Below, piece by piece: positions 1 through 64,000 of a stretch of DNA of 64,000 nt. Positions within the stretch are counted from its first letter, which is position 1. Every line of letters begins with the position of its first letter. Position numbers and translations under genes: made by a program. Below the pieces are notes generated by a model, which was not told the origin of the DNA, ran no database searches, and worked only from the letters and a program-made list of their open reading frames with translations. Source of the stretch: Brachybacterium tyrofermentans (GTDB taxonomy: Bacteria; Actinomycetota; Actinomycetes; Actinomycetales; Dermabacteraceae); contig NZ_JABUXW010000001.1 in NCBI RefSeq assembly GCF_014897585.1, forward strand, positions 1 through 64,000, in the 5' to 3' direction.

Positions 1-4649
<4,649 letters not shown>

Positions 4650-4755
4650 AAAATACATAGAAAAATCCTGACAAAAAAACAAACAACTAGCATTTTACTG
4701 CTATATCATCCGTTAAAATTTGCCATCAAAATAATGGCATCAACAAATAAACACG

Positions 4756-4774
4756 CTATTGAGATATCAAACAA
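4756..4774 (-). promoter_or_regulatory. rrn leader boxA-like antitermination element
   Basis: The reverse strand reads TTGTTTGATATCTCAATAG between the rrn promoters and 16S. It closely resembles the actinobacterial leader element TTGTTTGAGAACTCAATAG, and it matches in form the second copy in the 16S-23S spacer. Confidence 0.7.
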
Positions 4775-4829
4775 CACGCGCACTCGGACTTCCAAGCCGT
4801 TAAGCTCTTCGCTCCGGGGCAACTCGTAT

Positions 4830-4859
4830 AACTTAACAAGTTCCGGTTCTTCGTGTCAA
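4830..4859 (-). promoter_or_regulatory. rrn promoter, proximal
   Basis: Reverse strand: TTGACA (4854-4859), 18-bp spacer, TAAGTT (4830-4835). The -35 box is a perfect consensus. It lies about 180 bp upstream of 16S and just before the boxA leader element, the expected position for an rrn promoter. Confidence 0.6.
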
Positions 4860-4983
4860 CTCGGTGCGATGTGACCTGCACCGTATTGAATTTTGAAGAG
4901 ACCTGCTGTGCGCCTTTAGTTCGGGTTTTCCGGGCTGGCCTTCCGGCCTTTCCGTTTTCCCGTTCTCCTGGGCACAAGGAAGA

Positions 4984-5012
4984 ACATTACGCAGATCCGA
5001 AGGTGTCGTCAA
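4984..5012 (-). promoter_or_regulatory. rrn promoter, distal
   Basis: Reverse strand: TTGACG (5007-5012), 17-bp spacer, TAATGT (4984-4989). Spacing is ideal. Together with the proximal box it makes a tandem rrn promoter pair. Confidence 0.6.
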
Positions 5013-5913
5013 GCCAGAACGGGCCCTCTGGAGGGTGACCGTCCCGACACTCTCTCGATTGGGTGGATCGGCCCTGTGTCTGGTAGGCGAAACCTGCGTG
5101 TATCCGCTAGTCAGCGCGCTCTTCCGGGGCCCGTCGACTGAGCCGGCGCAGGGGCACAGACGACCCTGCTCCCGGGGAGCGTGGGTGAGCATGCGCTTCG
5201 AGGTGCCGGGAGCAATGGAGCTCGCGGGCGGCGGGGCCGCGCGATCCCACGGCGGCGGCGTCTGAGCACGGGGTGGAGAAGCCTCGTCGAGTGAGTATCT
5301 GGTCGACACGTGGCTCAGTGCACCGGTGCGGTCTGAGGAGGAGTACCGCGGCGCCGCCTCCGCACCACCTGTACACCTCACCGTTGGGGGAGGTGCTCGG
5401 GCGGGCGCGTGCGTGCACGGCGCAGCACTCGGGAAGAGGGGCGTACAGGAAGGGCTCATCAGAAGAGGCGGCGCAGGAGGAGCTCACCAGAGGATGGGCG
5501 CGTCACGGGAGGAGCTCTTCCATGGGTGGCCCTGCATGCAGAGGTCGCAAACCCGAGGGCCCGCGGCCTCCGGTGCTCACACGGCTCACACGGCTCACAG
5601 TGCTCACAGTGCTCACAGTGCTCACAGTGCTCACAGTGCTCACAGCCCATTGCCGCGCGACCCACCTGTCCGGTCTTCAGCAGTCACTCCCCTGCTGTCC
5701 GGTCCCCCGCTGCCTCGTGCCTGCTGTCCGGTCCCCGTTCGCCGGCCTTCTCATCGGGCCGGTCCGCCAACGACGTCCGGGTCGCACGAGGCTTCCACCC
5801 CGGCGACCGCATCCAGCATCCCTGGCTGGAGACTCGCGTCGTCGCAGGGGCCCTGCCTTCACTGAGCCCATGCCACGGGAGCTGAGGCGCCACCCGTTCG
5901 CGCCTCGGCATGA
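5013..5913. other. Gene-free stretch upstream of the rrn operon
   Basis: About 900 bp without a supported gene. Long open frames exist on both strands, but they overlap each other, have no recognisable domain or ribosome-binding site, and read straight through the 9-bp repeat at 5573-5644. Apart from that repeat nothing specific is seen. Confidence 0.6.
5573..5644. repeat. 9-bp tandem repeat, 8 copies
   Basis: Eight consecutive units of GTGCTCACA; units 2 and 3 read CGGCTCACA. The array is 72 bp long in gene-free DNA. The core CTCACA resembles the heptamer array at the other end of the window (63831-63935). Confidence 0.9.
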
Positions 5914-5947
5914 CGAAGGCCCCCACCGGAACCGGTGGGGGCCTTCG
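5914..5947 (-). terminator. Hairpin terminator behind tRNA-Ser
   Basis: A perfect 16-bp inverted repeat (5914-5929 with 5932-5947) closed by an AA loop, starting 27 nt after the 3' end of the tRNA. There is no U-tract, which is common for terminators in very GC-rich genomes. The symmetric stem could act on both strands. Confidence 0.75.
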
Positions 5948-5973
5948 TGGACCTGGACGATCTCCAGGTCGAG

Positions 5974-6064
5974 GGCGGTAGCGGCGGGATTTGAACCCGC
6001 GGTGGCTATTAACCACACATCATTTCGAGTGATGCACCTTCGGCCGCTCGGACACGCTACCGCC
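5974..6064 (-). tRNA. tRNA-Ser, anticodon CGA
   Basis: A class II tRNA of 91 nt. The acceptor arms GGCGGTA and TACCGCC pair over 7 bp, the T arm carries GGTTCGAATCC, and the anticodon stem CATCA/TGATG closes a loop CTCGAAA with anticodon CGA, which reads UCG. The long variable arm is typical of serine tRNA. CCA is not encoded. Confidence 0.95.
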
Positions 6065-6125
6065 GAACAGCTTAGCGGGCTGGCAGCCCATGGTTCAAAC
6101 CTGAGGGGCGCAGACGCGAGTCAGG

Positions 6126-6983
6126 TCACTCGTCGGAGGGCCGTCGCACCACCGCGATGTTCCCCGTGGCGTGCAGAACCGTGGCGTGCGCGGTGGATCC
6201 GAACGCCCCTCGGGTGAGGCCACGATGGCCCATGACCAGGATGCGGGCCCCTGCTGCCGCGGTGAGCAGCCCGTCCGCCGCGGACCGACCCTCCAGCATC
6301 CTCGTCTCGACCGTGAGCCCGTCGTGCGCTGTTCGGGCACGCTCGGCGGCCTCATCGAGCAGTCCCCGGGATCGGGCACCCCCGTTCCAGGCCTCTGCGA
6401 CCTGGTCGTACGGCGCATGCTCGTCGTCGCGCACATGCACGATGCGCAGCCTCGAGTCCCAGGTTCCGGCCAGATCAGCGGCTACATCGACGGCCTCGCC
6501 GGCAGCCTCGGAACCGTCGTACGCCACCAGGACCGGCCCGCCGACGTGGTGCTCCGACCGGATCACCGCCACGGGACAGCCCGCATCATGCAGGATCCCG
6601 CGGCTGACGGAGCCGAGCAGAGCGCCCATCACCGGCCCGAGGCCCCGGGTGCCGACCACGACGAGCTCCGCGGTCTGCGAGAGATCGTCCAGGACGTCCC
6701 GCGCGGTGCCGGGGATGAGGTCGGTCTGCACGGTGATCTCGGGGACCAGGAGGGAGACCGTCGCGGCCGCATCCTCCAGCAGCCGTGTCGCCTGGTTGCG
6801 TGGTCCCGCGGAGTCCGCCACCGGAAGGCCCGCCAGGCCGCTGCTCAGCAACGGCCAGCTCCAGGCATGCACGATCCGGAGGCCCGTGCCCGAACTCCGG
6901 GCGAGATGCGCGGCCCACCGAACGGCCGCGGCGGAGGCCATGGTGTCGTCGTACCCCACGACGATGTTCCTCGTGAAGTCCAT
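6126..6983 (-). CDS. Universal stress protein, tandem UspA domains
   Basis: A 285-residue cytoplasmic protein made of two UspA domains (about 5-145 and 150-285). Each begins with a beta strand and an ATP-contacting aspartate (VVGYDD, LVAYDG). Domain 1 ends with GTRG-9x-GS, the nucleotide-binding signature of ATP-binding UspA proteins. Domain 2 has GHRG with only six residues before GS, so its site may be altered. The start is the ATG at 6983, preceded by a strong GGAGG 8 nt upstream; an in-frame start at 7004 has no such site. Actinobacterial proteins of this type respond to hypoxia or dormancy; a role here is inferred only from family. It lies downstream of the mannoside operon but is separated by a 24-bp repeat and has its own ribosome-binding site. 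Confidence 0.9.
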   Translation of the reverse strand: MDFTRNIVVGYDDTMASAAAVRWAAHLARSSGTGLRIVHAWSWPLLSSGLAGLPVADSAGPRNQATRLLEDAAATVSLLVPEITVQTDLIPGTARDVLDDLSQTAELVVVGTRGLGPVMGALLGSVSRGILHDAGCPVAVIRSEHHVGGPVLVAYDGSEAAGEAVDVAADLAGTWDSRLRIVHVRDDEHAPYDQVAEAWNGGARSRGLLDEAAERARTAHDGLTVETRMLEGRSAADGLLTAAAGARILVMGHRGLTRGAFGSTAHATVLHATGNIAVVRRPSDE

Positions 6984-7055
6984 GGAACACACCTCCCCGT
7001 GCATTCTGCTCGGCGCGACCTGCTCGGTGCCTCCAGACTACGCCGCCCCACCGCG

Positions 7056-7124
7056 CCTGGCGAGGGCGGCATCTTCCCTCCTGGCGAGGGTGCCGTCACC
7101 GCGCCTGGCGAGGGCGGCGTCCCC
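7056..7124. repeat. 24-bp tandem repeat, about 3 copies
   Basis: CCTGGCGAGGG recurs at 7056, 7080 and 7104, each followed by a diverged TGCC/CGGC segment. The array fills the gap between the LacI-like gene and the stress-protein gene, and the last copy reaches the stop region of the LacI-like gene. Confidence 0.75.
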
Positions 7125-7967
7125 TCAGCGCGAGGGGCCGGAGAGCGACCCGCGGGCCGTCACGGACGGGGTGTCCTCGACGCGTCGCAGCCGGTCGTGG
7201 CGGCCGGCGAGCACCTCGATCGCCACCTCGCCCAGGCTGATCCCCAGCTGATGTGCGCGGTGGCCGAGCACCGCGAGCGGCGGGTCGTGGGTCTGGCAGG
7301 CGAGCGAGTCGTCCCAGGACACCAGGGACACGTCCCGCGGGATCTCCAGGCCGAGCTCGGTCATGAGGTCCGCTGCGCCGATGGCCATCGCATCGTTGTC
7401 GAACACGAGAACGGTGGGCGGCTGCTCCAGTGAGAGCAGGGAGCGCGCCGCCCGGGCGCCGCTGGCCGCGCTGTAGTCCCCTTCGCCCTGCAGAGAGGGG
7501 AGCCCGTGCTGCGCCACGAAGTCCTCATAAGCCTCCAGGCGCCACTGCGAGTGCAGCAGTCGGGCCGGCCCACCGATATGGCCGATCCGCTCGTGACCGC
7601 GCGCCCTCAGATCTGTCAGCACGCTCCGCATCGACCCTGCGTTGTCCGTGAGCACGGCGGCGGCTGCGTGGGACTGCCGGAGATCTCCGGCCAGCACATA
7701 GGGCAGGCCGACGGCCTGGAGCAGGGGTGGGCGCGGGTCGTCACGGCGGAGATCCTTGAGGATCACCACGTCCACCAGGCGCTGACGTGCCCAGGTGCGG
7801 ATCACCTCGAGCTCCGCCTCGAGGGTGGCCACCGTCTGGCTGAGCACGGAGCATCCCGCCGGCACCGCGGCCTCCTCGACGCCGCGCAGCACCAGCGTAT
7901 GGAACTGCTCGAAGCCGGCGGACCACATCGACCGCGGAGCGGGCATCCCGATCCGGCCCGCGGTCAT
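7125..7967 (-). CDS. LacI-type ligand-binding domain without HTH
   Basis: The 280-residue product aligns with the sugar-binding (periplasmic-binding-protein-like) half of LacI/GalR regulators: an early RIGMPAP strand where regulators have IGLVVP, then RLVDVVIL, LTDNAGSM, GHERIGHIGG, TVLVFDNDAMAIGA and VSLVSWDDS. The 50-60-residue helix-turn-helix that should precede it is absent. The upstream sequence is the end of the beta-mannosidase gene, overlapping by ATGA (ATG 7967; a GTG at 7970 is also possible), and no HTH is seen there in another frame. It is therefore translated with the mannosidase as a stand-alone sensor domain. It may bind a sugar and modulate another regulator, or be a decaying LacI regulator. 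Confidence 0.8.
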   Translation of the reverse strand: MTAGRIGMPAPRSMWSAGFEQFHTLVLRGVEEAAVPAGCSVLSQTVATLEAELEVIRTWARQRLVDVVILKDLRRDDPRPPLLQAVGLPYVLAGDLRQSHAAAAVLTDNAGSMRSVLTDLRARGHERIGHIGGPARLLHSQWRLEAYEDFVAQHGLPSLQGEGDYSAASGARAARSLLSLEQPPTVLVFDNDAMAIGAADLMTELGLEIPRDVSLVSWDDSLACQTHDPPLAVLGHRAHQLGISLGEVAIEVLAGRHDRLRRVEDTPSVTARGSLSGPSR

Positions 7968-10654
7968 CACCCCACCTGCTCGGCGGCATCGTGCGTGGCA
8001 CGGCCAGGACCCCGGTCACGGTTCGGGGCGCGATCCCGTGCCCGCGCCACCAGATCGTTCGCGCTCATCAGCACGGTGTTCGCGAGATAGTCCTCCGGAG
8101 ATCCCTGCCCCGAGGTGCGCACGTGGATCGTGGCGGTCTCTCCGGGCAGCAGCGTCAGCAGCTGCGTCTCCGCGACCGCGTCGGGATCGACCTTGTCGGC
8201 GAGCACGCAGAGGTCGCGCACGGTGCTGAGCGCACGGACGGAGATCTCGACCCCGCCCTCGACCTGGGTGGCCGTGGCGGAGTAGGCGTCGTCGGCCAGA
8301 TCCGAGGCCAGATCCTCGGCGACGAAGTGCACGTGGCGGCCCAGGCTCCCCTCGGCGCCGTCGTGCGCTTCCACGACGAGCACCTGGTCACGGCAGTCAG
8401 CGGGCGCGAGCAGGGCCTCCGGCAGCTGGACGGTCGCGGCGGAACGGGCATCCACCTGCAGCGGGAGGGCCTCGACGGCCACGACCGTCCCTGCCAGATC
8501 CTGTCGGCGCACCCGGAGCTCCCCGACGAGCGGGGTCGCGCTGTCGTTGACCACGCTCACCACAGGACCGCTCTCCCGGGGCTGGACCGTGATCAGCAGC
8601 GGCGCGTAGAGGTCGCGCAGCGCGTACCAGAGCAGCTTGCGACGCCGGTCCCCGTCGACCGCGGCCCAGGAGGTGACCGGCCAGCAGTCGTTGAGCTGCC
8701 ACACGATCGTGCCGCCGCATCGCGGCCAGTACGACAGGTAGTGCCCGATCCCGCAGATCAGGGCACGGGCCTGATTCAACTGGGTCGCGAAGTGGAAATC
8801 GTCGTACCCCTGGACCGCAGGCAGGTGCGGGGCCATGCCGCGGCGGAGCTTGTCCTGCCCGCCCACCGCCTTCTGGTGGGACAGCATCGTCGCGGAGTCC
8901 GCCTGCAGCGGGCGCTCGGTGACGGCCCGGGCCACGGTCGCCCAGTTCGCGGGCCCTTGGTACCCGAACTCGGCGGAGAAGCGCGGGATCGTGTCGCGAT
9001 AGCGCTCGTAGTCGTTGTCCTCCTCCGAGGCCCAGGCCACCCAGTTGTGGATGCTCCCGTGGTCGGGATGGCGGGGCTGGTCCAGCAGCGGCCGCGAGTA
9101 GGGGCTGGACGGCGTGAAGCTGCGCGCGGGATCGAGCTCCGCGAGCAGTGCCGGGAAGATCTCCGTGTAATAGGCGTTCCCCCACCCCTGGTCCTCCGGC
9201 AGCGTCTCCTTCCAGCCCCAGTGGTAGTAGCCCTCGACGTTCTCGTTGCTGCCGTTCCAGTGCACGAGCGCGGGATGCCAGGCCAGGCGCACGATGTGCT
9301 CGCGGGCCTCGGCGATCACCTCGGAGCGCAGCGGCTCCAGCTCCGAGTAGGCGGCGCAGGCCATCGCGAAGTCCTGCCACACCATGATCCCGAGCTCGTT
9401 GCACTGGGCGTAGAGCTCCTCGGAGGCGTAGAGCCCGCCGCCCCAGATCCGCAGGATGTTCATGCCGGCGTCGACCGCGTCCGCCACGGCCGCCCGGTAG
9501 TCCTCGGCGGTCAGGCGCGAGGGGAAGCAGTCGTCGGGGATCCAGTTGGCGCCCTTGGCGAGGATCGGGGTGCCGTTGACGGTGACGGTGAAGGAAGTGC
9601 CGATCTCGTCGGGCAGCTCCACCACTCCGGCCGTGCGGAAGCCGATCCGATGCTCCCGGGCGTCGAGCACGGCTCCGGCGGCATCACGCAGCTCCACGAG
9701 CAGGTCATACAGCGGCTGCTCGCCGTAGCCGCGCGGCCACCACAGCTGCGCCTGCTGCACCGCGACCTCCGCGTGAGCGGCGCCCGACGCGACCGGCGCG
9801 GAGATCTCCGCCGCGGTGCTGCCGTCCGGCGCGGTCACCTGCAGGCGCACGGTGCAGCCCACGGGGTCGTCTGCCGGAGGGGCCGACGAGCCCGCTGGGG
9901 TCGTGCCCGCTGCGGTCTCACCCGTGGCGATCTCGCTCGCCGCGGTGTCCCTCGCGGCAGTGCCTCCCGCCGCGGTGCCTGCCGCCATCTCCAACAGGGC
10001 CTCCACGGACACCCGTCCGGTCGTCCCCTCGACGGTGATCTGCGGCCGGGTCTCCCCCAGCCGGGCTCCCGACCACTCCTCCAGCCCGATCGGGCCCGAG
10101 ATGCCGCTGGTGACCAGCACGGGACCCCAGTCCCAGCCGAAGTTGCAGGCCATCTTGCGGATCGCGTTGTAGGGCAGGTCGTTGCCCACCACGGGGAGCT
10201 CGCCGAGCACCTCGATGTTCTCGCGGGCCGTGCGCAGCGGCGAGGCGAAGCGGATCTCGAGCGAGTTCACGCCGTCCCGCAGGGCAGCGGTGACGTCGAA
10301 GCGCCAGGAGCGGTGCTGGTTCTGCACCGTGGCGACGACCTCGTCGTTCAGCACCACGGTCGCCGCGGTGTCGAGCTCGGCGGCCACCAGATCCACCCTG
10401 TGGGCGCCGCTCGGGGACCAGGTGAACGAGGTCCGGTAGGAGAGGTCGACCTCCCCGGACCAGGCCAGCTCGTGCTCGTTCCGATCCAGGTAGGGATCCG
10501 GGATCAGTCCGGCGGCGAGCAGGTCCGTGAGGAAGGTGCCGGGAACGGTTGCCGGCACCTCGGCGACCGCGAAGGGCGCCGGCCCGTCGGTCACGGACAG
10601 CGACCACCCCTCATGCAGGTCGCGGCGGGAAATCGACTGGGGCGAAGCGGTCAC
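7967..10654 (-). CDS. GH2 beta-mannosidase
   Basis: An 895-residue glycoside hydrolase family 2 enzyme, predicted to release mannose from the non-reducing end of beta-mannosides in the cytoplasm (no signal peptide). The N-terminal sugar-binding domain includes the VPGTFLTDLLAAG stretch typical of beta-mannosidases. The acid/base is E471 in WNGSNEN and the nucleophile is E562 in SAEFGYQG. Residues 222-262 form a Thr/Ala/Gly-rich low-complexity insert not expected in the family, and about 27 polar residues extend the C-terminus. Its start overlaps the upstream ATPase gene (ATGA) and its stop overlaps the LacI-like gene, so all are cotranscribed. A related GH2 specificity cannot be fully excluded, but the motifs favour beta-mannosidase. 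Confidence 0.88.
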   Translation of the reverse strand: MTASPQSISRRDLHEGWSLSVTDGPAPFAVAEVPATVPGTFLTDLLAAGLIPDPYLDRNEHELAWSGEVDLSYRTSFTWSPSGAHRVDLVAAELDTAATVVLNDEVVATVQNQHRSWRFDVTAALRDGVNSLEIRFASPLRTARENIEVLGELPVVGNDLPYNAIRKMACNFGWDWGPVLVTSGISGPIGLEEWSGARLGETRPQITVEGTTGRVSVEALLEMAAGTAAGGTAARDTAASEIATGETAAGTTPAGSSAPPADDPVGCTVRLQVTAPDGSTAAEISAPVASGAAHAEVAVQQAQLWWPRGYGEQPLYDLLVELRDAAGAVLDAREHRIGFRTAGVVELPDEIGTSFTVTVNGTPILAKGANWIPDDCFPSRLTAEDYRAAVADAVDAGMNILRIWGGGLYASEELYAQCNELGIMVWQDFAMACAAYSELEPLRSEVIAEAREHIVRLAWHPALVHWNGSNENVEGYYHWGWKETLPEDQGWGNAYYTEIFPALLAELDPARSFTPSSPYSRPLLDQPRHPDHGSIHNWVAWASEEDNDYERYRDTIPRFSAEFGYQGPANWATVARAVTERPLQADSATMLSHQKAVGGQDKLRRGMAPHLPAVQGYDDFHFATQLNQARALICGIGHYLSYWPRCGGTIVWQLNDCWPVTSWAAVDGDRRRKLLWYALRDLYAPLLITVQPRESGPVVSVVNDSATPLVGELRVRRQDLAGTVVAVEALPLQVDARSAATVQLPEALLAPADCRDQVLVVEAHDGAEGSLGRHVHFVAEDLASDLADDAYSATATQVEGGVEISVRALSTVRDLCVLADKVDPDAVAETQLLTLLPGETATIHVRTSGQGSPEDYLANTVLMSANDLVARARDRAPNRDRGPGRATHDAAEQVG

Positions 10655-11511
10655 GTGGTCTCCTCCAGGGCGGCGAGATGATCGGGCATCGGCACTCCGC
10701 GACGCGTCGCCTCGGCGAGGAATCGCGGGTTCGTGCCGGGTTCGGGGGCGGCCACCAGCAGCTGCTTGGTGAACTCCGCCTGCGGGTTCAGGATCACGTC
10801 GTCGGAGGGCCCCTGCTCCACCACGTCCCCGCGGTACATCACCAGGATCTCATCGGAGAAATGGCGCGCGGTCGCCAGATCGTGGGTGATGTACAGCAGG
10901 GCCAGGTTCTCCTCGCGCTGCAGGGTCGCCAGCAGGTTCAACACCCCCAGGCGAACCGAGACATCCAGCATCGACACGGGCTCGTCGGCCACCAGCACGC
11001 TGGGTTCCGGTGCGAGGGCGCGGGCGATCGCGACCCGTTGGCGCTGGCCGCCGGAGAGCTCATGCGGCTTGCGGTCGATGAACGACTCCGCCGGGGAGAG
11101 GTTCACCCGCTCCAGGAGCGCCAGCGCCTTCTCGCGCACATCGGCCTTGGTGGCCTTGCCGTGCAGCAGCAGGGGCCGCTCGAGGTGGTGACCGATGCTG
11201 TGGAAGGGGTTCAGCGAGGCGAAGGGGTCCTGGAAGACCATCTGGACCTCGTCCCGGTACGCCGCCAGCGCCCTGCCGCGCCGGCCCACGGGCTTCCCGT
11301 TCAGCGTGATCGTGCCGGAGGTCGGCGTCTCGAGCTGGGCGATCAGCTTCGCGATCGTCGACTTCCCGGAGCCCGACTGGCCCACCAGGGCGACCGTGCG
11401 CCCTGGGGTCAGCTCGAAGTCCACGCTCTTGACCGCCTCGAGTCGGCTGAAGCGCAGCCCGTCCCGCAGCAGGTACGTCTTGGTCAGGTCCTTGACGACC
11501 AGGGTGCTCAT
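10651..11511 (-). CDS. ABC transporter ATPase, OppF/DppF type
   Basis: A 286-residue ATP-hydrolysing subunit of a family-5 (oligopeptide-type) importer. Visible are Walker A GQSGSGKST near residue 43, the Q-loop in MVFQDPFASLNP, signature LSGGQRQR and Walker B VLVADEP. The C-terminal tail (TKQLLVAAPEPG) is the usual Opp/Dpp extension. It overlaps the OppD-like gene upstream and the mannosidase downstream by 4 nt each, giving tight translational coupling. The neighbours suggest that the transported solute is a mannose-containing oligosaccharide and not a peptide. Confidence 0.92.
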   Translation of the reverse strand: MSTLVVKDLTKTYLLRDGLRFSRLEAVKSVDFELTPGRTVALVGQSGSGKSTIAKLIAQLETPTSGTITLNGKPVGRRGRALAAYRDEVQMVFQDPFASLNPFHSIGHHLERPLLLHGKATKADVREKALALLERVNLSPAESFIDRKPHELSGGQRQRVAIARALAPEPSVLVADEPVSMLDVSVRLGVLNLLATLQREENLALLYITHDLATARHFSDEILVMYRGDVVEQGPSDDVILNPQAEFTKQLLVAAPEPGTNPRFLAEATRRGVPMPDHLAALEETT

Positions 11512-12422
11512 CGGCCCTCCTCCGTATCGAATCCGGCCCGCACGAAGTCGCCGGCTTCCCCCGTGAGGGAGGGGAAGGAGCCCAGCAGCTTGCGGGTATA
11601 GGGGTCGCGGGGCTCGAAGTAGAGGTTCTCCGCGGTGTCGATCTCGACGATCCTCCCCTTCCGCATCACGGCGATGCGGTCGGAGATCTCCAGCAGCATC
11701 GGAAGGTCATGGGTGATGAAGATGACCGCGAAGCCGAGCTCCTGCCGCAGGCGCAGTATCTCCTGCAGGATCTCCCGCTGGACCACCACGTCCAGCGCCG
11801 TCGTCGGCTCGTCCATGATCATCAGCTGCGGGTCCAGGGCGAGGGCCATCGCGATCATGACCCGCTGGCGCATGCCGCCGGAGAGCTCATGGGCATAGGC
11901 GTTGATGCGGGAGGGGTCCACTCCCACCAGGTCCAGCAGCTCCTTGGACCTGCTCAGTCGCTCGGCGGCATCCATGTGGGGCCGATGCGTGGTGAACACG
12001 TCGCCGAGCTGGGTGCGAATGCTCAGCACCGGGTTCAAGGAGTTCATCGCCCCCTGGAACACCATGGCGACCTTCGACCAGCGGAAGGCGCGCAGCGACT
12101 CCCCCTCCAGGGCGAGCACGTCGACATCGCCGCCATCGCGGTCGTGGAAGGTGACGGATCCCGAGGTGATCCGGGCCGGCGGGCGGTGCAGCTGGTTCAG
12201 GCCGTAGGCGAGGGTGGTCTTGCCGCAGCCGGATTCCCCGGCTAGGCCCAGAATCTCCCCGCGCCGCAGGGAGAAGGCGGCGTCCTGGACGGCGTGGACC
12301 GGGGATTCCACCTCATAGACGACGTTGAGGTTCTCGACGGTGAGGACGGGCTCGCCGAGCTCCGAGCTGCCGCCGCCCCTGCGGTCCTCCTCGAGCGTGG
12401 TGCTCAGTGCGGGATCGCTCAT
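11508..12422 (-). CDS. ABC transporter ATPase, OppD/DppD type
   Basis: A 304-residue ATPase pairing with the OppF-like subunit. Walker A is GESGCGKTT, the signature LSGGMRQR, Walker B LMIMDEPTTALD and the H-loop ITHDL. The C-terminal part, including YFEPRDPYTRKLLGS, is the family-5 extension. The ATG at 12422 overlaps the stop of the preceding permease gene (ATGA). A much longer frame runs upstream, but it only mirrors the permease genes in another frame. Confidence 0.92.
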   Translation of the reverse strand: MSDPALSTTLEEDRRGGGSSELGEPVLTVENLNVVYEVESPVHAVQDAAFSLRRGEILGLAGESGCGKTTLAYGLNQLHRPPARITSGSVTFHDRDGGDVDVLALEGESLRAFRWSKVAMVFQGAMNSLNPVLSIRTQLGDVFTTHRPHMDAAERLSRSKELLDLVGVDPSRINAYAHELSGGMRQRVMIAMALALDPQLMIMDEPTTALDVVVQREILQEILRLRQELGFAVIFITHDLPMLLEISDRIAVMRKGRIVEIDTAENLYFEPRDPYTRKLLGSFPSLTGEAGDFVRAGFDTEEGR

Positions 12423-13354
12423 GCCATGACCTCTTCCTGCTCTGCCGAGTCGTCGGCCTTGTCGACCTGCTCTGCCTTCTCGGCCTTCTTGACCTGCTTC
12501 GGGGCGGTGCGCAGACGGGGATTGATGATGCCGTCGATCGAGAAGTTGATCAGCGACAGGCCGCAGCCGAGCAGCGCGATCATCAGGCCCGGCGGCACGA
12601 ACCACCACCAGGCGCCGAGGGTGAGGGCCTGCCCGTTCTGGGCGTAGAAGAGCATGGAGCCCCAGGTCTGGGTGCCCACCACACCGATGCCGATGAAGCT
12701 CAGACCGGCCTCCCCGAGGATCGCCGTGATCAGCGCGAACACGAAGCCGCTGGACATCACCGGCAGCAGGTTCGGCAGGATCTCCACGGCGATGATGCGG
12801 TGCGCCTTCTCGCCGGCGATCCGGGCGGCCTGCACGTAGTCGCGGTTGCGGATGGACAGGGTCTGCGAGCGCAGCACCCGTGCGGCGGCCGCCCACGAGG
12901 TGATCGCGAGGATGATCGAGATCAGCAGCAGGCCGCGCTGCTGCACATAGGAGCCGATGACGATCATCAGCGGGAGCCCGGGCAGGATCAGCACCACGTT
13001 GGTGAACAGGGAGAACACCTCGTCGAGCCAGCCGCCCAGGTAGCCGCCGAGGATTCCGAAGAACGCGGAGAGGAACAGCGCCAGGACCGCGACGATCACG
13101 CCCACCATCAGCGAGCCGCGGGTGGCCCAGGCGAGCTGCGCGAGCACGTCCTGGCCGGTCTGGGTGGTGCCGAGGACGTTCTGCGCCGTCGGCCCGTGCA
13201 TGCCGGCGTTGTCGACCGCGAGCGGATCCGCGACGAAGAAGGGGGCGATCAGCCCGAACAGGGTGATCACGATGACCAGGCCCGCGCCGATCACGAAGGT
13301 CGGCGTCAGGAGGCGTCGGAGGCCGGCGAGGCGGCCGGAGGATGTCTGTGCCAT
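12419..13354 (-). CDS. ABC transporter permease, OppC/DppC type
   Basis: A 311-residue inner-membrane permease with an N-terminal membrane segment (FVIGAGLVIVITLFGLIAPF), then the periplasmic segment LGTTQTGQDVLAQL typical of OppC/DppC, then further helices. The EAA-like loop is in YVQAARIAGEKAHRII. The C-terminal 30 residues are Lys/Glu/Asp-rich and cytoplasmic. GAGGAG lies before the ATG. It overlaps the OppD-like gene by 4 nt. Confidence 0.9.
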   Translation of the reverse strand: MAQTSSGRLAGLRRLLTPTFVIGAGLVIVITLFGLIAPFFVADPLAVDNAGMHGPTAQNVLGTTQTGQDVLAQLAWATRGSLMVGVIVAVLALFLSAFFGILGGYLGGWLDEVFSLFTNVVLILPGLPLMIVIGSYVQQRGLLLISIILAITSWAAAARVLRSQTLSIRNRDYVQAARIAGEKAHRIIAVEILPNLLPVMSSGFVFALITAILGEAGLSFIGIGVVGTQTWGSMLFYAQNGQALTLGAWWWFVPPGLMIALLGCGLSLINFSIDGIINPRLRTAPKQVKKAEKAEQVDKADDSAEQEEVMA

Positions 13355-13363
13355 GTCTGCTCC

Positions 13364-14350
13364 TCAGCCCCGTGCCCGGGTGCGGGGGTCGATGATGCCG
13401 TACAGCAGGTCCACCACGAGGTTCGCCGCCAGCACCGAGACGGTGATGACCAGGAACAGGCCCTGCATGAGCGAGTAGTCGTTGTTGTTGACCGCCTGGA
13501 GCATCGTGTAGCCGATGCCGGGGTACGAGAACACGGTCTCGACGACGATGGAGCCGGAGACCACGAAGCCCAGCGAGATCGCGAAGCCGGAGACGCTGGG
13601 CAGCATCGCATTGCGAGCGGCGTACATGACCATGATCCGGCGGGGGTTGAGACCCTTCGCCTCGGCGGTGAGGATGTAGTCCTCGCTGAGGGTGGAGACC
13701 ATCATGTTGCGCATCCCCAGCAGCCAGCCGCCCAGGGAGGACAGCACGATCGTCAGCGCCGGCAGGAAGCCGTAGTAGACCGCGTTGGACACGAACGGGT
13801 AGTCGAAGGCCGGGCGCACCAGCGAGGGGTCGTAGCCGCCGGAGATCGGGAACAGGTCCATGTTCACCGAGAGCACGTAGATGAACAGCAGCGCGAGCCA
13901 GAAGTAGGGCACGGCCTGCATGATCGTGGTGGCCGGGATCAACGAGTCCAGCCAGCTCCCGCGCTTCCAGCCGGCGATGGTGCCCAGCACCATGCCGATC
14001 ACGAAGGTGATCGTCGTGGCCAGACCCACCAGCACCAGGGTCCATGGCAGCGACTGACCGATGATCTGGGTGACGGGCATCGGGAAGTACGTGACCGAGA
14101 TGCCGAGGTCGCCGGAGAACAGGCTGCCCAGATACGAGAAGTACTCCTGGAGCAGCGGTTTGTCGTCGTCGGCCCCGAGCATGATCTCGATGGAGCGCCG
14201 GGTCCCCGGATCCACCGGGCCGCGCAGGGCGAGCTTGGCCAGCACGGCGTCGACCGGGCTGCCCGGGAGCATCCGGGGGATGAAGAAGTTGAGGGTCACC
14301 GCGGCCCAGAGGGCCACCAGGTAGAACCCGAGCTTGCGCAGGATATGCAC
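13364..14350 (-). CDS. ABC transporter permease, OppB/DppB type
   Basis: A 328-residue permease starting HILRKLGFYLVALW, the normal N-terminus of OppB/DppB. Membrane helices follow a periplasmic stretch, and the EAA-like loop is in YILTAEAKGLNPRRI. The GTG at 14350 was chosen because it gives the family-typical N-terminus and has AAAGGA 10 nt upstream; an ATG at 14416 would add 22 residues of unlikely sequence. It forms the channel with the OppC-like subunit 9 bp downstream. A 78-bp gap separates it from the binding-protein gene. Confidence 0.88.
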   Translation of the reverse strand: MHILRKLGFYLVALWAAVTLNFFIPRMLPGSPVDAVLAKLALRGPVDPGTRRSIEIMLGADDDKPLLQEYFSYLGSLFSGDLGISVTYFPMPVTQIIGQSLPWTLVLVGLATTITFVIGMVLGTIAGWKRGSWLDSLIPATTIMQAVPYFWLALLFIYVLSVNMDLFPISGGYDPSLVRPAFDYPFVSNAVYYGFLPALTIVLSSLGGWLLGMRNMMVSTLSEDYILTAEAKGLNPRRIMVMYAARNAMLPSVSGFAISLGFVVSGSIVVETVFSYPGIGYTMLQAVNNNDYSLMQGLFLVITVSVLAANLVVDLLYGIIDPRTRARG

Positions 14351-14428
14351 CGTCGTCGGTCCTTTCGTCGTCTCCGGGAGGGACAGGGCGGGGTCGCGCC
14401 GCCGGAGCAGCGGCACGACCCCGCACGG

Positions 14429-16123
14429 TCACTCGACGGGGGTGACGGTCTTCAGGACGATCGAGTTGTCCGGTGCGGACCAGGACATCGGGTAGGCGTA
14501 CAGATCATCCGCCGTGGGCCAGCCCGTGGCCCGGGAGGTGTTGTACTCGGTGAGGCTCGAGCCGATGAGCAGGGGGATCGCCGGCATCACCTCGACCAGA
14601 CGCTTCTGGATGAGGAAGTAGTGCTCCTTCTTCACCTCCGGGTCATCGGTCGCCGCGGCGGCATCGAGGGCGGCGTCCACGTCCGGATCGGAGAACCGGG
14701 TGATGTTCTGGTACGGGTTCCCGTTCTCGCCCACGGGCACCGTGCTCTCGGTCGAGAACTGGTTGCGGTACGGGTAGTACGGGTCCGGCGCAGGGCCCTG
14801 GCCGACGGAGTCGATGACCAGCTGGAACGTGCCCTTGGCCTTCGCGTCGTTCCATTCGTTGACGCTGACCTGCTGCGGGATCAGCTCGATCCCGATCTCC
14901 TTGAACTGCTGGGCGAGGGTGTCCAGCGCGGTGACGAAGTCGGACCAGCCGGTGGGGCACGAGACGGTCATGGAGACCCGCACATCGCCCTTGGCGTAGA
15001 TGCCGTCGGACCCCAGCGCATAGCCGGCCTCCTCGAGCACCTTCTTCGCCTCCTCGGGCTGGGCGTTCCAGGGGGCCAGCTCGATCGACGGGTCGATGAA
15101 GTCGGCATCGCGCTCGGGCAGGGCGAAGGACGGAGAGATGTCGGTGCCGAGGTCGAAGAAGGCGAGCTTGGACAGCTGCTCGCGGTCCATCCCGTAGTAG
15201 AGGGCCTTGCGCACCGCGACATCCGTCTGCGGGCCCTCGCATCCCAGCTCCGTGTTCGAGGCGGCGAACAGCGCCGCCTGCGAGATGCCGGTGTTGGTGT
15301 AGGCGAGGTCGGGATTCTTCTCGACGTGCCCCTCGAGGTTCGGGATCGCGGCGGACATGTAGTCGATGTCCCCGGCCAGCCATTGGTCGGTCGCGGACTG
15401 GTTGCCCGACGTGGTGATCGCGCGGAGGCCGTCGATCCCGGGCCGGCCCTCCTCCCAGTAGTTCGGGTTCGCGAGCAGCAGGTAGGACTCCGGGGTGAAG
15501 TCGTCGAGCTGGAAGGCCCCGGTGCCGATCGGATCCTCGTTGGCGTAGGTGGCGAGGTCCTCGACGTCGGTGAAGAGGTGCTCCGGGATGATCCAGGTGC
15601 GCGCCAGGGCGTTGGGGCCCTCGAGGTAGGAGGACTCGGCGTAGGTGATGACCACGGTCGCGTCATCGGTGGCCTCGGCCGTGGGGGCAGTGCCGCCGTC
15701 GTTCAGCGCGTCGGTCTCGCTGACCCTGTTGAAGGTGAAGGCCACGTCGCCAGCGGTGAAGGGCTCGCCGTCGGTCCAGGTCACACCCTGGCGCACCGAG
15801 ACCGTCAGGGCCGTGCCGTCCTCGTTCCACTCGTAGCTCTCCCCCAGCTGCGGCACCGGCTCCTGATCGATCGGCTTGAGCGGGTTGAAGTAGAACAGCG
15901 TCTCGTAGATGAGGCCCTGGACCATGGGGATCACCGAGGGCGAGTGCGGGTTGAGGTTCCGGGTCAGGGTCGCCTCGGTCGCGTTGGTGGTGAGGATGGT
16001 CTTCTTCTCACCATCGGCGCCGGCGCCCGTCTCGAGGTTCGAGGTCTGACCGCAGGCCGCCAGGGCGATCGGTACAGCTCCGATCGCGGTGAGTTTGTAC
16101 AGGTCACGGCGCTTCAGGTGCAT
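14429..16123 (-). CDS. Family-5 extracellular solute-binding lipoprotein
   Basis: A 564-residue SBP_bac_5 protein. The signal peptide has twin arginines (KRRDLYKL) and a lipobox ALAAC, so it should be a lipoprotein on the outer face of the membrane. The body has hallmarks of the family: PSVIPMVQGLIYETLF, WNEDGTALTVSVRQGVTWTDGEPF and an RTWIIP block. ATG 16123 has AAGGAG 8 nt upstream. It heads an operon ending in a beta-mannosidase. Family-5 binding proteins of Thermotoga maritima (ManD/ManE) bind beta-mannobiose, so a mannooligosaccharide ligand is a sensible inference, not shown by the sequence itself. Confidence 0.9.
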   Translation of the reverse strand: MHLKRRDLYKLTAIGAVPIALAACGQTSNLETGAGADGEKKTILTTNATEATLTRNLNPHSPSVIPMVQGLIYETLFYFNPLKPIDQEPVPQLGESYEWNEDGTALTVSVRQGVTWTDGEPFTAGDVAFTFNRVSETDALNDGGTAPTAEATDDATVVITYAESSYLEGPNALARTWIIPEHLFTDVEDLATYANEDPIGTGAFQLDDFTPESYLLLANPNYWEEGRPGIDGLRAITTSGNQSATDQWLAGDIDYMSAAIPNLEGHVEKNPDLAYTNTGISQAALFAASNTELGCEGPQTDVAVRKALYYGMDREQLSKLAFFDLGTDISPSFALPERDADFIDPSIELAPWNAQPEEAKKVLEEAGYALGSDGIYAKGDVRVSMTVSCPTGWSDFVTALDTLAQQFKEIGIELIPQQVSVNEWNDAKAKGTFQLVIDSVGQGPAPDPYYPYRNQFSTESTVPVGENGNPYQNITRFSDPDVDAALDAAAATDDPEVKKEHYFLIQKRLVEVMPAIPLLIGSSLTEYNTSRATGWPTADDLYAYPMSWSAPDNSIVLKTVTPVE

Positions 16124-16192
16124 CTTTGCTCTCCTTGTCCACGCGTCGTCGCGTGTGCTCGGAGCCCTGGTCGGTCGACAGGACCCCTCTTT

Positions 16193-16211
16193 CTTCATTC
16201 AGTTAATGAAG
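16193..16211. promoter_or_regulatory. Inverted repeat between binding protein and ROK gene
   Basis: CTTCATT-5-AATGAAG, a perfect 7-bp inverted repeat in the 215-bp divergent region, 70 bp upstream of the binding-protein start and 128 bp upstream of the ROK gene. A TTGACG-17-CACACT promoter candidate for the binding-protein gene lies at 16219-16247, which would place the repeat around its transcription start. It is the best operator candidate for the ROK repressor. Confidence 0.5.
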
Positions 16212-16338
16212 TAGCCTCAGTGTGCAAATCAAGCGACTCTCCGTCAAGAGGGCCGGGCGGTGCAGCAAGGTCCCAGATAGGTCACGATCCGGGAAGACCG
16301 GGAGAATCCGAGATGATCCAGCGAACGAGAGGTGGGAG

Positions 16339-17400
16339 ATGAGCGGCACCGGCGACGGACGACGTCCCACGATGGACACCGCAGTCCTCGAATTCGTCCG
16401 CCGGCGCACCGAGACCACCCGGGTCGAGATCGCTCGTGAGCTGGGGGTCACCGCCGCCACGGTGACCAATTCCGTGAAGCGGCTGCTGACTGCCGGACTG
16501 CTCTGGGAGAGCGGCCACGCGCGATCGACCGGTGGGAAGCGAGCCACTCTGCTGCGGGTCGACGACTCCGCCCGCCGCGCCCTGGGCTGCACGATCGATG
16601 AGGACCGCCTCTCGCTGGTCGCCGTCGACACGACCGGTGCGCTCCAGGCCCGCGTGGTGCTCCCGCTGCAGGATGCGAAGGATCCGATCGAGGTCACGGA
16701 CCGCCTACAGGAGGGCCTGGCGGCCCTCGTTCCGGGCGACGAGCTGGGAGCGATGACCGGCATCGGGTTCGCGATGCCGGACCGGCTGCCAGGCGATGTC
16801 GCCAGGGCGCTCGAGGAGCTCACCGTCGCCCTCGACGTCCGCTCCGTGCGCGGCAAGGAGTCGACCTGCGCCGCACTGGGCAGCTTCTGGAGCGGTGAGC
16901 AGAGCGGGTCGGGCTTCTCCGGCACCCTGCACCTGGGATCGACGATGTCGCTCGCGCTGCTGCTGGACGGCATCCCGTTCCGCCCGGACAGCGGTCACCC
17001 CCTGGATCACCTGCGCATCGCCCCCGAGGGGCGGCTCTGTCACTGCGGTCGCCGCGGATGCCTCCATCTCGAGGCAGCCCCCTCCGGGATCGCGGACCTG
17101 ACCCGCACCGCGCTCGCTGCCGCCCAGGGCGACGAGGCCGCCCAGGATGCCGTGATGGCCGCCGCGCTGCCGCTGACCCGCGTCGCGGCCAATCTGGCGA
17201 TCGCCCTCGGCCTGGACACGATGGTCCTGGCCGGCTCCCCCACCCAGGCGGCCCCCGGGATCTACCTCGATGCCGCCCGGCAGCATTTCGGGGACGACGC
17301 CACCACACGCGTGGTCGTCTCCCAAGTCCAGCCCCACCCCTGCGCCGTCGGAGCCGCAGTGCTCGCCCTGCAGACGTTCCTGACCTCCGTCGAGCGCTGA
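16339..17400 (+). CDS. ROK-family transcriptional repressor
   Basis: 353 residues. The N-terminal winged helix-turn-helix (about 15-65) includes TRVEIARELGVTAATVTNSVKRLL. The ROK sugar-sensing domain follows, with a zinc-type motif CHCGRRGC at 234-241. The usual GEIGH block appears as GHPLDH, and the kinase ATP and substrate signatures are weak, so it is a regulator and not a sugar kinase. The ATG at 16339 has GAGAGGTGGGAG directly upstream; earlier in-frame starts lack a site. It is transcribed away from the binding-protein operon and probably represses it until a sugar is bound, acting at the repeat at 16193-16211. Confidence 0.85.
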   Translation: MSGTGDGRRPTMDTAVLEFVRRRTETTRVEIARELGVTAATVTNSVKRLLTAGLLWESGHARSTGGKRATLLRVDDSARRALGCTIDEDRLSLVAVDTTGALQARVVLPLQDAKDPIEVTDRLQEGLAALVPGDELGAMTGIGFAMPDRLPGDVARALEELTVALDVRSVRGKESTCAALGSFWSGEQSGSGFSGTLHLGSTMSLALLLDGIPFRPDSGHPLDHLRIAPEGRLCHCGRRGCLHLEAAPSGIADLTRTALAAAQGDEAAQDAVMAAALPLTRVAANLAIALGLDTMVLAGSPTQAAPGIYLDAARQHFGDDATTRVVVSQVQPHPCAVGAAVLALQTFLTSVER

Positions 17401-17406
17401 CGCGGC

Positions 17407-18366
17407 TCAGATCCTGTCGGCCCGCCCGTCGGGGCCTTCATCAGGGCTGCCATCGAGGTCGTCGTCGAGGCCGTCCTCGGCACCCCAGGACCACCGCAGT
17501 CCGACGGAGCCCGGTCCGAAGCGGGACTCCGCCAGCTGGATGCGATTGCGATGGTCCAGCCGCACCGGGGTGACGGACTCCGCGGTGTCGGTGCGCCGGT
17601 AGCGCTCGCAGTGGAGCGGCTTGAGGGGCCCACGGAACTCGGCCTCGAACAGCACGTCGTGCGCCCGTCGGGCGAGGCTGTAGAAGGTGCCCTCCATGGC
17701 CGTCGCCTCGGAGTGGGTCACCACGCGATAGCCGAAGGTCGCGACCTGGCCCGCGTCCAGACGCCCGTCGACCATGAGCTCGACGCCGTAGGTGCGACGA
17801 TCCGGCCAGCTGACCCGGCGGCCGATGGTGCACCCGTCGAGCGGCTCGTACTCCGGCGCGACGTTGGCCTCGGAGGGGTCCAGGATGTGCACCGCAGGGA
17901 GACGGCAGATCCCCGACTCCAGCGCGCGCACCGTGACCCGGGAGACGATCTCCTGGCGCCGCGACGAGGAATCGATGATCGCGAGCTGATGGAATACCCG
18001 CTCATGCGCGTACTGCTGCGGCGACTCGAAGCCCAGCTCCAGCAGCGCCCCTCGGAAAGCACTCCTCCCGTCGTCCTCCTGTCCGATGAACTTGGTGCGC
18101 TGCACGGCACGGCCCACGAGCCGGGGCCCGCCGACGAGATCCGCCAGGGAATCCGGCGCCATCCCCAGGAGCTCCTCCAGCGCCGCGATCACCCCCAGGG
18201 ACTGCTCGCCGCCCGGGAGGCTCCGACCCGAGCGCCAGTTGCTCAGCGTGGCCACGCTGACCGGTCGGTTGCTCGCCCGGAGTCGCTGGGAGATGCCGGT
18301 CAGGGAGAGACCGCTCCGCTCGATCGCGCTGCGCAGCGCTCGGGCGTACCGCTCATCGTCGTCCAC
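17407..18366 (-). CDS. XRE-type HTH regulator with unassigned C-terminal domain
   Basis: 319 residues. Residues about 5-75 form a Cro/C1-type helix-turn-helix (SGLSLTGISQRLRA, then PVSVATLSNWRSGRSLP). The remaining ~240 residues match no family I recognise. They contain a run of beta-strand-like sequence (CTIGRRVSWPDRRTYGVELMV) and an acidic, Asp/Gly-rich tail. The GTG at 18366 is chosen because GAGGAGGGG lies 3-4 nt upstream; an ATG at 18399 is possible. The gene converges on the ROK gene with only 6 bp between stops. The C-terminal part may be a ligand or partner-sensing domain; its targets are unknown. Confidence 0.75.
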   Translation of the reverse strand: MDDDERYARALRSAIERSGLSLTGISQRLRASNRPVSVATLSNWRSGRSLPGGEQSLGVIAALEELLGMAPDSLADLVGGPRLVGRAVQRTKFIGQEDDGRSAFRGALLELGFESPQQYAHERVFHQLAIIDSSSRRQEIVSRVTVRALESGICRLPAVHILDPSEANVAPEYEPLDGCTIGRRVSWPDRRTYGVELMVDGRLDAGQVATFGYRVVTHSEATAMEGTFYSLARRAHDVLFEAEFRGPLKPLHCERYRRTDTAESVTPVRLDHRNRIQLAESRFGPGSVGLRWSWGAEDGLDDDLDGSPDEGPDGRADRI

Positions 18367-18811
18367 TAACCCCTCCTCACGAACCAGAAGCTGCATCACT
18401 GCTGGTCAGCGGGGGCCTCGGGAGTGTTCCACACCTCCGGGCTCCTCACCATTCAATATTTCAGACATACCTGTAAAACACCGAGCGTAACGTCCTGTGC
18501 ACTGCATCACCCTCCCGATCCGGTTGCGATCCGGCGACTATCGCGAGGGCTTTCCCGGCCATCGGCTTGACATATCGAAAGGGGTGGATCCACTCCATGG
18601 AGACGTTCCCTCTCACGGCGAGGACTGCACGTCTCGTCCTGCGGCACCCGTTATCGGGACTGTACGCCGAAGGTCGGACATCTCGGGCGGTATCGGGCTT
18701 CCCGAGCGCGACCCTCCACTCTTCTCAGAACATCCACGACGGCCCCGCCGCTCCCTCCCGGACCGCGCGCGTCCGTCGTCGTGCAGGACATCGACTGGAA
18801 AGCCGGAACAG
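18367..18811. other. Intergenic region before the S9 pair
   Basis: 445 bp between two divergent genes. A perfect -35 box TTGACA (18567-18572) is present without a clear -10 box at 17-18 bp. A 10-bp palindrome GTGGATCCAC lies at 18583-18592. An open frame continuous with the downstream gene crosses this region but shows no protein features, so it was not counted as coding. Confidence 0.5.
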
Positions 18812-20965
18812 ATGACTCAGGACATGATCGCCCCCGCCGCAGCTGCGCCCCATGCACTCGGCCGGACCGTCGCGGCGCCCCTCGCGACACGCCACTCCGA
18901 ATCCCGGACCGTGCACGGCGACACCGCTGTCACCTCGTACGGGTGGATGCGCGACCAGCACTCCCCTGAGACCGTCGCCCACCTCGTCGCGGAGAACGCC
19001 TACACGGATCAACGCACCGCGCACCTCGACGGCCGACGCTCGACACTCCTGCGGGCGCTGACCGAGACCGACCGGGACGTCGACCTCTCCGCCCCTGTCT
19101 ACTCCGGGGGCTGGTGGTACATCGACCGACCGACCACCGGCGCGGACTCCCGCGGTGCGGACCTCAGCTCCGACGCCTCCCTGTCGCGAGTGCGGGCCAC
19201 CGCCGCTCCGGAGCTGCGCACCGTGCCGGTCATCCGGGACGGGGTGCCCCTCGAGGGCGAGGAGGTCGTGATCCCCGACCGCCAGCTGGTCGTGGGCCTC
19301 GCACTGTCCACCGGTCACGACCTGCTCGCTCGGGCCGACGCCTCCGTCGGCGGCTGCGACATCACCGTCGTCGACCTCTCCACCGGCGACGTCGTGGACC
19401 GCGCCGTGCAGCAGGCCGGGCCGGATCTCGCCTTCTCCCGCGACTCCCGCTGGCTCTTCTACACGCAGCTCGACGACATCGGCCGCCGCCATCAGGTGCG
19501 CCGCCACCGGCTCGGCACACCGGCCGCCGCGGACGAGATCGTCCTGACCGAATCCGATCACTGGGCCGAGCTGAGCATGGCTCGCTCGCGCGATACGTCG
19601 ACGCTGCTGATCAGCTCGGTCTCGACCACCGCCTCCGAGACCTGGCTGCTGGACCTGGACGACCCCACCGGGGCCGCCAGGTCCGTGACCGGCCGCCACC
19701 ACGGGGTCCACCAGGTCATCGAGCACGCCGGCGACCGCCTCCTGGCCATCCGACAGGGCGAGGTCGGCGGCAGCGTGCTCTCGGTCGCGCCGCTCGCCGG
19801 CACCGACGGCCTGGCCGATGCCACCCCCCTCCTGACCGCCGCAGAGGGCGAGCAGTTCGACGCCGTCGAGGCCTTCGAAGGCTTCGTCGCGCTCCAGGTG
19901 CGCACCGGCGGCCTCCCCGGGGTGTGGATCCTGCCGCGACTGACCGACGGGTCCTTCGACATCGCGGCCCTGCGCGCCGTGGACCACGGCGGCGAGCTGG
20001 ACGCCCTCCACCTGGACGCGAACCCGTCCTGGTCCCAGCGCACGCTCCGCTATCGCCTCGACAGCCTCCGCACGCCGGCGACCATCGCCCAGCTGGACGT
20101 GGCCACGGGCGAGACCGAGGTGCTGCGCCGGGCCGCGACGCCCGGCATCGATCTGGGCCGGTACCTCGAACGGCGTCTCTGGGCGACGTCGGCGGACGGC
20201 ACCCAGGTCCCCATCTCCCTCCTCGCCCGGCACGACGTGGCCACCGATGGCACGGCTCCGGGCATCCTCTACGGCGAGGGGGCCTTCGGCACCTCGAACG
20301 ATCCACGGCTGCTGCCCGGCGCGCTGGCCCTGGCCGATCGCGGACTCGTCGTCGCCGTCGCCCACGTCCGCGGTGGGGGCGAGATGGGACGGGACTGGCA
20401 TCGGCGGGGCCGGCTGCTGCACAAGGCCAACTCCTTCGACGACTTCGTGGCCTGCGCGGAGCACCTGGTCTCCCAGGGCTGGGTCGCGCAGGACCGCCTC
20501 GGGGCGCTCGGTCAGGGCTCGGGCGGCCTCCTCGTGGCCGCGAGCGCGAACCGTGCTCCTGACCGGTTCCGGGCGATCGTCGCCGGGGCACCCCTGGTAG
20601 ATCCGCTGGAGACCCTCCTGGACCCCGAGGTCATGCTCACCCTCGAGGAGTGGGCGGAATGGGGCGACCCCGCCGGCGACGAGCAGATCTATCGCCGCCT
20701 GCGCAGCTACAGCCCGGCGGAGAACATCCGTGCGACCGAGTATCCGGCCGTGTTCGCCTGGACGTCGCTCGACCACCAGGAGGTGCTTGCCGCCGAGGCC
20801 GCCATCTGGGTCGCCGCGCTGCGTGCGCGGGTCACCTCGGATCCGCAGGAGCGGCCCGTGCTGCTGCGCTGCGTCCCCACGGCCGCCGCCGACGCCTCCG
20901 CTCTGCAGGCCGAGTCGATGGCATGGCTCCTCGATCAGCTCGAGGTCCCCGAGGTCTCGCACTGA
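18812..20965 (+). CDS. Prolyl oligopeptidase-family protein lacking the catalytic triad
   Basis: A 717-residue cytoplasmic protein with the architecture of S9A/oligopeptidase B: N-terminal beta-propeller (about 20-440) and C-terminal alpha/beta-hydrolase domain with the HVRGGGEMGRDWHRRG block. It is a paralogue of the next gene. Aligned against that protein, all three catalytic positions differ: serine is Gly569 (GQGSGG for GRSAGG), aspartate is His655 (LDHQEV for LNDTRV) and histidine is Ala693. The frame is intact and codon use is normal, so it is a probable pseudoenzyme and not a decaying gene. Neighbouring Ser570 could in principle act as nucleophile, but there is no catalytic histidine. 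Start ATG 18812 gives the paralogue-like N-terminus; its ribosome-binding site is weak. Confidence 0.85.
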   Translation: MTQDMIAPAAAAPHALGRTVAAPLATRHSESRTVHGDTAVTSYGWMRDQHSPETVAHLVAENAYTDQRTAHLDGRRSTLLRALTETDRDVDLSAPVYSGGWWYIDRPTTGADSRGADLSSDASLSRVRATAAPELRTVPVIRDGVPLEGEEVVIPDRQLVVGLALSTGHDLLARADASVGGCDITVVDLSTGDVVDRAVQQAGPDLAFSRDSRWLFYTQLDDIGRRHQVRRHRLGTPAAADEIVLTESDHWAELSMARSRDTSTLLISSVSTTASETWLLDLDDPTGAARSVTGRHHGVHQVIEHAGDRLLAIRQGEVGGSVLSVAPLAGTDGLADATPLLTAAEGEQFDAVEAFEGFVALQVRTGGLPGVWILPRLTDGSFDIAALRAVDHGGELDALHLDANPSWSQRTLRYRLDSLRTPATIAQLDVATGETEVLRRAATPGIDLGRYLERRLWATSADGTQVPISLLARHDVATDGTAPGILYGEGAFGTSNDPRLLPGALALADRGLVVAVAHVRGGGEMGRDWHRRGRLLHKANSFDDFVACAEHLVSQGWVAQDRLGALGQGSGGLLVAASANRAPDRFRAIVAGAPLVDPLETLLDPEVMLTLEEWAEWGDPAGDEQIYRRLRSYSPAENIRATEYPAVFAWTSLDHQEVLAAEAAIWVAALRARVTSDPQERPVLLRCVPTAAADASALQAESMAWLLDQLEVPEVSH

Positions 20966-21082
20966 CCGCCCGCTGGTCCCCCGCCGGGAGGCGGCGCCGA
21001 CGACGTCGTCGCCTTCCGTGCGGTTCCTCGGCGCTGCCCTCAAGGCTGCGGCGGCACTGTGCTCGCTGCTCCGCGGCGCGGC

Positions 21083-21088
21083 TACGCT
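21083..21088 (+). promoter_or_regulatory. -10 box for leaderless S9 gene
   Basis: TACGCT ends 6 nt before the ATG at 21095, so transcription should begin at or next to the start codon. No ribosome-binding site precedes the ATG. The -35 region is not recognisable. Confidence 0.5.
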
Positions 21089-21094
21089 CGATCC

Positions 21095-23206
21095 ATGACC
21101 CGTGAACTTCCGTCGGCCCCGCAGCCGCCCCACCGTCCCATCGAGCGCACCCACCACGGCGACACCGTCGTGGACCCCTATGAGTGGATGCGCGACAAGA
21201 CCGACCCCGAGGTGATCGCTCACCTCGAGGCCGAGAACGCCTACGCCGACGCGCGCACCGCCCACCTCGCGGATCTCCGCACCACGCTGGTCGACGAGTT
21301 CGTCGGCCACACCCAGGAGACCGACCTCAGCGTGCCGGTGCGCCGGGACGACTGGTGGTACATCACCCGCACCACCGCGGGCGACGACTACCCCGCCTTC
21401 ACCCGCGTGCCCGATACGGGATCGCTGCCGCAGGTCGAGCCCGGGGCGTTGCTCGAGGGCGAGCAGATGCTGCTGGACGCGCAGGCCGAGGCCGCGGGCG
21501 CCGAGTTCTACTCGCTCGGCGGCCTCGCCCCCTCCCCCGACCACGCCCTGCTCGCGTACGCAGTCGACACCGCCGGCGATGAGCGCTTCACGATCCGGGT
21601 CAAGGACATCGCCTCCGGGGAGATCCTCGACGAGGCCGTCACGGATACCGGCTACGGCCTCGCCTTCTCCGCCGACCAGCAGTGGCTGTTCTACGCGCGG
21701 GTGGACGACGCCTGGCGCCAGCACCAGATCTGGCGGCATCGCCTCGGCACCTCCGCGCAGGACGACGAGCTCGTGCTCGAGGAGCCCGACGAGCGGTTCA
21801 TGATCGGCTTCGACCGCTCGCGGGATGGCTCCACCCTGATCATCCAGGCCGGCTCCACCTCCACCACCGAGGCGTGGCTGCTGGACCTCACGGATCCGAC
21901 CGCGGCCCCCGTGCCTGCGGGCGGCCGGCGCGAGGGCGTGGACTACGGCGTCGAGCACGCCGGGGACCGCCTGCTCGTGGTCCACAACGACGACGTCCAG
22001 GGCTTCGCGCTCGCCCAGGCCTCCCTCCAGGACCCGACGACCTGGGAGGACCTGCTGGTCGCGGGCGAGGGAGAGCGGCTGCTCGCGGTCGAGGCCTTCG
22101 CCTCCTTCGTCGCCCTCGAGCTGCGCAGCGCCGGGCTGGCGGGCGTGCGGCTGATCCCGCGCGCGGCCGACGGCTCGCTGCTCGTCGAGCAGGCCGCCGA
22201 CCTCACCCACGGCGGCGAGCTGGACACCGTCGAGCTCGACACGAACCCCGGCTGGGACAGCACCACCGTGCGCTACCAGCTGACCAGCATGCTCACTCCG
22301 ACGACCGTCGCCGAGCGGGACGTGCCCTCCGGCGAGACCACGGTGCTGCGGGTGACTCCGGTGCCGAAGTACGACCCCGAGCTGTACGTGGAACGACGCG
22401 AATGGGCCACCGCGGAGGACGGCACCGCGATCCCGCTCAGCGTGGTGGCCCGCAAGGAGGTCGCAGCCGACGGCACGGCGCCTGGCTACCTGTACGGCTA
22501 CGGCTCCTACGAGATGTCCATCGACCCGTCGTTCGTCCCCACCCGGCTCCCGTTGCTGGACCGCGGCGTGGTCATCGCGATCGCGCACGTGCGCGGCGGC
22601 GGCGAGATGGGCCGCGACTGGTACGACCACGGCAAGATGCTGGAGAAGAAGAACTCCTTCAGCGACTTCGTGGCGGCCGCGAAGCACCTCACCGACTCCG
22701 GACTCGTCGCCGCGGATCGGCTCTCCGCGGAGGGACGCAGCGCGGGCGGTCTGCTCATGGGCGGCATCGCCAACCTCGCCCCCGAGCGCTTCCGCGCGGT
22801 GATCGCCGGGGTGCCCTTCGTGGACACGCTCACCACGATCCTGGATCCCTCCCTGCCGCTGACCGTGGGCGAATGGGAGGAGTGGGGCGACCCGCTGCAC
22901 GATCCGGCGGTGTACCAGTACATGAAGGAGTACACGCCCTACGAGAACGTGCAGGCGGCGGACTACCCCGCGATCTTCGCGTCGACCTCCCTCAACGACA
23001 CCCGCGTGTTCTTCGTGGAGCCCGCGAAGTGGGTGGCCCGCCTGCGGGAGACCGTGACCAGCGATCAGGCCGCGCGGCCGATCCTGTTCCGCTGCGAGAT
23101 GGTCGCCGGGCACGGCGGCCGCTCCGGCCGCTACCGCAAGTGGGAGCAGCGGGCCGACGAGGTCGCCTGGCTGCTCGACCAGCTCGGGGCGACCGAGCTG
23201 CTCTGA
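21095..23206 (+). CDS. ptrB: Oligopeptidase B-like serine peptidase (S9A)
   Basis: A 703-residue cytoplasmic peptidase that cleaves short peptides after basic residues if it follows the family. The seven-bladed propeller covers roughly residues 10-420 and the hydrolase domain 460-700. The triad is complete: S549 in GRSAGG, D635 in LNDTRV, H673 in AGHGG. The blocks HVRGGGEMGRDWYDHGK and EPAKWVARLR are characteristic. The start ATG 21095 is decided by the leaderless -10 box; an ATG at 21059 adds 12 unrelated residues. It lies 129 bp after its inactive paralogue, on the same strand, and may be transcribed separately. The lack of a signal peptide argues against secretion. Confidence 0.92.
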   Translation: MTRELPSAPQPPHRPIERTHHGDTVVDPYEWMRDKTDPEVIAHLEAENAYADARTAHLADLRTTLVDEFVGHTQETDLSVPVRRDDWWYITRTTAGDDYPAFTRVPDTGSLPQVEPGALLEGEQMLLDAQAEAAGAEFYSLGGLAPSPDHALLAYAVDTAGDERFTIRVKDIASGEILDEAVTDTGYGLAFSADQQWLFYARVDDAWRQHQIWRHRLGTSAQDDELVLEEPDERFMIGFDRSRDGSTLIIQAGSTSTTEAWLLDLTDPTAAPVPAGGRREGVDYGVEHAGDRLLVVHNDDVQGFALAQASLQDPTTWEDLLVAGEGERLLAVEAFASFVALELRSAGLAGVRLIPRAADGSLLVEQAADLTHGGELDTVELDTNPGWDSTTVRYQLTSMLTPTTVAERDVPSGETTVLRVTPVPKYDPELYVERREWATAEDGTAIPLSVVARKEVAADGTAPGYLYGYGSYEMSIDPSFVPTRLPLLDRGVVIAIAHVRGGGEMGRDWYDHGKMLEKKNSFSDFVAAAKHLTDSGLVAADRLSAEGRSAGGLLMGGIANLAPERFRAVIAGVPFVDTLTTILDPSLPLTVGEWEEWGDPLHDPAVYQYMKEYTPYENVQAADYPAIFASTSLNDTRVFFVEPAKWVARLRETVTSDQAARPILFRCEMVAGHGGRSGRYRKWEQRADEVAWLLDQLGATELL

Positions 23207-23332
23207 GGGCGGGCCACCGTGGCTGGCTTCGGGGCCAGCCTCCGGGGCGGGCCTGCCGAGAGGGCGGACCGGCCCCATAGGTGCCCGAAAGTTTTCAGAG
23301 CGAACTGATCACCGACAAGGGAATCCTTGCTC

Positions 23333-23362
23333 TTGACGACTGTGTGACGCCTGCCATACGCT
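23333..23362 (+). promoter_or_regulatory. Xylanase gene promoter
   Basis: TTGACG (23333-23338), 18-bp spacer, TACGCT (23357-23362). It predicts a start near 23370 and a leader of about 45 nt that includes the palindrome at 23382. Confidence 0.6.
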
Positions 23363-23381
23363 CACAGAACCCGAAATGGTA

Positions 23382-23393
23382 CGAAATATTTCG
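23382..23393. promoter_or_regulatory. Palindrome CGAAATATTTCG, candidate operator
   Basis: A perfect 12-bp palindrome about 20 bp downstream of the predicted -10 box of the xylanase gene, in the early transcribed region. A related imperfect element CGAAAGTTTTC lies at 23287-23297. Repeats of the form CGAA(A)..TTTCG have been described, from memory, upstream of actinomycete xylanase genes as targets of LacI-family repressors. Confidence 0.5.
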
Positions 23394-23416
23394 CATTCTG
23401 AGTCACAGGAGACGTC

Positions 23417-24589
23417 ATGAAGCGCCGCCAGATCCTCACCGCCGGAGCGGTCACCGCTGCCGGCACCCTCTCTGCCGGAGGTGCCGCCTCCGCAGCCCTG
23501 TCCGGAACGGGGAAGACGCCCGGGAACGGGACGACTACCCCTCCAGGGCTCGCCGCGAAGGACACCCTGGCATGGGCCGCCGGGTCGACGATGAAGATCG
23601 GCACCGCCGTCGCCGGCGGCGGGCACCACACCGACGACCCGGACTCACCGTCCTCCACCGAGGCCGCCGCCTACGCAGAGGTCCTGAACCGGGAGTTCAG
23701 CTCGGTCTCCGCCGAGAACCAGATGAAGTGGGAGTACCTCCACCCCGAGCGCGACACCTACGCCTTCGAGGACGCCGACGCGATCCGGGACTCCGCCCGT
23801 CAGCACGGACAGGTCGTGCGCGGCCACACCTTGTTCTGGCACAGCCAGAACCCCACCTGGCTCGAGGAGGGCGACTTCGGCGCCGAGGAGCTGCGCACGA
23901 TCCTCAAGGACCACATCGACACGGTGGTGGGCCACTATCGCGGAGACATCCAGCAGTGGGACGTGTGCAACGAGATCTTCACCGAGGAGGGGGAGCTGCG
24001 CGAGAACAACATCTGGCTCCGCGAGCTGGGCCCCGGCATCATCGCCGACGCCTTCCGCTGGGCGCGCGCCGCGGATCCGGGCGCCCTGCTGTTCTTCAAC
24101 GACTACAACGTCGACGGCATCAACCCCAAGTCCGATGCCTACTACGCGCTCATCCAGGAGCTCCTCGCCGAAGGCATCCCGGTGGACGGCTTCGCCACCC
24201 AGGGGCATCTCTCCACCCGCTACGGCTTCCCTGCGGACCTCGCCGAGAACCTCCAGCGCTTCGCCGACCTCGGGCTGGAGACGGCGATCACCGAGCTCGA
24301 CGTGCGGATGGATCTGCCCGAGAGCGGGCGGCCCACCACCGAGCAGCTCGAGAAGCAGGCGGAGTACTACCGTCGCGTGACCGAGGCGGCCGTGGCCGTG
24401 GACGGCTGCAACTCGCTGACCCTGTGGGGCTTCGCGGACTCCTACTCGTGGGTCCCCGGCACCTTCCCGGGTGAGGGCGCCGCGACGGTCATGTGGGAGG
24501 ACTTCACCCGCAAGCCCGCCTACTACGCCGTGCAGGACGCGCTGGCCGAGGGCAGCGGGCGGGCCGGTCACCCGGCGCTGCGCCGCTGA
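23417..24589 (+). CDS. Secreted GH10 endo-1,4-beta-xylanase
   Basis: 390 residues. The N-terminus carries twin arginines (KRRQIL) and a hydrophobic stretch ending ASA-A, a likely Tat signal. The single GH10 domain fills about residues 50-375. Acid/base E186 lies in WDVCNEIF and nucleophile E293 in ITELDVRM; the blocks SAENQMKWEYLHP, GHTLFWHSQ and LWGFADSYSW are family hallmarks. No carbohydrate-binding module is attached. It should cleave internal xylan bonds outside the cell. CAGGAG precedes the ATG by 7 nt. Expression is probably controlled through the palindrome at 23382. No xylose or xyloside uptake gene lies next to it in this window. Confidence 0.95.
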   Translation: MKRRQILTAGAVTAAGTLSAGGAASAALSGTGKTPGNGTTTPPGLAAKDTLAWAAGSTMKIGTAVAGGGHHTDDPDSPSSTEAAAYAEVLNREFSSVSAENQMKWEYLHPERDTYAFEDADAIRDSARQHGQVVRGHTLFWHSQNPTWLEEGDFGAEELRTILKDHIDTVVGHYRGDIQQWDVCNEIFTEEGELRENNIWLRELGPGIIADAFRWARAADPGALLFFNDYNVDGINPKSDAYYALIQELLAEGIPVDGFATQGHLSTRYGFPADLAENLQRFADLGLETAITELDVRMDLPESGRPTTEQLEKQAEYYRRVTEAAVAVDGCNSLTLWGFADSYSWVPGTFPGEGAATVMWEDFTRKPAYYAVQDALAEGSGRAGHPALRR

Positions 24590-24590
24590 G

Positions 24591-24622
24591 GCACTGCGGC
24601 ACTGCGGCACTGCGGCACTGTC
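24591..24622. repeat. 8-bp tandem repeat, about 4 copies
   Basis: GCACTGCG three times plus a diverged fourth copy, starting right after the xylanase stop codon. No other element is seen before the convergent SDR gene. Confidence 0.8.
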
Positions 24623-24674
24623 CGTCCCCGCACCCCTCTCCCAGCGGCGGCTGCCTGATCAGCGGGCCATCCGG

Positions 24675-25577
24675 TCAGCTGACCAGGTAGCCGCCGTCGA
24701 CCGGGATCTCCGCGCCGTTGACCATCGAGGCGGCGTCCGAGGCGAGCCACACTGCCACGTCGGAGACCTCGCGGGGCTGCGCGAAGCGGGCCTGCGGGAT
24801 CCGCGCGAGCATCGGGGCGGCCTTGGCCGGCTGCTCGCCCCACACCGTCTGCCCCATGTCGGTGAGCACCACGGTGGGACAGATCGAGTTCGCCCGCACC
24901 CCGCGGGAACCGAGCTCGAGGGCGAGGGTGCGGGTGGCCATCACCAGCCCCGCCTTCGCGGTGCTGTAGGCATAGTGCTCGGCCAGCGGGCGCAGCGCGG
25001 CGGCCGAGGCGATCGTGACGATGGCCCCGCCGCCGGCCTCCGCCATCGCCGCTCCGGCGCGGGCGGCGAGCAGCGCGGGGGCGCGGAGGTTCACGCGGAG
25101 CGTCTCGTCGAAGTGGGCGGTGTCCAGCGCGTCGACCATCTCGGGATGGGAGAGGCCGGCGTTGTTCACGAGCACGTCGAGGCCGGTGGCTCCGGCCCCT
25201 CCGTCGACCCGTCCGTCGGCCCCTGCGGTCTGTGCGAGCAGGGCGGAGGCGTCGTCCCAGAGGGTGTCGGGGACGTCCGGGTCGGCGAGGTCCGCCGCGA
25301 GGACCGCGATGCGCACCCCGTGCTCGGCCGTGAGCTGTCGAGCGGTCTCCTCGAGCGTCGCGGCGTCACGCGCGGTGAGCACGAGATCAGCGCCGGCCGC
25401 GGCGTAGGCGCGGGCGATGTCGGCGCCGATCCCCCGGCTCGCCCCGGTGATCAGGGCGCGACGCCCCGCGAGGGGGCGCTCAGGCGTCTGGAGAGCTGCC
25501 GCGGGGCCGGCAACGGGGCCAGCAGGCGACGGGCGGCCGACGGAGGAGGGGCCGGAACCTGGCTCGATCGATGTCAT
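24675..25577 (-). CDS. SDR-family oxidoreductase
   Basis: A 300-residue short-chain dehydrogenase/reductase. After a Pro/Gly-rich extension of about 38 residues comes the NAD(P)-binding TGASRGIG, then VLVNNAG, the catalytic serine in IASAAA and YSTAK (Tyr and Lys of the active site), and a C-terminal PVDGGYLVS typical of classical SDRs. The substrate cannot be told from sequence. It is convergent with the xylanase and lies downstream of metQ on the same strand with a 42-bp gap. The start ATG 25577 fits a leaderless TAACCT box, so the odd N-terminal extension may be real; an internal start cannot be excluded. Confidence 0.88.
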   Translation of the reverse strand: MTSIEPGSGPSSVGRPSPAGPVAGPAAALQTPERPLAGRRALITGASRGIGADIARAYAAAGADLVLTARDAATLEETARQLTAEHGVRIAVLAADLADPDVPDTLWDDASALLAQTAGADGRVDGGAGATGLDVLVNNAGLSHPEMVDALDTAHFDETLRVNLRAPALLAARAGAAMAEAGGGAIVTIASAAALRPLAEHYAYSTAKAGLVMATRTLALELGSRGVRANSICPTVVLTDMGQTVWGEQPAKAAPMLARIPQARFAQPREVSDVAVWLASDAASMVNGAEIPVDGGYLVS

Positions 25578-25583
25578 CGACCC

Positions 25584-25589
25584 AGGTTA
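25584..25589 (-). promoter_or_regulatory. -10 box for leaderless SDR gene
   Basis: Reverse strand TAACCT, 6 nt before ATG 25577. No ribosome-binding site or clear -35 box is seen. Confidence 0.45.
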
Positions 25590-25619
25590 CGGCCCCTCGG
25601 GGCGAGCGCGCGGGGTGGC

Positions 25620-26456
25620 TCAGAAGGCGGGGATGACGCCACCGGCGTAGGTGTCTTCGATGAACGTGCGCACGTCCTCGGAGTGCATCAGCTCCTCGAG
25701 CTTCTTCAGCGCCGAGTTCTCCACGTCGGCAGTGCGGATCGCGAGCAGGTTCGCGTACGGGTTGCCGTCCGGAGACTCGAGGACCAGGGCGTCTTCGGCG
25801 GGCTTGAGATCCGCCTCGAGCGCGTAGTTGCCGTTGATCACAGCTGCCGCGAAGTCGCCCTTGGTGCGAGGCAGCAGGGCCGGATCGATCTCGGAGAGAT
25901 TCAGCGACTTCGGGTTGTCGACGATGTCGTCCTTCGTCGCGTCGGTGGGCTCGATGCCCTCGGTCAGGGTGAACAGGCCCTGCTCCGCGAGAAGCGCGAG
26001 TGCACGTCCACGGTTGGACGGGTCGTTGGGGACTCCGATCTCATCGCCGTCAGCGAGATCGTCGAGGCTGGAGAGGGAGTCGGAGTAGATGCCCAGCGGC
26101 TCGAGGTGGACGGGCTCGAGGGCGGTCAGCTCGTAGCCGTTCTCCTCGATCTCGGTATCGAGATAGGGCTTGTGCTGGAAGAAGTTCGCGTCGACCTCGC
26201 CGTCGTTCAGCAGACGGTTCGGGATCGGGTACTCCGTCTGCTCCTGCAGGTCGAGCTCGAGGCCCGCATCCGCGGCGAGGTTGTCCTTGACGAAGGTCAG
26301 GATCGCCATGTGCGGCACCGGGGTCGCGGCGATGCGGATCGTCGTGACACCGTCCTTCTCCTCCAGTGCGGTGTCGTCCCCGCCGCAGGCGGCGAGGGTC
26401 AGAGCGGCGAGACCCGCTCCGGAAGCGAACAGGGTACGGCGGCTGAACGTGCTCAT
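25620..26456 (-). CDS. metQ: D-methionine-binding lipoprotein MetQ
   Basis: 278 residues. The signal peptide ends in lipobox TLAAC and the mature protein is an NlpA-family binding protein: TPVPHMAILTFVKDNL, EVDANFFQHKPYLD and VPNDPSNRGRALALL are the conserved blocks. It delivers methionine to MetI/MetN. AGGAGG lies 7-8 nt before the ATG. It is the last gene of metN-metI-metQ, 55 bp after metI. Other NlpA ligands are possible, but the gene order matches methionine uptake. Confidence 0.92.
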   Translation of the reverse strand: MSTFSRRTLFASGAGLAALTLAACGGDDTALEEKDGVTTIRIAATPVPHMAILTFVKDNLAADAGLELDLQEQTEYPIPNRLLNDGEVDANFFQHKPYLDTEIEENGYELTALEPVHLEPLGIYSDSLSSLDDLADGDEIGVPNDPSNRGRALALLAEQGLFTLTEGIEPTDATKDDIVDNPKSLNLSEIDPALLPRTKGDFAAAVINGNYALEADLKPAEDALVLESPDGNPYANLLAIRTADVENSALKKLEELMHSEDVRTFIEDTYAGGVIPAF

Positions 26457-26511
26457 GAGGGGTCCTCCTGGGGACGGGGTCGGGGAGTGGGGAGGGATAT
26501 CGACGCGTGGT

Positions 26512-27213
26512 TCACGCGGTGCGAGCGCGGTGGTCGACGGCTGTGGCCAGGCGGGACCCGAGGAGCTGCACCAGGATCACGATGATGACCAGCAGGACCA
26601 CCGTCGCGATGATGACCTCGGTCTGGTAGCCGGTGTATCCACGGTTGTAGGCGAGCTGGCCGAGGCCGCCCGCGTTCACCGAGCCGGCCATGGCGGTGTA
26701 GCCGATCACGGCGATCGTGGTGGTGGTGATCGATCCGATAATCCCGGGCAGGGCTTCGGGGATAAGCACCTGGCGGATGATCTGCCACCGACTCGCACCC
26801 ATCATCTGCACGGCCTCGATCTTCCCGGCGGGAATCTCCCGCAGGTTCAGCTCGAAGAGCCGGGCGGCGAAGGGCACAGCGGCGATCGTCAGGGCGATCA
26901 TCGCCGCGTTGGGGCCCGTCGAGCGCCCGGTGACCGCCGAGGTGATCGGGATCAGCGCGATGATCAGGATGAAGAACGGAAAAGAGCGCAGCACGTTGAC
27001 GATGAAGCCGACGACCTGGTTGACGGTGCGCACTGGGCGCGACGTCGACCCGTCGGTCTCGAACAGTGCCACGCCGAGCGGGAGGCCGAGCACCACGGTC
27101 AGCGCCATGGTCACTGCCGTCATATAGAGCGTGATCAGGGTGTTCTGCCAGAGGCCGTCCTCCCAGCGGTGGAACAGCGGGTTCTGCAGCCACTCCTGAA
27201 GGGTGTCCATCAT
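26512..27213 (-). CDS. metI: Methionine ABC transporter permease MetI
   Basis: A 233-residue permease with five predicted membrane helices. The EAA loop is in KIEAVQMMGASRWQIIRQVLIPEALPGI, here as in the MetI family, and YNRGYTGYQTEVI near the end is also family-typical. GGAGGTGACGGC precedes the ATG, and the gene overlaps metN by 4 nt, so the two are translationally coupled. Confidence 0.93.
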   Translation of the reverse strand: MMDTLQEWLQNPLFHRWEDGLWQNTLITLYMTAVTMALTVVLGLPLGVALFETDGSTSRPVRTVNQVVGFIVNVLRSFPFFILIIALIPITSAVTGRSTGPNAAMIALTIAAVPFAARLFELNLREIPAGKIEAVQMMGASRWQIIRQVLIPEALPGIIGSITTTTIAVIGYTAMAGSVNAGGLGQLAYNRGYTGYQTEVIIATVVLLVIIVILVQLLGSRLATAVDHRARTA

Positions 27214-28226
27214 GCCGTCACCTCCTTCGCGACCACGCCGGCCGCCTCGAGCTCGGTCAGGAACTCCGCCAGGCCCTCGGCGGAGATCGGCTGGTCCGAG
27301 CGGTTGCGGAGCGCCAGCTGGACACGGCCCACCTGACGGCCGCCGAGCGTCTCGATGGTGCCGGCGACGATCGTCGCCTCGGCCTCATAGGTCTCGGCGA
27401 GGCGCACCAGATCGTCGCTGGTGCGGATCGTCGGCGAGTCGCCGTAGTCGCAGTTGACGATGAGGGCGTTGATACCGGTGGGCGCGGGGGGCAGAGGGAT
27501 CAGCTCGGCCGACAGCGGCCCGTGCGGATCCGCCGCCACGTCGACCAGGTCGCCGGTCTGGGTGATCGCGCCGTTCTCGAGCAGGGTCACGGTGTCGCAG
27601 ACCTCGCGCACCACGGCCATCTCGTGGGTGATGATCACGACCGTGATGCCGAGGCGTTCACGCAGGTCGGCGATGAGATCGAGGATCTGATGCGTGGTGG
27701 TGCCGTCGAGCGCACTGGTGGGCTCGTCGCACAGCAGCACCTTGGGCTCCGCGGCGAGGCCGCGGGCGATGCCGACGCGCTGGATCTGGCCGCCGGAGAG
27801 CTGTGCGGGGTAGTTGTGCTCCCGGCCCGAGAGGCCCACGAGCTCCACGAGCTCGGCGACGCGACGCTCGCGCTGGGCGCGGGGCACCCCGGCGATCTCC
27901 AGCGGATGGGCGATGTTCTGGGCGGCGGTGCGGGAGTCCAGCAGGTTCGCGTGCTGGAACACCATGCCGATGTTGCGTCGGGCGGCGCGCAGGGCCTTGC
28001 CCTCGAGGGCGGCCACGTCCGTGCCGTCCACCTCGACGCGCCCGGACGTGGGCTTCTCCAGCCCGGTCAGACAGCGGATGAGGGTGGACTTGCCCGCACC
28101 GGAACGGCCGACGATGCCGTGCACGCGCCCCGGTTCGAGGTGGAGGTCGATCCCGCCGAGCGCGACGACGGGGTCTCCCCCGCCGGGTGCGGGAAAGACC
28201 TTCGTGAGGCTGTCGAGTGTGATCAC
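27210..28226 (-). CDS. metN: Methionine ABC transporter ATPase MetN
   Basis: 338 residues. The ATPase domain has Walker A GRSGAGKST, Q-loop MVFQHANLL, signature LSGGQIQR and Walker B VLLCDEPTSALD. Residues about 260-335 form a NIL domain, the C-terminal regulatory domain through which intracellular methionine inhibits MetN. The predicted GTG start at 28226 abuts a GGAG directly, with no normal spacing, and an in-frame stop lies just upstream; initiation may be unusual. A small inverted repeat covers this site. Confidence 0.93.
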   Translation of the reverse strand: MITLDSLTKVFPAPGGGDPVVALGGIDLHLEPGRVHGIVGRSGAGKSTLIRCLTGLEKPTSGRVEVDGTDVAALEGKALRAARRNIGMVFQHANLLDSRTAAQNIAHPLEIAGVPRAQRERRVAELVELVGLSGREHNYPAQLSGGQIQRVGIARGLAAEPKVLLCDEPTSALDGTTTHQILDLIADLRERLGITVVIITHEMAVVREVCDTVTLLENGAITQTGDLVDVAADPHGPLSAELIPLPPAPTGINALIVNCDYGDSPTIRTSDDLVRLAETYEAEATIVAGTIETLGGRQVGRVQLALRNRSDQPISAEGLAEFLTELEAAGVVAKEVTA

Positions 28227-28227
28227 C

Positions 28228-28247
28228 TCCGAAGTGAATCATTCGGA
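28228..28247 (-). promoter_or_regulatory. Inverted repeat over the metN start region
   Basis: TCCGAA-8-TTCGGA lies immediately before the metN start codon and contains part of the GGAGG. It could be an operator or, in RNA, a hairpin that hides the ribosome-binding site. No known methionine or SAM riboswitch fold was recognised in the 136 bp upstream of metN. Confidence 0.4.
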
Positions 28248-28362
28248 CACGCCGAGGCCGGAGTACTTGTTCATCTGACGAAACACAGCTCACAGACCAG
28301 CGGGGACGTGTGTGCACGGCGTCACGTCGGCCCGGTGGCCCGAAGGTCCGGTGGCCCGGCCT

Positions 28363-30036
28363 CTACGCGCGCTGCCGGGCCACGCGGGACTCGTCCCAGA
28401 CCGGCACGTCGGACTCGTAGACCTCGCCATCGGCGCCGAACACCACGAAGCGGTCGACGTCGCGCACGAACCAGCGGTCGTGCGTGACCGCGACGACGGT
28501 CCCCTCGAAGGCGGCGAGCGCCTGCTGGAGGGCGTCGGCCGATTCGAGGTCGAGGTTGTCGGTGGGCTCGTCCAGCAGCAGCAGTGTGGCGCCGCCCAGC
28601 TCGAGCAGGAGGATCTGGAAGCGCGCCTGCTGACCGCCGGAGAGCGAGTCGAAGGTCTGCTCGGCGGCGCGGGCGAGCTCGTAGCGGGCCAGCACCCGCG
28701 CCGCCTCCTCCTGCGGCTTCCCCGCTCGATGCTCGTCCCCGCGATGCAGGATCTCCAGGAGCGTGCGTCCGGCGAGGTCGGAGCGGCCGTGGGTCTGCGC
28801 GAACCAGCCCGGGCGCACCCGTGCCCCGAGCCGTGCCGTGCCCGTGTGCTCGACAGGATCGATCGGCACCTCGGAGACCGGCAGATGCTCGGGAGCGGGA
28901 TCGCTGCCGCCGGCGGCGAGCAGACGCAGGAAGTGCGACTTGCCCGAGCCGTTGGAGCCGAGCACCGCGATCCGGTCCCCGAAGCGCACCTCGAGGTCGA
29001 AGGGCTGCATCAGGCCGGTCAGCTCGAGGCTCTCGCACACGATTGCCCGCTTGCCGGTGCGCCCGCCGCGCAGTCGCATGCCGAGCTTCTGCTCGCGCGG
29101 CTGCTGCTCGGGCGGGCCGGCGCCCTCGAACCGCGCCAGGCGGGTCTGCGCCGCCCGGTAGCGGGCGGCCATATCCGAGTTGTAGGCCGCCTTCTGCTTG
29201 TACATCTGCACCAGGGCGCGCAGCTTGGCCTGCTCCTCGTCCCAGCGCCTGCGCAGCTCGTCGAGCCGTTCGAAGCGCTTCTCTCGGGCCTCTTGGTAGG
29301 TGGCGAACCCGCCGGGATGCGTCCAGGAGGTGTTCCCGACGGCCCCCAGCTCGAGGGTGACGATCGCTGTCGCGGTGCGGGCCAGCAGCTCCCGGTCGTG
29401 GCTGACGAACAGCACGGATTTCTCGGAGGCCACCAGGCGTTCCTCGAGCCAGCGTTTGCCGGGCACGTCGAGGAAGTTGTCCGGCTCGTCCAGCAGCAGC
29501 ATCTCGTCGGGCCCGCGCAGCAGCGCCTCCAGGGCGAGTCGCTTCTGCTCGCCGCCGGAGAGCGACTGGACGTCCCGCTCTGCGCAGCCCTCGTACGTCG
29601 ACCCGAGCGCCGCTATCGTGCAGACGTCCCACAGCACCTCGGCCTCGTAGCCACCGGCCTCGCCCCATCCGGTGAGCGCCCTCGCGTAATCCATCTGCGC
29701 GGCGGTCGAATCGGTCTCGACCATCGCCTGCTCGGCGCGGTCCACCGCGGCGGCGGCCCGACGCAGGGCCGGGGGCGAGACGGCCAGCAGCAGCTCGCGC
29801 ACCGTGCCGCCGGCGAGGAACTGGCGCATGACCCCCAACGTGCCGTCCTGGGTGATGGCCCCTGAATCCGCGCTCAGATCACCGGTGATCAGGCGCAGCA
29901 GAGTGGTCTTGCCGGCGCCGTTGGCCCCGATGAGCGCGACCCGCGCGCCCTCGCCCACCCGGAAGGAGACGTCGCTCAGCAGCGGTCTGCCGTCGGCCAG
30001 CGTGTAGTCGATGCCGGCGATGTCGAGGTGTGCCAT
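28363..30036 (-). CDS. ABC-F family ATPase
   Basis: A 557-residue cytoplasmic protein with two ATPase cassettes and no membrane segments. Walker A motifs are GANGAGKTT and GSNGSGKSH; signatures LSGGEQKR and LSGGQQAR; Walker B motifs LLLDEPDNFLD and LLLDEPTDNLD. The charged linker between the cassettes corresponds to the P-site interaction motif of ABC-F proteins. Members act on ribosomes as translation factors or antibiotic-resistance factors; which applies here is not determined. The ATG at 30036 gives the normal MAHLDIAGIDY start. Confidence 0.9.
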   Translation of the reverse strand: MAHLDIAGIDYTLADGRPLLSDVSFRVGEGARVALIGANGAGKTTLLRLITGDLSADSGAITQDGTLGVMRQFLAGGTVRELLLAVSPPALRRAAAAVDRAEQAMVETDSTAAQMDYARALTGWGEAGGYEAEVLWDVCTIAALGSTYEGCAERDVQSLSGGEQKRLALEALLRGPDEMLLLDEPDNFLDVPGKRWLEERLVASEKSVLFVSHDRELLARTATAIVTLELGAVGNTSWTHPGGFATYQEAREKRFERLDELRRRWDEEQAKLRALVQMYKQKAAYNSDMAARYRAAQTRLARFEGAGPPEQQPREQKLGMRLRGGRTGKRAIVCESLELTGLMQPFDLEVRFGDRIAVLGSNGSGKSHFLRLLAAGGSDPAPEHLPVSEVPIDPVEHTGTARLGARVRPGWFAQTHGRSDLAGRTLLEILHRGDEHRAGKPQEEAARVLARYELARAAEQTFDSLSGGQQARFQILLLELGGATLLLLDEPTDNLDLESADALQQALAAFEGTVVAVTHDRWFVRDVDRFVVFGADGEVYESDVPVWDESRVARQRA

Positions 30037-30160
30037 GCCCCCAGGTGTATCCCAGAAGCGCCACGGAGTCAGGTGAATATACGGTCGTTGTTGCGCCCCG
30101 GCGGAGGCACGCCACGTGGCCTCGGCCCGCCGTGCTGCCCAGGCGCGCGGCTCGACCTGC

Positions 30161-31210
30161 TCACGACGAGAGCTGCGCACGATAGCGCTCGGCGAGCGCC
30201 TGCGGCCAGTCCGTGAAGGTGATCAGGGTGTCGTCGGCGTGCGTCAGCTGGTCGAGGGAGCCGACCCGCGGGAGGTCCCGCAGCGCCCGGTCGCTGATCG
30301 AAGCGACGCTCGCGTCGATGTACTCACCAGTGTTCAGCACGGGATAGGGGCGCACCGCGTCTCCGATGCCGACGGTGAACTGTTCGATCCGAGGGCCCAC
30401 CCGTTCGATGATGCCCAGCTCGTCATGACGGTGCCCGAGCAGCAGCAGCGCCTGCGCGAAAGCGTCGTCGTCACGGCCGACGAGGATCCGATCGATCAAG
30501 GGGCCGAGATCACGCGCAGCCCGGAGGTCCGCAAAGGCACGACCGAACCACTTCGCGTAGGGGCGGTAGACCTGCTCCTGCAGGAAGGCCATCCCCATCA
30601 TCAGCTCGGCGAGCCGGCCGGCGAGGAGCTGCGCGCCGCGATCGTCCGCGGTCTCGACCGAGCGCCCGTGCAGCGGGAGCGCCTGACCGATCAGGTGCCA
30701 TTGGCACGCCAGCAGCCACCGCCACACATCGGTCGGATACCAGGCGAAGTCGGCGCGCAACCGGCTCAGCTCCCCCAGCCCGTCATGGAACACGACCCCC
30801 GCAGTGAGCTGACGCAGGTGCTGCTGCGGTATCGCGAGCCACGCCGCGGTGTCGGGCTCGAGGGTCGACACCGTGGGCAGCCGCGTCGACATCCACAGCT
30901 CCGTCGTCGTGATCTCGAGATGGTCGCTGACGCGCCCCTCTGCCAGCGAGAACCAGCGTGTGGGATAGCCACGATGCTCCGGAGGCAGCTTGGAACGGAC
31001 GGCCCGGGAGACGTCGTCGACGTCGGCGGCCGCGACGAATAGCTGCAGCCGCGGACCCCACTCGTGGTCCCTGGACCGTTCGTCGTCGTACCCCTGCACC
31101 TCCGAGCCCTCCCCGATCAGGCAGGCCGTGTGAGGACGGTCGACCGCCCCGGCAACGACCTCGGCGTAGAAGGTGCGTGCCAGGTCCGAACCAGGGATGA
31201 AGTCAGCCAT
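30161..31210 (-). CDS. DUF4037 protein, nucleotidyltransferase-like
   Basis: A 349-residue cytoplasmic protein. The N-terminal part has LIGEGSEVQGYDDERSRDHEW, a glycine-serine then acidic pattern like nucleotidyltransferase active sites and characteristic of DUF4037. The helical C-terminal half is conserved in the family but has no assigned job. The reaction and substrate are unknown. The start ATG 31210 is supported by a leaderless promoter. It sits alone between the ABC-F gene and a divergent membrane-protein gene. Confidence 0.75.
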   Translation of the reverse strand: MADFIPGSDLARTFYAEVVAGAVDRPHTACLIGEGSEVQGYDDERSRDHEWGPRLQLFVAAADVDDVSRAVRSKLPPEHRGYPTRWFSLAEGRVSDHLEITTTELWMSTRLPTVSTLEPDTAAWLAIPQQHLRQLTAGVVFHDGLGELSRLRADFAWYPTDVWRWLLACQWHLIGQALPLHGRSVETADDRGAQLLAGRLAELMMGMAFLQEQVYRPYAKWFGRAFADLRAARDLGPLIDRILVGRDDDAFAQALLLLGHRHDELGIIERVGPRIEQFTVGIGDAVRPYPVLNTGEYIDASVASISDRALRDLPRVGSLDQLTHADDTLITFTDWPQALAERYRAQLSS

Positions 31211-31216
31211 GCCGGG

Positions 31217-31245
31217 AGGCTAGGCCCCGACTCCAGATCCGTCAT
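31217..31245 (-). promoter_or_regulatory. Leaderless promoter of the DUF4037 gene
   Basis: Reverse strand ATGACG (31240-31245), 17 bp, TAGCCT (31217-31222), then 6 nt to ATG 31210. The transcript should have no or almost no leader. Confidence 0.5.
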
Positions 31246-31405
31246 GCCCTTTTCCGATCTGACATATCTCATGGGTGACCGATGACGGACCCATCGATGC
31301 AGGTGAGAGGGCGCTCTACTGGCAGCCGGCCCGCCGACGGAGAGTGGAGGCATCAGCCAGACCTCGACATCGGTCCGGCCACCCCGATCCCCGAAAGGCC
31401 CTCTC

Positions 31406-31918
31406 ATGTTCCAGGACCTCCTCGCCCAGCTCCACACCCTCGTCTCCGGCCTCGAACCGTGGCAGCAGGTGCTCGCCCTCGTGCCCGCCGGAGCGATCCC
31501 CTTCATCGAGTCCTACCTCGGCAGCTTCCTCGGCTCCTCCCTCGGCATCCACCCCGCGCTCGCGATCCCTGCGGCCGTGGCCGGGAACCTGATCGCGACC
31601 TTCCTCGCCATCGCCCTGTCCGGCCGGGCCCGTGACGCGGTCACCGACGGCCGGCGTCGGCGCAAGGGCGGGGCGACCGGACGCGACGCGAAGCCCTCGC
31701 GGTTCCGCGCGAAGGTCGCCACCGCCCTCGACAAGTACGGCGTGCCCGGCGTCGCCCTGCTGGGCCCGTTCGTCGTCGCTTCGCAGCTGTCGGGCCCCGC
31801 ACTCGTGGCCCTCGGAGCAGCTCGCCGCAAGGTGTACCTGTGGATGGGGATCTCGATCGTCGTCTGGGGCATCGCCTTCGGCATCTTCGGCAGCCTGTTC
31901 CTCGCCGCGATCGCCTGA
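31406..31918 (+). CDS. Small multidrug-export-family membrane protein
   Basis: A 170-residue protein with about four membrane helices: VLALVPAGAIPFIES, IPAAVAGNLIATFLAIAL, VPGVALLGPFVVASQLSG and VYLWMGISIVVWGIAFGIFG, with a basic loop (about 75-105) between the second and third. The pattern resembles Pfam Sm_multidrug_ex (PF06695); that name comes from an annotation and transport activity is not proven for most members. GAAAGG precedes the ATG by 7 nt. A two-component system follows after 56 bp. Confidence 0.65.
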   Translation: MFQDLLAQLHTLVSGLEPWQQVLALVPAGAIPFIESYLGSFLGSSLGIHPALAIPAAVAGNLIATFLAIALSGRARDAVTDGRRRRKGGATGRDAKPSRFRAKVATALDKYGVPGVALLGPFVVASQLSGPALVALGAARRKVYLWMGISIVVWGIAFGIFGSLFLAAIA

Positions 31919-31974
31919 CCCGATAGGCTCCCCACCAGGTCGTCCGCCTGTTCGGCGATCACGAGAGGATTGAT

Positions 31975-33144
31975 GTGGACACCAGCGCCGGTCGACAGTG
32001 GAGCGTGTTCTACGCCTACACGGCATGGACCCTCGTCGGGGTCGTGGCACTGCTCCCGCTGGGCATCGCACTGTTCCTGGACCTGCGGATCCCGGTGGCA
32101 GCCGCTTCCGCACCGCTGACCGTCGCCGTGCTGTGCGGGCAGATCGCGCTCGGGGCCTGGTCCGCCTGGCGGGCCATGGAGGCCTGGGCCGCGGCCGATG
32201 CCCACTCCGAGCGGGACCGCTGGGGCATCCGTCAGGTGGGAAACCTCCCCTCGGACCTCTCCTTCCTGGCCGCCGTAGCACCGTCGGCCGTGATCGCCGG
32301 GACGTCGCTGCTCGGCGACGCCGATCCGCGCCTGCTGATCATGTCCTTGTCTCTGGTGATCACCACGGCCGCGGTCCGGTGGCGCTGGGAGATCGGTGTG
32401 GGGCTCGCCGTGGCATTCGCCGCCGTGTCGGCGCTGCTCCTGGGCTCTCTGCCGGGGGCCCTCTCCAGCGGCCTCCTCGTGATCGCAGCCGTCCTCACCG
32501 CCCGGCTCTCCCTGTGGCTCGCCGCGATGGTGCGCGAGCTCGACGATGCCCGCGAGGCCCTGGCCCAGCTCGCCGTCGCCGAGGAGCGGCTGCGCTTCGC
32601 CCGGGACCTGCACGACGTCACCGGACGGGACCTCTCCGTGATCGCGGTGAAGTCCGAGCTGGTCGCGCAGCTGGCCGAGCGCGAGGACCCGCGCGCCGTG
32701 GAGCACGGACGCGAGGTCGCCCAGATCGCGCGTGCCTCGCTCACCGAGATCCGAGCTCTCGTGCGCGGCTACCGCGAGGTCGACCTCGCCACCGAGCTGC
32801 GCGGCACCGCGTCCCTGCTGCGCTCGGCACAGGCGGAGGTCACCGTCTACGGCGCGTCGGAGGACGTTCCCGCCCGCCATCGCGGCACCGCTGCCTGGGT
32901 GCTGCGCGAGGGAGGCACCAACGTCCTTCGCCATGCGGATCCCTCGGCCGTGACCATCACCCTCACCTCGGGCGGGGTCACACTGGTCAACGACGGTGCC
33001 CCCGGCGACTCGGAGGTGATCGAGGGCAGCGGGCTGATCGGGATGCGCGAGCGCCTCGGCGCCGGGTCCATGCTGACCATCCGCCGCGAGGGCGGCATCT
33101 TCACCCTCGATGTCCGCTTCGATGCCCCTGGAGGCACCCGATGA
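31975..33144 (+). CDS. Sensor histidine kinase, NarL/DesK type
   Basis: 389 residues. Four or five hydrophobic segments in residues 1-185 form a membrane sensor without a large external domain. The HisKA_3 helix follows, with phospho-acceptor H213 in RDLHDVTGRDLS, then the ATPase domain with N-box LREGGTNVLRHA and G-box GSGLIGMRERLG. The GTG at 31975 has GAGAGGA 6 nt upstream. The stop overlaps the regulator gene (ATGA), so the pair is one unit. The signal is unknown. Confidence 0.92.
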   Translation: MDTSAGRQWSVFYAYTAWTLVGVVALLPLGIALFLDLRIPVAAASAPLTVAVLCGQIALGAWSAWRAMEAWAAADAHSERDRWGIRQVGNLPSDLSFLAAVAPSAVIAGTSLLGDADPRLLIMSLSLVITTAAVRWRWEIGVGLAVAFAAVSALLLGSLPGALSSGLLVIAAVLTARLSLWLAAMVRELDDAREALAQLAVAEERLRFARDLHDVTGRDLSVIAVKSELVAQLAEREDPRAVEHGREVAQIARASLTEIRALVRGYREVDLATELRGTASLLRSAQAEVTVYGASEDVPARHRGTAAWVLREGGTNVLRHADPSAVTITLTSGGVTLVNDGAPGDSEVIEGSGLIGMRERLGAGSMLTIRREGGIFTLDVRFDAPGGTR

Positions 33145-33785
33145 ACGCCGACCCCTCCGCCGCAGCGACTGCCGCCGCCCCGCTGCGGGTGATCCTCGTC
33201 GACGACGAGAACCTGATCCGCTCCGCGCTGGCCACGATGCTCTCCCTCGAGGACGATCTCGACGTGCGCGGGGAGGCGGCGACCGTGGCGGACGGTGCGC
33301 GCCTGGCCCGGGCCGAGCAGCCCGACGTCGCCGTGCTCGACCTCCAGCTGCCTGACGGGGACGGCCTGGGACTGGCCGCCCGGATCGCGGAGCTCTCCCC
33401 CGCCACCCGCACCCTGATCCTCACCTCGCACGCCCGGCCCGGATACCTCAAGCGCGCGCTGGCCCAGGGCGTTCTCGGCTTCCTGCCCAAGACCACCTCG
33501 GCCGATCAGCTGGCCCGCGCCGTGCGTTCCGTGGCCGCCGGGCGCCGGGTGATCGATCCCGAGCTCGCCGCGGAGACCATCTCCTCCGGGGATTCTCCGC
33601 TGACCCCGCGGGAGGCCGATGTGCTGGAGTTCGCGGCCGACGGCGCCGCCATCGAGCAGATCGCCCGACGCGCACACCTGGCCGAGGGCACCGTGCGCAA
33701 CTACCTCTCCAGCGCCCAGGCGAAGCTGCAGGCCGCGAACCGCCACGAGGCCGTCGCCATCGCCCGCCGCCAGGGCTGGATCTGA
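33141..33785 (+). CDS. Response regulator, NarL/LuxR type
   Basis: 214 residues. The receiver domain has an acidic pocket ILVDDEN, phospho-acceptor D67 in VLDLQLPDGDG, and conserved Thr/Ser and Lys (LTSHA, LPKTT). The C-terminal LuxR helix-turn-helix covers LTPREADVLEFAADG to GTVRNYLSSAQAKL. It is cotranscribed with the kinase gene through an ATGA overlap and should be phosphorylated by it. Targets are unknown; the adjacent membrane-protein gene is one candidate. Confidence 0.93.
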   Translation: MNADPSAAATAAAPLRVILVDDENLIRSALATMLSLEDDLDVRGEAATVADGARLARAEQPDVAVLDLQLPDGDGLGLAARIAELSPATRTLILTSHARPGYLKRALAQGVLGFLPKTTSADQLARAVRSVAAGRRVIDPELAAETISSGDSPLTPREADVLEFAADGAAIEQIARRAHLAEGTVRNYLSSAQAKLQAANRHEAVAIARRQGWI

Positions 33786-33803
33786 CCCCGGCCCGAACCG
33801 GAC

Positions 33804-33853
33804 GCGCCGCATCCACTAGCGCCAGGCTGCGCCGCATCCACTGGCGCCAGGCG
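33804..33853. repeat. 25-bp direct repeat, 2 copies
   Basis: Two adjacent 25-bp units beginning GCGCCGCATCCACT and ending GCGCCAGGC, differing at two positions, right after the response-regulator gene. Confidence 0.85.
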
Positions 33854-33899
33854 AGGTGGCAGCGCTATATATCGCGCTCCCTGTACGCCACACGCCACT

Positions 33900-33999
33900 G
33901 GATGCGCTTGCCCACCCATCGTCTGGGTGCGCATGCCCACCGATCCACTGAGTGCGCGTGCCCATCCATCCCCTGGGGGCGCATGCCCACCCATCCACC
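33900..33999. repeat. 25-bp tandem repeat, 4 copies
   Basis: Four adjacent 25-bp units of consensus GGGTGCGCATGCCCACCCAT + CCACT, with 3-6 differences between copies. The period equals that of the direct repeat 46 bp to the left, and both share a CATCCACT-like end. No unique spacers separate the units, so it is not a CRISPR array. There is no gene in the gap. Confidence 0.85.
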
Positions 34000-34037
34000 C
34001 GCCCCAGGTGCGCTCCTCGGCAGTGCACCCGTGCAGC

Positions 34038-34607
34038 TCACATCAGCAGCAGGACCACCAGGAGCACCAGCACGCAGGCCACCGTCGCAGCGAGCCCTGC
34101 ACCGATCCCGACGGCCACCCCCGGCAGGCGCGTCCAGCGCAGCAGGGCGGCGACGGCCGCTCCCCCGAGGACGAGCATGGCGACGAGCGTGGGCAGGCCG
34201 ATGATCACCCCGAGCAGGACCAGGCCGTCCCGCGGCGACGGGGTGCACCCGAACCCGATCCCTGTGCAGGCGCCGTTCGCATGTTCCGTCGGCGCGAGGA
34301 GCACGCCCAGTCCGTAGAGGACCACCACGATCGCGAGGACCCCGAGCAGAGCACCGATCGCGCGACGTCGCCGGGATGCCGCGGCACGGCCGACCGTCCT
34401 GGCCGGCTCCGCTGGGCTGGACGAGATCGCCGGGTTCGCCATACCTGCCGGGCGCACGGAACAGGGCCGGCTCGTCGGCTCGTTCTCGTCCGTCGGATCG
34501 TTCTCGTCCGTCGGATCGTTCTCGTCCGCCCGACCGTTCTCGTCCGCCCGACCGTTCTCGTCCGTCGGATCGCTCGGGCCCATCGGATCCCTCGGCTCTG
34601 TCTGCAT
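34038..34607 (-). CDS. Membrane protein with DENxxx hexapeptide repeats
   Basis: 189 residues. The N-terminal cytoplasmic region contains five hexapeptides of the type DEN-GRA/DPT/EPT encoded by an 18-bp DNA repeat, then basic residues, then three membrane helices (ALLGVLAIVVVLYGLG, VLLGVIIGLPTLVAMLVLGG, a C-terminal LAATVACVLVLLVVLLL). Two cysteines in the outer loop (GACTGIGFGCTP) could form a disulphide. No family is recognised. The ATG at 34607 is preferred over one at 34643. The variable repeat may change in number between strains. Confidence 0.6.
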   Translation of the reverse strand: MQTEPRDPMGPSDPTDENGRADENGRADENDPTDENDPTDENEPTSRPCSVRPAGMANPAISSSPAEPARTVGRAAASRRRRAIGALLGVLAIVVVLYGLGVLLAPTEHANGACTGIGFGCTPSPRDGLVLLGVIIGLPTLVAMLVLGGAAVAALLRWTRLPGVAVGIGAGLAATVACVLVLLVVLLLM

Positions 34608-34757
34608 GGCTACATGGTCGGCGGCGGACACCCCGCCGTCCATGGGGAGTTCGCCCCATGATGCGCGGAGGGCCCTCCCGTGATCCGACCCCGGCCAGCA
34701 CGGCCCTGCCCCGACCCGCCCGGCCGTGTCAGCCAGGCCAGGCCACGACAGGCCGGG

Positions 34758-35792
34758 TCACGCGGAGGCACCCTCGGCGAAGCTCGCGTCGACCACGGTG
34801 GTCACGTCGATCGGCTCGGTGTAGGTGATCTGTTCAGCGTCGATCCACACCGTCTGCATGGCCTCTAGCTGGTCGGGCTGCGGGGCGAGATCGGGCAGGT
34901 AGGAGTACATCGGCGCGGACTTCAGCACGTCGCTCTCCTGGCCGAGGGTGTCGGCGAGGATCTGGTAGACCTCGTCGGTCTGCGCACCGTCGGCCGAGAG
35001 CTCCTGGGATCCCTTGGCCAGCGCGGAGAAGAAGTCCTGGGCGAGATCCGCGCCGACGAACGTCTCGGAGTAGAGGACCCCGGTACCGGTGGTGCCCTTC
35101 TTCGGCACGGCGAGCGGTGAGGCCACGCCGGCCTCCTCCATGGCGGTCGAGAACGGGGCCGACGGGGTCGCCGCCTCCACAGAGCCGTTGGTCAGCGCCG
35201 GCTCCTGGTCCGGGGTGGAGAGGTTGGAGACCTCGACGTCGTTGAGGGTCAGCCCCTCCTCCTCGAGCATCGCGGCGAGCAGGTAGCCGCCGGTGGCACC
35301 GGGCCCGCCGGCAACGCCGATCTTGCGACCCTTGAGGTCGGCGATCGAGGAGACGGAGCCGTCGTCGAGGAGCTTCTGGCTGACCTCGAGCGCCGTCGGG
35401 GAGTTCTCGGGGTCCCCCGGGGAGATGCCCATGGAGCCCACGATCTTGAAGGCCAGGCCCTGGTCCAGGGCATTGAACATGCCGGCGCTGAAGCCGGCGA
35501 TCATCACGTCGAGCTGGTCGTTGGAGAGCATCGGGATGCCGTCCTGACCGGACTTCAGCGGGGTCAGCTCGATGGTGATGCCAGCGTCCTCGAAGTAGCC
35601 CATCGCGTCTGCGACGTAGAGCGGGGCGAAGAGCGAGGAGGGCACGTGGCCCACCCGGACGGTGCCCGAGGAGGAGGATCCGCCGCCGGAGCCCGAGCCG
35701 GTGTCCTTCCCGGTGACAGCGGGCCCGCAGGCGGCGAGCGCTCCGCCGAGCACGCCGACCGAGGCGAAGGAGAGGAGGGTACGACGACGCAT
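34758..35792 (-). CDS. NitT/TauT-type ABC substrate-binding lipoprotein
   Basis: 344 residues. The signal peptide ends with lipobox LAAC, followed by a Gly/Ser linker. The binding domain is of the NMT1/SsuA/TauA type: VGHVPSSLFAPLYVADAMGYFEDAGI, LDVMIAGFSAG and GRKIGVAGGPGATGGYL. The ligand could be a sulfonate, nitrate, pyrimidine or similar small molecule; the sequence does not decide. AAGGA lies before the ATG. It is third in an operon after the ATPase and permease genes. Confidence 0.88.
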   Translation of the reverse strand: MRRRTLLSFASVGVLGGALAACGPAVTGKDTGSGSGGGSSSSGTVRVGHVPSSLFAPLYVADAMGYFEDAGITIELTPLKSGQDGIPMLSNDQLDVMIAGFSAGMFNALDQGLAFKIVGSMGISPGDPENSPTALEVSQKLLDDGSVSSIADLKGRKIGVAGGPGATGGYLLAAMLEEEGLTLNDVEVSNLSTPDQEPALTNGSVEAATPSAPFSTAMEEAGVASPLAVPKKGTTGTGVLYSETFVGADLAQDFFSALAKGSQELSADGAQTDEVYQILADTLGQESDVLKSAPMYSYLPDLAPQPDQLEAMQTVWIDAEQITYTEPIDVTTVVDASFAEGASA

Positions 35793-35827
35793 GGTGTGTC
35801 CTTAGAGGTGGTGGAGGGGGTGGAGGG

Positions 35828-36786
35828 TCAGCCGCGTCGCCAGGGCAGCAGCAGCTTCTCGGATCGACTGAGCAGGGTGGTCAGGACGGCGCCGATGATG
35901 CCGATCACCAGCAGTCCCACATACAGCTTCTCCGGGATGAACAGCTGCCAGGAGTTCCAGATCAGGTAGCCGAGCCCCGTGGTGGAGGCGCCGGTGAACT
36001 CGACGGCGGTGACGACCACGACGGCGGTGCCGGTGGCGGTCTTCAGCCCGGAGAACACGAAGGGCATCGCCCCGGGCAGCACCACGAAGCGGAAGCGGGC
36101 GAAGCCGGTCGCGCCGTAGGCCGTCCCGGCCTCGAGCAGCTTGCGGTCGATCGCCCACACGCCGGAGACCGTCGCGATCTGCATGACGAAGAAGGTCGTG
36201 ATGAACACGGCGATGATCTTGGGCAGCTCGGTGGGGCCGAAGATCATCAGCAGGATCGGGAAGATCGCGATCTTCGGCAGCGGGTAGAGCGCACTGAACA
36301 AGGGCCCGAACGCGGCGTTCAGGGCTCGTGACGAGCCCATCAGCAGCCCCACCACGATGCCCGCCGAGGCGCCGAGGCCGCCGCCCACGAGGAGTCGCAG
36401 CAGGGTGGGCCCGGCGTGCTCCCACAGCTCGCCGCTGGCCAGCATCTCCCCCAGCGCGGCGAGGATCGTGGTGGGGGCCGGGAAGAAGCGCGGGTCGATG
36501 ATCAGCAGCCGTGCGCACACCTCCCACAGCACCAGCAGCACGATCGGCGCGGCGATCGAGAGCACCAGGTCGCGGGTGCGCAGCCGACGGTCGCGGGCAC
36601 GCTGGGCGCGGGCGGCGACCAGGGTGCGCTGCTCTCGGTCAGCGGGAGTGCTCTCCGTGCGTGCACGGTCTGCGTCGGTCCGCTCCGTCGTGGTTCGGCT
36701 CGTGCTGGTTCGGTCCGCGCTCTCCCCGTCCGCACCCGCGCTGCCCGCGCTGCCCGTGCTGCCCGTGCTGGTTCGGTCCGTGAAGC

Positions 36787-36790
<4 letters not shown>
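35828..36790 (-). CDS. NitT/TauT-type ABC transporter permease
   Basis: 320 residues. The first ~65 residues are a Thr/Ser/Arg/Asp-rich cytoplasmic tail, unusual for the family. Six membrane helices follow, with the EAA loop in KLLEAGTAYGATGFARFRFVVLPGAMPFV, as in SsuC/TauC. Start ATG 36790 overlaps the ATPase stop (ATGA), which fixes it. Confidence 0.9.
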
Positions 36791-37572
<782 letters not shown>

Positions 37573-37774
37573 GGGCGCTCCTCCACCGTCCAGCGGCGAA
37601 GTCGACGGCAGGCGGTGCGGTTCTCGGACGGGCGGGGCGGACCCCTGGGTGCGGACTGCCCCACTGTAGGTCCCAGGCACAGGACGGCTCACGCGTTCTC
37701 ACGGATCGGACGCGATGAGACACCGTGCCGGAGCATCGGTGAGGGCCGCACTGCAGGAGCCGATGGAGTCGGCG

Positions 37775-38236
37775 TCAGCGCTTGCGGCGGGCGCGGAAGA
37801 ACTCCCGCAGCAGGTCGCCGCATTCCTGCTCGCGCACCCCCGTGGTCAGCTCGACGCGATGGTTCAGGCGAGGCTCGCGCACCAGGTCGTAGAGGGACCC
37901 GGCCGCGCCTGCCTTGGGATCCATCGCGCCGACGACGACGCGCTGCGTGCGGGCCAGGACGATCGCGCCCGCGCACATCGTGCACGGCTCGAGGGTCACC
38001 ACGAGCGTGCAACCCGTGAGGTTCCAGCGTCCCGTGGCCGCGGCGGCCCGGCGCAGGGCGAGGAGCTCCGCATGCGCGGTGGGATCCTCGTCGGCCTCGC
38101 GACGGTTCCCGGCGGTGGCGAGCACCTGCCCGTCCGGGCCGACGACCACCGCACCGATCGGCACGTCGGACGGTTCGCGGTCCGCCGCCGCCCGCGCCTC
38201 GTCGATCGCCAGGCCCATCAGCTCGTCATCGGTCAT
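37775..38236 (-). CDS. tadA: tRNA-specific adenosine deaminase
   Basis: 153 residues. It carries the cytidine/deoxycytidylate-deaminase zinc site: HAE in TAHAELLALRRAA and PCTMCAG. IGAVVVGPDGQVLATAGNRRE and the ARTQRVVVGAMDPKAGAAGS block match TadA, which converts A34 to inosine in tRNA-Arg(ACG). Start ATG 38236 overlaps the upstream gene (ATGA). It is third in an operon with an AraC-type regulator and a DHFR-like gene, an unusual place for a normally essential gene. Confidence 0.88.
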   Translation of the reverse strand: MTDDELMGLAIDEARAAADREPSDVPIGAVVVGPDGQVLATAGNRREADEDPTAHAELLALRRAAAATGRWNLTGCTLVVTLEPCTMCAGAIVLARTQRVVVGAMDPKAGAAGSLYDLVREPRLNHRVELTTGVREQECGDLLREFFRARRKR

Positions 38237-38817
38237 GGGGCCATTGTCGCGCGCGGCGGTCGGTCCCTCTCCCCGACCACGGCGTACCGCGCCTCCAGCA
38301 GCGCCCCGTTGACCCCGTGCTCCTGCAGGTCGAGGTCGAAGCGGCCGCCCAGCAGCGGCCGGCCGGTTCCGAGCGTCACCGGCGCGATCGACACGAAGAG
38401 CTCGTCGAGCATGCCGGCCCGTGCGAACTCCGCGGCCAGGTCGCCGCCGCCGACGATCCACACGTCCTTCCCCTGCGCCGCCTCCTCGATCGCCGTGCGG
38501 TGCTCCGCGGGCGAATCGGAGACCTGCGTGATGCCGTCCGGCAGCTGGGTCGGTGCACGGTGCGTGAAGAGGAAGGTCGGCTGGGTGAAGACCCAGGCGC
38601 CCTCCACGGTGTCCGCGTGGCTCTGGACCCAGTCAAAGGTGGTGCGGCCGGTCACGATGGCTCCGACGCCGGCCATGAAGTCGTCCATCGGGAGAATGCT
38701 CTGGTCTCCGGTGGGCTGGGACAGCAGCCAGTCGAGGCTGTCGTGCTCATCGGCGAGGAAGCCGTCGAGGCTGGTCGCGGTGTAGAAGCGGTAGGTGGGC
38801 CGGGTCGGTGCGGTCAT
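38233..38817 (-). CDS. Dihydrofolate reductase-like (RibD_C) protein
   Basis: 194 residues with a RibD C-terminal/DHFR fold: YRFYTATSLDGFLADEHDSLDWL at the N-terminus, IVTGRTTFDWV, DVWIVGGGDLAAEF for the NADPH site and APVTLGTGRPLL. Members of this group are stand-alone reductases of unknown substrate and not true DHFR. It overlaps the AraC-type gene before it and tadA after it, each by ATGA. Confidence 0.85.
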   Translation of the reverse strand: MTAPTRPTYRFYTATSLDGFLADEHDSLDWLLSQPTGDQSILPMDDFMAGVGAIVTGRTTFDWVQSHADTVEGAWVFTQPTFLFTHRAPTQLPDGITQVSDSPAEHRTAIEEAAQGKDVWIVGGGDLAAEFARAGMLDELFVSIAPVTLGTGRPLLGGRFDLDLQEHGVNGALLEARYAVVGERDRPPRATMAP

Positions 38818-39752
38818 GGTCGTTCTCCGATCTTCCTGCGGTGCCACAGGATGGGGTCCGGGTCGAGGTGCCGGGCCTCCAGGGAGAGGCCGGCGTCCGT
38901 GAGCATCCAGCGCAGCAGCTGCCGGCGGTGCGTCGAGTAGGTCAGCTCGTGGGCGAGGATCTGAGAGAGCAGGAAGGATTCGGGCGGGTCGCAGAGTGCG
39001 TCGATGATCGAGTCCTGCCAGGCTCCGCGTCGGTCGACGTCCCGCACCGTCGCCAGCCAGCGCGGTGACACCTGGTGGTGCCTCTCGAGCAGCGCAGGGA
39101 CGTCATCGGGACCGGTGAGGTCCGGGGCGGACTCCCCCGCGATGGCTGCCAGCCATGGTTCCTTGCTGAGCACCAGATGGCGTGCCACCTGGAGGATCGA
39201 CTCGTCGGCCCCGTCCCCACCGCGCGGCCGGCTGCCCGGCAGACGCACCGCTCGCAGCTCTCCAGCTGGGAGGTCGCGAGCCGCGTCGAGCAGCGCGTCG
39301 ATGTCCTCCAGATCGTGGTCGACCAGGAGAGCCAGCACGTCACCCGCGGAGTGCTCGTGGACCTGGCCGGCGTCGACATACAGCACGGTCGGGGAGTGGA
39401 AATGGATCCCGTTGGGCGCGGGCAGCCAGTGACCGCGCTCCGAGCGGGCGGGCAGCTCCGAGGGCGCGCACCCGAAGGCGCGGCGGAACGCGCGGGAGAA
39501 GCCCTCGAGGGAGTCGTAGCCCGCCGCGAAGGCCGCATCGGTCGCGGAGCTGCCCCGCTGGAGGTTCCACGCCGCCTGCTCGAGCCTGACCCGTCGACGG
39601 AGCGCGGAGGGGCTCTCTCCTGCATACGAGCGCACCATGCGCTGGAAGTGGAAAGCGGACAGATGCGCCCGGGACGCCATCTCGCCGAGGGAGCCTCCGC
39701 CGACGTCGAGGACCGCGTCCAGGAGTCGCCGCATCGGATCGGTATCAGGCAT
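38814..39752 (-). CDS. AraC-type regulator fused to a DinB-like domain
   Basis: 312 residues. The DNA-binding double helix-turn-helix is at the N-terminus (about 5-105): LGEMASRAHLSAFHFQRMVRSYAG, then ATDAAFAAGYDSLEGFSRAFRRAFG. The C-terminal half resembles a DinB-type four-helix bundle with a HELTYSTHRRQL metal-site pattern. It heads an operon with the RibD_C reductase and tadA genes. The DinB-like half may sense a thiol or small ligand; that is inference. Confidence 0.82.
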   Translation of the reverse strand: MPDTDPMRRLLDAVLDVGGGSLGEMASRAHLSAFHFQRMVRSYAGESPSALRRRVRLEQAAWNLQRGSSATDAAFAAGYDSLEGFSRAFRRAFGCAPSELPARSERGHWLPAPNGIHFHSPTVLYVDAGQVHEHSAGDVLALLVDHDLEDIDALLDAARDLPAGELRAVRLPGSRPRGGDGADESILQVARHLVLSKEPWLAAIAGESAPDLTGPDDVPALLERHHQVSPRWLATVRDVDRRGAWQDSIIDALCDPPESFLLSQILAHELTYSTHRRQLLRWMLTDAGLSLEARHLDPDPILWHRRKIGERP

Positions 39753-39891
39753 GGAAGCAGTATCCGCGCCGACGGGAGGTTCGCGCTTGACCGAACGTGC
39801 GGTCCTCGCCCACGGGCCGCCCCCGGCGTGACAACCCCCTCGCGCCCACGGCGACGCGGCCGATCGGTGCGTGCCCAGCTCGACCCTCCGG

Positions 39892-39897
39892 TAGATT
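39892..39897 (+). promoter_or_regulatory. -10 box for leaderless upp
   Basis: TAGATT followed by 7 nt and ATG 39905. No ribosome-binding site is present, which supports a leaderless upp transcript. Confidence 0.55.
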
Positions 39898-39904
39898 CAC
39901 CCCT

Positions 39905-40543
39905 ATGCGCGTCCTGGAGATAGACCACCCCCTCGTTGCCCACAAGCTGTCCGTGCTGCGCGATCGCGCCACCCATTCCTCCGTGTTCCGTCAGCTCGCC
40001 GATGAGCTGGTGACCCTGCTGGCCTATGAGGCGACCCGCAACGTCTCGGTCTCGCCGGTCCAGATCGAGACCCCGGTGACCACGATGACCGGCACCAAGC
40101 TCTCGAACCCCAAGCCGATGGTGGTGCCCATCCTGCGCGCCGGCCTCGGCATGCTCGACGGCCTCACCCGCCTGCTGCCCACCGCCGAGGTGGGCTTCCT
40201 GGGCATGGTCCGCAACGACGAGACCCTCGAGGTCACGACCTACGCGAACCGGCTCCCCGACGACCTCTCGGGCCGCCAGTGCTTCCTGCTGGACCCGATG
40301 CTCGCCACCGGGCACACCCTCATCGCGGCCACCGAGTACATGCACGAGCGCGGCGCCCGTGACATCACCTGCGTGACCCTGCTCTGCGCCCCCGAGGGCC
40401 TCAAGGCGATGGAGGAGAACATCGATCCTTCGATCGACCTCACCATCGTCACCGCCGCGATCGACGAGAAGCTCGACGAGAAGGGCTACATCGTGCCCGG
40501 CCTCGGCGATGCGGGCGACCGGCTCTTCGGCGTCGTCGACTGA
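39905..40543 (+). CDS. upp: Uracil phosphoribosyltransferase
   Basis: 212 residues. The enzyme joins uracil and PRPP to UMP in pyrimidine salvage. The PRPP loop is [11 protein letters not shown], the uracil-binding end is [17 protein letters not shown], and [10 protein letters not shown] is a family block. Length and both ends match Upp exactly. The start is fixed by homology and the leaderless box; an upstream in-frame ATG adds 36 non-homologous residues. A strong terminator follows. Confidence 0.97.
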
Positions 40544-40577
40544 CCTCCTGCACCTCCGGCAGGTCCCTGCCCCGCCC

Positions 40578-40607
40578 GAACGCCCCCGCCCCTCGGCGGG
40601 GGCGTTC
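40578..40607 (+). terminator. Hairpin terminator after upp
   Basis: Perfect 13-bp stem GAACGCCCCCGCC with loop CCTC, 35 nt after the upp stop. No U-tract follows. Confidence 0.8.
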
Positions 40608-40740
40608 CGCATCTGCGCTCGGGTGGGCGCAGTCGCGACATACGCCGACACAGTTCTCCGCCGTGGCGACACATTCCGTCACACGCGGGCGCCGGCACCG
40701 CCGCCGCCCGCCTGCGGCGTATCGACATGTGAACACCCCC

Positions 40741-40769
40741 TTGCCCGATCGATCCTCAGCAGGCATTGT
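40741..40769 (+). promoter_or_regulatory. Promoter of the methionine-rich micro-ORF
   Basis: TTGCCC (40741-40746), 17 bp, CATTGT (40764-40769), then 7 nt to ATG 40777. The spacing fits a leaderless transcript. Confidence 0.45.
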
Positions 40770-40776
40770 CTGGGGC

Positions 40777-40890
40777 ATGACGTCACCCATCGCGCGCTTG
40801 GAGACCACCCACCGGGTGGTCCGCTCCGCGATGCGCCGAATGATGTTCATGATGATGATGCCGATGATGCATCGTCAGCCGAGCCTCTGA
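40777..40890 (+). CDS. Methionine-rich 37-residue micro-protein
   Basis: The predicted peptide has an ordinary N-terminal half (MTSPIARLETTHRVVRSA) and a second half with nine methionines plus His and Arg (MRRMMFMMMMPMMHR). A promoter with ideal -35/-10 spacing ends 7 nt before the ATG. It lies alone between the upp terminator and an orphan winged-helix regulator, 169 bp upstream of the latter. It could be a leader peptide that controls that gene, a copper-binding micro-protein, or a chance frame. No family is recognised. Confidence 0.4.
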   Translation: MTSPIARLETTHRVVRSAMRRMMFMMMMPMMHRQPSL

Positions 40891-41059
40891 GCGCTCAAGA
40901 CACCTCCGGGGTCGGCTGACAGGAGCCGGCCGGAAGGCGCGGGCCCCAGGTGCTACCGGGAGCACACCCCTGAACGATCCGCCGACAGGCGTCGATCCCA
41001 GGGATCCCGGGTCCACCACCCGCCGCGCTCAGTGCGCCGCACCTCGGAGAACTCTCATC

Positions 41060-41827
41060 ATGACCATCGCCCTGGAACGTCCCACCACCCCGTCCCGCTA
41101 CGCCACCTCGACCCGCGCCCTGCACCGCGCCGGCACCGGAGCCCTGCAGCCGCAGACCTCGGAGGACGGCGTCACGGTCACCCTGTCCGTCACCCTCCCC
41201 GCCGGCACCGGCGACGTCGAGGCCGCCCTGATCGCCGACGACCTGCGCACCCACGCCCAGCGCCTCACGGCAACCCGGCAGGGCCGCACCACCGTCGCGG
41301 TCAACAGTCCGCACGCCTTCGCGGCGACCGGCACCGGGACCCGCTCCGCCGTCCGAGCCCTGCCGCCGCGCAGCCAGTCCCCGGCCGCGGTGAGCCCGCT
41401 GCGCCCGCGCCGGGCCGGCGTCGTCTCCCCGAACTCGCCCGCTCGCAAGGACGCCGAGAATGCCCGCCGCCGAGCACTGCAGGCCACCGCCGTGAGCCCG
41501 TCGACCCCGTCGGTCGCCACCGAGGACAGCCTCGTCATCGACCTGTTCGGCCGCCGCGTGCGGATCGACGGCCAGGATGTCGACCTGACCTACAAGGAGT
41601 TCGAGCTGCTCGGGCAGCTGGCCCAGAACTCGCGTCGCACGATCTCGCGCGAGGAGCTCATGGAGACGGTGTGGGCCGAGTCGCCGGCGGAGACCGGGGA
41701 GCGCACGGTCGACGTGCACGTGCGGCGTCTGCGCACCAAGCTGGGCCGCTACCGCCGCCTGATCTCGACGGTCCGCGGGGCCGGCTACCGCCTCGACCCG
41801 GGCAGCGACGTCGCCATCCTCGGCTGA
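41060..41827 (+). CDS. Orphan OmpR-type winged-helix protein without receiver
   Basis: 255 residues. Residues about 158-250 form a Trans_reg_C winged helix: VDLTYKEFELLGQLAQNSRRTISREELMETVW, then RTVDVHVRRLRTKLG and TVRGAGYRL. The N-terminal ~150 residues are rich in Thr, Pro, Arg and Ala and lack a receiver's acidic pocket and phospho-Asp. It must therefore be controlled by something other than a standard kinase. GGAGAA lies 9 nt before the ATG. A terminator hairpin follows 10 nt after the stop. Confidence 0.82.
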   Translation: MTIALERPTTPSRYATSTRALHRAGTGALQPQTSEDGVTVTLSVTLPAGTGDVEAALIADDLRTHAQRLTATRQGRTTVAVNSPHAFAATGTGTRSAVRALPPRSQSPAAVSPLRPRRAGVVSPNSPARKDAENARRRALQATAVSPSTPSVATEDSLVIDLFGRRVRIDGQDVDLTYKEFELLGQLAQNSRRTISREELMETVWAESPAETGERTVDVHVRRLRTKLGRYRRLISTVRGAGYRLDPGSDVAILG

Positions 41828-41837
41828 TCCGTGAGGT

Positions 41838-41865
41838 CGATGGGCCGCCGCGAGGCGGCCCATCG
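41838..41865. terminator. Bidirectional hairpin terminator
   Basis: Perfect 12-bp stem CGATGGGCCGCC closed by a GCGA (GNRA-type) loop, just after the winged-helix gene. It could also end minus-strand transcripts coming from the small-RNA region to its right. Confidence 0.75.
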
Positions 41866-41877
41866 GCCCCGGAATGC

Positions 41878-41948
41878 GACGAGCGGCCCGGAGCACTCAA
41901 CCGACACTGTCGGGGGCTCACGGACCGCTCGTCATGCCTGTCGTCCGT
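41878..41948 (-). other. Competing stem-loops 3' of the 6C-type RNA
   Basis: GACGAGCGG (41878-41886) pairs with CCGCTCGTC (41925-41933), and inside lies CCGACACTGTCGG. An alternative stem joins ACGGAC (41920-41925) with GTCCGT (41943-41948); the two share bases and exclude each other. On the minus strand they follow the 6C-type core and may form its 3' end or a switch. Confidence 0.4.
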
Positions 41949-41974
41949 CAGGGGTGGGTGCGGGCGATCAGGCT

Positions 41975-42050
41975 GGACGGGCTGCCAAAGTGGGGGAACC
42001 TGGCGTGGTGCCCGTCCGGCCGCTCCCCGTGAGGGGGGTCTCGAGAAGCG
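41975..42050 (-). ncRNA. 6C-type small RNA core (two C-loop hairpins)
   Basis: On the minus strand, 42050 to 42021 folds as an 8-bp stem (CGCTTCTC with GGGGAGCG, two G-U pairs) around a loop with six cytosines. From 42017 to 41975, GGACGGGC pairs with GCCCGTCC, with an inner GCCA/TGGC stem, around a loop with five cytosines. Two adjacent hairpins with C-rich loops define the actinobacterial 6C RNA (B11 in M. tuberculosis). CTGAAC-16-TAACAG, ending about 10 nt before hairpin 1, is a possible promoter. True ends are not known. Confidence 0.6.
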
Positions 42051-42437
42051 ACACATCTGTTAAGTTTTCAACGTACTCGTTCAGCCGGAACACTACCAGC
42101 CCAACCGGGGGATCGCGCCACCCGGTCGCTGATCGCCTCCGTCGTCCCGATCATGCCTCGCACTGCTGTGCGGGCCTGCTCGCCACGACGACGCGCTCCC
42201 TTGGAGTCTAGGCCTTCTCCGGCATCGTGTAAACGCGCCACGCATCCCTGTTTTCGCAGGTGGCATGCAGGTTCAGCGGCATCCTCAGGTGTTGCTCGGG
42301 CCAAACATCTGTCATCAAAAGACCAAACCCGAAGGCGAGGCCCCGGTTCTCCACACGGCGCTCGTCCTCGCCGCGTCACCGGTGCTCCCGGGGCGCGATC
42401 AGCAGGGATTCAGGATCCGCCCCGCGAGCCGTCCTCG
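42051..42437. other. Non-coding stretch right of the 6C-type RNA
   Basis: No supported gene. It is less GC-rich than its surroundings, holds the minus-strand promoter at 42205-42233, and has a 28-codon minus-strand frame (ATG 42154, stop at 42068) with only a weak ribosome-binding site. Confidence 0.5.
42205..42233 (-). promoter_or_regulatory. Sigma-70-type promoter toward the 6C-type RNA
   Basis: Reverse strand TTTACA (42228-42233), 17 bp, TAGACT (42205-42210), one of the best promoter matches in the window. Transcription would start near 42198 and run through the 6C-type core 150 nt later. Confidence 0.6.
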
Positions 42438-43184
42438 TCACGGACGAAGTGTGAGCACCGTCGCATCATCATGGAGCTTGCGCGGGCGTCGAGCGACCTC
42501 GAGCGACCGCTCCCCCGCCCGGATCCCCTCGATCACGCGACGCGGGTCGGCCTCCAGCGCGAGCGCCAGCGACGTGTCGTCGTCCTGATCGAGTAGGTCC
42601 ACGGCCCGGGTGATGCCGTCGGAGACGAGATGCACCGATCCCAGCGTCGCCCGCGGCGTGCGCCCGACCAGTGCCTGCTGCGCTGCCTCGCTCTCGTGCC
42701 GCACCACCCAGAACCCGCCCGTGGCGTTGCGCCGCGCCTCGACGGCCGTGGCCTCCCGCTCCCGGGCGACCACCTCGTCGACCCGTTGATCAGTGATCCG
42801 CGCGACGCGACCATCCGTGCCTCGCAGCAGCAGCGAGGAGTCGCTCAGCACCAGGTGCTCGAGGTGCTCTCCGACCCGTCGTGCGACGACCACGGTGGCC
42901 GAGGGTCCGCCCAAGTCCAGATCGCACTCGTGCTCGTGCAGTCCGCGCACATCGGCGATGGCACCGGCCAGCGCGCTGCGCAGATCGGTGGAGCGGTCCT
43001 GGGCGCGGATCAGCAGGCGCCCGGCGACGACATGGGAGAACCAGGCGACGCTGTGGTGGCAGCCGGCGCGGAAGCGCTGCGGCACCCCGGCCCCGTCCAG
43101 CAGCACGGCCACCTCGCCGAGCGCACCGGCGGCGTCCTCGTTCTCGCCCGTGCCCGCGGGCTCGGACAGCAGGAAGGTGTGCAC
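42438..43184 (-). CDS. PP2C-like phosphatase domain protein
   Basis: 248 residues in one domain with the outline of PPM/PP2C phosphatases: GENEDA near the N-terminus, VAVLLDGAGVP (metal-binding DG), VLSDSSLLLR, HLVSDGITRA and a C-terminal HDDATVLTL. Some spacing and flanking residues differ from classical PP2C, so activity is probable but not certain. Start GTG 43184 is supported by a leaderless promoter. It is divergent from the ParA-like gene (135 bp between starts); a Ser/Thr kinase gene occurs 7.5 kb away. Confidence 0.75.
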   Translation of the reverse strand: MHTFLLSEPAGTGENEDAAGALGEVAVLLDGAGVPQRFRAGCHHSVAWFSHVVAGRLLIRAQDRSTDLRSALAGAIADVRGLHEHECDLDLGGPSATVVVARRVGEHLEHLVLSDSSLLLRGTDGRVARITDQRVDEVVAREREATAVEARRNATGGFWVVRHESEAAQQALVGRTPRATLGSVHLVSDGITRAVDLLDQDDDTSLALALEADPRRVIEGIRAGERSLEVARRPRKLHDDATVLTLRP

Positions 43185-43190
43185 GTCGCC

Positions 43191-43219
43191 ACTGTAGGCA
43201 GGCCCGGGACGTCTCGTCG
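43191..43219 (-). promoter_or_regulatory. Leaderless promoter of the PP2C-like gene
   Basis: Reverse strand TCGACG (43214-43219), 17 bp, TACAGT (43191-43196), then 6 nt to GTG 43184. Confidence 0.55.
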
Positions 43220-43319
43220 AGGAGCGCCCGATGGCCCGCCCCCCGTACAGTAGAGCCGACCCCTGCCACCCGGTCGCACCCGGCCGGGCGGGCATTCAGG
43301 ATCCGGAAGGAACTCATCG

Positions 43320-45113
43320 ATGATCGCGCAGGCGCGGATCACCTCCGACACCACCGCCACCGTGCACCTCGCCGACGAGACCGTCGAGGTCACCGGGGCG
43401 GATCTGCCGGAGATCCGCAATCGGGTGAAGCAGGTCTTCATCACCACCGCCCGTACCGGGGAGAAGGCCGTGGATGTGGTGATCGTCGAGCCCGACGTCC
43501 GTCACCACCTGCGGGTCGAGCCCACCGGCCGGATCGCCGGCCGTGCGGCGGACGACCAGCCGCTGTACGGTCCCCCGATCGATTCGCCCCTGATCGCTCC
43601 GCCGGTCGTCGAGGAGGAGCTGCCCACGGACGACACCGTGGACCTCAGCTCGATCGATCCGGCGATGCTGACGACCGTCGGCGCGAAGCCGGCCCCCGTG
43701 CCGAGCTCCGACACCGCCTCGAGCCCGGTCACCGGCGAGCATGCCGCCATCGGCGCCGACGAGACCGGGGAGCTCCCCGCCGTGCGGTCCCGCGCACGCC
43801 GCCGCCGCGCGGCCGCGATGCCCGCTGCCGAGGGCCAGAGCAGCTCGACCGACTCCGCCCCGTCGCCGCACTCCGCGACCTCGGCGGCTTCTGCATCTTC
43901 GGCGACGTCGGCGACATCGCCGAGCTCCGCCGGGCACAGCCATTCCGCCGCCTCGTCGAGCTCGCCGTCGCCCGCCCCGTCGGCCGCCTCGGCGGAGTCC
44001 GCGCTCTCCGCGTCGTCGGCCCCGGCGGCTCCGTCGGATCCGTCGGATTCGTCGGCGTCGTCGAATTCGTCAGTGCCCGGCACACCGGTGCCGTCCCCGG
44101 TCCCGGCCGCCACCGGCCCCATCCCCTCCCCCGCGTCGAAGCGTCCGCTGCCGGGGCGCACCGCCCCGGAAGCCGAGTCCCGACCCACTCTGCAGGATCT
44201 GCAGAGCTCGACCTCGAAGCCGGAGAAGATCAAGGCCACCCGCGGCATCCCCGGGTTCATCACCCGGGTCACCGGCGGCGCGATCTCCCCGCGGCCCGGC
44301 ACGGCCGAGCGTCGGGACACCGAGCGCCTGGAGCGCGTGCGCCAGCCGCTCGACGGACCGCGCAACATCGCCGTCGTGAACCTCAAGGGCGGGGCCCACA
44401 AGACCACCGCCTCCCTGATGATCGCCGCGTCGCTCGGCGTCACCCGCGGCGGCAACGTGCTGGCCTGGGACAACAACGAGACCCGCGGAACCCTCGGCTG
44501 GCGCGGCATCCCCACCGACCACCACCGCACCGCGGTCGACCTGCTGCAGGACATCGAGAAGCTGCGCGCCCCGGACGCGAGCAACGCGGACCTCGATCCG
44601 TACGTGCGCCCCCAGGGCGAGATGCGCTTCGACATCCTGGCCTCCGACGAGGACCCCGGCTCGGCCGCCTCCATCGACGGCGAGGCGTTCGCGGACCTCA
44701 ACGACGCTCTCTCCCGCTTCTACCGGATCAAGGTCATCGACACCGGCAACAACGTGCGCGCCTCGAACTGGCTGGCCGCTGTGCGCAACGCCGATCAGCT
44801 CGTGATCGTCTCGACCGTGCGTGAGGACACCTTCAACGCGGCCGCGTGGATGATCGACGAGCTGCGCGCGACGGGTCTGGCCGAGCAGGTCGACCACGCG
44901 GTGACGATCCTGTCCCACTCCTCCAAGGGCAAGGTGGATCCGACGCTGCGCGACCGCCTGCTCGCGCACTTCGGCGCCCACACCCGCGCGGTGGCCGAGG
45001 TGCCCTACGAGCAGCAGTTCGTGGACGGCTCCCACCTGGACTGGACGCGCGTCTCGCCGAAGACCAAGGAGGCCTGGCTCGACGCCACGGCACTGATCAT
45101 CGACGGGCTCTGA
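43320..45113 (+). CDS. ParA/MinD-like ATPase with N-terminal domain
   Basis: 597 residues. An N-terminal domain of about 75 residues (MIAQARITSDTTATVHLADE...) is followed by a Ser/Ala/Pro-rich linker (about 150-270) and a ParA/MinD ATPase domain. The P-loop is KGGAHKTT at 356-363: the glycine before the second lysine of ParA's KGGxGKT is His here. DNNETRGTLGW and VIDTGNN stand for switch I and Walker B. GGAAGG lies 9 nt before the ATG. Relatives place proteins or act in septum siting or type VII secretion; none of those partners is nearby, so the role is open. Confidence 0.82.
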   Translation: MIAQARITSDTTATVHLADETVEVTGADLPEIRNRVKQVFITTARTGEKAVDVVIVEPDVRHHLRVEPTGRIAGRAADDQPLYGPPIDSPLIAPPVVEEELPTDDTVDLSSIDPAMLTTVGAKPAPVPSSDTASSPVTGEHAAIGADETGELPAVRSRARRRRAAAMPAAEGQSSSTDSAPSPHSATSAASASSATSATSPSSAGHSHSAASSSSPSPAPSAASAESALSASSAPAAPSDPSDSSASSNSSVPGTPVPSPVPAATGPIPSPASKRPLPGRTAPEAESRPTLQDLQSSTSKPEKIKATRGIPGFITRVTGGAISPRPGTAERRDTERLERVRQPLDGPRNIAVVNLKGGAHKTTASLMIAASLGVTRGGNVLAWDNNETRGTLGWRGIPTDHHRTAVDLLQDIEKLRAPDASNADLDPYVRPQGEMRFDILASDEDPGSAASIDGEAFADLNDALSRFYRIKVIDTGNNVRASNWLAAVRNADQLVIVSTVREDTFNAAAWMIDELRATGLAEQVDHAVTILSHSSKGKVDPTLRDRLLAHFGAHTRAVAEVPYEQQFVDGSHLDWTRVSPKTKEAWLDATALIIDGL

Positions 45114-45165
45114 GCTCCCCGTCCACAACGCGGGCCCCGTCGGCCCGGACGTCGGTCGCGGGGCC

Positions 45166-45171
45166 TAGGCT
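45166..45171 (+). promoter_or_regulatory. -10 box for leaderless SNF2 gene
   Basis: TAGGCT ends 6 nt before ATG 45178; no ribosome-binding site is present. Confidence 0.5.
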
Positions 45172-45177
45172 GGGACC

Positions 45178-48100
45178 ATGCCCACCCGCCGCCTCAGCCT
45201 CGTCGTCGACGAGGACCTGGGACCCTCCCTGTGGGTGCGGGAGGAGACCGGTCCGGGCCGCTCGAAGGCCCTCGAGGATCTCTCCGACCTGCGGCGGGAG
45301 GCCCCAGCTGCTCTCGCAGAGGCCCTCGCCGACGCCCCGGACCAGCTGCGCCACCGGGTGCGGATCGCGGGCCGTGCGGGGGATCGCCGGGTCCCCGCCC
45401 TGCCGCTGAGCGGCACCGCCCTGACCGCCGTCGTGGGTGCGGCCACCGAGCTGCTCGAGGCACGGTTCGGCGACGCCTTCGCCGAGCAGGTCTCCGCGCT
45501 GCTCGCCGACGGCGCCGCGGCCCGGCTCGGCGGCGAGCTGATCGCCATGCCGGACCTCATCGCGGCCACCGTGCTGCATCTGCGTGCGCAGGGCGTCGTC
45601 GCCGACCGCGCGATGCGGGTGCGCGCCCGCGAGCGCTTCGGCCGTCCCGTGCTCGAGTGGCGCGCCCCGGAGCGGGACGCCCCGCCGCTGCTCCACGCCC
45701 TGGTGGACGGGCACGCCCGGTCCGCCTTCGCGGAGCACCTGCGGACCGTGCAGGCTCCCGCCGAGGATCGCCTCGGCGTGCTGTGGGCGCTCGCCGACGA
45801 CGGGGACCTGCGCGCCGACCTGCCCGCGCAGCGCCGGATCACCGCCGCCTTCGACGCCTTCGTGGACTCCGGCCGCCCCGGCGTGCAGCTCACCTCCACG
45901 GACAGCGAGCTGGTGGTGCGACTGTTCCAGCCGCCGGTGGGCACCGCCTGGCCCCTGCAGACCTGCCTGCGGGAGCACGACGGGACCGTGCATCCCATCG
46001 CCGATCTGCGCGCCGTCGGAGACCTCACCGCCGCCGGGGCCGCCGAGGCCTCTGCCGCGGTGATGCGTTTGGCTCCGACGGTGCGCAGCGCATCCGTCGA
46101 CGAGACCGGGGTGGACTGGCTGCTGACCACCGCCGAGGCCGGCGAGTTCCTCTCCCGGGACACCCCGGCCCTCGAGGACGCCGGGGTCACGGTGCTGCTG
46201 CCGCGCGACTGGACGAAGCAGCGCACGACTCTGCGCCCGCAGGAGGCCGAGGAGGAGGGCAGTCAGGAGAGGAAATCCTCCGGCGTGGGCCTGGGCGCGA
46301 TGGCCTCGTTCCGCTGGCGGGTCGCCGTGGGCGACACCGAGCTCACCGAGGAGGAGATGGAGCAGATCCGGGAGGCGCAGTCCGAGCTCGTGCAGCTGCG
46401 CGGCCAATGGGTGCGCCTGGACGCCACCACCCTGCGCGCCGCCGAGCGCTTCCTCGACGCCTTCACCTCCCGCACCCGCGACCGTCGCCTGCGCACCGGC
46501 GACGACGGGATCGTGCAGGACGCCCCGCCCCTCACCTCGCCCGGCGGCCGCCCGTCGGCCCCGTCAACCGCGTCAACCCCGTCGGCCCCGTCGATGCCGG
46601 ATCTCCCGCCCCCGCCGGCCGAGATCGCCGGGCAGGCGCCCTGGCTGGAGATGTTCTCGCTGATCCTCTCCCCCGACGCCGCCGACGTGGACTTCGGGCT
46701 GGCCGCAATGGTCTCCGGGGGCCGCCACGGGCTGGCCCGGCTGATGCCCGGGGCCGAGGGCGCCTTCCCCCACCCGCAGCCCCGTTCCCTGCAGGCCACG
46801 CTGCGGCCGTATCAGGTCGACGGCCTGAACTGGCTGTGGGCGCTGGACCGGATGGGGCTGGGCGGGATCCTCGCCGACGACATGGGGCTCGGCAAGACGA
46901 TGCAGGTCCTCGCCCTGCTGTGCCGTGAGCGGGAGGGCACCGACGCCTTCGGGCACGAGCGGTACTCCGTCGAGGTCCCCGATGTCGTCCCGGCGGCGAC
47001 GCCCGGGAGCGTCGGCCCCACCCTGCTGGTGTGCCCGATGTCCGTGGTGGGGGCCTGGCAGCGCGAGGCGGCGACCTTCGCCCCGCACCTGGCGGTGCAC
47101 GTGCACCACGGCGGCAGCCGCCTGCGGGACGAGTCCTTCGTGGCCGGCGCCGGCGATCTGGACCTCGTGATCACCACCTACTCGCTGCTGGCCCGCGATC
47201 TCCCGGTGCTCTCGGCCGTTCCCTGGCACCGCATCGTGCTCGACGAGGCGCAGCACGTGAAGACCCCGGGCACCCAGGTCACGCGCGCCGCCCGCACCCT
47301 GCACGCCCCCCATCGCCTGGCGCTGACGGGCACCCCGGTGGAGAACAAGCTCGCCGATCTGCACTCCCTCATGGAGGTCGCGAACCCCGGGCTGCTGGGC
47401 AGCGCGAACAGCTTCCGGGACCGCATCGCCACCCCGATCGAGGAGGAGGGGGACAGCGGGGCGCTGAGCCGCCTCAAGCTCGTGACCTCCCCGTTCATCC
47501 TGCGCCGGGTGAAGACGGACCGCTCGATCATCAAGGACCTGCCGGAGAAGAGCGAGCTCACCCGGGTGGTGAACCTGACCCCGGAGCAGGCCGGCCTCTA
47601 CCAGGCGCTGGTCGACGAGCTGATGGCGAAGATCGACGGGGCCGACGAGAAGACCCGGCGCACCCTCGTGGTCTCCACCATCACCCGCCTGAAGCAGGTG
47701 TGCAACCATCCCGCCCACTACCTGGGCGACGGCTCGGCGATCCTGCGCGACGGCCAGCACCGGTCCGGGAAGCTCGAGCTGATCGACGACGTGCTCGAGG
47801 CGGCCTTCGCCGAGGGCGAGAAGGTCATCCTGTTCACCCAGTTCACGACCTTCGGGCATCTGCTGGTCCCCTACTGGGAGGAGCGCTTCGCCGAGATGGG
47901 GGTCTCCTCGGTGCCTTTCCTCCACGGCGGCGTCTCCAAGCACGACCGCGATCAGATGGTCGCCGAGTTCCAGGAGCATCGCGACCGCCCCGGGCTCATG
48001 CTGCTGAGCCTGCGCGCCGGCGGCACCGGCCTCACCCTCACCGCCGCCAACCACGTGGTGCACCTGGACCGCTGGTGGAACCCGGCGGTGGAGAACCAGG

Positions 48101-48312
48101 CCACCGACCGCGCCTTCCGCATCGGCCAGCGCCGCGACGTCACCGTGCACAAGCTGGTCAGCGCCGGCACCGTCGAGGAGAAGATCGACACGGTCCTCGC
48201 GGACAAGCAGTCCCTCGCCGATCTCACCATCAGCCCCGGCGAGGACTGGCTCTCCGATCTCGACGACGACCGTCTGCTGGACCTGCTGACCCTGGACGAG
48301 GACGAGACATGA
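45178..48312 (+). CDS. SNF2-family DEAD/DEAH helicase
   Basis: 1,044 residues. The N-terminal half is the bacterial SNF2-specific region (DUF3670-like, VRLFQPPVGTAWPL). The motor follows with motif I DDMGLGKTM (K573), motif II DEAQ (689-692), motif III LTGTPVEN, then the second lobe with LLSLRAGGTGLTLT and motif VI QATDRAFRIGQRRDV. It should be a double-stranded-DNA translocase, perhaps remodelling protein-DNA complexes. The downstream SWIM-domain gene, 10 bp away, is its usual partner. The start is decided by the leaderless -10 box. Confidence 0.93.
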   Translation: MPTRRLSLVVDEDLGPSLWVREETGPGRSKALEDLSDLRREAPAALAEALADAPDQLRHRVRIAGRAGDRRVPALPLSGTALTAVVGAATELLEARFGDAFAEQVSALLADGAAARLGGELIAMPDLIAATVLHLRAQGVVADRAMRVRARERFGRPVLEWRAPERDAPPLLHALVDGHARSAFAEHLRTVQAPAEDRLGVLWALADDGDLRADLPAQRRITAAFDAFVDSGRPGVQLTSTDSELVVRLFQPPVGTAWPLQTCLREHDGTVHPIADLRAVGDLTAAGAAEASAAVMRLAPTVRSASVDETGVDWLLTTAEAGEFLSRDTPALEDAGVTVLLPRDWTKQRTTLRPQEAEEEGSQERKSSGVGLGAMASFRWRVAVGDTELTEEEMEQIREAQSELVQLRGQWVRLDATTLRAAERFLDAFTSRTRDRRLRTGDDGIVQDAPPLTSPGGRPSAPSTASTPSAPSMPDLPPPPAEIAGQAPWLEMFSLILSPDAADVDFGLAAMVSGGRHGLARLMPGAEGAFPHPQPRSLQATLRPYQVDGLNWLWALDRMGLGGILADDMGLGKTMQVLALLCREREGTDAFGHERYSVEVPDVVPAATPGSVGPTLLVCPMSVVGAWQREAATFAPHLAVHVHHGGSRLRDESFVAGAGDLDLVITTYSLLARDLPVLSAVPWHRIVLDEAQHVKTPGTQVTRAARTLHAPHRLALTGTPVENKLADLHSLMEVANPGLLGSANSFRDRIATPIEEEGDSGALSRLKLVTSPFILRRVKTDRSIIKDLPEKSELTRVVNLTPEQAGLYQALVDELMAKIDGADEKTRRTLVVSTITRLKQVCNHPAHYLGDGSAILRDGQHRSGKLELIDDVLEAAFAEGEKVILFTQFTTFGHLLVPYWEERFAEMGVSSVPFLHGGVSKHDRDQMVAEFQEHRDRPGLMLLSLRAGGTGLTLTAANHVVHLDRWWNPAVENQATDRAFRIGQRRDVTVHKLVSAGTVEEKIDTVLADKQSLADLTISPGEDWLSDLDDDRLLDLLTLDEDET

Positions 48313-48322
48313 GGGACGGTCG

Positions 48323-49144
48323 ATGAGCATCAAACTGGTCTCGCGCCGCGGCGCGATCGGGAAGGGCTGGCACGCCGTCGCGCTGCGCGATGCCGCCGAG
48401 CGTCTCCTCGGCGTGGGCCGCTCCGGCAGCGGGAGGGCCGACGCCCGCGCGGGGCGCGTGCAGTGGCTGGACGTCGAGGCGGGGATCGCCCGCGGCGACG
48501 TGCTCGACGCCGACGGCGAGCTGTATCAGGCCCGCCTCGACCTGCCCGTCTACTCCCCGTCGGACCGCGAGGTGTTCCTGCAGGTGGTCCGGGCCCGCCC
48601 CGAGCTGCCCGCCCGGCTCGCCGCCGGAGAGTACCCGCAGGAGATCGAGGGCGCGCTGGCCCCGCACGAGATCTCGCTGCTGCCGCGCGACGCCTCCGAG
48701 CTGAGCCACGACTGCTCCTGCCTGGACTGGCCGGGACCCTGCCGCCACGTCGCGGCCCTGGTGTACGTGCTGGTCGAAGCCGTGGACGAGCACCCTGTGC
48801 ACCTGGTGACCCTGCGCGGCCTCACCCTCGAGGATCTGATCGCGCCGCGGGAGAGCGCAGCGGCGAGCAGTTCCGCCGAGCGGGCCGATCCCCAGGACGA
48901 CGACGGGACGGACGCCGAGGGGGCGGACGCCGACGATGACGCCGGGTCCTCCCCCGGTCCCGCACCGATGCCGGCCCCTTTCGATCCCGGGCGCACCGAC
49001 CCCTCGCTGCTGGCCGCGGCGATCGGCGCGGAGCCGGCCCGGATCATCGCCGAGTTCTACGGCTCGCGCGGCCCGGCGGCCCCGGAGCCGTCGGAGTCCC
49101 CGGAGTCGCCAGACCACCCCACGCCGCCCGACGTCCTAGAGTGA
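48323..49144 (+). CDS. SWIM zinc-finger protein
   Basis: 273 residues. The SWIM motif CxC-6x-CxH is at C131, C133, C140, H142 (CSCLDWPGPCRH). An N-terminal region of about 120 residues (WLDVEAGIARGDVLD) is shared by SNF2-linked SWIM proteins, and the C-terminal part is Ala/Pro/Asp-rich and probably disordered. Such proteins bind DNA or partner proteins through zinc. It is cotranscribed with the SNF2 helicase gene. Confidence 0.88.
   Translation: MSIKLVSRRGAIGKGWHAVALRDAAERLLGVGRSGSGRADARAGRVQWLDVEAGIARGDVLDADGELYQARLDLPVYSPSDREVFLQVVRARPELPARLAAGEYPQEIEGALAPHEISLLPRDASELSHDCSCLDWPGPCRHVAALVYVLVEAVDEHPVHLVTLRGLTLEDLIAPRESAAASSSAERADPQDDDGTDAEGADADDDAGSSPGPAPMPAPFDPGRTDPSLLAAAIGAEPARIIAEFYGSRGPAAPEPSESPESPDHPTPPDVLE
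49137..49142 (+). promoter_or_regulatory. -10 box for leaderless beta-lactamase-like gene
   Basis: TAGAGT, 7 nt before ATG 49150, overlapping the end of the SWIM gene. This favours ATG 49150 over the in-frame GTG at 49141. Confidence 0.5.
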
Positions 49145-49149
49145 GATCC

Positions 49150-50730
49150 ATGCCCTCCAGCTCCACCGCTCCCCGTCCCAGCACGCCCGGCACCCCCAGC
49201 ACCACGGTGCCCCCTGCCGCCCTCGCCGCGATCTCCGCCCTGTTCGAGGAGGCCGTCGCCGGCCACAGGACCTCCGGGGTGACCTGGGCGATCATCGGCG
49301 GGCACGACCACGAGCAGGCTGTCCTCGCGCACGGCGCCGCCGGCTACCGCGAGCTGGACGCCGGACAGCTCGCCGCCGGGTCCGCCCCCATGGACGGGGC
49401 CACGATCTCCCGCATCGCCTCGATGACGAAGTCCTTCACCGCCGCGACACTCCTCGCCCTGCGCGATGAGGGGAAGCTCCGCCTGGACGATCCGGTGAGC
49501 GCCTACGTGCCCGAGGCCGCCGGGGCCTTCGAGCTCGCCTCCGACGACCCCGAGCCCACCCTGCGCCACCTGCTCACCATGGGTGGAGGTCTGGTCACCG
49601 ACAACCCGTGGGGCGACCGGCAGGAGGCCATGACCCGCGAGGAGTTCGCGGCGCTGCTCGCCGGCGGGCTCGGACATGTGCACCACCCCGACACCGGCTT
49701 CGAGTACTCCAACACCGGATACGCCCTGCTGGGCCGCGTGATCGACGAGGTCACGGGCTCGGACTACACCGCGCAGATCCGCGAGCGCTTCCTGGAGCCG
49801 CTGGGCATGGCGGACACCGCCTTCGAGACCTCCACCCTGGACGCCTCCCGCGTCGCCACCGGTCACCGCCTGGCCGACCGCACCGACGCCACCCGCTTCG
49901 AGCCGGTGCCGCTGGACTCCCCCGGCGTGTACGGCGCGATGGCCGGCCTGTTCTCCACGGTCGACGACGTCGCCACCTGGGTGCGCTTCCTCGCCGCCGC
50001 CGATGCCCCGGATTCTGCGACCCGCGAGCAGGCACTGCTCTCGTCGGCCTCGCGCCGCGAGATGCAGCAGCTCAAGCGCCACCACCGGATGCCCGCCCTC
50101 CCCGCCGGCGAGGACGGCCGTTCGCCCGGCTTCGACCGGATCCGAGGGTACGGCTTCGGGCTGGTCGTCGAGCAGTTCCCCGACCTCGGCGAGATCATCT
50201 CCCACTCCGGCGGATACCCCGGGTACGGCTCGTTCATGGTGTGGCACCGCCCCACCGGCGTGGGCATCGTGGCGCTCGCCAACTCCAAGTACGCCCCCGC
50301 CGTCCCGCTGTCGATGCAGGCCCTGCGGATCCTGCAGCGCGAGGCCCCGGCCCTGCTCGCCCCCGCCGCGACGCAGGCGGCACCCCGCACCCTCGAGGCC
50401 GCCTCGGCCGCCCTGGACTGGCTGCGCACCGGGGAGGACTCCGTGGCCGACGCCTGGTTCGCGGACAACATGGACCTCGACACCTCCCGCGCCGAGCGCC
50501 GCCGACGCCTGGACACTGCCCTCGCCGCGACGGGTCTGGGCACGAACAGCTCGGACGCCCTGGCGTCCCTGCGCGCGGAGGATGCGACGGCGATCAGCCG
50601 TGCGCAGCTGCGCTGGGTGCTGCCCGGTGTCGGGGACGGCGCCCCCTCCCTGCGCATCGACCTGCTCATGGACCCCCGGCGCGAGGCGCTCGTGCAGTCC
50701 CTGGACACCACGGCGGTCGCACCGCGCTGA
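49150..50730 (+). CDS. Serine hydrolase, class C beta-lactamase fold
   Basis: 526 residues. The penicillin-binding/beta-lactamase core occupies about residues 25-385, with SxxK at S91-K94 (SMTK), YxN at Y186-N188 (YSN) and HSGG as the third motif in place of KTG. This is the pattern of EstB/D-aminopeptidase-type serine hydrolases and not of resistance enzymes. The last ~130 residues form a separate C-terminal domain. No signal peptide is visible, so it seems cytoplasmic. The substrate is unknown. Confidence 0.88.
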   Translation: MPSSSTAPRPSTPGTPSTTVPPAALAAISALFEEAVAGHRTSGVTWAIIGGHDHEQAVLAHGAAGYRELDAGQLAAGSAPMDGATISRIASMTKSFTAATLLALRDEGKLRLDDPVSAYVPEAAGAFELASDDPEPTLRHLLTMGGGLVTDNPWGDRQEAMTREEFAALLAGGLGHVHHPDTGFEYSNTGYALLGRVIDEVTGSDYTAQIRERFLEPLGMADTAFETSTLDASRVATGHRLADRTDATRFEPVPLDSPGVYGAMAGLFSTVDDVATWVRFLAAADAPDSATREQALLSSASRREMQQLKRHHRMPALPAGEDGRSPGFDRIRGYGFGLVVEQFPDLGEIISHSGGYPGYGSFMVWHRPTGVGIVALANSKYAPAVPLSMQALRILQREAPALLAPAATQAAPRTLEAASAALDWLRTGEDSVADAWFADNMDLDTSRAERRRRLDTALAATGLGTNSSDALASLRAEDATAISRAQLRWVLPGVGDGAPSLRIDLLMDPRREALVQSLDTTAVAPR

Positions 50731-50744
50731 GGCCGGTCGGCCGC

Positions 50745-52256
50745 TCAGGCGAAGGCGTACCCGTCGCCGTCGTCGGCGAGGGTGCAGGAGATGTAGTCAC
50801 CCTCGGGCGTGAGGGCGATGACCCCTTCGTCCTGCTCAGCGCATTCCTGGCCGGGGTCGACCTCGGCGAAGGCCGCGTCGATGCTGCTGGTGCCAGCACC
50901 GGCAGCGCCCGCACCGTCGCCGCCTGCGCCGAGTGCGGAGTCGTTGGGGAAGATCATCAGCAAGGTGATGGCCACGATCACGCCGAGCACGACCGCCGCG
51001 GCGATCCCGAGGCCCACGGCGATCAGGGTGCTGCGGTCCTTGACCCCGTTGACCCCACCGTGGGAGGTGGCGGCGCCCGACGGGGACTGGACGCCCGGAC
51101 GGGGGCCGGACGACGGCGAGTACTGCTGCGGCGAGTACTGCTGCTGCATCCCGCTCTGCGGCCCCGCTCCCTGCTGCGGTCCCGGTCCCTGCTGCGGAGC
51201 CCCGTACGGGGCTGTCCCCTGCTGGGTGGGGGCGTACTGACCGGGCTGGCGCTGCGCCGACGTCTGCTGCCCGGCCCACTGCGGTCCTGTCTGCGGGGAC
51301 GGCGAGCCGGAGGAGAAGCCCTGCTGGACCTGGCCGGCTCGGATCGCCTCGAGCGAGGAGGGGTTGACCTGGGGGACGGGCCGCTCGGGTCGCACCGCCC
51401 CGGGAGCGTCCGCCGGCAGCGGGTCCAGGGTGTCGCGGAGATCGAGCGGACTGCCGTCGGCGTGGGCCAGGGGGTAGCCCTGCGGCACGCGCGGCAGATC
51501 GCGGCGCACCGAGTCGGCGTCCTGGTAGCGGTCCTCGGGCTGGGCGGCGACGAGCTTGCGGATCACCGCGGACAGCTTCGGGGTCACCCCGCGCAGGTAC
51601 TGGGTGAGCTCGTCGGGCCGGAAGGAGCCGTCATGGAGCTTGATCGGGCCGTTCAGGGCCACCATCGCCACCACGCCCGCGGCGTAGAGATCGTGGGAGG
51701 GCACGGGCTCGGCCATCGCGAACAGCTCCGGTGCCATGTAGCCGGGGGTGCCGTTGACCATGCCCACATGCGTGAAGCGCACATCGGTCTCGTGCACGGC
51801 GATGCCGAAGTCCGCGAGTCGGGAGACGGGCGCGGCGCGGCCGCGCGGCTCGAACATGATGTTCGCCGGCTTCACGTCCCGATGGATCCAGCCCTCGGCG
51901 TGGATATGGGAGAGCCCGTCGAGCAGCTGGTCCAGGAGCACGACCACGGCGGGCTCGGCGAGCTTGCCGCGCGTCTTGACCACGGATTCGAGGGTGCCGC
52001 CGGAGGCCAGCGGCATCGCGATCACCACGTGCTCGTCCTCCGCACCCCAGCCGTAGGGGGTCAGGAGATGGGGGTGGTCGAAGCTGACGCCCTTCTCGCG
52101 CACGAAGCGCATGAGATCGGCGGAGTCGCGCTGGCGCAGCACCTTCGCCGCGCACAGCTCCTTGGTCTTCGAATCCCAGGCACGCCAGACAGACCCGGAA
52201 CCGCCCTTGGCGATCAGGTCGATGAGGGCGAAGCGCCCGACGATCACATCAGCCAT
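50745..52256 (-). CDS. Transmembrane Ser/Thr protein kinase
   Basis: 503 residues. The Hanks-type kinase domain (1-265) has glycine loop AKGGSGSVW, K38, catalytic HRDVKPAN (D127) and DFG. A Gln/Pro/Gly-rich linker (about 300-415) leads to one membrane helix (LIAVGLGIAAAVVLGVIVAITLLMIF) and a short external tail with two cysteines (GQECAEQ, YISCTL). This is the PknA/B-like layout with an external domain too small for PASTA repeats. It converges on the hydrolase gene with 14 bp between stops. Confidence 0.92.
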   Translation of the reverse strand: MADVIVGRFALIDLIAKGGSGSVWRAWDSKTKELCAAKVLRQRDSADLMRFVREKGVSFDHPHLLTPYGWGAEDEHVVIAMPLASGGTLESVVKTRGKLAEPAVVVLLDQLLDGLSHIHAEGWIHRDVKPANIMFEPRGRAAPVSRLADFGIAVHETDVRFTHVGMVNGTPGYMAPELFAMAEPVPSHDLYAAGVVAMVALNGPIKLHDGSFRPDELTQYLRGVTPKLSAVIRKLVAAQPEDRYQDADSVRRDLPRVPQGYPLAHADGSPLDLRDTLDPLPADAPGAVRPERPVPQVNPSSLEAIRAGQVQQGFSSGSPSPQTGPQWAGQQTSAQRQPGQYAPTQQGTAPYGAPQQGPGPQQGAGPQSGMQQQYSPQQYSPSSGPRPGVQSPSGAATSHGGVNGVKDRSTLIAVGLGIAAAVVLGVIVAITLLMIFPNDSALGAGGDGAGAAGAGTSSIDAAFAEVDPGQECAEQDEGVIALTPEGDYISCTLADDGDGYAFA

Positions 52257-52265
52257 AACTTCCCC

Positions 52266-52271
52266 AGCATA
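52266..52271 (-). promoter_or_regulatory. -10 box of the kinase gene
   Basis: Reverse strand TATGCT, 9 nt before ATG 52256. A short GGGGAAG in the spacer could act as a weak ribosome-binding site or leader. Confidence 0.4.
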
Positions 52272-52353
52272 ACCACGAAACGCCCGACAGCTATGCTGAC
52301 CTTCATCTCTGTGGGCCCGGGACCGTCCCCGGGCCCCTGCGCACCACGACCGG

Positions 52354-52635
52354 ATGGGGGTTCTCGTGGTCCTGGCCGCACCCTTCCGGAGCGATCCGTT
52401 CTGGGATCCCGTCGCCTTCTCCTGGCCGATCCTGGGCATCCTCCTGGCCCTCACCGCCGTGCTCACCATCGGCCTCCTGGCCTGGGCTGTGCTGCAGTCC
52501 GAGGAGCCTGGCCACGACACCCGGGAGCTGGTGGACCGGGCCACGCGGCGCGACCGAGGTCGGGCCGACGACGTCCGCTACCGGCTCGACGCCGAGGCCG
52601 GGCGCGCGGATCCCTCCACCCCCGGCCGGCGATGA
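52354..52635 (+). CDS. Small single-pass membrane protein
   Basis: 93 residues at most. One membrane helix (WPILGILLALTAVLTIGLLAWAV) follows a short N-terminus, then a charged Arg/Asp/Glu cytoplasmic tail. The start is uncertain: ATG 52354 has no ribosome-binding site, while GTG 52366 has GGATGGGGG upstream. The stop overlaps the lipoprotein gene (ATGA), which supports it as a real gene. No family is recognised. Confidence 0.6.
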   Translation: MGVLVVLAAPFRSDPFWDPVAFSWPILGILLALTAVLTIGLLAWAVLQSEEPGHDTRELVDRATRRDRGRADDVRYRLDAEAGRADPSTPGRR

Positions 52636-53603
52636 CCCCACGACCACCGATGACTCCGCAGTCGACGACGGCTCCGCACGCGATGACAGCTCCGCCCGTC
52701 TCCTCGCTGCGCCGACGGGACCTCGCCGGCCTGGTCGCCGCCTCCGGTGCGATCCTGCTCGCGGCGGGATGCGGTCGCGATCCGGCTCCGGTCCCCACCT
52801 CGGGCGATGTCCCACGGGACCCGCTGGCCCACCTCGATGAGGTGCGCTGGGACGGGCGCACGGCGGACGACGTGCTGGCCCTGCCGATCGCCGGCGCGGC
52901 GTCGGAGCTGGAGACCTGGGGGGAGCTCGGGGACGACGATGCGGTCCTGGACCCGGCCCGTCAGTCGCTGATCTCCTTCCTCGAGGCCGCCTACCTCTCC
53001 CCCGGCGCGGTCCGCGGGCTCGACGACGCGGCCACCCTCGAGCATGTCCGCTCCGCGAGTCCCGAGTACTGGCGGGACCTCCTGCAGTCCGCCTGGGACG
53101 GCGGCGATCGCCAGGTCTACTGCTTCGCCCCCGCGGAGGGTTTCGCGAGCGTCGGACGCCCCGCGCTGTCGATGGACTGGTTCCGCGCCGATCACGACGG
53201 CGCCCCGGCGCTCCTGCTGGGCGGCACCATCGCGTGGACGGTGCTGGACACCGCCACCCGCGCCGTGGGCGTGGTCGCCTACCGCGTGGGCATCGTGGCG
53301 ACCCTCCGCACCGGGACAGAGACAGAGGCAGAGTCAGAGACGGACACAGGAACCAGGGCTGTCGCGGGCTCCATCTCCACCGCCGCCCTCCGCGCCACCA
53401 TCCATGGTCTGGATGCATGCGCCGTCGGCGAATCCGGCGGGCTCGTCGTGCCGGCCCTCGCGGACACCGTGGAGCAGCGCGCCGCGCAGCGGGCCACGAT
53501 GGCGACCGTGATCGCGGCTCCCCGCATCGCGCGGGAGGACCTGCTGGATCCCGGGTCGGCGGCACTGACCGGGGACGACGCGACGAACGCGGCCTGCGCC
53601 TGA
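52632..53603 (+). CDS. Lipoprotein of unknown function
   Basis: 323 residues. After about 25 polar residues the SLRRRDLAGL twin-arginine stretch and lipobox LLAAGC suggest a Tat-exported lipoprotein. The mature domain (about 50-320) matches no family I know; it contains YRVGIVATLRTG and a Glu/Thr-rich insertion with repeated TETEAESETDTGT. Its start overlaps the small membrane-protein gene, so both are coexpressed, next to the divergent kinase gene. Confidence 0.7.
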   Translation: MTPRPPMTPQSTTAPHAMTAPPVSSLRRRDLAGLVAASGAILLAAGCGRDPAPVPTSGDVPRDPLAHLDEVRWDGRTADDVLALPIAGAASELETWGELGDDDAVLDPARQSLISFLEAAYLSPGAVRGLDDAATLEHVRSASPEYWRDLLQSAWDGGDRQVYCFAPAEGFASVGRPALSMDWFRADHDGAPALLLGGTIAWTVLDTATRAVGVVAYRVGIVATLRTGTETEAESETDTGTRAVAGSISTAALRATIHGLDACAVGESGGLVVPALADTVEQRAAQRATMATVIAAPRIAREDLLDPGSAALTGDDATNAACA

Positions 53604-53735
53604 CCAGGCGTCCGCCGAGGCGCACGGTGTTCACCAGGAGGTGGCCACGTGCTCACCCCGACCTCGCGCCCCGGCAACACCCCCGCCCTACGGTGGTCGG
53701 GACACCGTCCGTCGATCCCGCCGAGAGGGGCCCTT

Positions 53736-55055
53736 GTGACGTCCGGCCGCACGCTGATCATCGCCGTCGACGGACTCGACGAGCAGGACCTCCCCCACCT
53801 CGCCGAGCGAGCATCGCTGCGCGGGGGACTTTTCGGGGGCGTGTCGGAGGGGCCGTCGGGCGCCGCCACGCGCCTGCAGATCCCCCCGGGCGGCTCCACC
53901 GAGTCCGTCCCGACGCTGCTCTCCCTGGTCACGGGAACCTCTCCCGCTCGGGCCGGGGTGACCACCCAGCATCCCTTCTCCACCGGACCGGCCACGGCGC
54001 GCTCCGACTGGTACGCGGACTCGCTCAGGGTGCCCACCCTGTTCGACCAGGCCCGCGAGCAGGGACTGGTCACCGCCGCCCTGCAGTGGCCGGCGACGGC
54101 CGGCGCCGACATCGACCTCTGCCTGCCGTTGACCGAGGATCCGCACCGCTATCGCCATCGCTGGGAGATGGCCGAGGCCACCAGCTCGCCGCGGATGGTC
54201 GCCGAGCACCTCACGGCACGACGGGAGGCCGGGGTGCAGCTCTCGCAGGTCCCGCCGGACGACCTGGTCGCCGAGATCGCGGCGGACTGCCTGCGGCTCG
54301 GACCCGTCGATCTCCTCGCCCTGCGCCTGACCGGCCTCGGGTCCGTGCGCCGTCGGGCGGGCATGACCGGCCCCGATCCCTCTCGCGCTCTCGCCGACAC
54401 GATCGATGCCCTGGACCAGGTGCTCACCTCCTTCGCCCCGGACGACGCAGACCGTGTGGTGCTGGTGCCGGGCAGGCCGCTGGTCCCGACGGATCTGCGG
54501 GTGCATCCCAATGCGGTGCTCGCCGAGCGCGGTCTGCTGCGCGCCGACGGTCCGCGGCTGCAGGATGTGCGCGCGCTGGTGTGGCCCGACGGGCCGCGCG
54601 GCGTGCTGCACGTGCGCCGGGACGAGGGGGAGGCCGTGCGGGAGTCCGCTCTCGCGGCGCTGACCGATCTCGTCGACCTCGCGCGGCGGAACGACCTGGC
54701 CGCACAGGAGGCGGACGACCGGCGCGACGACCTTCCCCGGCTGAGCCTGCGCCGGGTTGACGGCGGAGCCGGGGCGTCCGCGGAGACCGACGTCATCGCG
54801 GTGCTCGAGGGCTCCCCGGGAACCGTCCTCGGGCTCTCGGCCACGCGGCGCTCGCTGGTGGACGGCGGTGATCCCTACGACGACGGGCCCCGCGCCGCCA
54901 CGGATCCCTCGGCCCGCACGGTCGCGGTCGCCCGCGGGCCCGGGCTGCCGACGTCGGACGTCGAGGGGTCATGGGCCGATCTGGGCGTGACACTGGCACG
55001 GGCCATCGGCGTGGAGCTGCCCGCGGCGACCACGCAGGGGATGCGCCCGATCTGA
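53736..55055 (+). CDS. Type I phosphodiesterase-fold protein, metal site degenerate
   Basis: 439 residues. The start LIIAVDGLDEQDLPHLAE and the nucleophile block ESVPTLLSLVTGTSPARAGV fit the type I phosphodiesterase/nucleotide pyrophosphatase part of the alkaline phosphatase superfamily. The later metal-ligand motifs (D..GH and SDHG in active members) are not found: the first is replaced around TGLGSVRRRAG and the second by VLVPGRPL. It is probably inactive or uses a different chemistry. The GTG at 53736 has GAGAGGGG 6 nt upstream; an ATG at 53649 would add 29 unrelated residues. No signal peptide. Confidence 0.7.
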   Translation: MTSGRTLIIAVDGLDEQDLPHLAERASLRGGLFGGVSEGPSGAATRLQIPPGGSTESVPTLLSLVTGTSPARAGVTTQHPFSTGPATARSDWYADSLRVPTLFDQAREQGLVTAALQWPATAGADIDLCLPLTEDPHRYRHRWEMAEATSSPRMVAEHLTARREAGVQLSQVPPDDLVAEIAADCLRLGPVDLLALRLTGLGSVRRRAGMTGPDPSRALADTIDALDQVLTSFAPDDADRVVLVPGRPLVPTDLRVHPNAVLAERGLLRADGPRLQDVRALVWPDGPRGVLHVRRDEGEAVRESALAALTDLVDLARRNDLAAQEADDRRDDLPRLSLRRVDGGAGASAETDVIAVLEGSPGTVLGLSATRRSLVDGGDPYDDGPRAATDPSARTVAVARGPGLPTSDVEGSWADLGVTLARAIGVELPAATTQGMRPI

Positions 55056-55087
55056 GGCGTCCGGTCCGAGGCGCCGCAGAAGTCGGC

Positions 55088-55645
55088 TCAGCCGGAGGGA
55101 CGCAGCCACCCGCGCACCAGGTCACGGCCCCGTCGCAGCAGGCTGGGCGGAGGGCCCGCGAGCCGGTCCCGCAGGTCATCCAGCGCAGGCGACTCGTGCG
55201 AGATGTGGTGGGCTCCGTCGCGGAGCGCGAGGTGGGCGGCCGCATCCTGCGGGGAGATCTCCAGCCCGCTGTCGACGCTCACCCGGTGCCGCCCGTCCCC
55301 GTCGAGGATCACGACGAGGCTGTCGATCGGTCGTGCCGGGTCGGCGGCGATGTCCTCGCGCAGCCGACGGATCGCCGCCTCCAGCCGGGCCTCGTCCTGA
55401 GGGTCGCCGTGCACGGAGGCCCGCAGGGAGAACGTCACGAGGTTGCCGCCCACGTCGGTGACCGCATCGATCACCTCATGCACCCCGACCTCGCGACCCT
55501 CGTCGCGGAGGGTCAGCTGCTGGAGCACGATCCGCAGGGTCCCCGCGGAGGTGTGCGCGAGCAGCAGGTCACGGATCTCGGGGACGGCCGACGAGCTGCC
55601 ACCCCGGATCGCCTGGTCATCAGGAGGCTGGTCGCCGCGGGTCAT
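55088..55645 (-). CDS. Conserved-looking hypothetical protein
   Basis: 185 residues, soluble, with alternating strands and helices (LRIVLQQLTLRDEGREVGVHEVID, then SLVVILDGDGRHRVSVDSGLEISPQDAAAHL) and a basic C-terminal tail. No family is recognised. Coding status is supported by frame-typical composition and a leaderless promoter whose -10 overlaps the stop codon of the upstream gene. It may be cotranscribed with the persulfide dioxygenase gene as well. Confidence 0.6.
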   Translation of the reverse strand: MTRGDQPPDDQAIRGGSSSAVPEIRDLLLAHTSAGTLRIVLQQLTLRDEGREVGVHEVIDAVTDVGGNLVTFSLRASVHGDPQDEARLEAAIRRLREDIAADPARPIDSLVVILDGDGRHRVSVDSGLEISPQDAAAHLALRDGAHHISHESPALDDLRDRLAGPPPSLLRRGRDLVRGWLRPSG

Positions 55646-55651
55646 GGGATC

Positions 55652-55657
55652 AGATTA
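55652..55657 (-). promoter_or_regulatory. -10 box overlapping a stop codon
   Basis: Reverse strand TAATCT, 6 nt before ATG 55645; its first three bases are the TAA stop of the upstream gene. Confidence 0.45.
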
Positions 55658-57133
55658 GCGGGCGTCCACGACGTCCTCTGCCCCGGCTGCCGCCTCCGTG
55701 GTTGTCCCCACCCCTGCTGCCTCATTCTCTGCTGCCTCAGTCCCTGCCGCGTCAGCCCACCGCGACCAGCCGGCATAGCTGCCCTCGAGCTCGACGATGT
55801 CGTAGCCCGCACGGCGCAGTGCGGAGGAGACCACCCCGGCACGCAGCCCGGACTGGCAGTACACGACGATCCGCCCGCCCTCGGGGAGCTCCTCGAGCTC
55901 CCACAGGGCCCGCCCGCCGTGGAGCTGCTGCGAGCCGGGAACCGCCCCGTCGGCGTGCTCGTCGCGGCCGCGCACATCGAGCACCAGGTCGTGCCGGTGA
56001 CCCTCGAGGTCCGCCGGGGCGACGGTCTCCGGGACGAAGCCGGGCAGGTCACCGAGCGCGGTGACATACCCGGCCACGGCGTCGATCCCGACGCGCAGCA
56101 GGTTGTCGCGCAGCTCCTGCGCCTGGTCGCCGTCGCGGGCCAGCAGGATCACCGAGGTGTCCTCCCGCTCGGGATCGAAGGTCCAGGCTGCGTAGGTGGA
56201 GCGGCTGGCCGTCGCGGGCACCGTGAGGGCGCCGATCACGGCGCCGCTGTGCACCTCCTCGAGGCTGCGGGTGTCCAGGAGGACCGCCGAGCCGGCGGCG
56301 AGAGCGGAAGCGACGTCGGCCGGATCGAGCTCGGCCAGCGGCTCGACGGCGCCGCGCACGGCCGGCCCGTCGCGGTTCTGCCGCTTCATCCGCGCGAAGT
56401 AGGCGTGCGCCTCGGGCTGACCGCCCAGCAGCTGAGCCACGAACCCGTCCTCGTCGCCCGCGGCGACGAACGGCGCCCACCAGGCGAAGCGCTTCTCGTA
56501 GCCGACGCTCGTGGACGGCACCGCGCCGAGCGACTTCCCGCAGGCGGAGCCGGCGCCGTGGCCGGGGAACACCTGGAGGTGGTCCGGCAGCGTCACGAAG
56601 CGGTCCCGCAGCGAGGCGAACATGGTGCGGGCGGAGTCCTCGCGGGTGTCCTCTCCTCCGGCGACCTCGTCGAGCAGGTCGGGCCGCCCCAGGTCCCCGG
56701 CGAAGATGAAGTCACCCGAGAGCAGGTAGCCGGGCTCGTCGGCGACGCCCCCGTCGGTGACCAGGAAGCTCAGGTGCTCCGGGGTGTGCCCGGGAGTGTG
56801 CAGCGCGCGCAGCCGCACCTCGCCGAGGGCGATCTCGTCGCCGTCGTGGAGCAGGTGCGCGTCGTAGCCGTAGGACCAGTCCGCGCCGCCGTGGCCGGAG
56901 ACGTGGATCGTGGCGCCCGTGGCGGCGGCCAGCTCCCGGGTGCCCGAGAGGTAGTCGGCATGGATGTGGGTCTCGGTGACATCGGTGATGCTCACGCCGT
57001 GCTTGGCGGCGAGGTCCAGATATCCCTGCACGTCGCGGCGGGGATCGACGACGATCGCGCGACCGGCGTCGGTCGAGGCGATCAGATAGCTCGCCTGCGC
57101 GAGATCGGTCTCGAAGTATCGTTCGAGAAGCAT
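55655..57133 (-). CDS. Persulfide dioxygenase-rhodanese fusion
   Basis: 492 residues. The N-terminal metallo-beta-lactamase domain (1-255) has THIHADYLSG and LHTPGHTPEHLSF, with Tyr in place of the second-metal His, as in iron-dependent ETHE1/CstB-type persulfide dioxygenases. Two rhodanese domains follow (about 265-365 and 375-470); the first lacks the catalytic Cys (LARDGDQA) and the second has it at C426 (YCQSGLRAG). It should oxidise or transfer persulfide sulfur in the cytoplasm. ATG 57133 has GGAAGG 8 nt upstream. The C-terminal 30 residues are Ala/Glu-rich. Confidence 0.9.
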   Translation of the reverse strand: MLLERYFETDLAQASYLIASTDAGRAIVVDPRRDVQGYLDLAAKHGVSITDVTETHIHADYLSGTRELAAATGATIHVSGHGGADWSYGYDAHLLHDGDEIALGEVRLRALHTPGHTPEHLSFLVTDGGVADEPGYLLSGDFIFAGDLGRPDLLDEVAGGEDTREDSARTMFASLRDRFVTLPDHLQVFPGHGAGSACGKSLGAVPSTSVGYEKRFAWWAPFVAAGDEDGFVAQLLGGQPEAHAYFARMKRQNRDGPAVRGAVEPLAELDPADVASALAAGSAVLLDTRSLEEVHSGAVIGALTVPATASRSTYAAWTFDPEREDTSVILLARDGDQAQELRDNLLRVGIDAVAGYVTALGDLPGFVPETVAPADLEGHRHDLVLDVRGRDEHADGAVPGSQQLHGGRALWELEELPEGGRIVVYCQSGLRAGVVSSALRRAGYDIVELEGSYAGWSRWADAAGTEAAENEAAGVGTTTEAAAGAEDVVDAR

Positions 57134-57171
57134 GATGCGCCTTCCGCTCGACGGTGCCGACGACGCAGACG

Positions 57172-57181
57172 GTGCTAGCAC
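57172..57181. promoter_or_regulatory. Palindrome upstream of the persulfide gene
   Basis: GTGCTAGCAC, a perfect 10-bp palindrome 39 bp before the start codon, inside a direct repeat GCAGACGGTGCT / GCAGACAGTGCT (57166-57177, 57183-57194). A candidate operator. Confidence 0.35.
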
Positions 57182-57220
57182 TGCAGACAGTGCTGGCCGA
57201 CGGCTCTACGAGACGTATCG

Positions 57221-58432
57221 TCACACATGTTCATGAATGCCGGTCGACTGCGGGGTGTCCTGCGTCCCAGCGGCCGACGGACGGCCCGCTCGCCGACGCT
57301 CCTTTTCCGCCACGACCAGCACGATGAGCGCTCCCGCGGTGAGCGCGGCCCCGACCCACAGCGGGGACGTGTACCCACCGCCGGCGGTGATCGCGAGGCC
57401 GCCGAGCCAGGCCCCGAGGGCGTTGCCCACGTTGAATGCGGCGATGTTGGCGCCCGAGGCCAGGGTGGGGGCCTCGCCCGCGTCCCCCATGATCCGCATC
57501 TGCAGCGCAGGGACGGTGGCGAAGCCGAAGGCCCCCATCGCCATCAGCAGCAGCACGGTGGCGATCTGCGATCCCGCGAGCAGGGCGAAAGCGACCATGA
57601 CCACCAGCAGGGCGGACAGCACGACGACGAGGGTGCGGGGCACGGAGCGGTCCGCCGCCTTCCCGCCGAGGAGGTTGCCGGCGAACATGCCCAGGCCGAA
57701 GAGGATCAGCAGGCCCGGCACCCAGCTCGAGGCGAAGCCGGAGACCCCGGTCAGGGTGAAGGCGATGTAGGTGAAGGCACCGAACATGCCGCCGAAGCCG
57801 AGCACGGTGACGCCGAGCGAGAACCACACCTGCCGGTCGCGGAAGGCCGTGACCTCGTGGCGGAGCCCGGGGGCGTCCTTGTCGACGGGGCGGTCCGGCA
57901 GCAGCACGAGCATGCCGATCAGCGCGAGGACACCGATCACGGTGATGGCCCAGAAGGTGGAGCGCCAGCCGAGCTGCTGGCCGAGCAGGGTGCCCAGCGG
58001 GACGCCGAGCACGTTGGCCGTGGTGAGCCCACCGAACATGAGGGCGATCGCTCCGGCCTGCTTCGACCGCTCGACGAGGGACGCGGCGACGACCGCCCCG
58101 ATCCCGAAGAAGGCGCCGTGGGTGAGGGCGGAGAGGATCCGCCCCAGCAGGAGCAGCTCGTAGCTGGGGGCGAGCGCGGAGACGAGGTTGCCGGCGATGA
58201 ACAGGATCATGAGCCCGGACAGGACGTGCTTGCGGTTCAGGCGGTTCACGAGCGCGGTGAGGCCCAGGGCGCCGACGGCCACGGAGAGCGCGTAGCCGGA
58301 GATGAGCATGCCGGCGGCGGCCTCGCTGACCTGGAGGTCCTGGGCGACCTCGGGCAGCAGGCCGGCGATGACGAATTCGGTGAGGCCGATCCCGAAGCCT
58401 CCGAGGGCGAGGGCGAGCAGTGCGAGGGGCAT
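57221..58432 (-). CDS. MFS transporter, DHA1 type
   Basis: 403 residues with 12 predicted membrane helices and the order of the AraJ/Cmx/YdhP group: GIGLTEFVIAGLLPEVA in helix 1, LNRKHVLSG loop, GRILSALTHGAFFGIG in helix 4. Such carriers export sugars, arabinosides or drugs such as chloramphenicol. AAAGGA precedes the ATG. It is divergent from a MarR gene over a long inverted repeat, so it is probably the repressed target. Confidence 0.9.
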   Translation of the reverse strand: MPLALLALALGGFGIGLTEFVIAGLLPEVAQDLQVSEAAAGMLISGYALSVAVGALGLTALVNRLNRKHVLSGLMILFIAGNLVSALAPSYELLLLGRILSALTHGAFFGIGAVVAASLVERSKQAGAIALMFGGLTTANVLGVPLGTLLGQQLGWRSTFWAITVIGVLALIGMLVLLPDRPVDKDAPGLRHEVTAFRDRQVWFSLGVTVLGFGGMFGAFTYIAFTLTGVSGFASSWVPGLLILFGLGMFAGNLLGGKAADRSVPRTLVVVLSALLVVMVAFALLAGSQIATVLLLMAMGAFGFATVPALQMRIMGDAGEAPTLASGANIAAFNVGNALGAWLGGLAITAGGGYTSPLWVGAALTAGALIVLVVAEKERRRAGRPSAAGTQDTPQSTGIHEHV

Positions 58433-58515
58433 CGCGATCCTTTCGTGGTGGCCGGGCGGCGGGCCATGTGGCGCGCAGCATCCGGAGGAGACTCAACGTC
58501 GCGCACGCCGTCATG

Positions 58516-58564
58516 CCGCGCATGCAACTATGTGATGACGAGAGGACAGTAGTTGCATGCGCGG
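58516..58564. promoter_or_regulatory. 15-bp inverted repeat, MarR-type operator
   Basis: CCGCGCATGCAACTA (58516-58530) and TAGTTGCATGCGCGG (58550-58564) are perfect inverted copies 19 bp apart in the MFS-marR intergenic region. Each arm contains a partly symmetric TTGCATGC core as in MarR boxes. This suggests two dimers bound on each side of the promoters. Confidence 0.7.
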
Positions 58565-58641
58565 GCTATTGCAAGAGCGTCTATCCTGAAGGGGTCGTTC
58601 TACCGCTCCCCCACCAGACTGCTCACACCTCAGGAGGCCCC

Positions 58642-59103
58642 ATGGGCATCGCCGATGACTCCCTCGAGATCCGCGCCCGGGGCTGGCGCACGCTCGCCTC
58701 GCTGCACGGCCTGATCGAGACCCGCTTGGAGAAGGCGCTCGGCGAGAGGCACACCCTGTCGGTCGTCGAGTTCACCGTGCTGGACGCCCTCAGCCGTCAG
58801 CACGGCTGGCACATGCGGATGAGCCAGCTCGCGAGAGCCGCAGCACTCTCCGCCAGCGCGGCGACGCGCCTGGTCAACCGCCTGGAGGATCGCGGCCTGC
58901 TGGCCCGGGTGCTGTGCGCGGACGACCGCCGCGGCATCTACACCGAGCTCACCCCTGCGGGCGTCGCCCTGCTGGACGAGGCTCGCCCCACCTACGACCG
59001 CATCCTCGAGGAGACCCTCCAGGAGGCTCGCGACATCCCGGAGCTCTCACCCCTGGTCGAGGCGCTCGACCGCCTGCCGAGGAGCGTTCCCGCCGGCGCG
59101 TGA
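58642..59103 (+). CDS. MarR-family transcriptional regulator
   Basis: 153 residues. The winged helix is RMSQLARAAALSASAATRLVNRLEDRGLLARVLCADDRRGIYTELT, with the RG wing tip DDRRG. AGGAGG lies 5 nt before the ATG. It is divergent from the MFS exporter gene and most likely represses it and itself through the 15-bp inverted repeat, being released by a small molecule. Confidence 0.92.
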   Translation: MGIADDSLEIRARGWRTLASLHGLIETRLEKALGERHTLSVVEFTVLDALSRQHGWHMRMSQLARAAALSASAATRLVNRLEDRGLLARVLCADDRRGIYTELTPAGVALLDEARPTYDRILEETLQEARDIPELSPLVEALDRLPRSVPAGA

Positions 59104-59164
59104 CCCGTGAGGACTCCGCCACGGGGCCCGAACAGGTCGCTCAGGCCATGGCTCAGGCTGTCGC

Positions 59165-59977
59165 TCAGACGGCCGCGCGGAGACCCAGACCAGCGCGGAC
59201 GGCCTCGATCTGCGAGCGGCGCGCGGCCTGCCCGGTCGGGCCCGAGGCGAGCACTGCGGGGTCATGGCCGGCCCCGGCCACCTCGAGGTACTCGACCTCG
59301 CCGCCGGCCGCGGCGATCCCCTCGTGCAACCGGCGGGAGTCCGTGACGAACGGATCCTGGCTGCCGGTGACCAGGTGCACCGGCGGCAGGGTGCCGAGGT
59401 CGCCCAGCAGGGGGCTGATGCGCGGGTTGTCCGCCGGGACCGTGCCGGCGTAGAGGCGCGCCGCGGTGCCGTGGTCGCTCTCCTCGTCCACCTGGACGGT
59501 GAGGTCAGCCCAGGGGGACTCGAGCAGCAGCAGGGCGGGGACGTCGCCCCCGGAGTGGGCGAGGGTCTGGGCGACGGCGAGCGCGAGGCCGCCGCCGGCG
59601 CTGTCCCCGGAGAGCACCCAGCGTCCGGGACGCAGCAGGCTCTCCTCGGCCATCGCGTCGAGGGCGTGCAGGACGTCCTCGATGGCGGCCGGGAACGGAT
59701 GCCGCGGGGGCATCCGGTAATGGACCATCGCGGTGGCCGCGCCGCTGCGCCGACCGACCTCCTCGATCCAGCCCCAGTGGTTCGGGCTCTCGCCGCGCAC
59801 ATAGCCGCCCCCGTGCAGGTGGACGATGGTGGCGGTTGCTGCGAGGGGCGCATCGATCCAGGTCACCGGGACATGCCGCGGCCGCCGACGCTCCACGCGA
59901 GCAGAGGTCGCGATGGCGCGGGACGGGAGGGACGGTCGCTGGGACGCCAGGATGCGCAGCGTGCTGACGATGCTCAT
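59165..59977 (-). CDS. Alpha/beta-hydrolase, hormone-sensitive-lipase type
   Basis: 270 residues. The oxyanion motif HGGGYVRGE and nucleophile GDSAGGG place it in the HSL (family IV) esterases. The acid is probably in SQDPFVTDS and the base in GAGHDPAV. No signal peptide. It likely hydrolyses small esters in the cytoplasm. GGGAAGA lies before the ATG. It converges on marR and follows the CynX-type gene by 59 bp on the same strand. Confidence 0.88.
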   Translation of the reverse strand: MSIVSTLRILASQRPSLPSRAIATSARVERRRPRHVPVTWIDAPLAATATIVHLHGGGYVRGESPNHWGWIEEVGRRSGAATAMVHYRMPPRHPFPAAIEDVLHALDAMAEESLLRPGRWVLSGDSAGGGLALAVAQTLAHSGGDVPALLLLESPWADLTVQVDEESDHGTAARLYAGTVPADNPRISPLLGDLGTLPPVHLVTGSQDPFVTDSRRLHEGIAAAGGEVEYLEVAGAGHDPAVLASGPTGQAARRSQIEAVRAGLGLRAAV

Positions 59978-60036
59978 GACGGCATCTTCCCACGAATCGT
60001 CGTGCGGCTCGTCGCGTCACGCGGTGCCGGGCGAGG

Positions 60037-61344
60037 TCAGGCGGCGATCTCGTCGTCGACCATCCGCGGCAGCGCCGCCCGATAGCCCGCGATGGCGAGG
60101 ACTATGCCGGTCAGGGCGAGGAAGAGCAGCACGGCCGGCACCGAGCCGGTCGTGTCCAGCAGGGCGCCGGCGGCGATCGGGCCGATCGCCGCGAACACAT
60201 AGCCCAGGGGCTGAGCCATCCCGGCCAGCCGGGCGGTCACCCGGGCGGATCGGGTGCGGGCGGGCAGCAGGGCGATCGCGGTGGGGAAGGCGAAGCCGCC
60301 GATCCCCAGCACGCACGCCCACAGCAGCGGGCTCGCGGCCGGCGCCAGCCAGAAGCCGAGGTAGCCGATCGTGGTGAGCACGCCGAAACCCGCGACCAGC
60401 CAGGGGAGCTGACGGAAGCGGGCGATGACGGTGGGCATGACGAGCCCGCCCACGATCCCCCAGCCGGAGATCACCGCGATGATCAGCCCCGCCCGCGTGG
60501 GCGTGAGGCCGGAGGCGGTGAGGATCTGGGGCAGCATCCCGAACTGGGTGTAGGCGTTCGTGGACTGCACCCCGAACATGACGGTCAGCGCGATCGCCGT
60601 CGGCGAGCGCAGCAGCGAGCCGGGCAGGTCGCCGCTCGGCGGGGCGGGCGGGAAGTCGTGCCCGGTGCGCGTGAGCGCAACGGCCCAGACCACCACGGGG
60701 ACGACGGCGACCATCCCCCAGAACTGGAGCGAGTCGCGCCACCCGTCGGCCGCACCGCCTGCCAGCGGCACGGCGAACGCGGCCCCCGCGGAGCCGCCGA
60801 TCGCGAGGGTCACGCTGTACAGCGTCATCAGGCCCACGGTGCGCAGCCCGCCGTGCTGCTTGATCCAGGCGGGCACCACCACGTTGCCGAGCGCCGGCCC
60901 GATGAGCACCAGCAGCGACAGGGCGAGGAACATGCCGAAGCTGCTGGCGGCGGGCCGCAGCAGGAGCCCGAGCGCCACCAGCACGAAGGAGGCGACGATG
61001 GTGCCGGTCAGGCCCAGCCGGCGGGAGATCGGGACGGCCAGGAAGCCGAAGACGCCGAAGGCGATGCAGGGCAGGGCGGTGAGCAGGCCCGAGGCGATCG
61101 CGCCCTGACCGAACGCGCCGACGATGTCCTCCATGAGCGGCCCGATGCTGGTCGCCCCGGGACGCAGGTTCACGGCGATGACGCCGACGGCCAGCACCGC
61201 GAGCACACCGCCGACAGCGGCGGCACGGGCGGGCGCAGCAGGGGCTGGGGTCGACGGCTGGTTCGAGGGCTGGGCCGACGGCGGCGTCGAGGGCGGAGTC
61301 GAGGGCGGGGTCGACGACGGGGTCGACGACGGGGAGGTGCTCAC
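60037..61344 (-). CDS. MFS transporter, CynX/NimT type
   Basis: 435 residues. A Ser/Thr/Pro repeat tail (about 1-35) precedes 12 membrane helices. VNLRPGATSIGPLMEDI in helix 1 and FLAVPISRRLGL after helix 2 are typical of the CynX family, as is the loop TRTGHD in the middle. Members export cyanate-like anions or nitroimidazoles; the substrate here is unknown. The GTG at 61344 follows GGGAGG closely. Confidence 0.88.
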   Translation of the reverse strand: MSTSPSSTPSSTPPSTPPSTPPSAQPSNQPSTPAPAAPARAAAVGGVLAVLAVGVIAVNLRPGATSIGPLMEDIVGAFGQGAIASGLLTALPCIAFGVFGFLAVPISRRLGLTGTIVASFVLVALGLLLRPAASSFGMFLALSLLVLIGPALGNVVVPAWIKQHGGLRTVGLMTLYSVTLAIGGSAGAAFAVPLAGGAADGWRDSLQFWGMVAVVPVVVWAVALTRTGHDFPPAPPSGDLPGSLLRSPTAIALTVMFGVQSTNAYTQFGMLPQILTASGLTPTRAGLIIAVISGWGIVGGLVMPTVIARFRQLPWLVAGFGVLTTIGYLGFWLAPAASPLLWACVLGIGGFAFPTAIALLPARTRSARVTARLAGMAQPLGYVFAAIGPIAAGALLDTTGSVPAVLLFLALTGIVLAIAGYRAALPRMVDDEIAA

Positions 61345-61586
61345 GCCTCCCTTCTACACCGCGACGCGCAGAAGGGCCATCTGTTGCCCCTGATGTCACG
61401 CGTCACGCCCGTCCGGCCGCCGGTTCCGCAGAGCGCGTGGGGTGCCTCTCGTTCGGGGGCGTCCAGCGGCCGAGGCGTGATCCTGGGCGGCCTCGAGAAC
61501 CCTCCGGGCCCTACCCTGATGCGCGGGGCCTCCCCTGCTCTCCCGGCTCCCCCTCCCTTCACCCGCTGGATCCCCAAGGACGGCCC

Positions 61587-63518
61587 ATGACCACCGCCTC
61601 ACCCGCGCTCGAGACGCCCCGCACGCATCCCGTGGACCAGGTGCCTCCTCCTGCCCGGCTCGGCGTGCTGTCCCTCCAGCACGTGCTGGCCTTCTACGCC
61701 GGCGCGGTCATCGTGCCGCTGCTGATCGCCTCGGGCCTGGGCCTGACGGCGGAGCAGACCATCCACCTGATCAACGCGGACCTGTTCACCTGCGGCATCG
61801 CGACGCTGATCCAGTCGGTGGGCTTCTGGAAGGTGGGCGTGCGCCTGCCGATCATCCAGGGCGTGACCACCACCGCGGTGAGCCCGATCATCGCGATCGG
61901 CCTGGCCGCGACCGGTGGTGAGGGCGGCGTCGAGGGTCTGCCGATGATCTACGGCTCGATCATCGTGGCGGGCCTGTTCACCTTCCTGGTGGCCCCGTAC
62001 TTCGCGAAGATCCTGCGGTTCTTCCCGCCGGTGGTGATCGGCACCGTGCTGACCACGATGGGCATCACGCTGCTGGGCGTCTCCGCCGGGGACATCACCA
62101 ACTACGCCGAGGGCGTCCCGGCCGGCCGCGACATCGCCTACGCCCTGGGCACGCTGGGGATCATCGTGCTGGTGCAGCGGTTCTTCCGCGGCTTCCTCGG
62201 CACGATCGCGGTGCTGCTGGGCCTCGTGATCGGCACCGCCGTCGCGGTGATCCTGGGCGACACCTCCTTCGGCGGCGTCACCGAGGCCTCCGCCTTCGGC
62301 GTCACCACACCGTTCTACTTCGGCATCCCCACCTTCTCGCTCACCGCGATCGTCTCGATGATCATCGTCATGCTGATCACCATGGTCGAGACCACCGGCG
62401 ACGTCTTCGCCGCGGGCGAGATCGTCGGCAAGCGGATCCGGCCCAAGAACATCTCCGAGGCGATCCGGGCCGACGGTCTCTCCACGCTGCTGGGCGGCGT
62501 GCTGAACTCCTTCCCGTACACCTGCTTCGCCCAGAACATCGGCCTGGTGCGCCTGACCCGGGTGAAGTCCCGCTGGGTGGTGGCCGGGGCCGGCGTGATC
62601 ATGATCGTGCTCGGTGTGCTGCCCAAGGCCGGCGCCGTCGTGGAGGCGATCCCCTCCCCCGTGCTGGGCGGCGCCTCCCTCGCCCTCTTCGCCTCGGTGG
62701 CGCTCGTGGGCGTCCAGACCCTGTCCAAGGTCGATCTCACCGACAACCGCAACTCGGTCATCGTGGGCACCTCGCTGGGCCTGGCGATGCTGGTCAGCTT
62801 CAAGCCCGACATCGCGGGCGTGTTCCCCGCCTGGGCACAGGTGTTCGTCTCCTCGGGCGTGACCGTCGGCGCAATCACCGCGATCGTGCTCAACGTGCTC
62901 TTCTTCCACATCGGCGGCCAGCAGGGCTCCAAGGTCACCACCACCGCCGCCGGCGAGCGCATCGGCATCTCCGAGGTCAACGACATGGCTCGCGAGACCT
63001 TCGTGAGCACCTTCGGGTCGCTGTTCAACGGGGCGACCTGGCCGCTCGAGCAGGCCTGGGAGTCGCGCCCCTTCGCCGACGCCCCCGCTCTGCGCGCGGC
63101 CATCGAGGACGAGGTGCTCTCCGCGGACCGCGCCGAGCAGGACTCCCTGGTGGCGAGCTACCCCGACATGGCCACCCTGGTGACCGCCGACGAGGAGCAG
63201 GCCGGCGTGATCAGCCAGGACGTGGGCTCCTTCGCGCTGGAGAACCTGTCGGACGAGGACATCCTGGCGGTGCGCGACCTCTCCGCCCGCTATTCCGAGA
63301 AGTTCGACATGCCCTTCGTGGCGTTCCTGGGCCGCACCGACACCTTCGCGAAGGTGATCGCCGACGGGGTGCGCCGCCTGGACCATTCCCTCGAGCACGA
63401 GCGCCGCGTGGCGCTGACCGAGGTCGCCGAGATCGCCGGGGACCGCTTCGTGATCATGATGGCCGACGCCAACCCCATCGGCTCGGCCTGGATCCGCAAG
63501 TTCGAGTCCCTGCAGTAA
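61587..63518 (+). CDS. NCS2 purine permease fused to UraD-like domain
   Basis: 643 residues. Residues 1-460 are an NCS2 (xanthine/urate) permease: LQHVLAFYAGAVIVPLLIA, TLIQSVGFWKVGVRLPIIQG, and a transport motif region ETTGDVFAAGEIVGK with SFPYTCFAQNIGLV. Residues about 475-640 align with OHCU decarboxylase (UraD), the third step from urate to allantoin: TFGSLFNGATWPLEQAW, EEQAGV, YSEKFDMPFVAFLG. The catalytic His of the family's HPD motif is Tyr525 here (SYPDM), so enzymatic activity is doubtful. AAGGA precedes the ATG. Uptake of urate or xanthine coupled to this domain is the likely theme. Confidence 0.85.
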   Translation: MTTASPALETPRTHPVDQVPPPARLGVLSLQHVLAFYAGAVIVPLLIASGLGLTAEQTIHLINADLFTCGIATLIQSVGFWKVGVRLPIIQGVTTTAVSPIIAIGLAATGGEGGVEGLPMIYGSIIVAGLFTFLVAPYFAKILRFFPPVVIGTVLTTMGITLLGVSAGDITNYAEGVPAGRDIAYALGTLGIIVLVQRFFRGFLGTIAVLLGLVIGTAVAVILGDTSFGGVTEASAFGVTTPFYFGIPTFSLTAIVSMIIVMLITMVETTGDVFAAGEIVGKRIRPKNISEAIRADGLSTLLGGVLNSFPYTCFAQNIGLVRLTRVKSRWVVAGAGVIMIVLGVLPKAGAVVEAIPSPVLGGASLALFASVALVGVQTLSKVDLTDNRNSVIVGTSLGLAMLVSFKPDIAGVFPAWAQVFVSSGVTVGAITAIVLNVLFFHIGGQQGSKVTTTAAGERIGISEVNDMARETFVSTFGSLFNGATWPLEQAWESRPFADAPALRAAIEDEVLSADRAEQDSLVASYPDMATLVTADEEQAGVISQDVGSFALENLSDEDILAVRDLSARYSEKFDMPFVAFLGRTDTFAKVIADGVRRLDHSLEHERRVALTEVAEIAGDRFVIMMADANPIGSAWIRKFESLQ

Positions 63519-63570
63519 CCCCCGCCCACGCCCGCACCCCGCACCCCGCACCCCCGCGAATTTCCCTACC

Positions 63571-63672
63571 CAACCCGCGCCCCCGCACCTTTCCCCCACC
63601 CAACCCGCGCCCCCGCACCTTTCCCCCACCCAACCCGCACCCCCGCACCTTTCCCCCACCCAACCCGCACCC
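63571..63672. repeat. 30-bp tandem repeat, 3.4 copies
   Basis: Units of CAACCCGCGCCCCCGCACCT + TTCCCCCACC, three full copies with a single G/A change in the third, plus a partial one. A diverged copy precedes them from about 63547. The strand is almost pure C/A/T-rich pyrimidine on +. Confidence 0.9.
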
Positions 63673-63685
63673 ATTCCTCACCGTG

Positions 63686-63738
63686 AGCGAGGCAAAGTTG
63701 GGGGAATCGCCCGGCTATTCACCCCTCTTTGCCTCGCT
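63686..63738. terminator. Long hairpin, probable terminator
   Basis: AGCGAGGCAAAG (63686-63697) and CTTTGCCTCGCT (63727-63738) are perfect inverted copies. The inner part continues as an imperfect stem (GGGGGAAT with ATTCACCCC), leaving a loop CGCCCGGCT. It could end permease transcription or be a mobile REP-like element. Confidence 0.6.
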
Positions 63739-63830
63739 GGTCGCCGATCCGCTCTGATCGCCGACCCCTGCTGGTCGCTGCTCCTCGCTGATCGCCGACC
63801 CCCGATCGCAGCTGAAGGCTGAGGGCTGGC

Positions 63831-63935
63831 GGCTCACAGCTCACAGCTCACAGCTCACGGCTCACGGCTCACGGCTCACGGCTCACGGCTCACGGCTCAC
63901 GGCTCACGGCTCACGGCTCACGGCTCACGGCTCAC
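63831..63935. repeat. 7-bp tandem repeat, 15 copies
   Basis: Fifteen consecutive heptamers: GGCTCAC once, AGCTCAC three times, then GGCTCAC eleven times. This is the longest perfect array in the window and a likely length-variable locus. Confidence 0.95.
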
Positions 63936-64000
63936 GGGACCATCGGCCCCTCCCGTCGGCCGTTGGGCGGGGCTACGGTGGACAGCGAGCGCCCTTCGCG

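Follow-up and report, generated by a model that had tools for sequence, protein, structure and literature searches.

UraD, the OHCU decarboxylase of urate breakdown, is a dimeric enzyme. In the zebrafish protein we take His67 to be the catalytic His, and Glu87 and Arg161 presumably have their roles beside it. On the side of the carriers, passages of PMC6597760 describe the terminal segments of several prokaryotic NATs as practically absent or very short. Soluble C-terminal domains are documented in a related setting: according to passages of PMC6497670, deletion of the STAS domain impairs SLC26 transport, and SLC4 and SLC23 are there stated to hold no carboxy-terminal domains. In the open-licence PMC literature, the scope of our search (subscription papers lie outside it), we found no paper describing a permease-UraD fusion or the loss of its His; the architecture may already be in domain databases.

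A permease and a UraD-like domain in one frame

The window is a stretch of 64,000 nucleotides from Brachybacterium tyrofermentans, and one of its genes joins these two types of protein in a single unbroken frame (ATG at 61587, stop at 63518, 643 aa; Table 1). The start region of the gene is common to Brachybacterium relatives. At E<=1 the protein matches only two Pfam families, Xan_ur_permease (PF00860, 328 bits, cut-off 27) and OHCU_decarbox (PF09349, 103.3 bits, cut-off 24, E 2.4e-29), and no STAS domain. The second match bears out the preliminary description, which had proposed from the nucleotide sequence that an NCS2 permease carries a UraD-type domain; both the UraD profile and the UraD fold identify the domain as UraD-like. 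Among NCBIfam models, TIGR03173 (xanthine permease) scores 485.8 bits, above its cut-off of 414.15, and the enzyme-level UraD equivalog TIGR03164 scores 71.7 bits, below its cut-off of 96.25. A full-length AlphaFold2 model (pLDDT 45.5) was too poor for use and was discarded.

All three NAT motifs are present in the permease part: QH in TMS1, ExxG[DHG] in TMS8 and [QEP]NxGxxxxT[GRK] in TMS10. The linker behind the membrane part varies little in length: a script located an FFH-type pattern in 42 fusions, and in 41 of them Trp485 follows it at a distance of 45-50 residues. Past the end of the Pfam match the fusions share an ADANP motif, with N629 and P630 each found in 42 of 48 fused domains.

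Table 1. Positions in the window of the fusion gene and of the features discussed in the text.
Feature	Position	Strand	Basis
NCS2 permease - pseudo-UraD fusion gene	61587..63518	+	ORF; Pfam; NCBIfam
NCS2 (SLC23/NAT) transport domain, residues 27-408	61665..62810	+	PF00860 328 bits; TIGR03173 485.8 bits
Gln31-His32, canonical-NAT TMS1 motif	61677..61682	+	sequence; motif as in passages of PMC5972032
E268-T-T-G-D272, canonical-NAT TMS8 motif	62388..62402	+	sequence; motif as in passages of PMC5972032
Q316-N-I-G-L-V-R-L-T-R325, TMS10 NAT signature	62532..62561	+	sequence; motif as in passages of PMC5972032
Short linker, residues 442-464	62910..62978	+	spacing script
UraD-like (OHCU decarboxylase fold) domain, residues 465-621	62979..63449	+	Pfam PF09349
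Tyr525, catalytic-His column (zebrafish His67)	63159..63161	+	alignments
Asp545-Val546, columns of zebrafish Glu87-Gln88	63219..63224	+	domain alignments
Arg620, column of zebrafish Arg161	63444..63446	+	alignments; invariant in sampled fused and unfused domains
A-D-A-N-P (626-630), C-terminal motif of the fusions	63462..63476	+	domain alignments

Nine loci were read in named genomes. The fusion is present in eight of them (four Brachybacterium, Rothia kristinae, two Corynebacterium and Peptidiphaga), and the ninth holds a free UraD. Since the domain stands in one frame with permease sequence at 8 of the 9 loci, and in many further genomes, chance or misassembly is excluded: the fusion is a real, conserved variant of the NCS2 permease. 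On a Rhodococcus qingshengii plasmid it is annotated as a 'solute carrier family 23 protein' and directly precedes uraD, uraH and pucL. A profile of the fused domain matched 11 of 23 Brachybacterium genomes (12 gave no match), 40 of 347 genomes of the order, 10 of 394 genomes of the class and 30 of 396 genomes at phylum level, many of these last matches being free UraDs. Corynebacterium glutamicum, a control genome, has a PF09349 match and was not among the controls matching PF01014 or PF00576; the same lone fusion may be present there.

Some copies are interrupted. An in-frame TAA (6894-6896) breaks the permease part in Corynebacterium flavescens (L006), the permease part lies in two frames in C. 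silvaticum (L010, about 6596-8549) and in G655 (C1:2155123-2156273), and it is the UraD-like domain that lies in two frames in G484 (C1:410424-410974). These interruptions may be assembly errors. Taken as they stand, with the permease broken in 3 of 22 genomes, the domain split in G484 and about half of the genus without a match, they indicate that the fusion protein is dispensable.

No promoter or terminator patterns were found at 61300-64000, and an Rfam search of the nine loci returned one tRNA only, with no purine or xanthine riboswitch. Three tandem arrays lie downstream of the gene: a 30-base unit repeated 4.3 times directly behind it (63545-63672), a 34-base unit repeated 2.0 times (63736-63803) and the 7-base CGGCTCA repeated 15.4 times with 98% match (63830-63937). 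At the other end of the window, positions 1-4000 have a GC content of 0.55, against 0.66-0.74 in the rest, with a GC skew of -0.19, and are perhaps a foreign stretch.

Catalytic columns and descent of the fused domain

Residue 525 of the protein is a Tyr, within SYPD. In the HMMER alignment it stands opposite the His of CHPDLAG in zebrafish UraD (2o70); counted from the printed start of the chain, this His is residue 67. The preliminary description had placed Tyr525 at the catalytic position, and both the 2o70 alignment and the domain alignments agree with it. We also looked for the alternative that another His fills the active-site position and found none: the domain has just two His residues, 600 and 604, both away from the catalytic column, and the domain alignments place no other His there. 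Further along the domain, Asp545-Val546 replaces the Glu-Gln pair of UraD.

For comparison, 103 different domains were kept out of 145 domain ORFs; two of the 103 (S_L094 and S_L095) do not have the compared columns, count as gaps there and were left out of the tree. At the His column, the 48 different permease-fused domains have Tyr in 42 cases, Phe in six and His in none, most of them having been found with profiles built from Tyr/Phe members, which might overlook a permease fusion with His. In contrast, His occupies this column in all 53 sampled domains that are not joined to a permease, a set taken mostly from the best 30 class-level Pfam matches and from matches of the fused-domain profile, which favours canonical enzymes and which weak or divergent His-less UraDs could escape. 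The Glu column holds Asp in 37 fused domains, Glu in nine, Thr in one and Val in one, against Glu in all 53 unfused ones. The Gln column is mixed in the fused domains (Gln in 14 of 48; 53 of 53 unfused), and several further columns are not kept. Arg597, Glu605 and Arg620, the last of which we take to be a pocket residue in UraD enzymes, are invariant in all 48 fused and all 53 unfused domains. As far as these alignments reach, all members of the fused group found here have lost the His, and the loss is not peculiar to this gene.

Joining UraD to another protein does not in itself remove the residue, since three allantoicase-UraD proteins (L027, L030 and L040, families f16 and f25) and one UraD-uricase protein (L107, family f69) keep the catalytic His. 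A Pfam-based search of the 394 class genomes gave, among the matches listed, 14 in open frames of at least 590 aa: three are the permease fusions of G313, G048 and G360, one is the allantoicase fusion L027, four (read in L111-L114) are without a permease, and six (G284, G100, G181, G233, G038 and G008) were left aside.

In a tree of 101 domains, for which the three catalytic columns had been omitted, all 48 fused domains fall on one side of a branch with support of 100/97, the bootstrap being not fully settled; for this separation, 0 of 500 shuffles were as low. The fused group adjoins the UraD-uricase protein and the long-type free UraDs of family f69, and the short-type UraD that is the neighbour gene in Actinomycetes lies far from it. 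A quick permease tree of 52 rows, with long branches flagged, split the 48 fused permeases from four unfused ones and recovered the same 24-member clade with the window's gene (SH-aLRT 99), hereafter the window's clade. The simplest reading of the two trees would be one fusion event and an early loss of the His. The two parts were probably joined once, early in Actinomycetota; transfer between lineages may be an alternative to common descent. Compared with four Brachybacterium relatives by simple counting, the domain has a dN/dS of 0.27-0.42 and the permease one of 0.11-0.17: both parts are constrained, the domain less so.

Urate pathway genes inside and outside the window's clade

The B. tyrofermentans assembly (4.6 Mb in 108 contigs, listed as 100% complete) has a single PF09349 match. 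Throughout this assembly we found no uricase (searched as the PF01014 family only), no UraH (PF00576), no second UraD (PF09349) and no xanthine dehydrogenase, thus OHCU should not form in this genome. Across the window's clade and its presumed members, PF01014 uricase is missing in 24 of 27 genomes (sets of 8 and 22, three shared by identical coordinates; G437, G424, G460 and G472 assigned by family alone); G655, G665 and G684 have it. A single PF09349 match was found in 8 of 8 genomes of one set and 18 of 22 of another (three common to both), and a second match in G618, G655, G665 and G684. UraH was found in 0 of 8 genomes tested, and xanthine dehydrogenase in 0 of 16 (one genome entered twice). 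Where uricase is present it lies far from the fusion, and the urate cluster of G655 contains a separate, unfused permease and a UraD with the His, the fused permease of that genome being itself broken. Within the window's clade the fused gene is thus unlinked to the urate pathway, even in genomes that possess it. No shared purine gene was recognised near the fusion in seven clade loci and in the window's own genome, with crude ORF calling and names judged by eye. Another genome of the genus (G230, locus L115) has uricase, UraH, UraD and xanthine dehydrogenase and no fusion match, and in the 19 kb of its urate region that were read there is no NCS2 permease.

Of the fusion genomes that do not belong to the window's clade, 9 of 9 tested have both UraH and another UraD; PF01014 uricase is present in six of these nine and in 11 of 11 further ones, among which G787 was counted as a fusion by its open frame only. 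All fusion genomes with uricase that were also tested for UraD have a UraD besides the fused one, with the His present in every such sequence read. On the Rhodococcus plasmid the live uraD is the next gene, as it is in 8 of the 9 genomes; the exception is G360, which has it at another place in the genome. Expression data exist for what may be a locus of this kind: according to passages of PMC4617892, Mycobacterium smegmatis msmeg_1293-1296, annotated as xanthine/uracil permease, OHCU decarboxylase, transthyretin and uricase, are 3.5- to 4.0-fold up under nitrogen limitation. The gene order suggests that msmeg_1293 is a fusion, a point on which these passages are silent.

The TMS10 signature begins with QN in all 24 members sampled from the window's clade and with EN in 18 of 18 other Actinomycetes fusions; deeper fusion lineages have E in three cases and Q in two, and one was not matched. 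The Q for E goes with the clade that lost linkage to the urate genes. Passages of PMC5972032 state that Gln or Glu at this site bears on nucleobase specificity. As an imported base could only be salvaged where purine oxidation is missing, xanthine, guanine or hypoxanthine would be favoured over urate, and the substrate of the permease is probably xanthine or a near relative. The B. tyrofermentans genome encodes two further PF00860 permeases.

Possible role of the domain

We put at about an even chance that the protein is an NCS2 purine importer with a catalytically dead OHCU decarboxylase as its putative C-terminal regulatory, purine-binding domain. An enzyme copy would have been attached to the permease a single time, at an early stage of Actinomycetota, and would then have lost its His-Glu-Gln catalytic set, the fold and the invariant Arg residues staying. 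The old active site might now bind purine, perhaps the one transported, on the cytosolic side, and the purine-bound domain would act through the linker, which is short and almost constant in length, to tune the carrier or the carrier dimer, a role comparable to that of STAS in SLC26, carriers of the same 7+7 fold. The loss of the catalytic set, the kept fold and basic columns, the near-constant linker and the kept ADANP motif together suggest a cytosolic regulatory pseudoenzyme. Against this regulatory reading, the higher dN/dS of the domain also suits a loosely constrained part, and the decay of the Gln and several other columns, as aligned, weakens the claim that the pocket may still bind purine. 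More tentatively, a deep-rooted NCS2 subfamily of Actinomycetota might have turned a dead pathway enzyme into a built-in purine sensor that sets the transport rate, an independent STAS-type invention; in the window's clade the sensor would have outlived the pathway and been re-tuned with the carrier (TMS10 Q for E).

The main rival, in our judgement possible though rather unlikely, would dispense with ligand sensing: the dead domain would pair with itself and hold the permease dimer together, or dock the live UraD near the importer in urate-using species. The nearly fixed linker and the conserved ADANP motif outside the Pfam match fit such a structural part, as does the live uraD as the very next gene on the Rhodococcus plasmid and in the f11 and f4 genomes. 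However, the window's clade, mostly with one PF09349 match per genome, usually has no live UraD to dock, the neighbouring UraD of Actinomycetes comes from a distant subfamily, and the invariant Arg620, presumably a pocket residue of the enzyme, is not obviously needed for dimerisation.

The preliminary description had suggested a sensor that would bind an intermediate and gate transport. Its non-enzymatic domain finds support here; an intermediate or product of the urate pathway, such as OHCU or allantoin, as the ligand does not in the window's own genome, where the pathway genes are absent, and we consider it improbable. The kept fold and Arg columns would suit such a ligand, as would the UraD and UraH genes, mostly with uricase and often adjoining, outside the window's clade; yet uricase is missing from nearly all genomes of the clade and its presumed members, and the urate cluster of G655 includes an unfused permease, though the fused one is broken in that genome.

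It is very improbable that the domain is still an enzyme, with Tyr taking over from His in the original reaction or an altered one: Tyr in most members, the frequent Asp for Glu and the kept Arg would allow it, but six members have Phe, each with uraD as the next gene, the Gln column is not kept, the score falls below the enzyme-level cut-off, and the window's own genome has no known source of substrate. Just as improbable is a passenger left by a fusion accident and now being lost, as the higher dN/dS of the domain and the broken frames of some relatives might suggest, for 48 different fused domains over several families have Tyr or Phe only at the His column, several columns are invariant and dN/dS stays below 1.

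The ancestor of the fused domain was an enzyme of the very pathway whose genes adjoin the fusion in many hosts, and genomes with and without this pathway offer a ready system for the study of enzyme-to-regulator change and of cytosolic carrier control. Compared with UraD/HpxQ (PF09349; zebrafish 2o70, Klebsiella 3o7h), the fused domain has its His, Glu and Gln columns replaced, is tethered to a permease, carries ADANP at its C-terminus and is missing the pathway in its own genome. Catalytic UraD fusions also join UraD to another protein of purine breakdown, but the UraD-uricase and allantoicase-UraD proteins keep their His. With the NCS2 xanthine/urate permeases (TIGR03173, PbuX type; UapA) the fusion shares the three NAT motifs and a TIGR03173 score above cut-off; unlike the several prokaryotic NATs that are practically without terminal segments in passages of PMC6597760, it has a C-terminal domain. 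SLC23/NCS2 stands in print, in passages of PMC6497670, as a family without a carboxy-terminal domain, and the fusion group has a conserved one of known fold. A further parallel is SLC26/SulP-STAS, where a carrier of the 7+7 class likewise has a soluble domain attached to its C-terminus through a short linker; here the carrier is NCS2/SLC23 and the domain a pseudoenzyme, whereas STAS has a transport effect reported in passages of PMC6497670.
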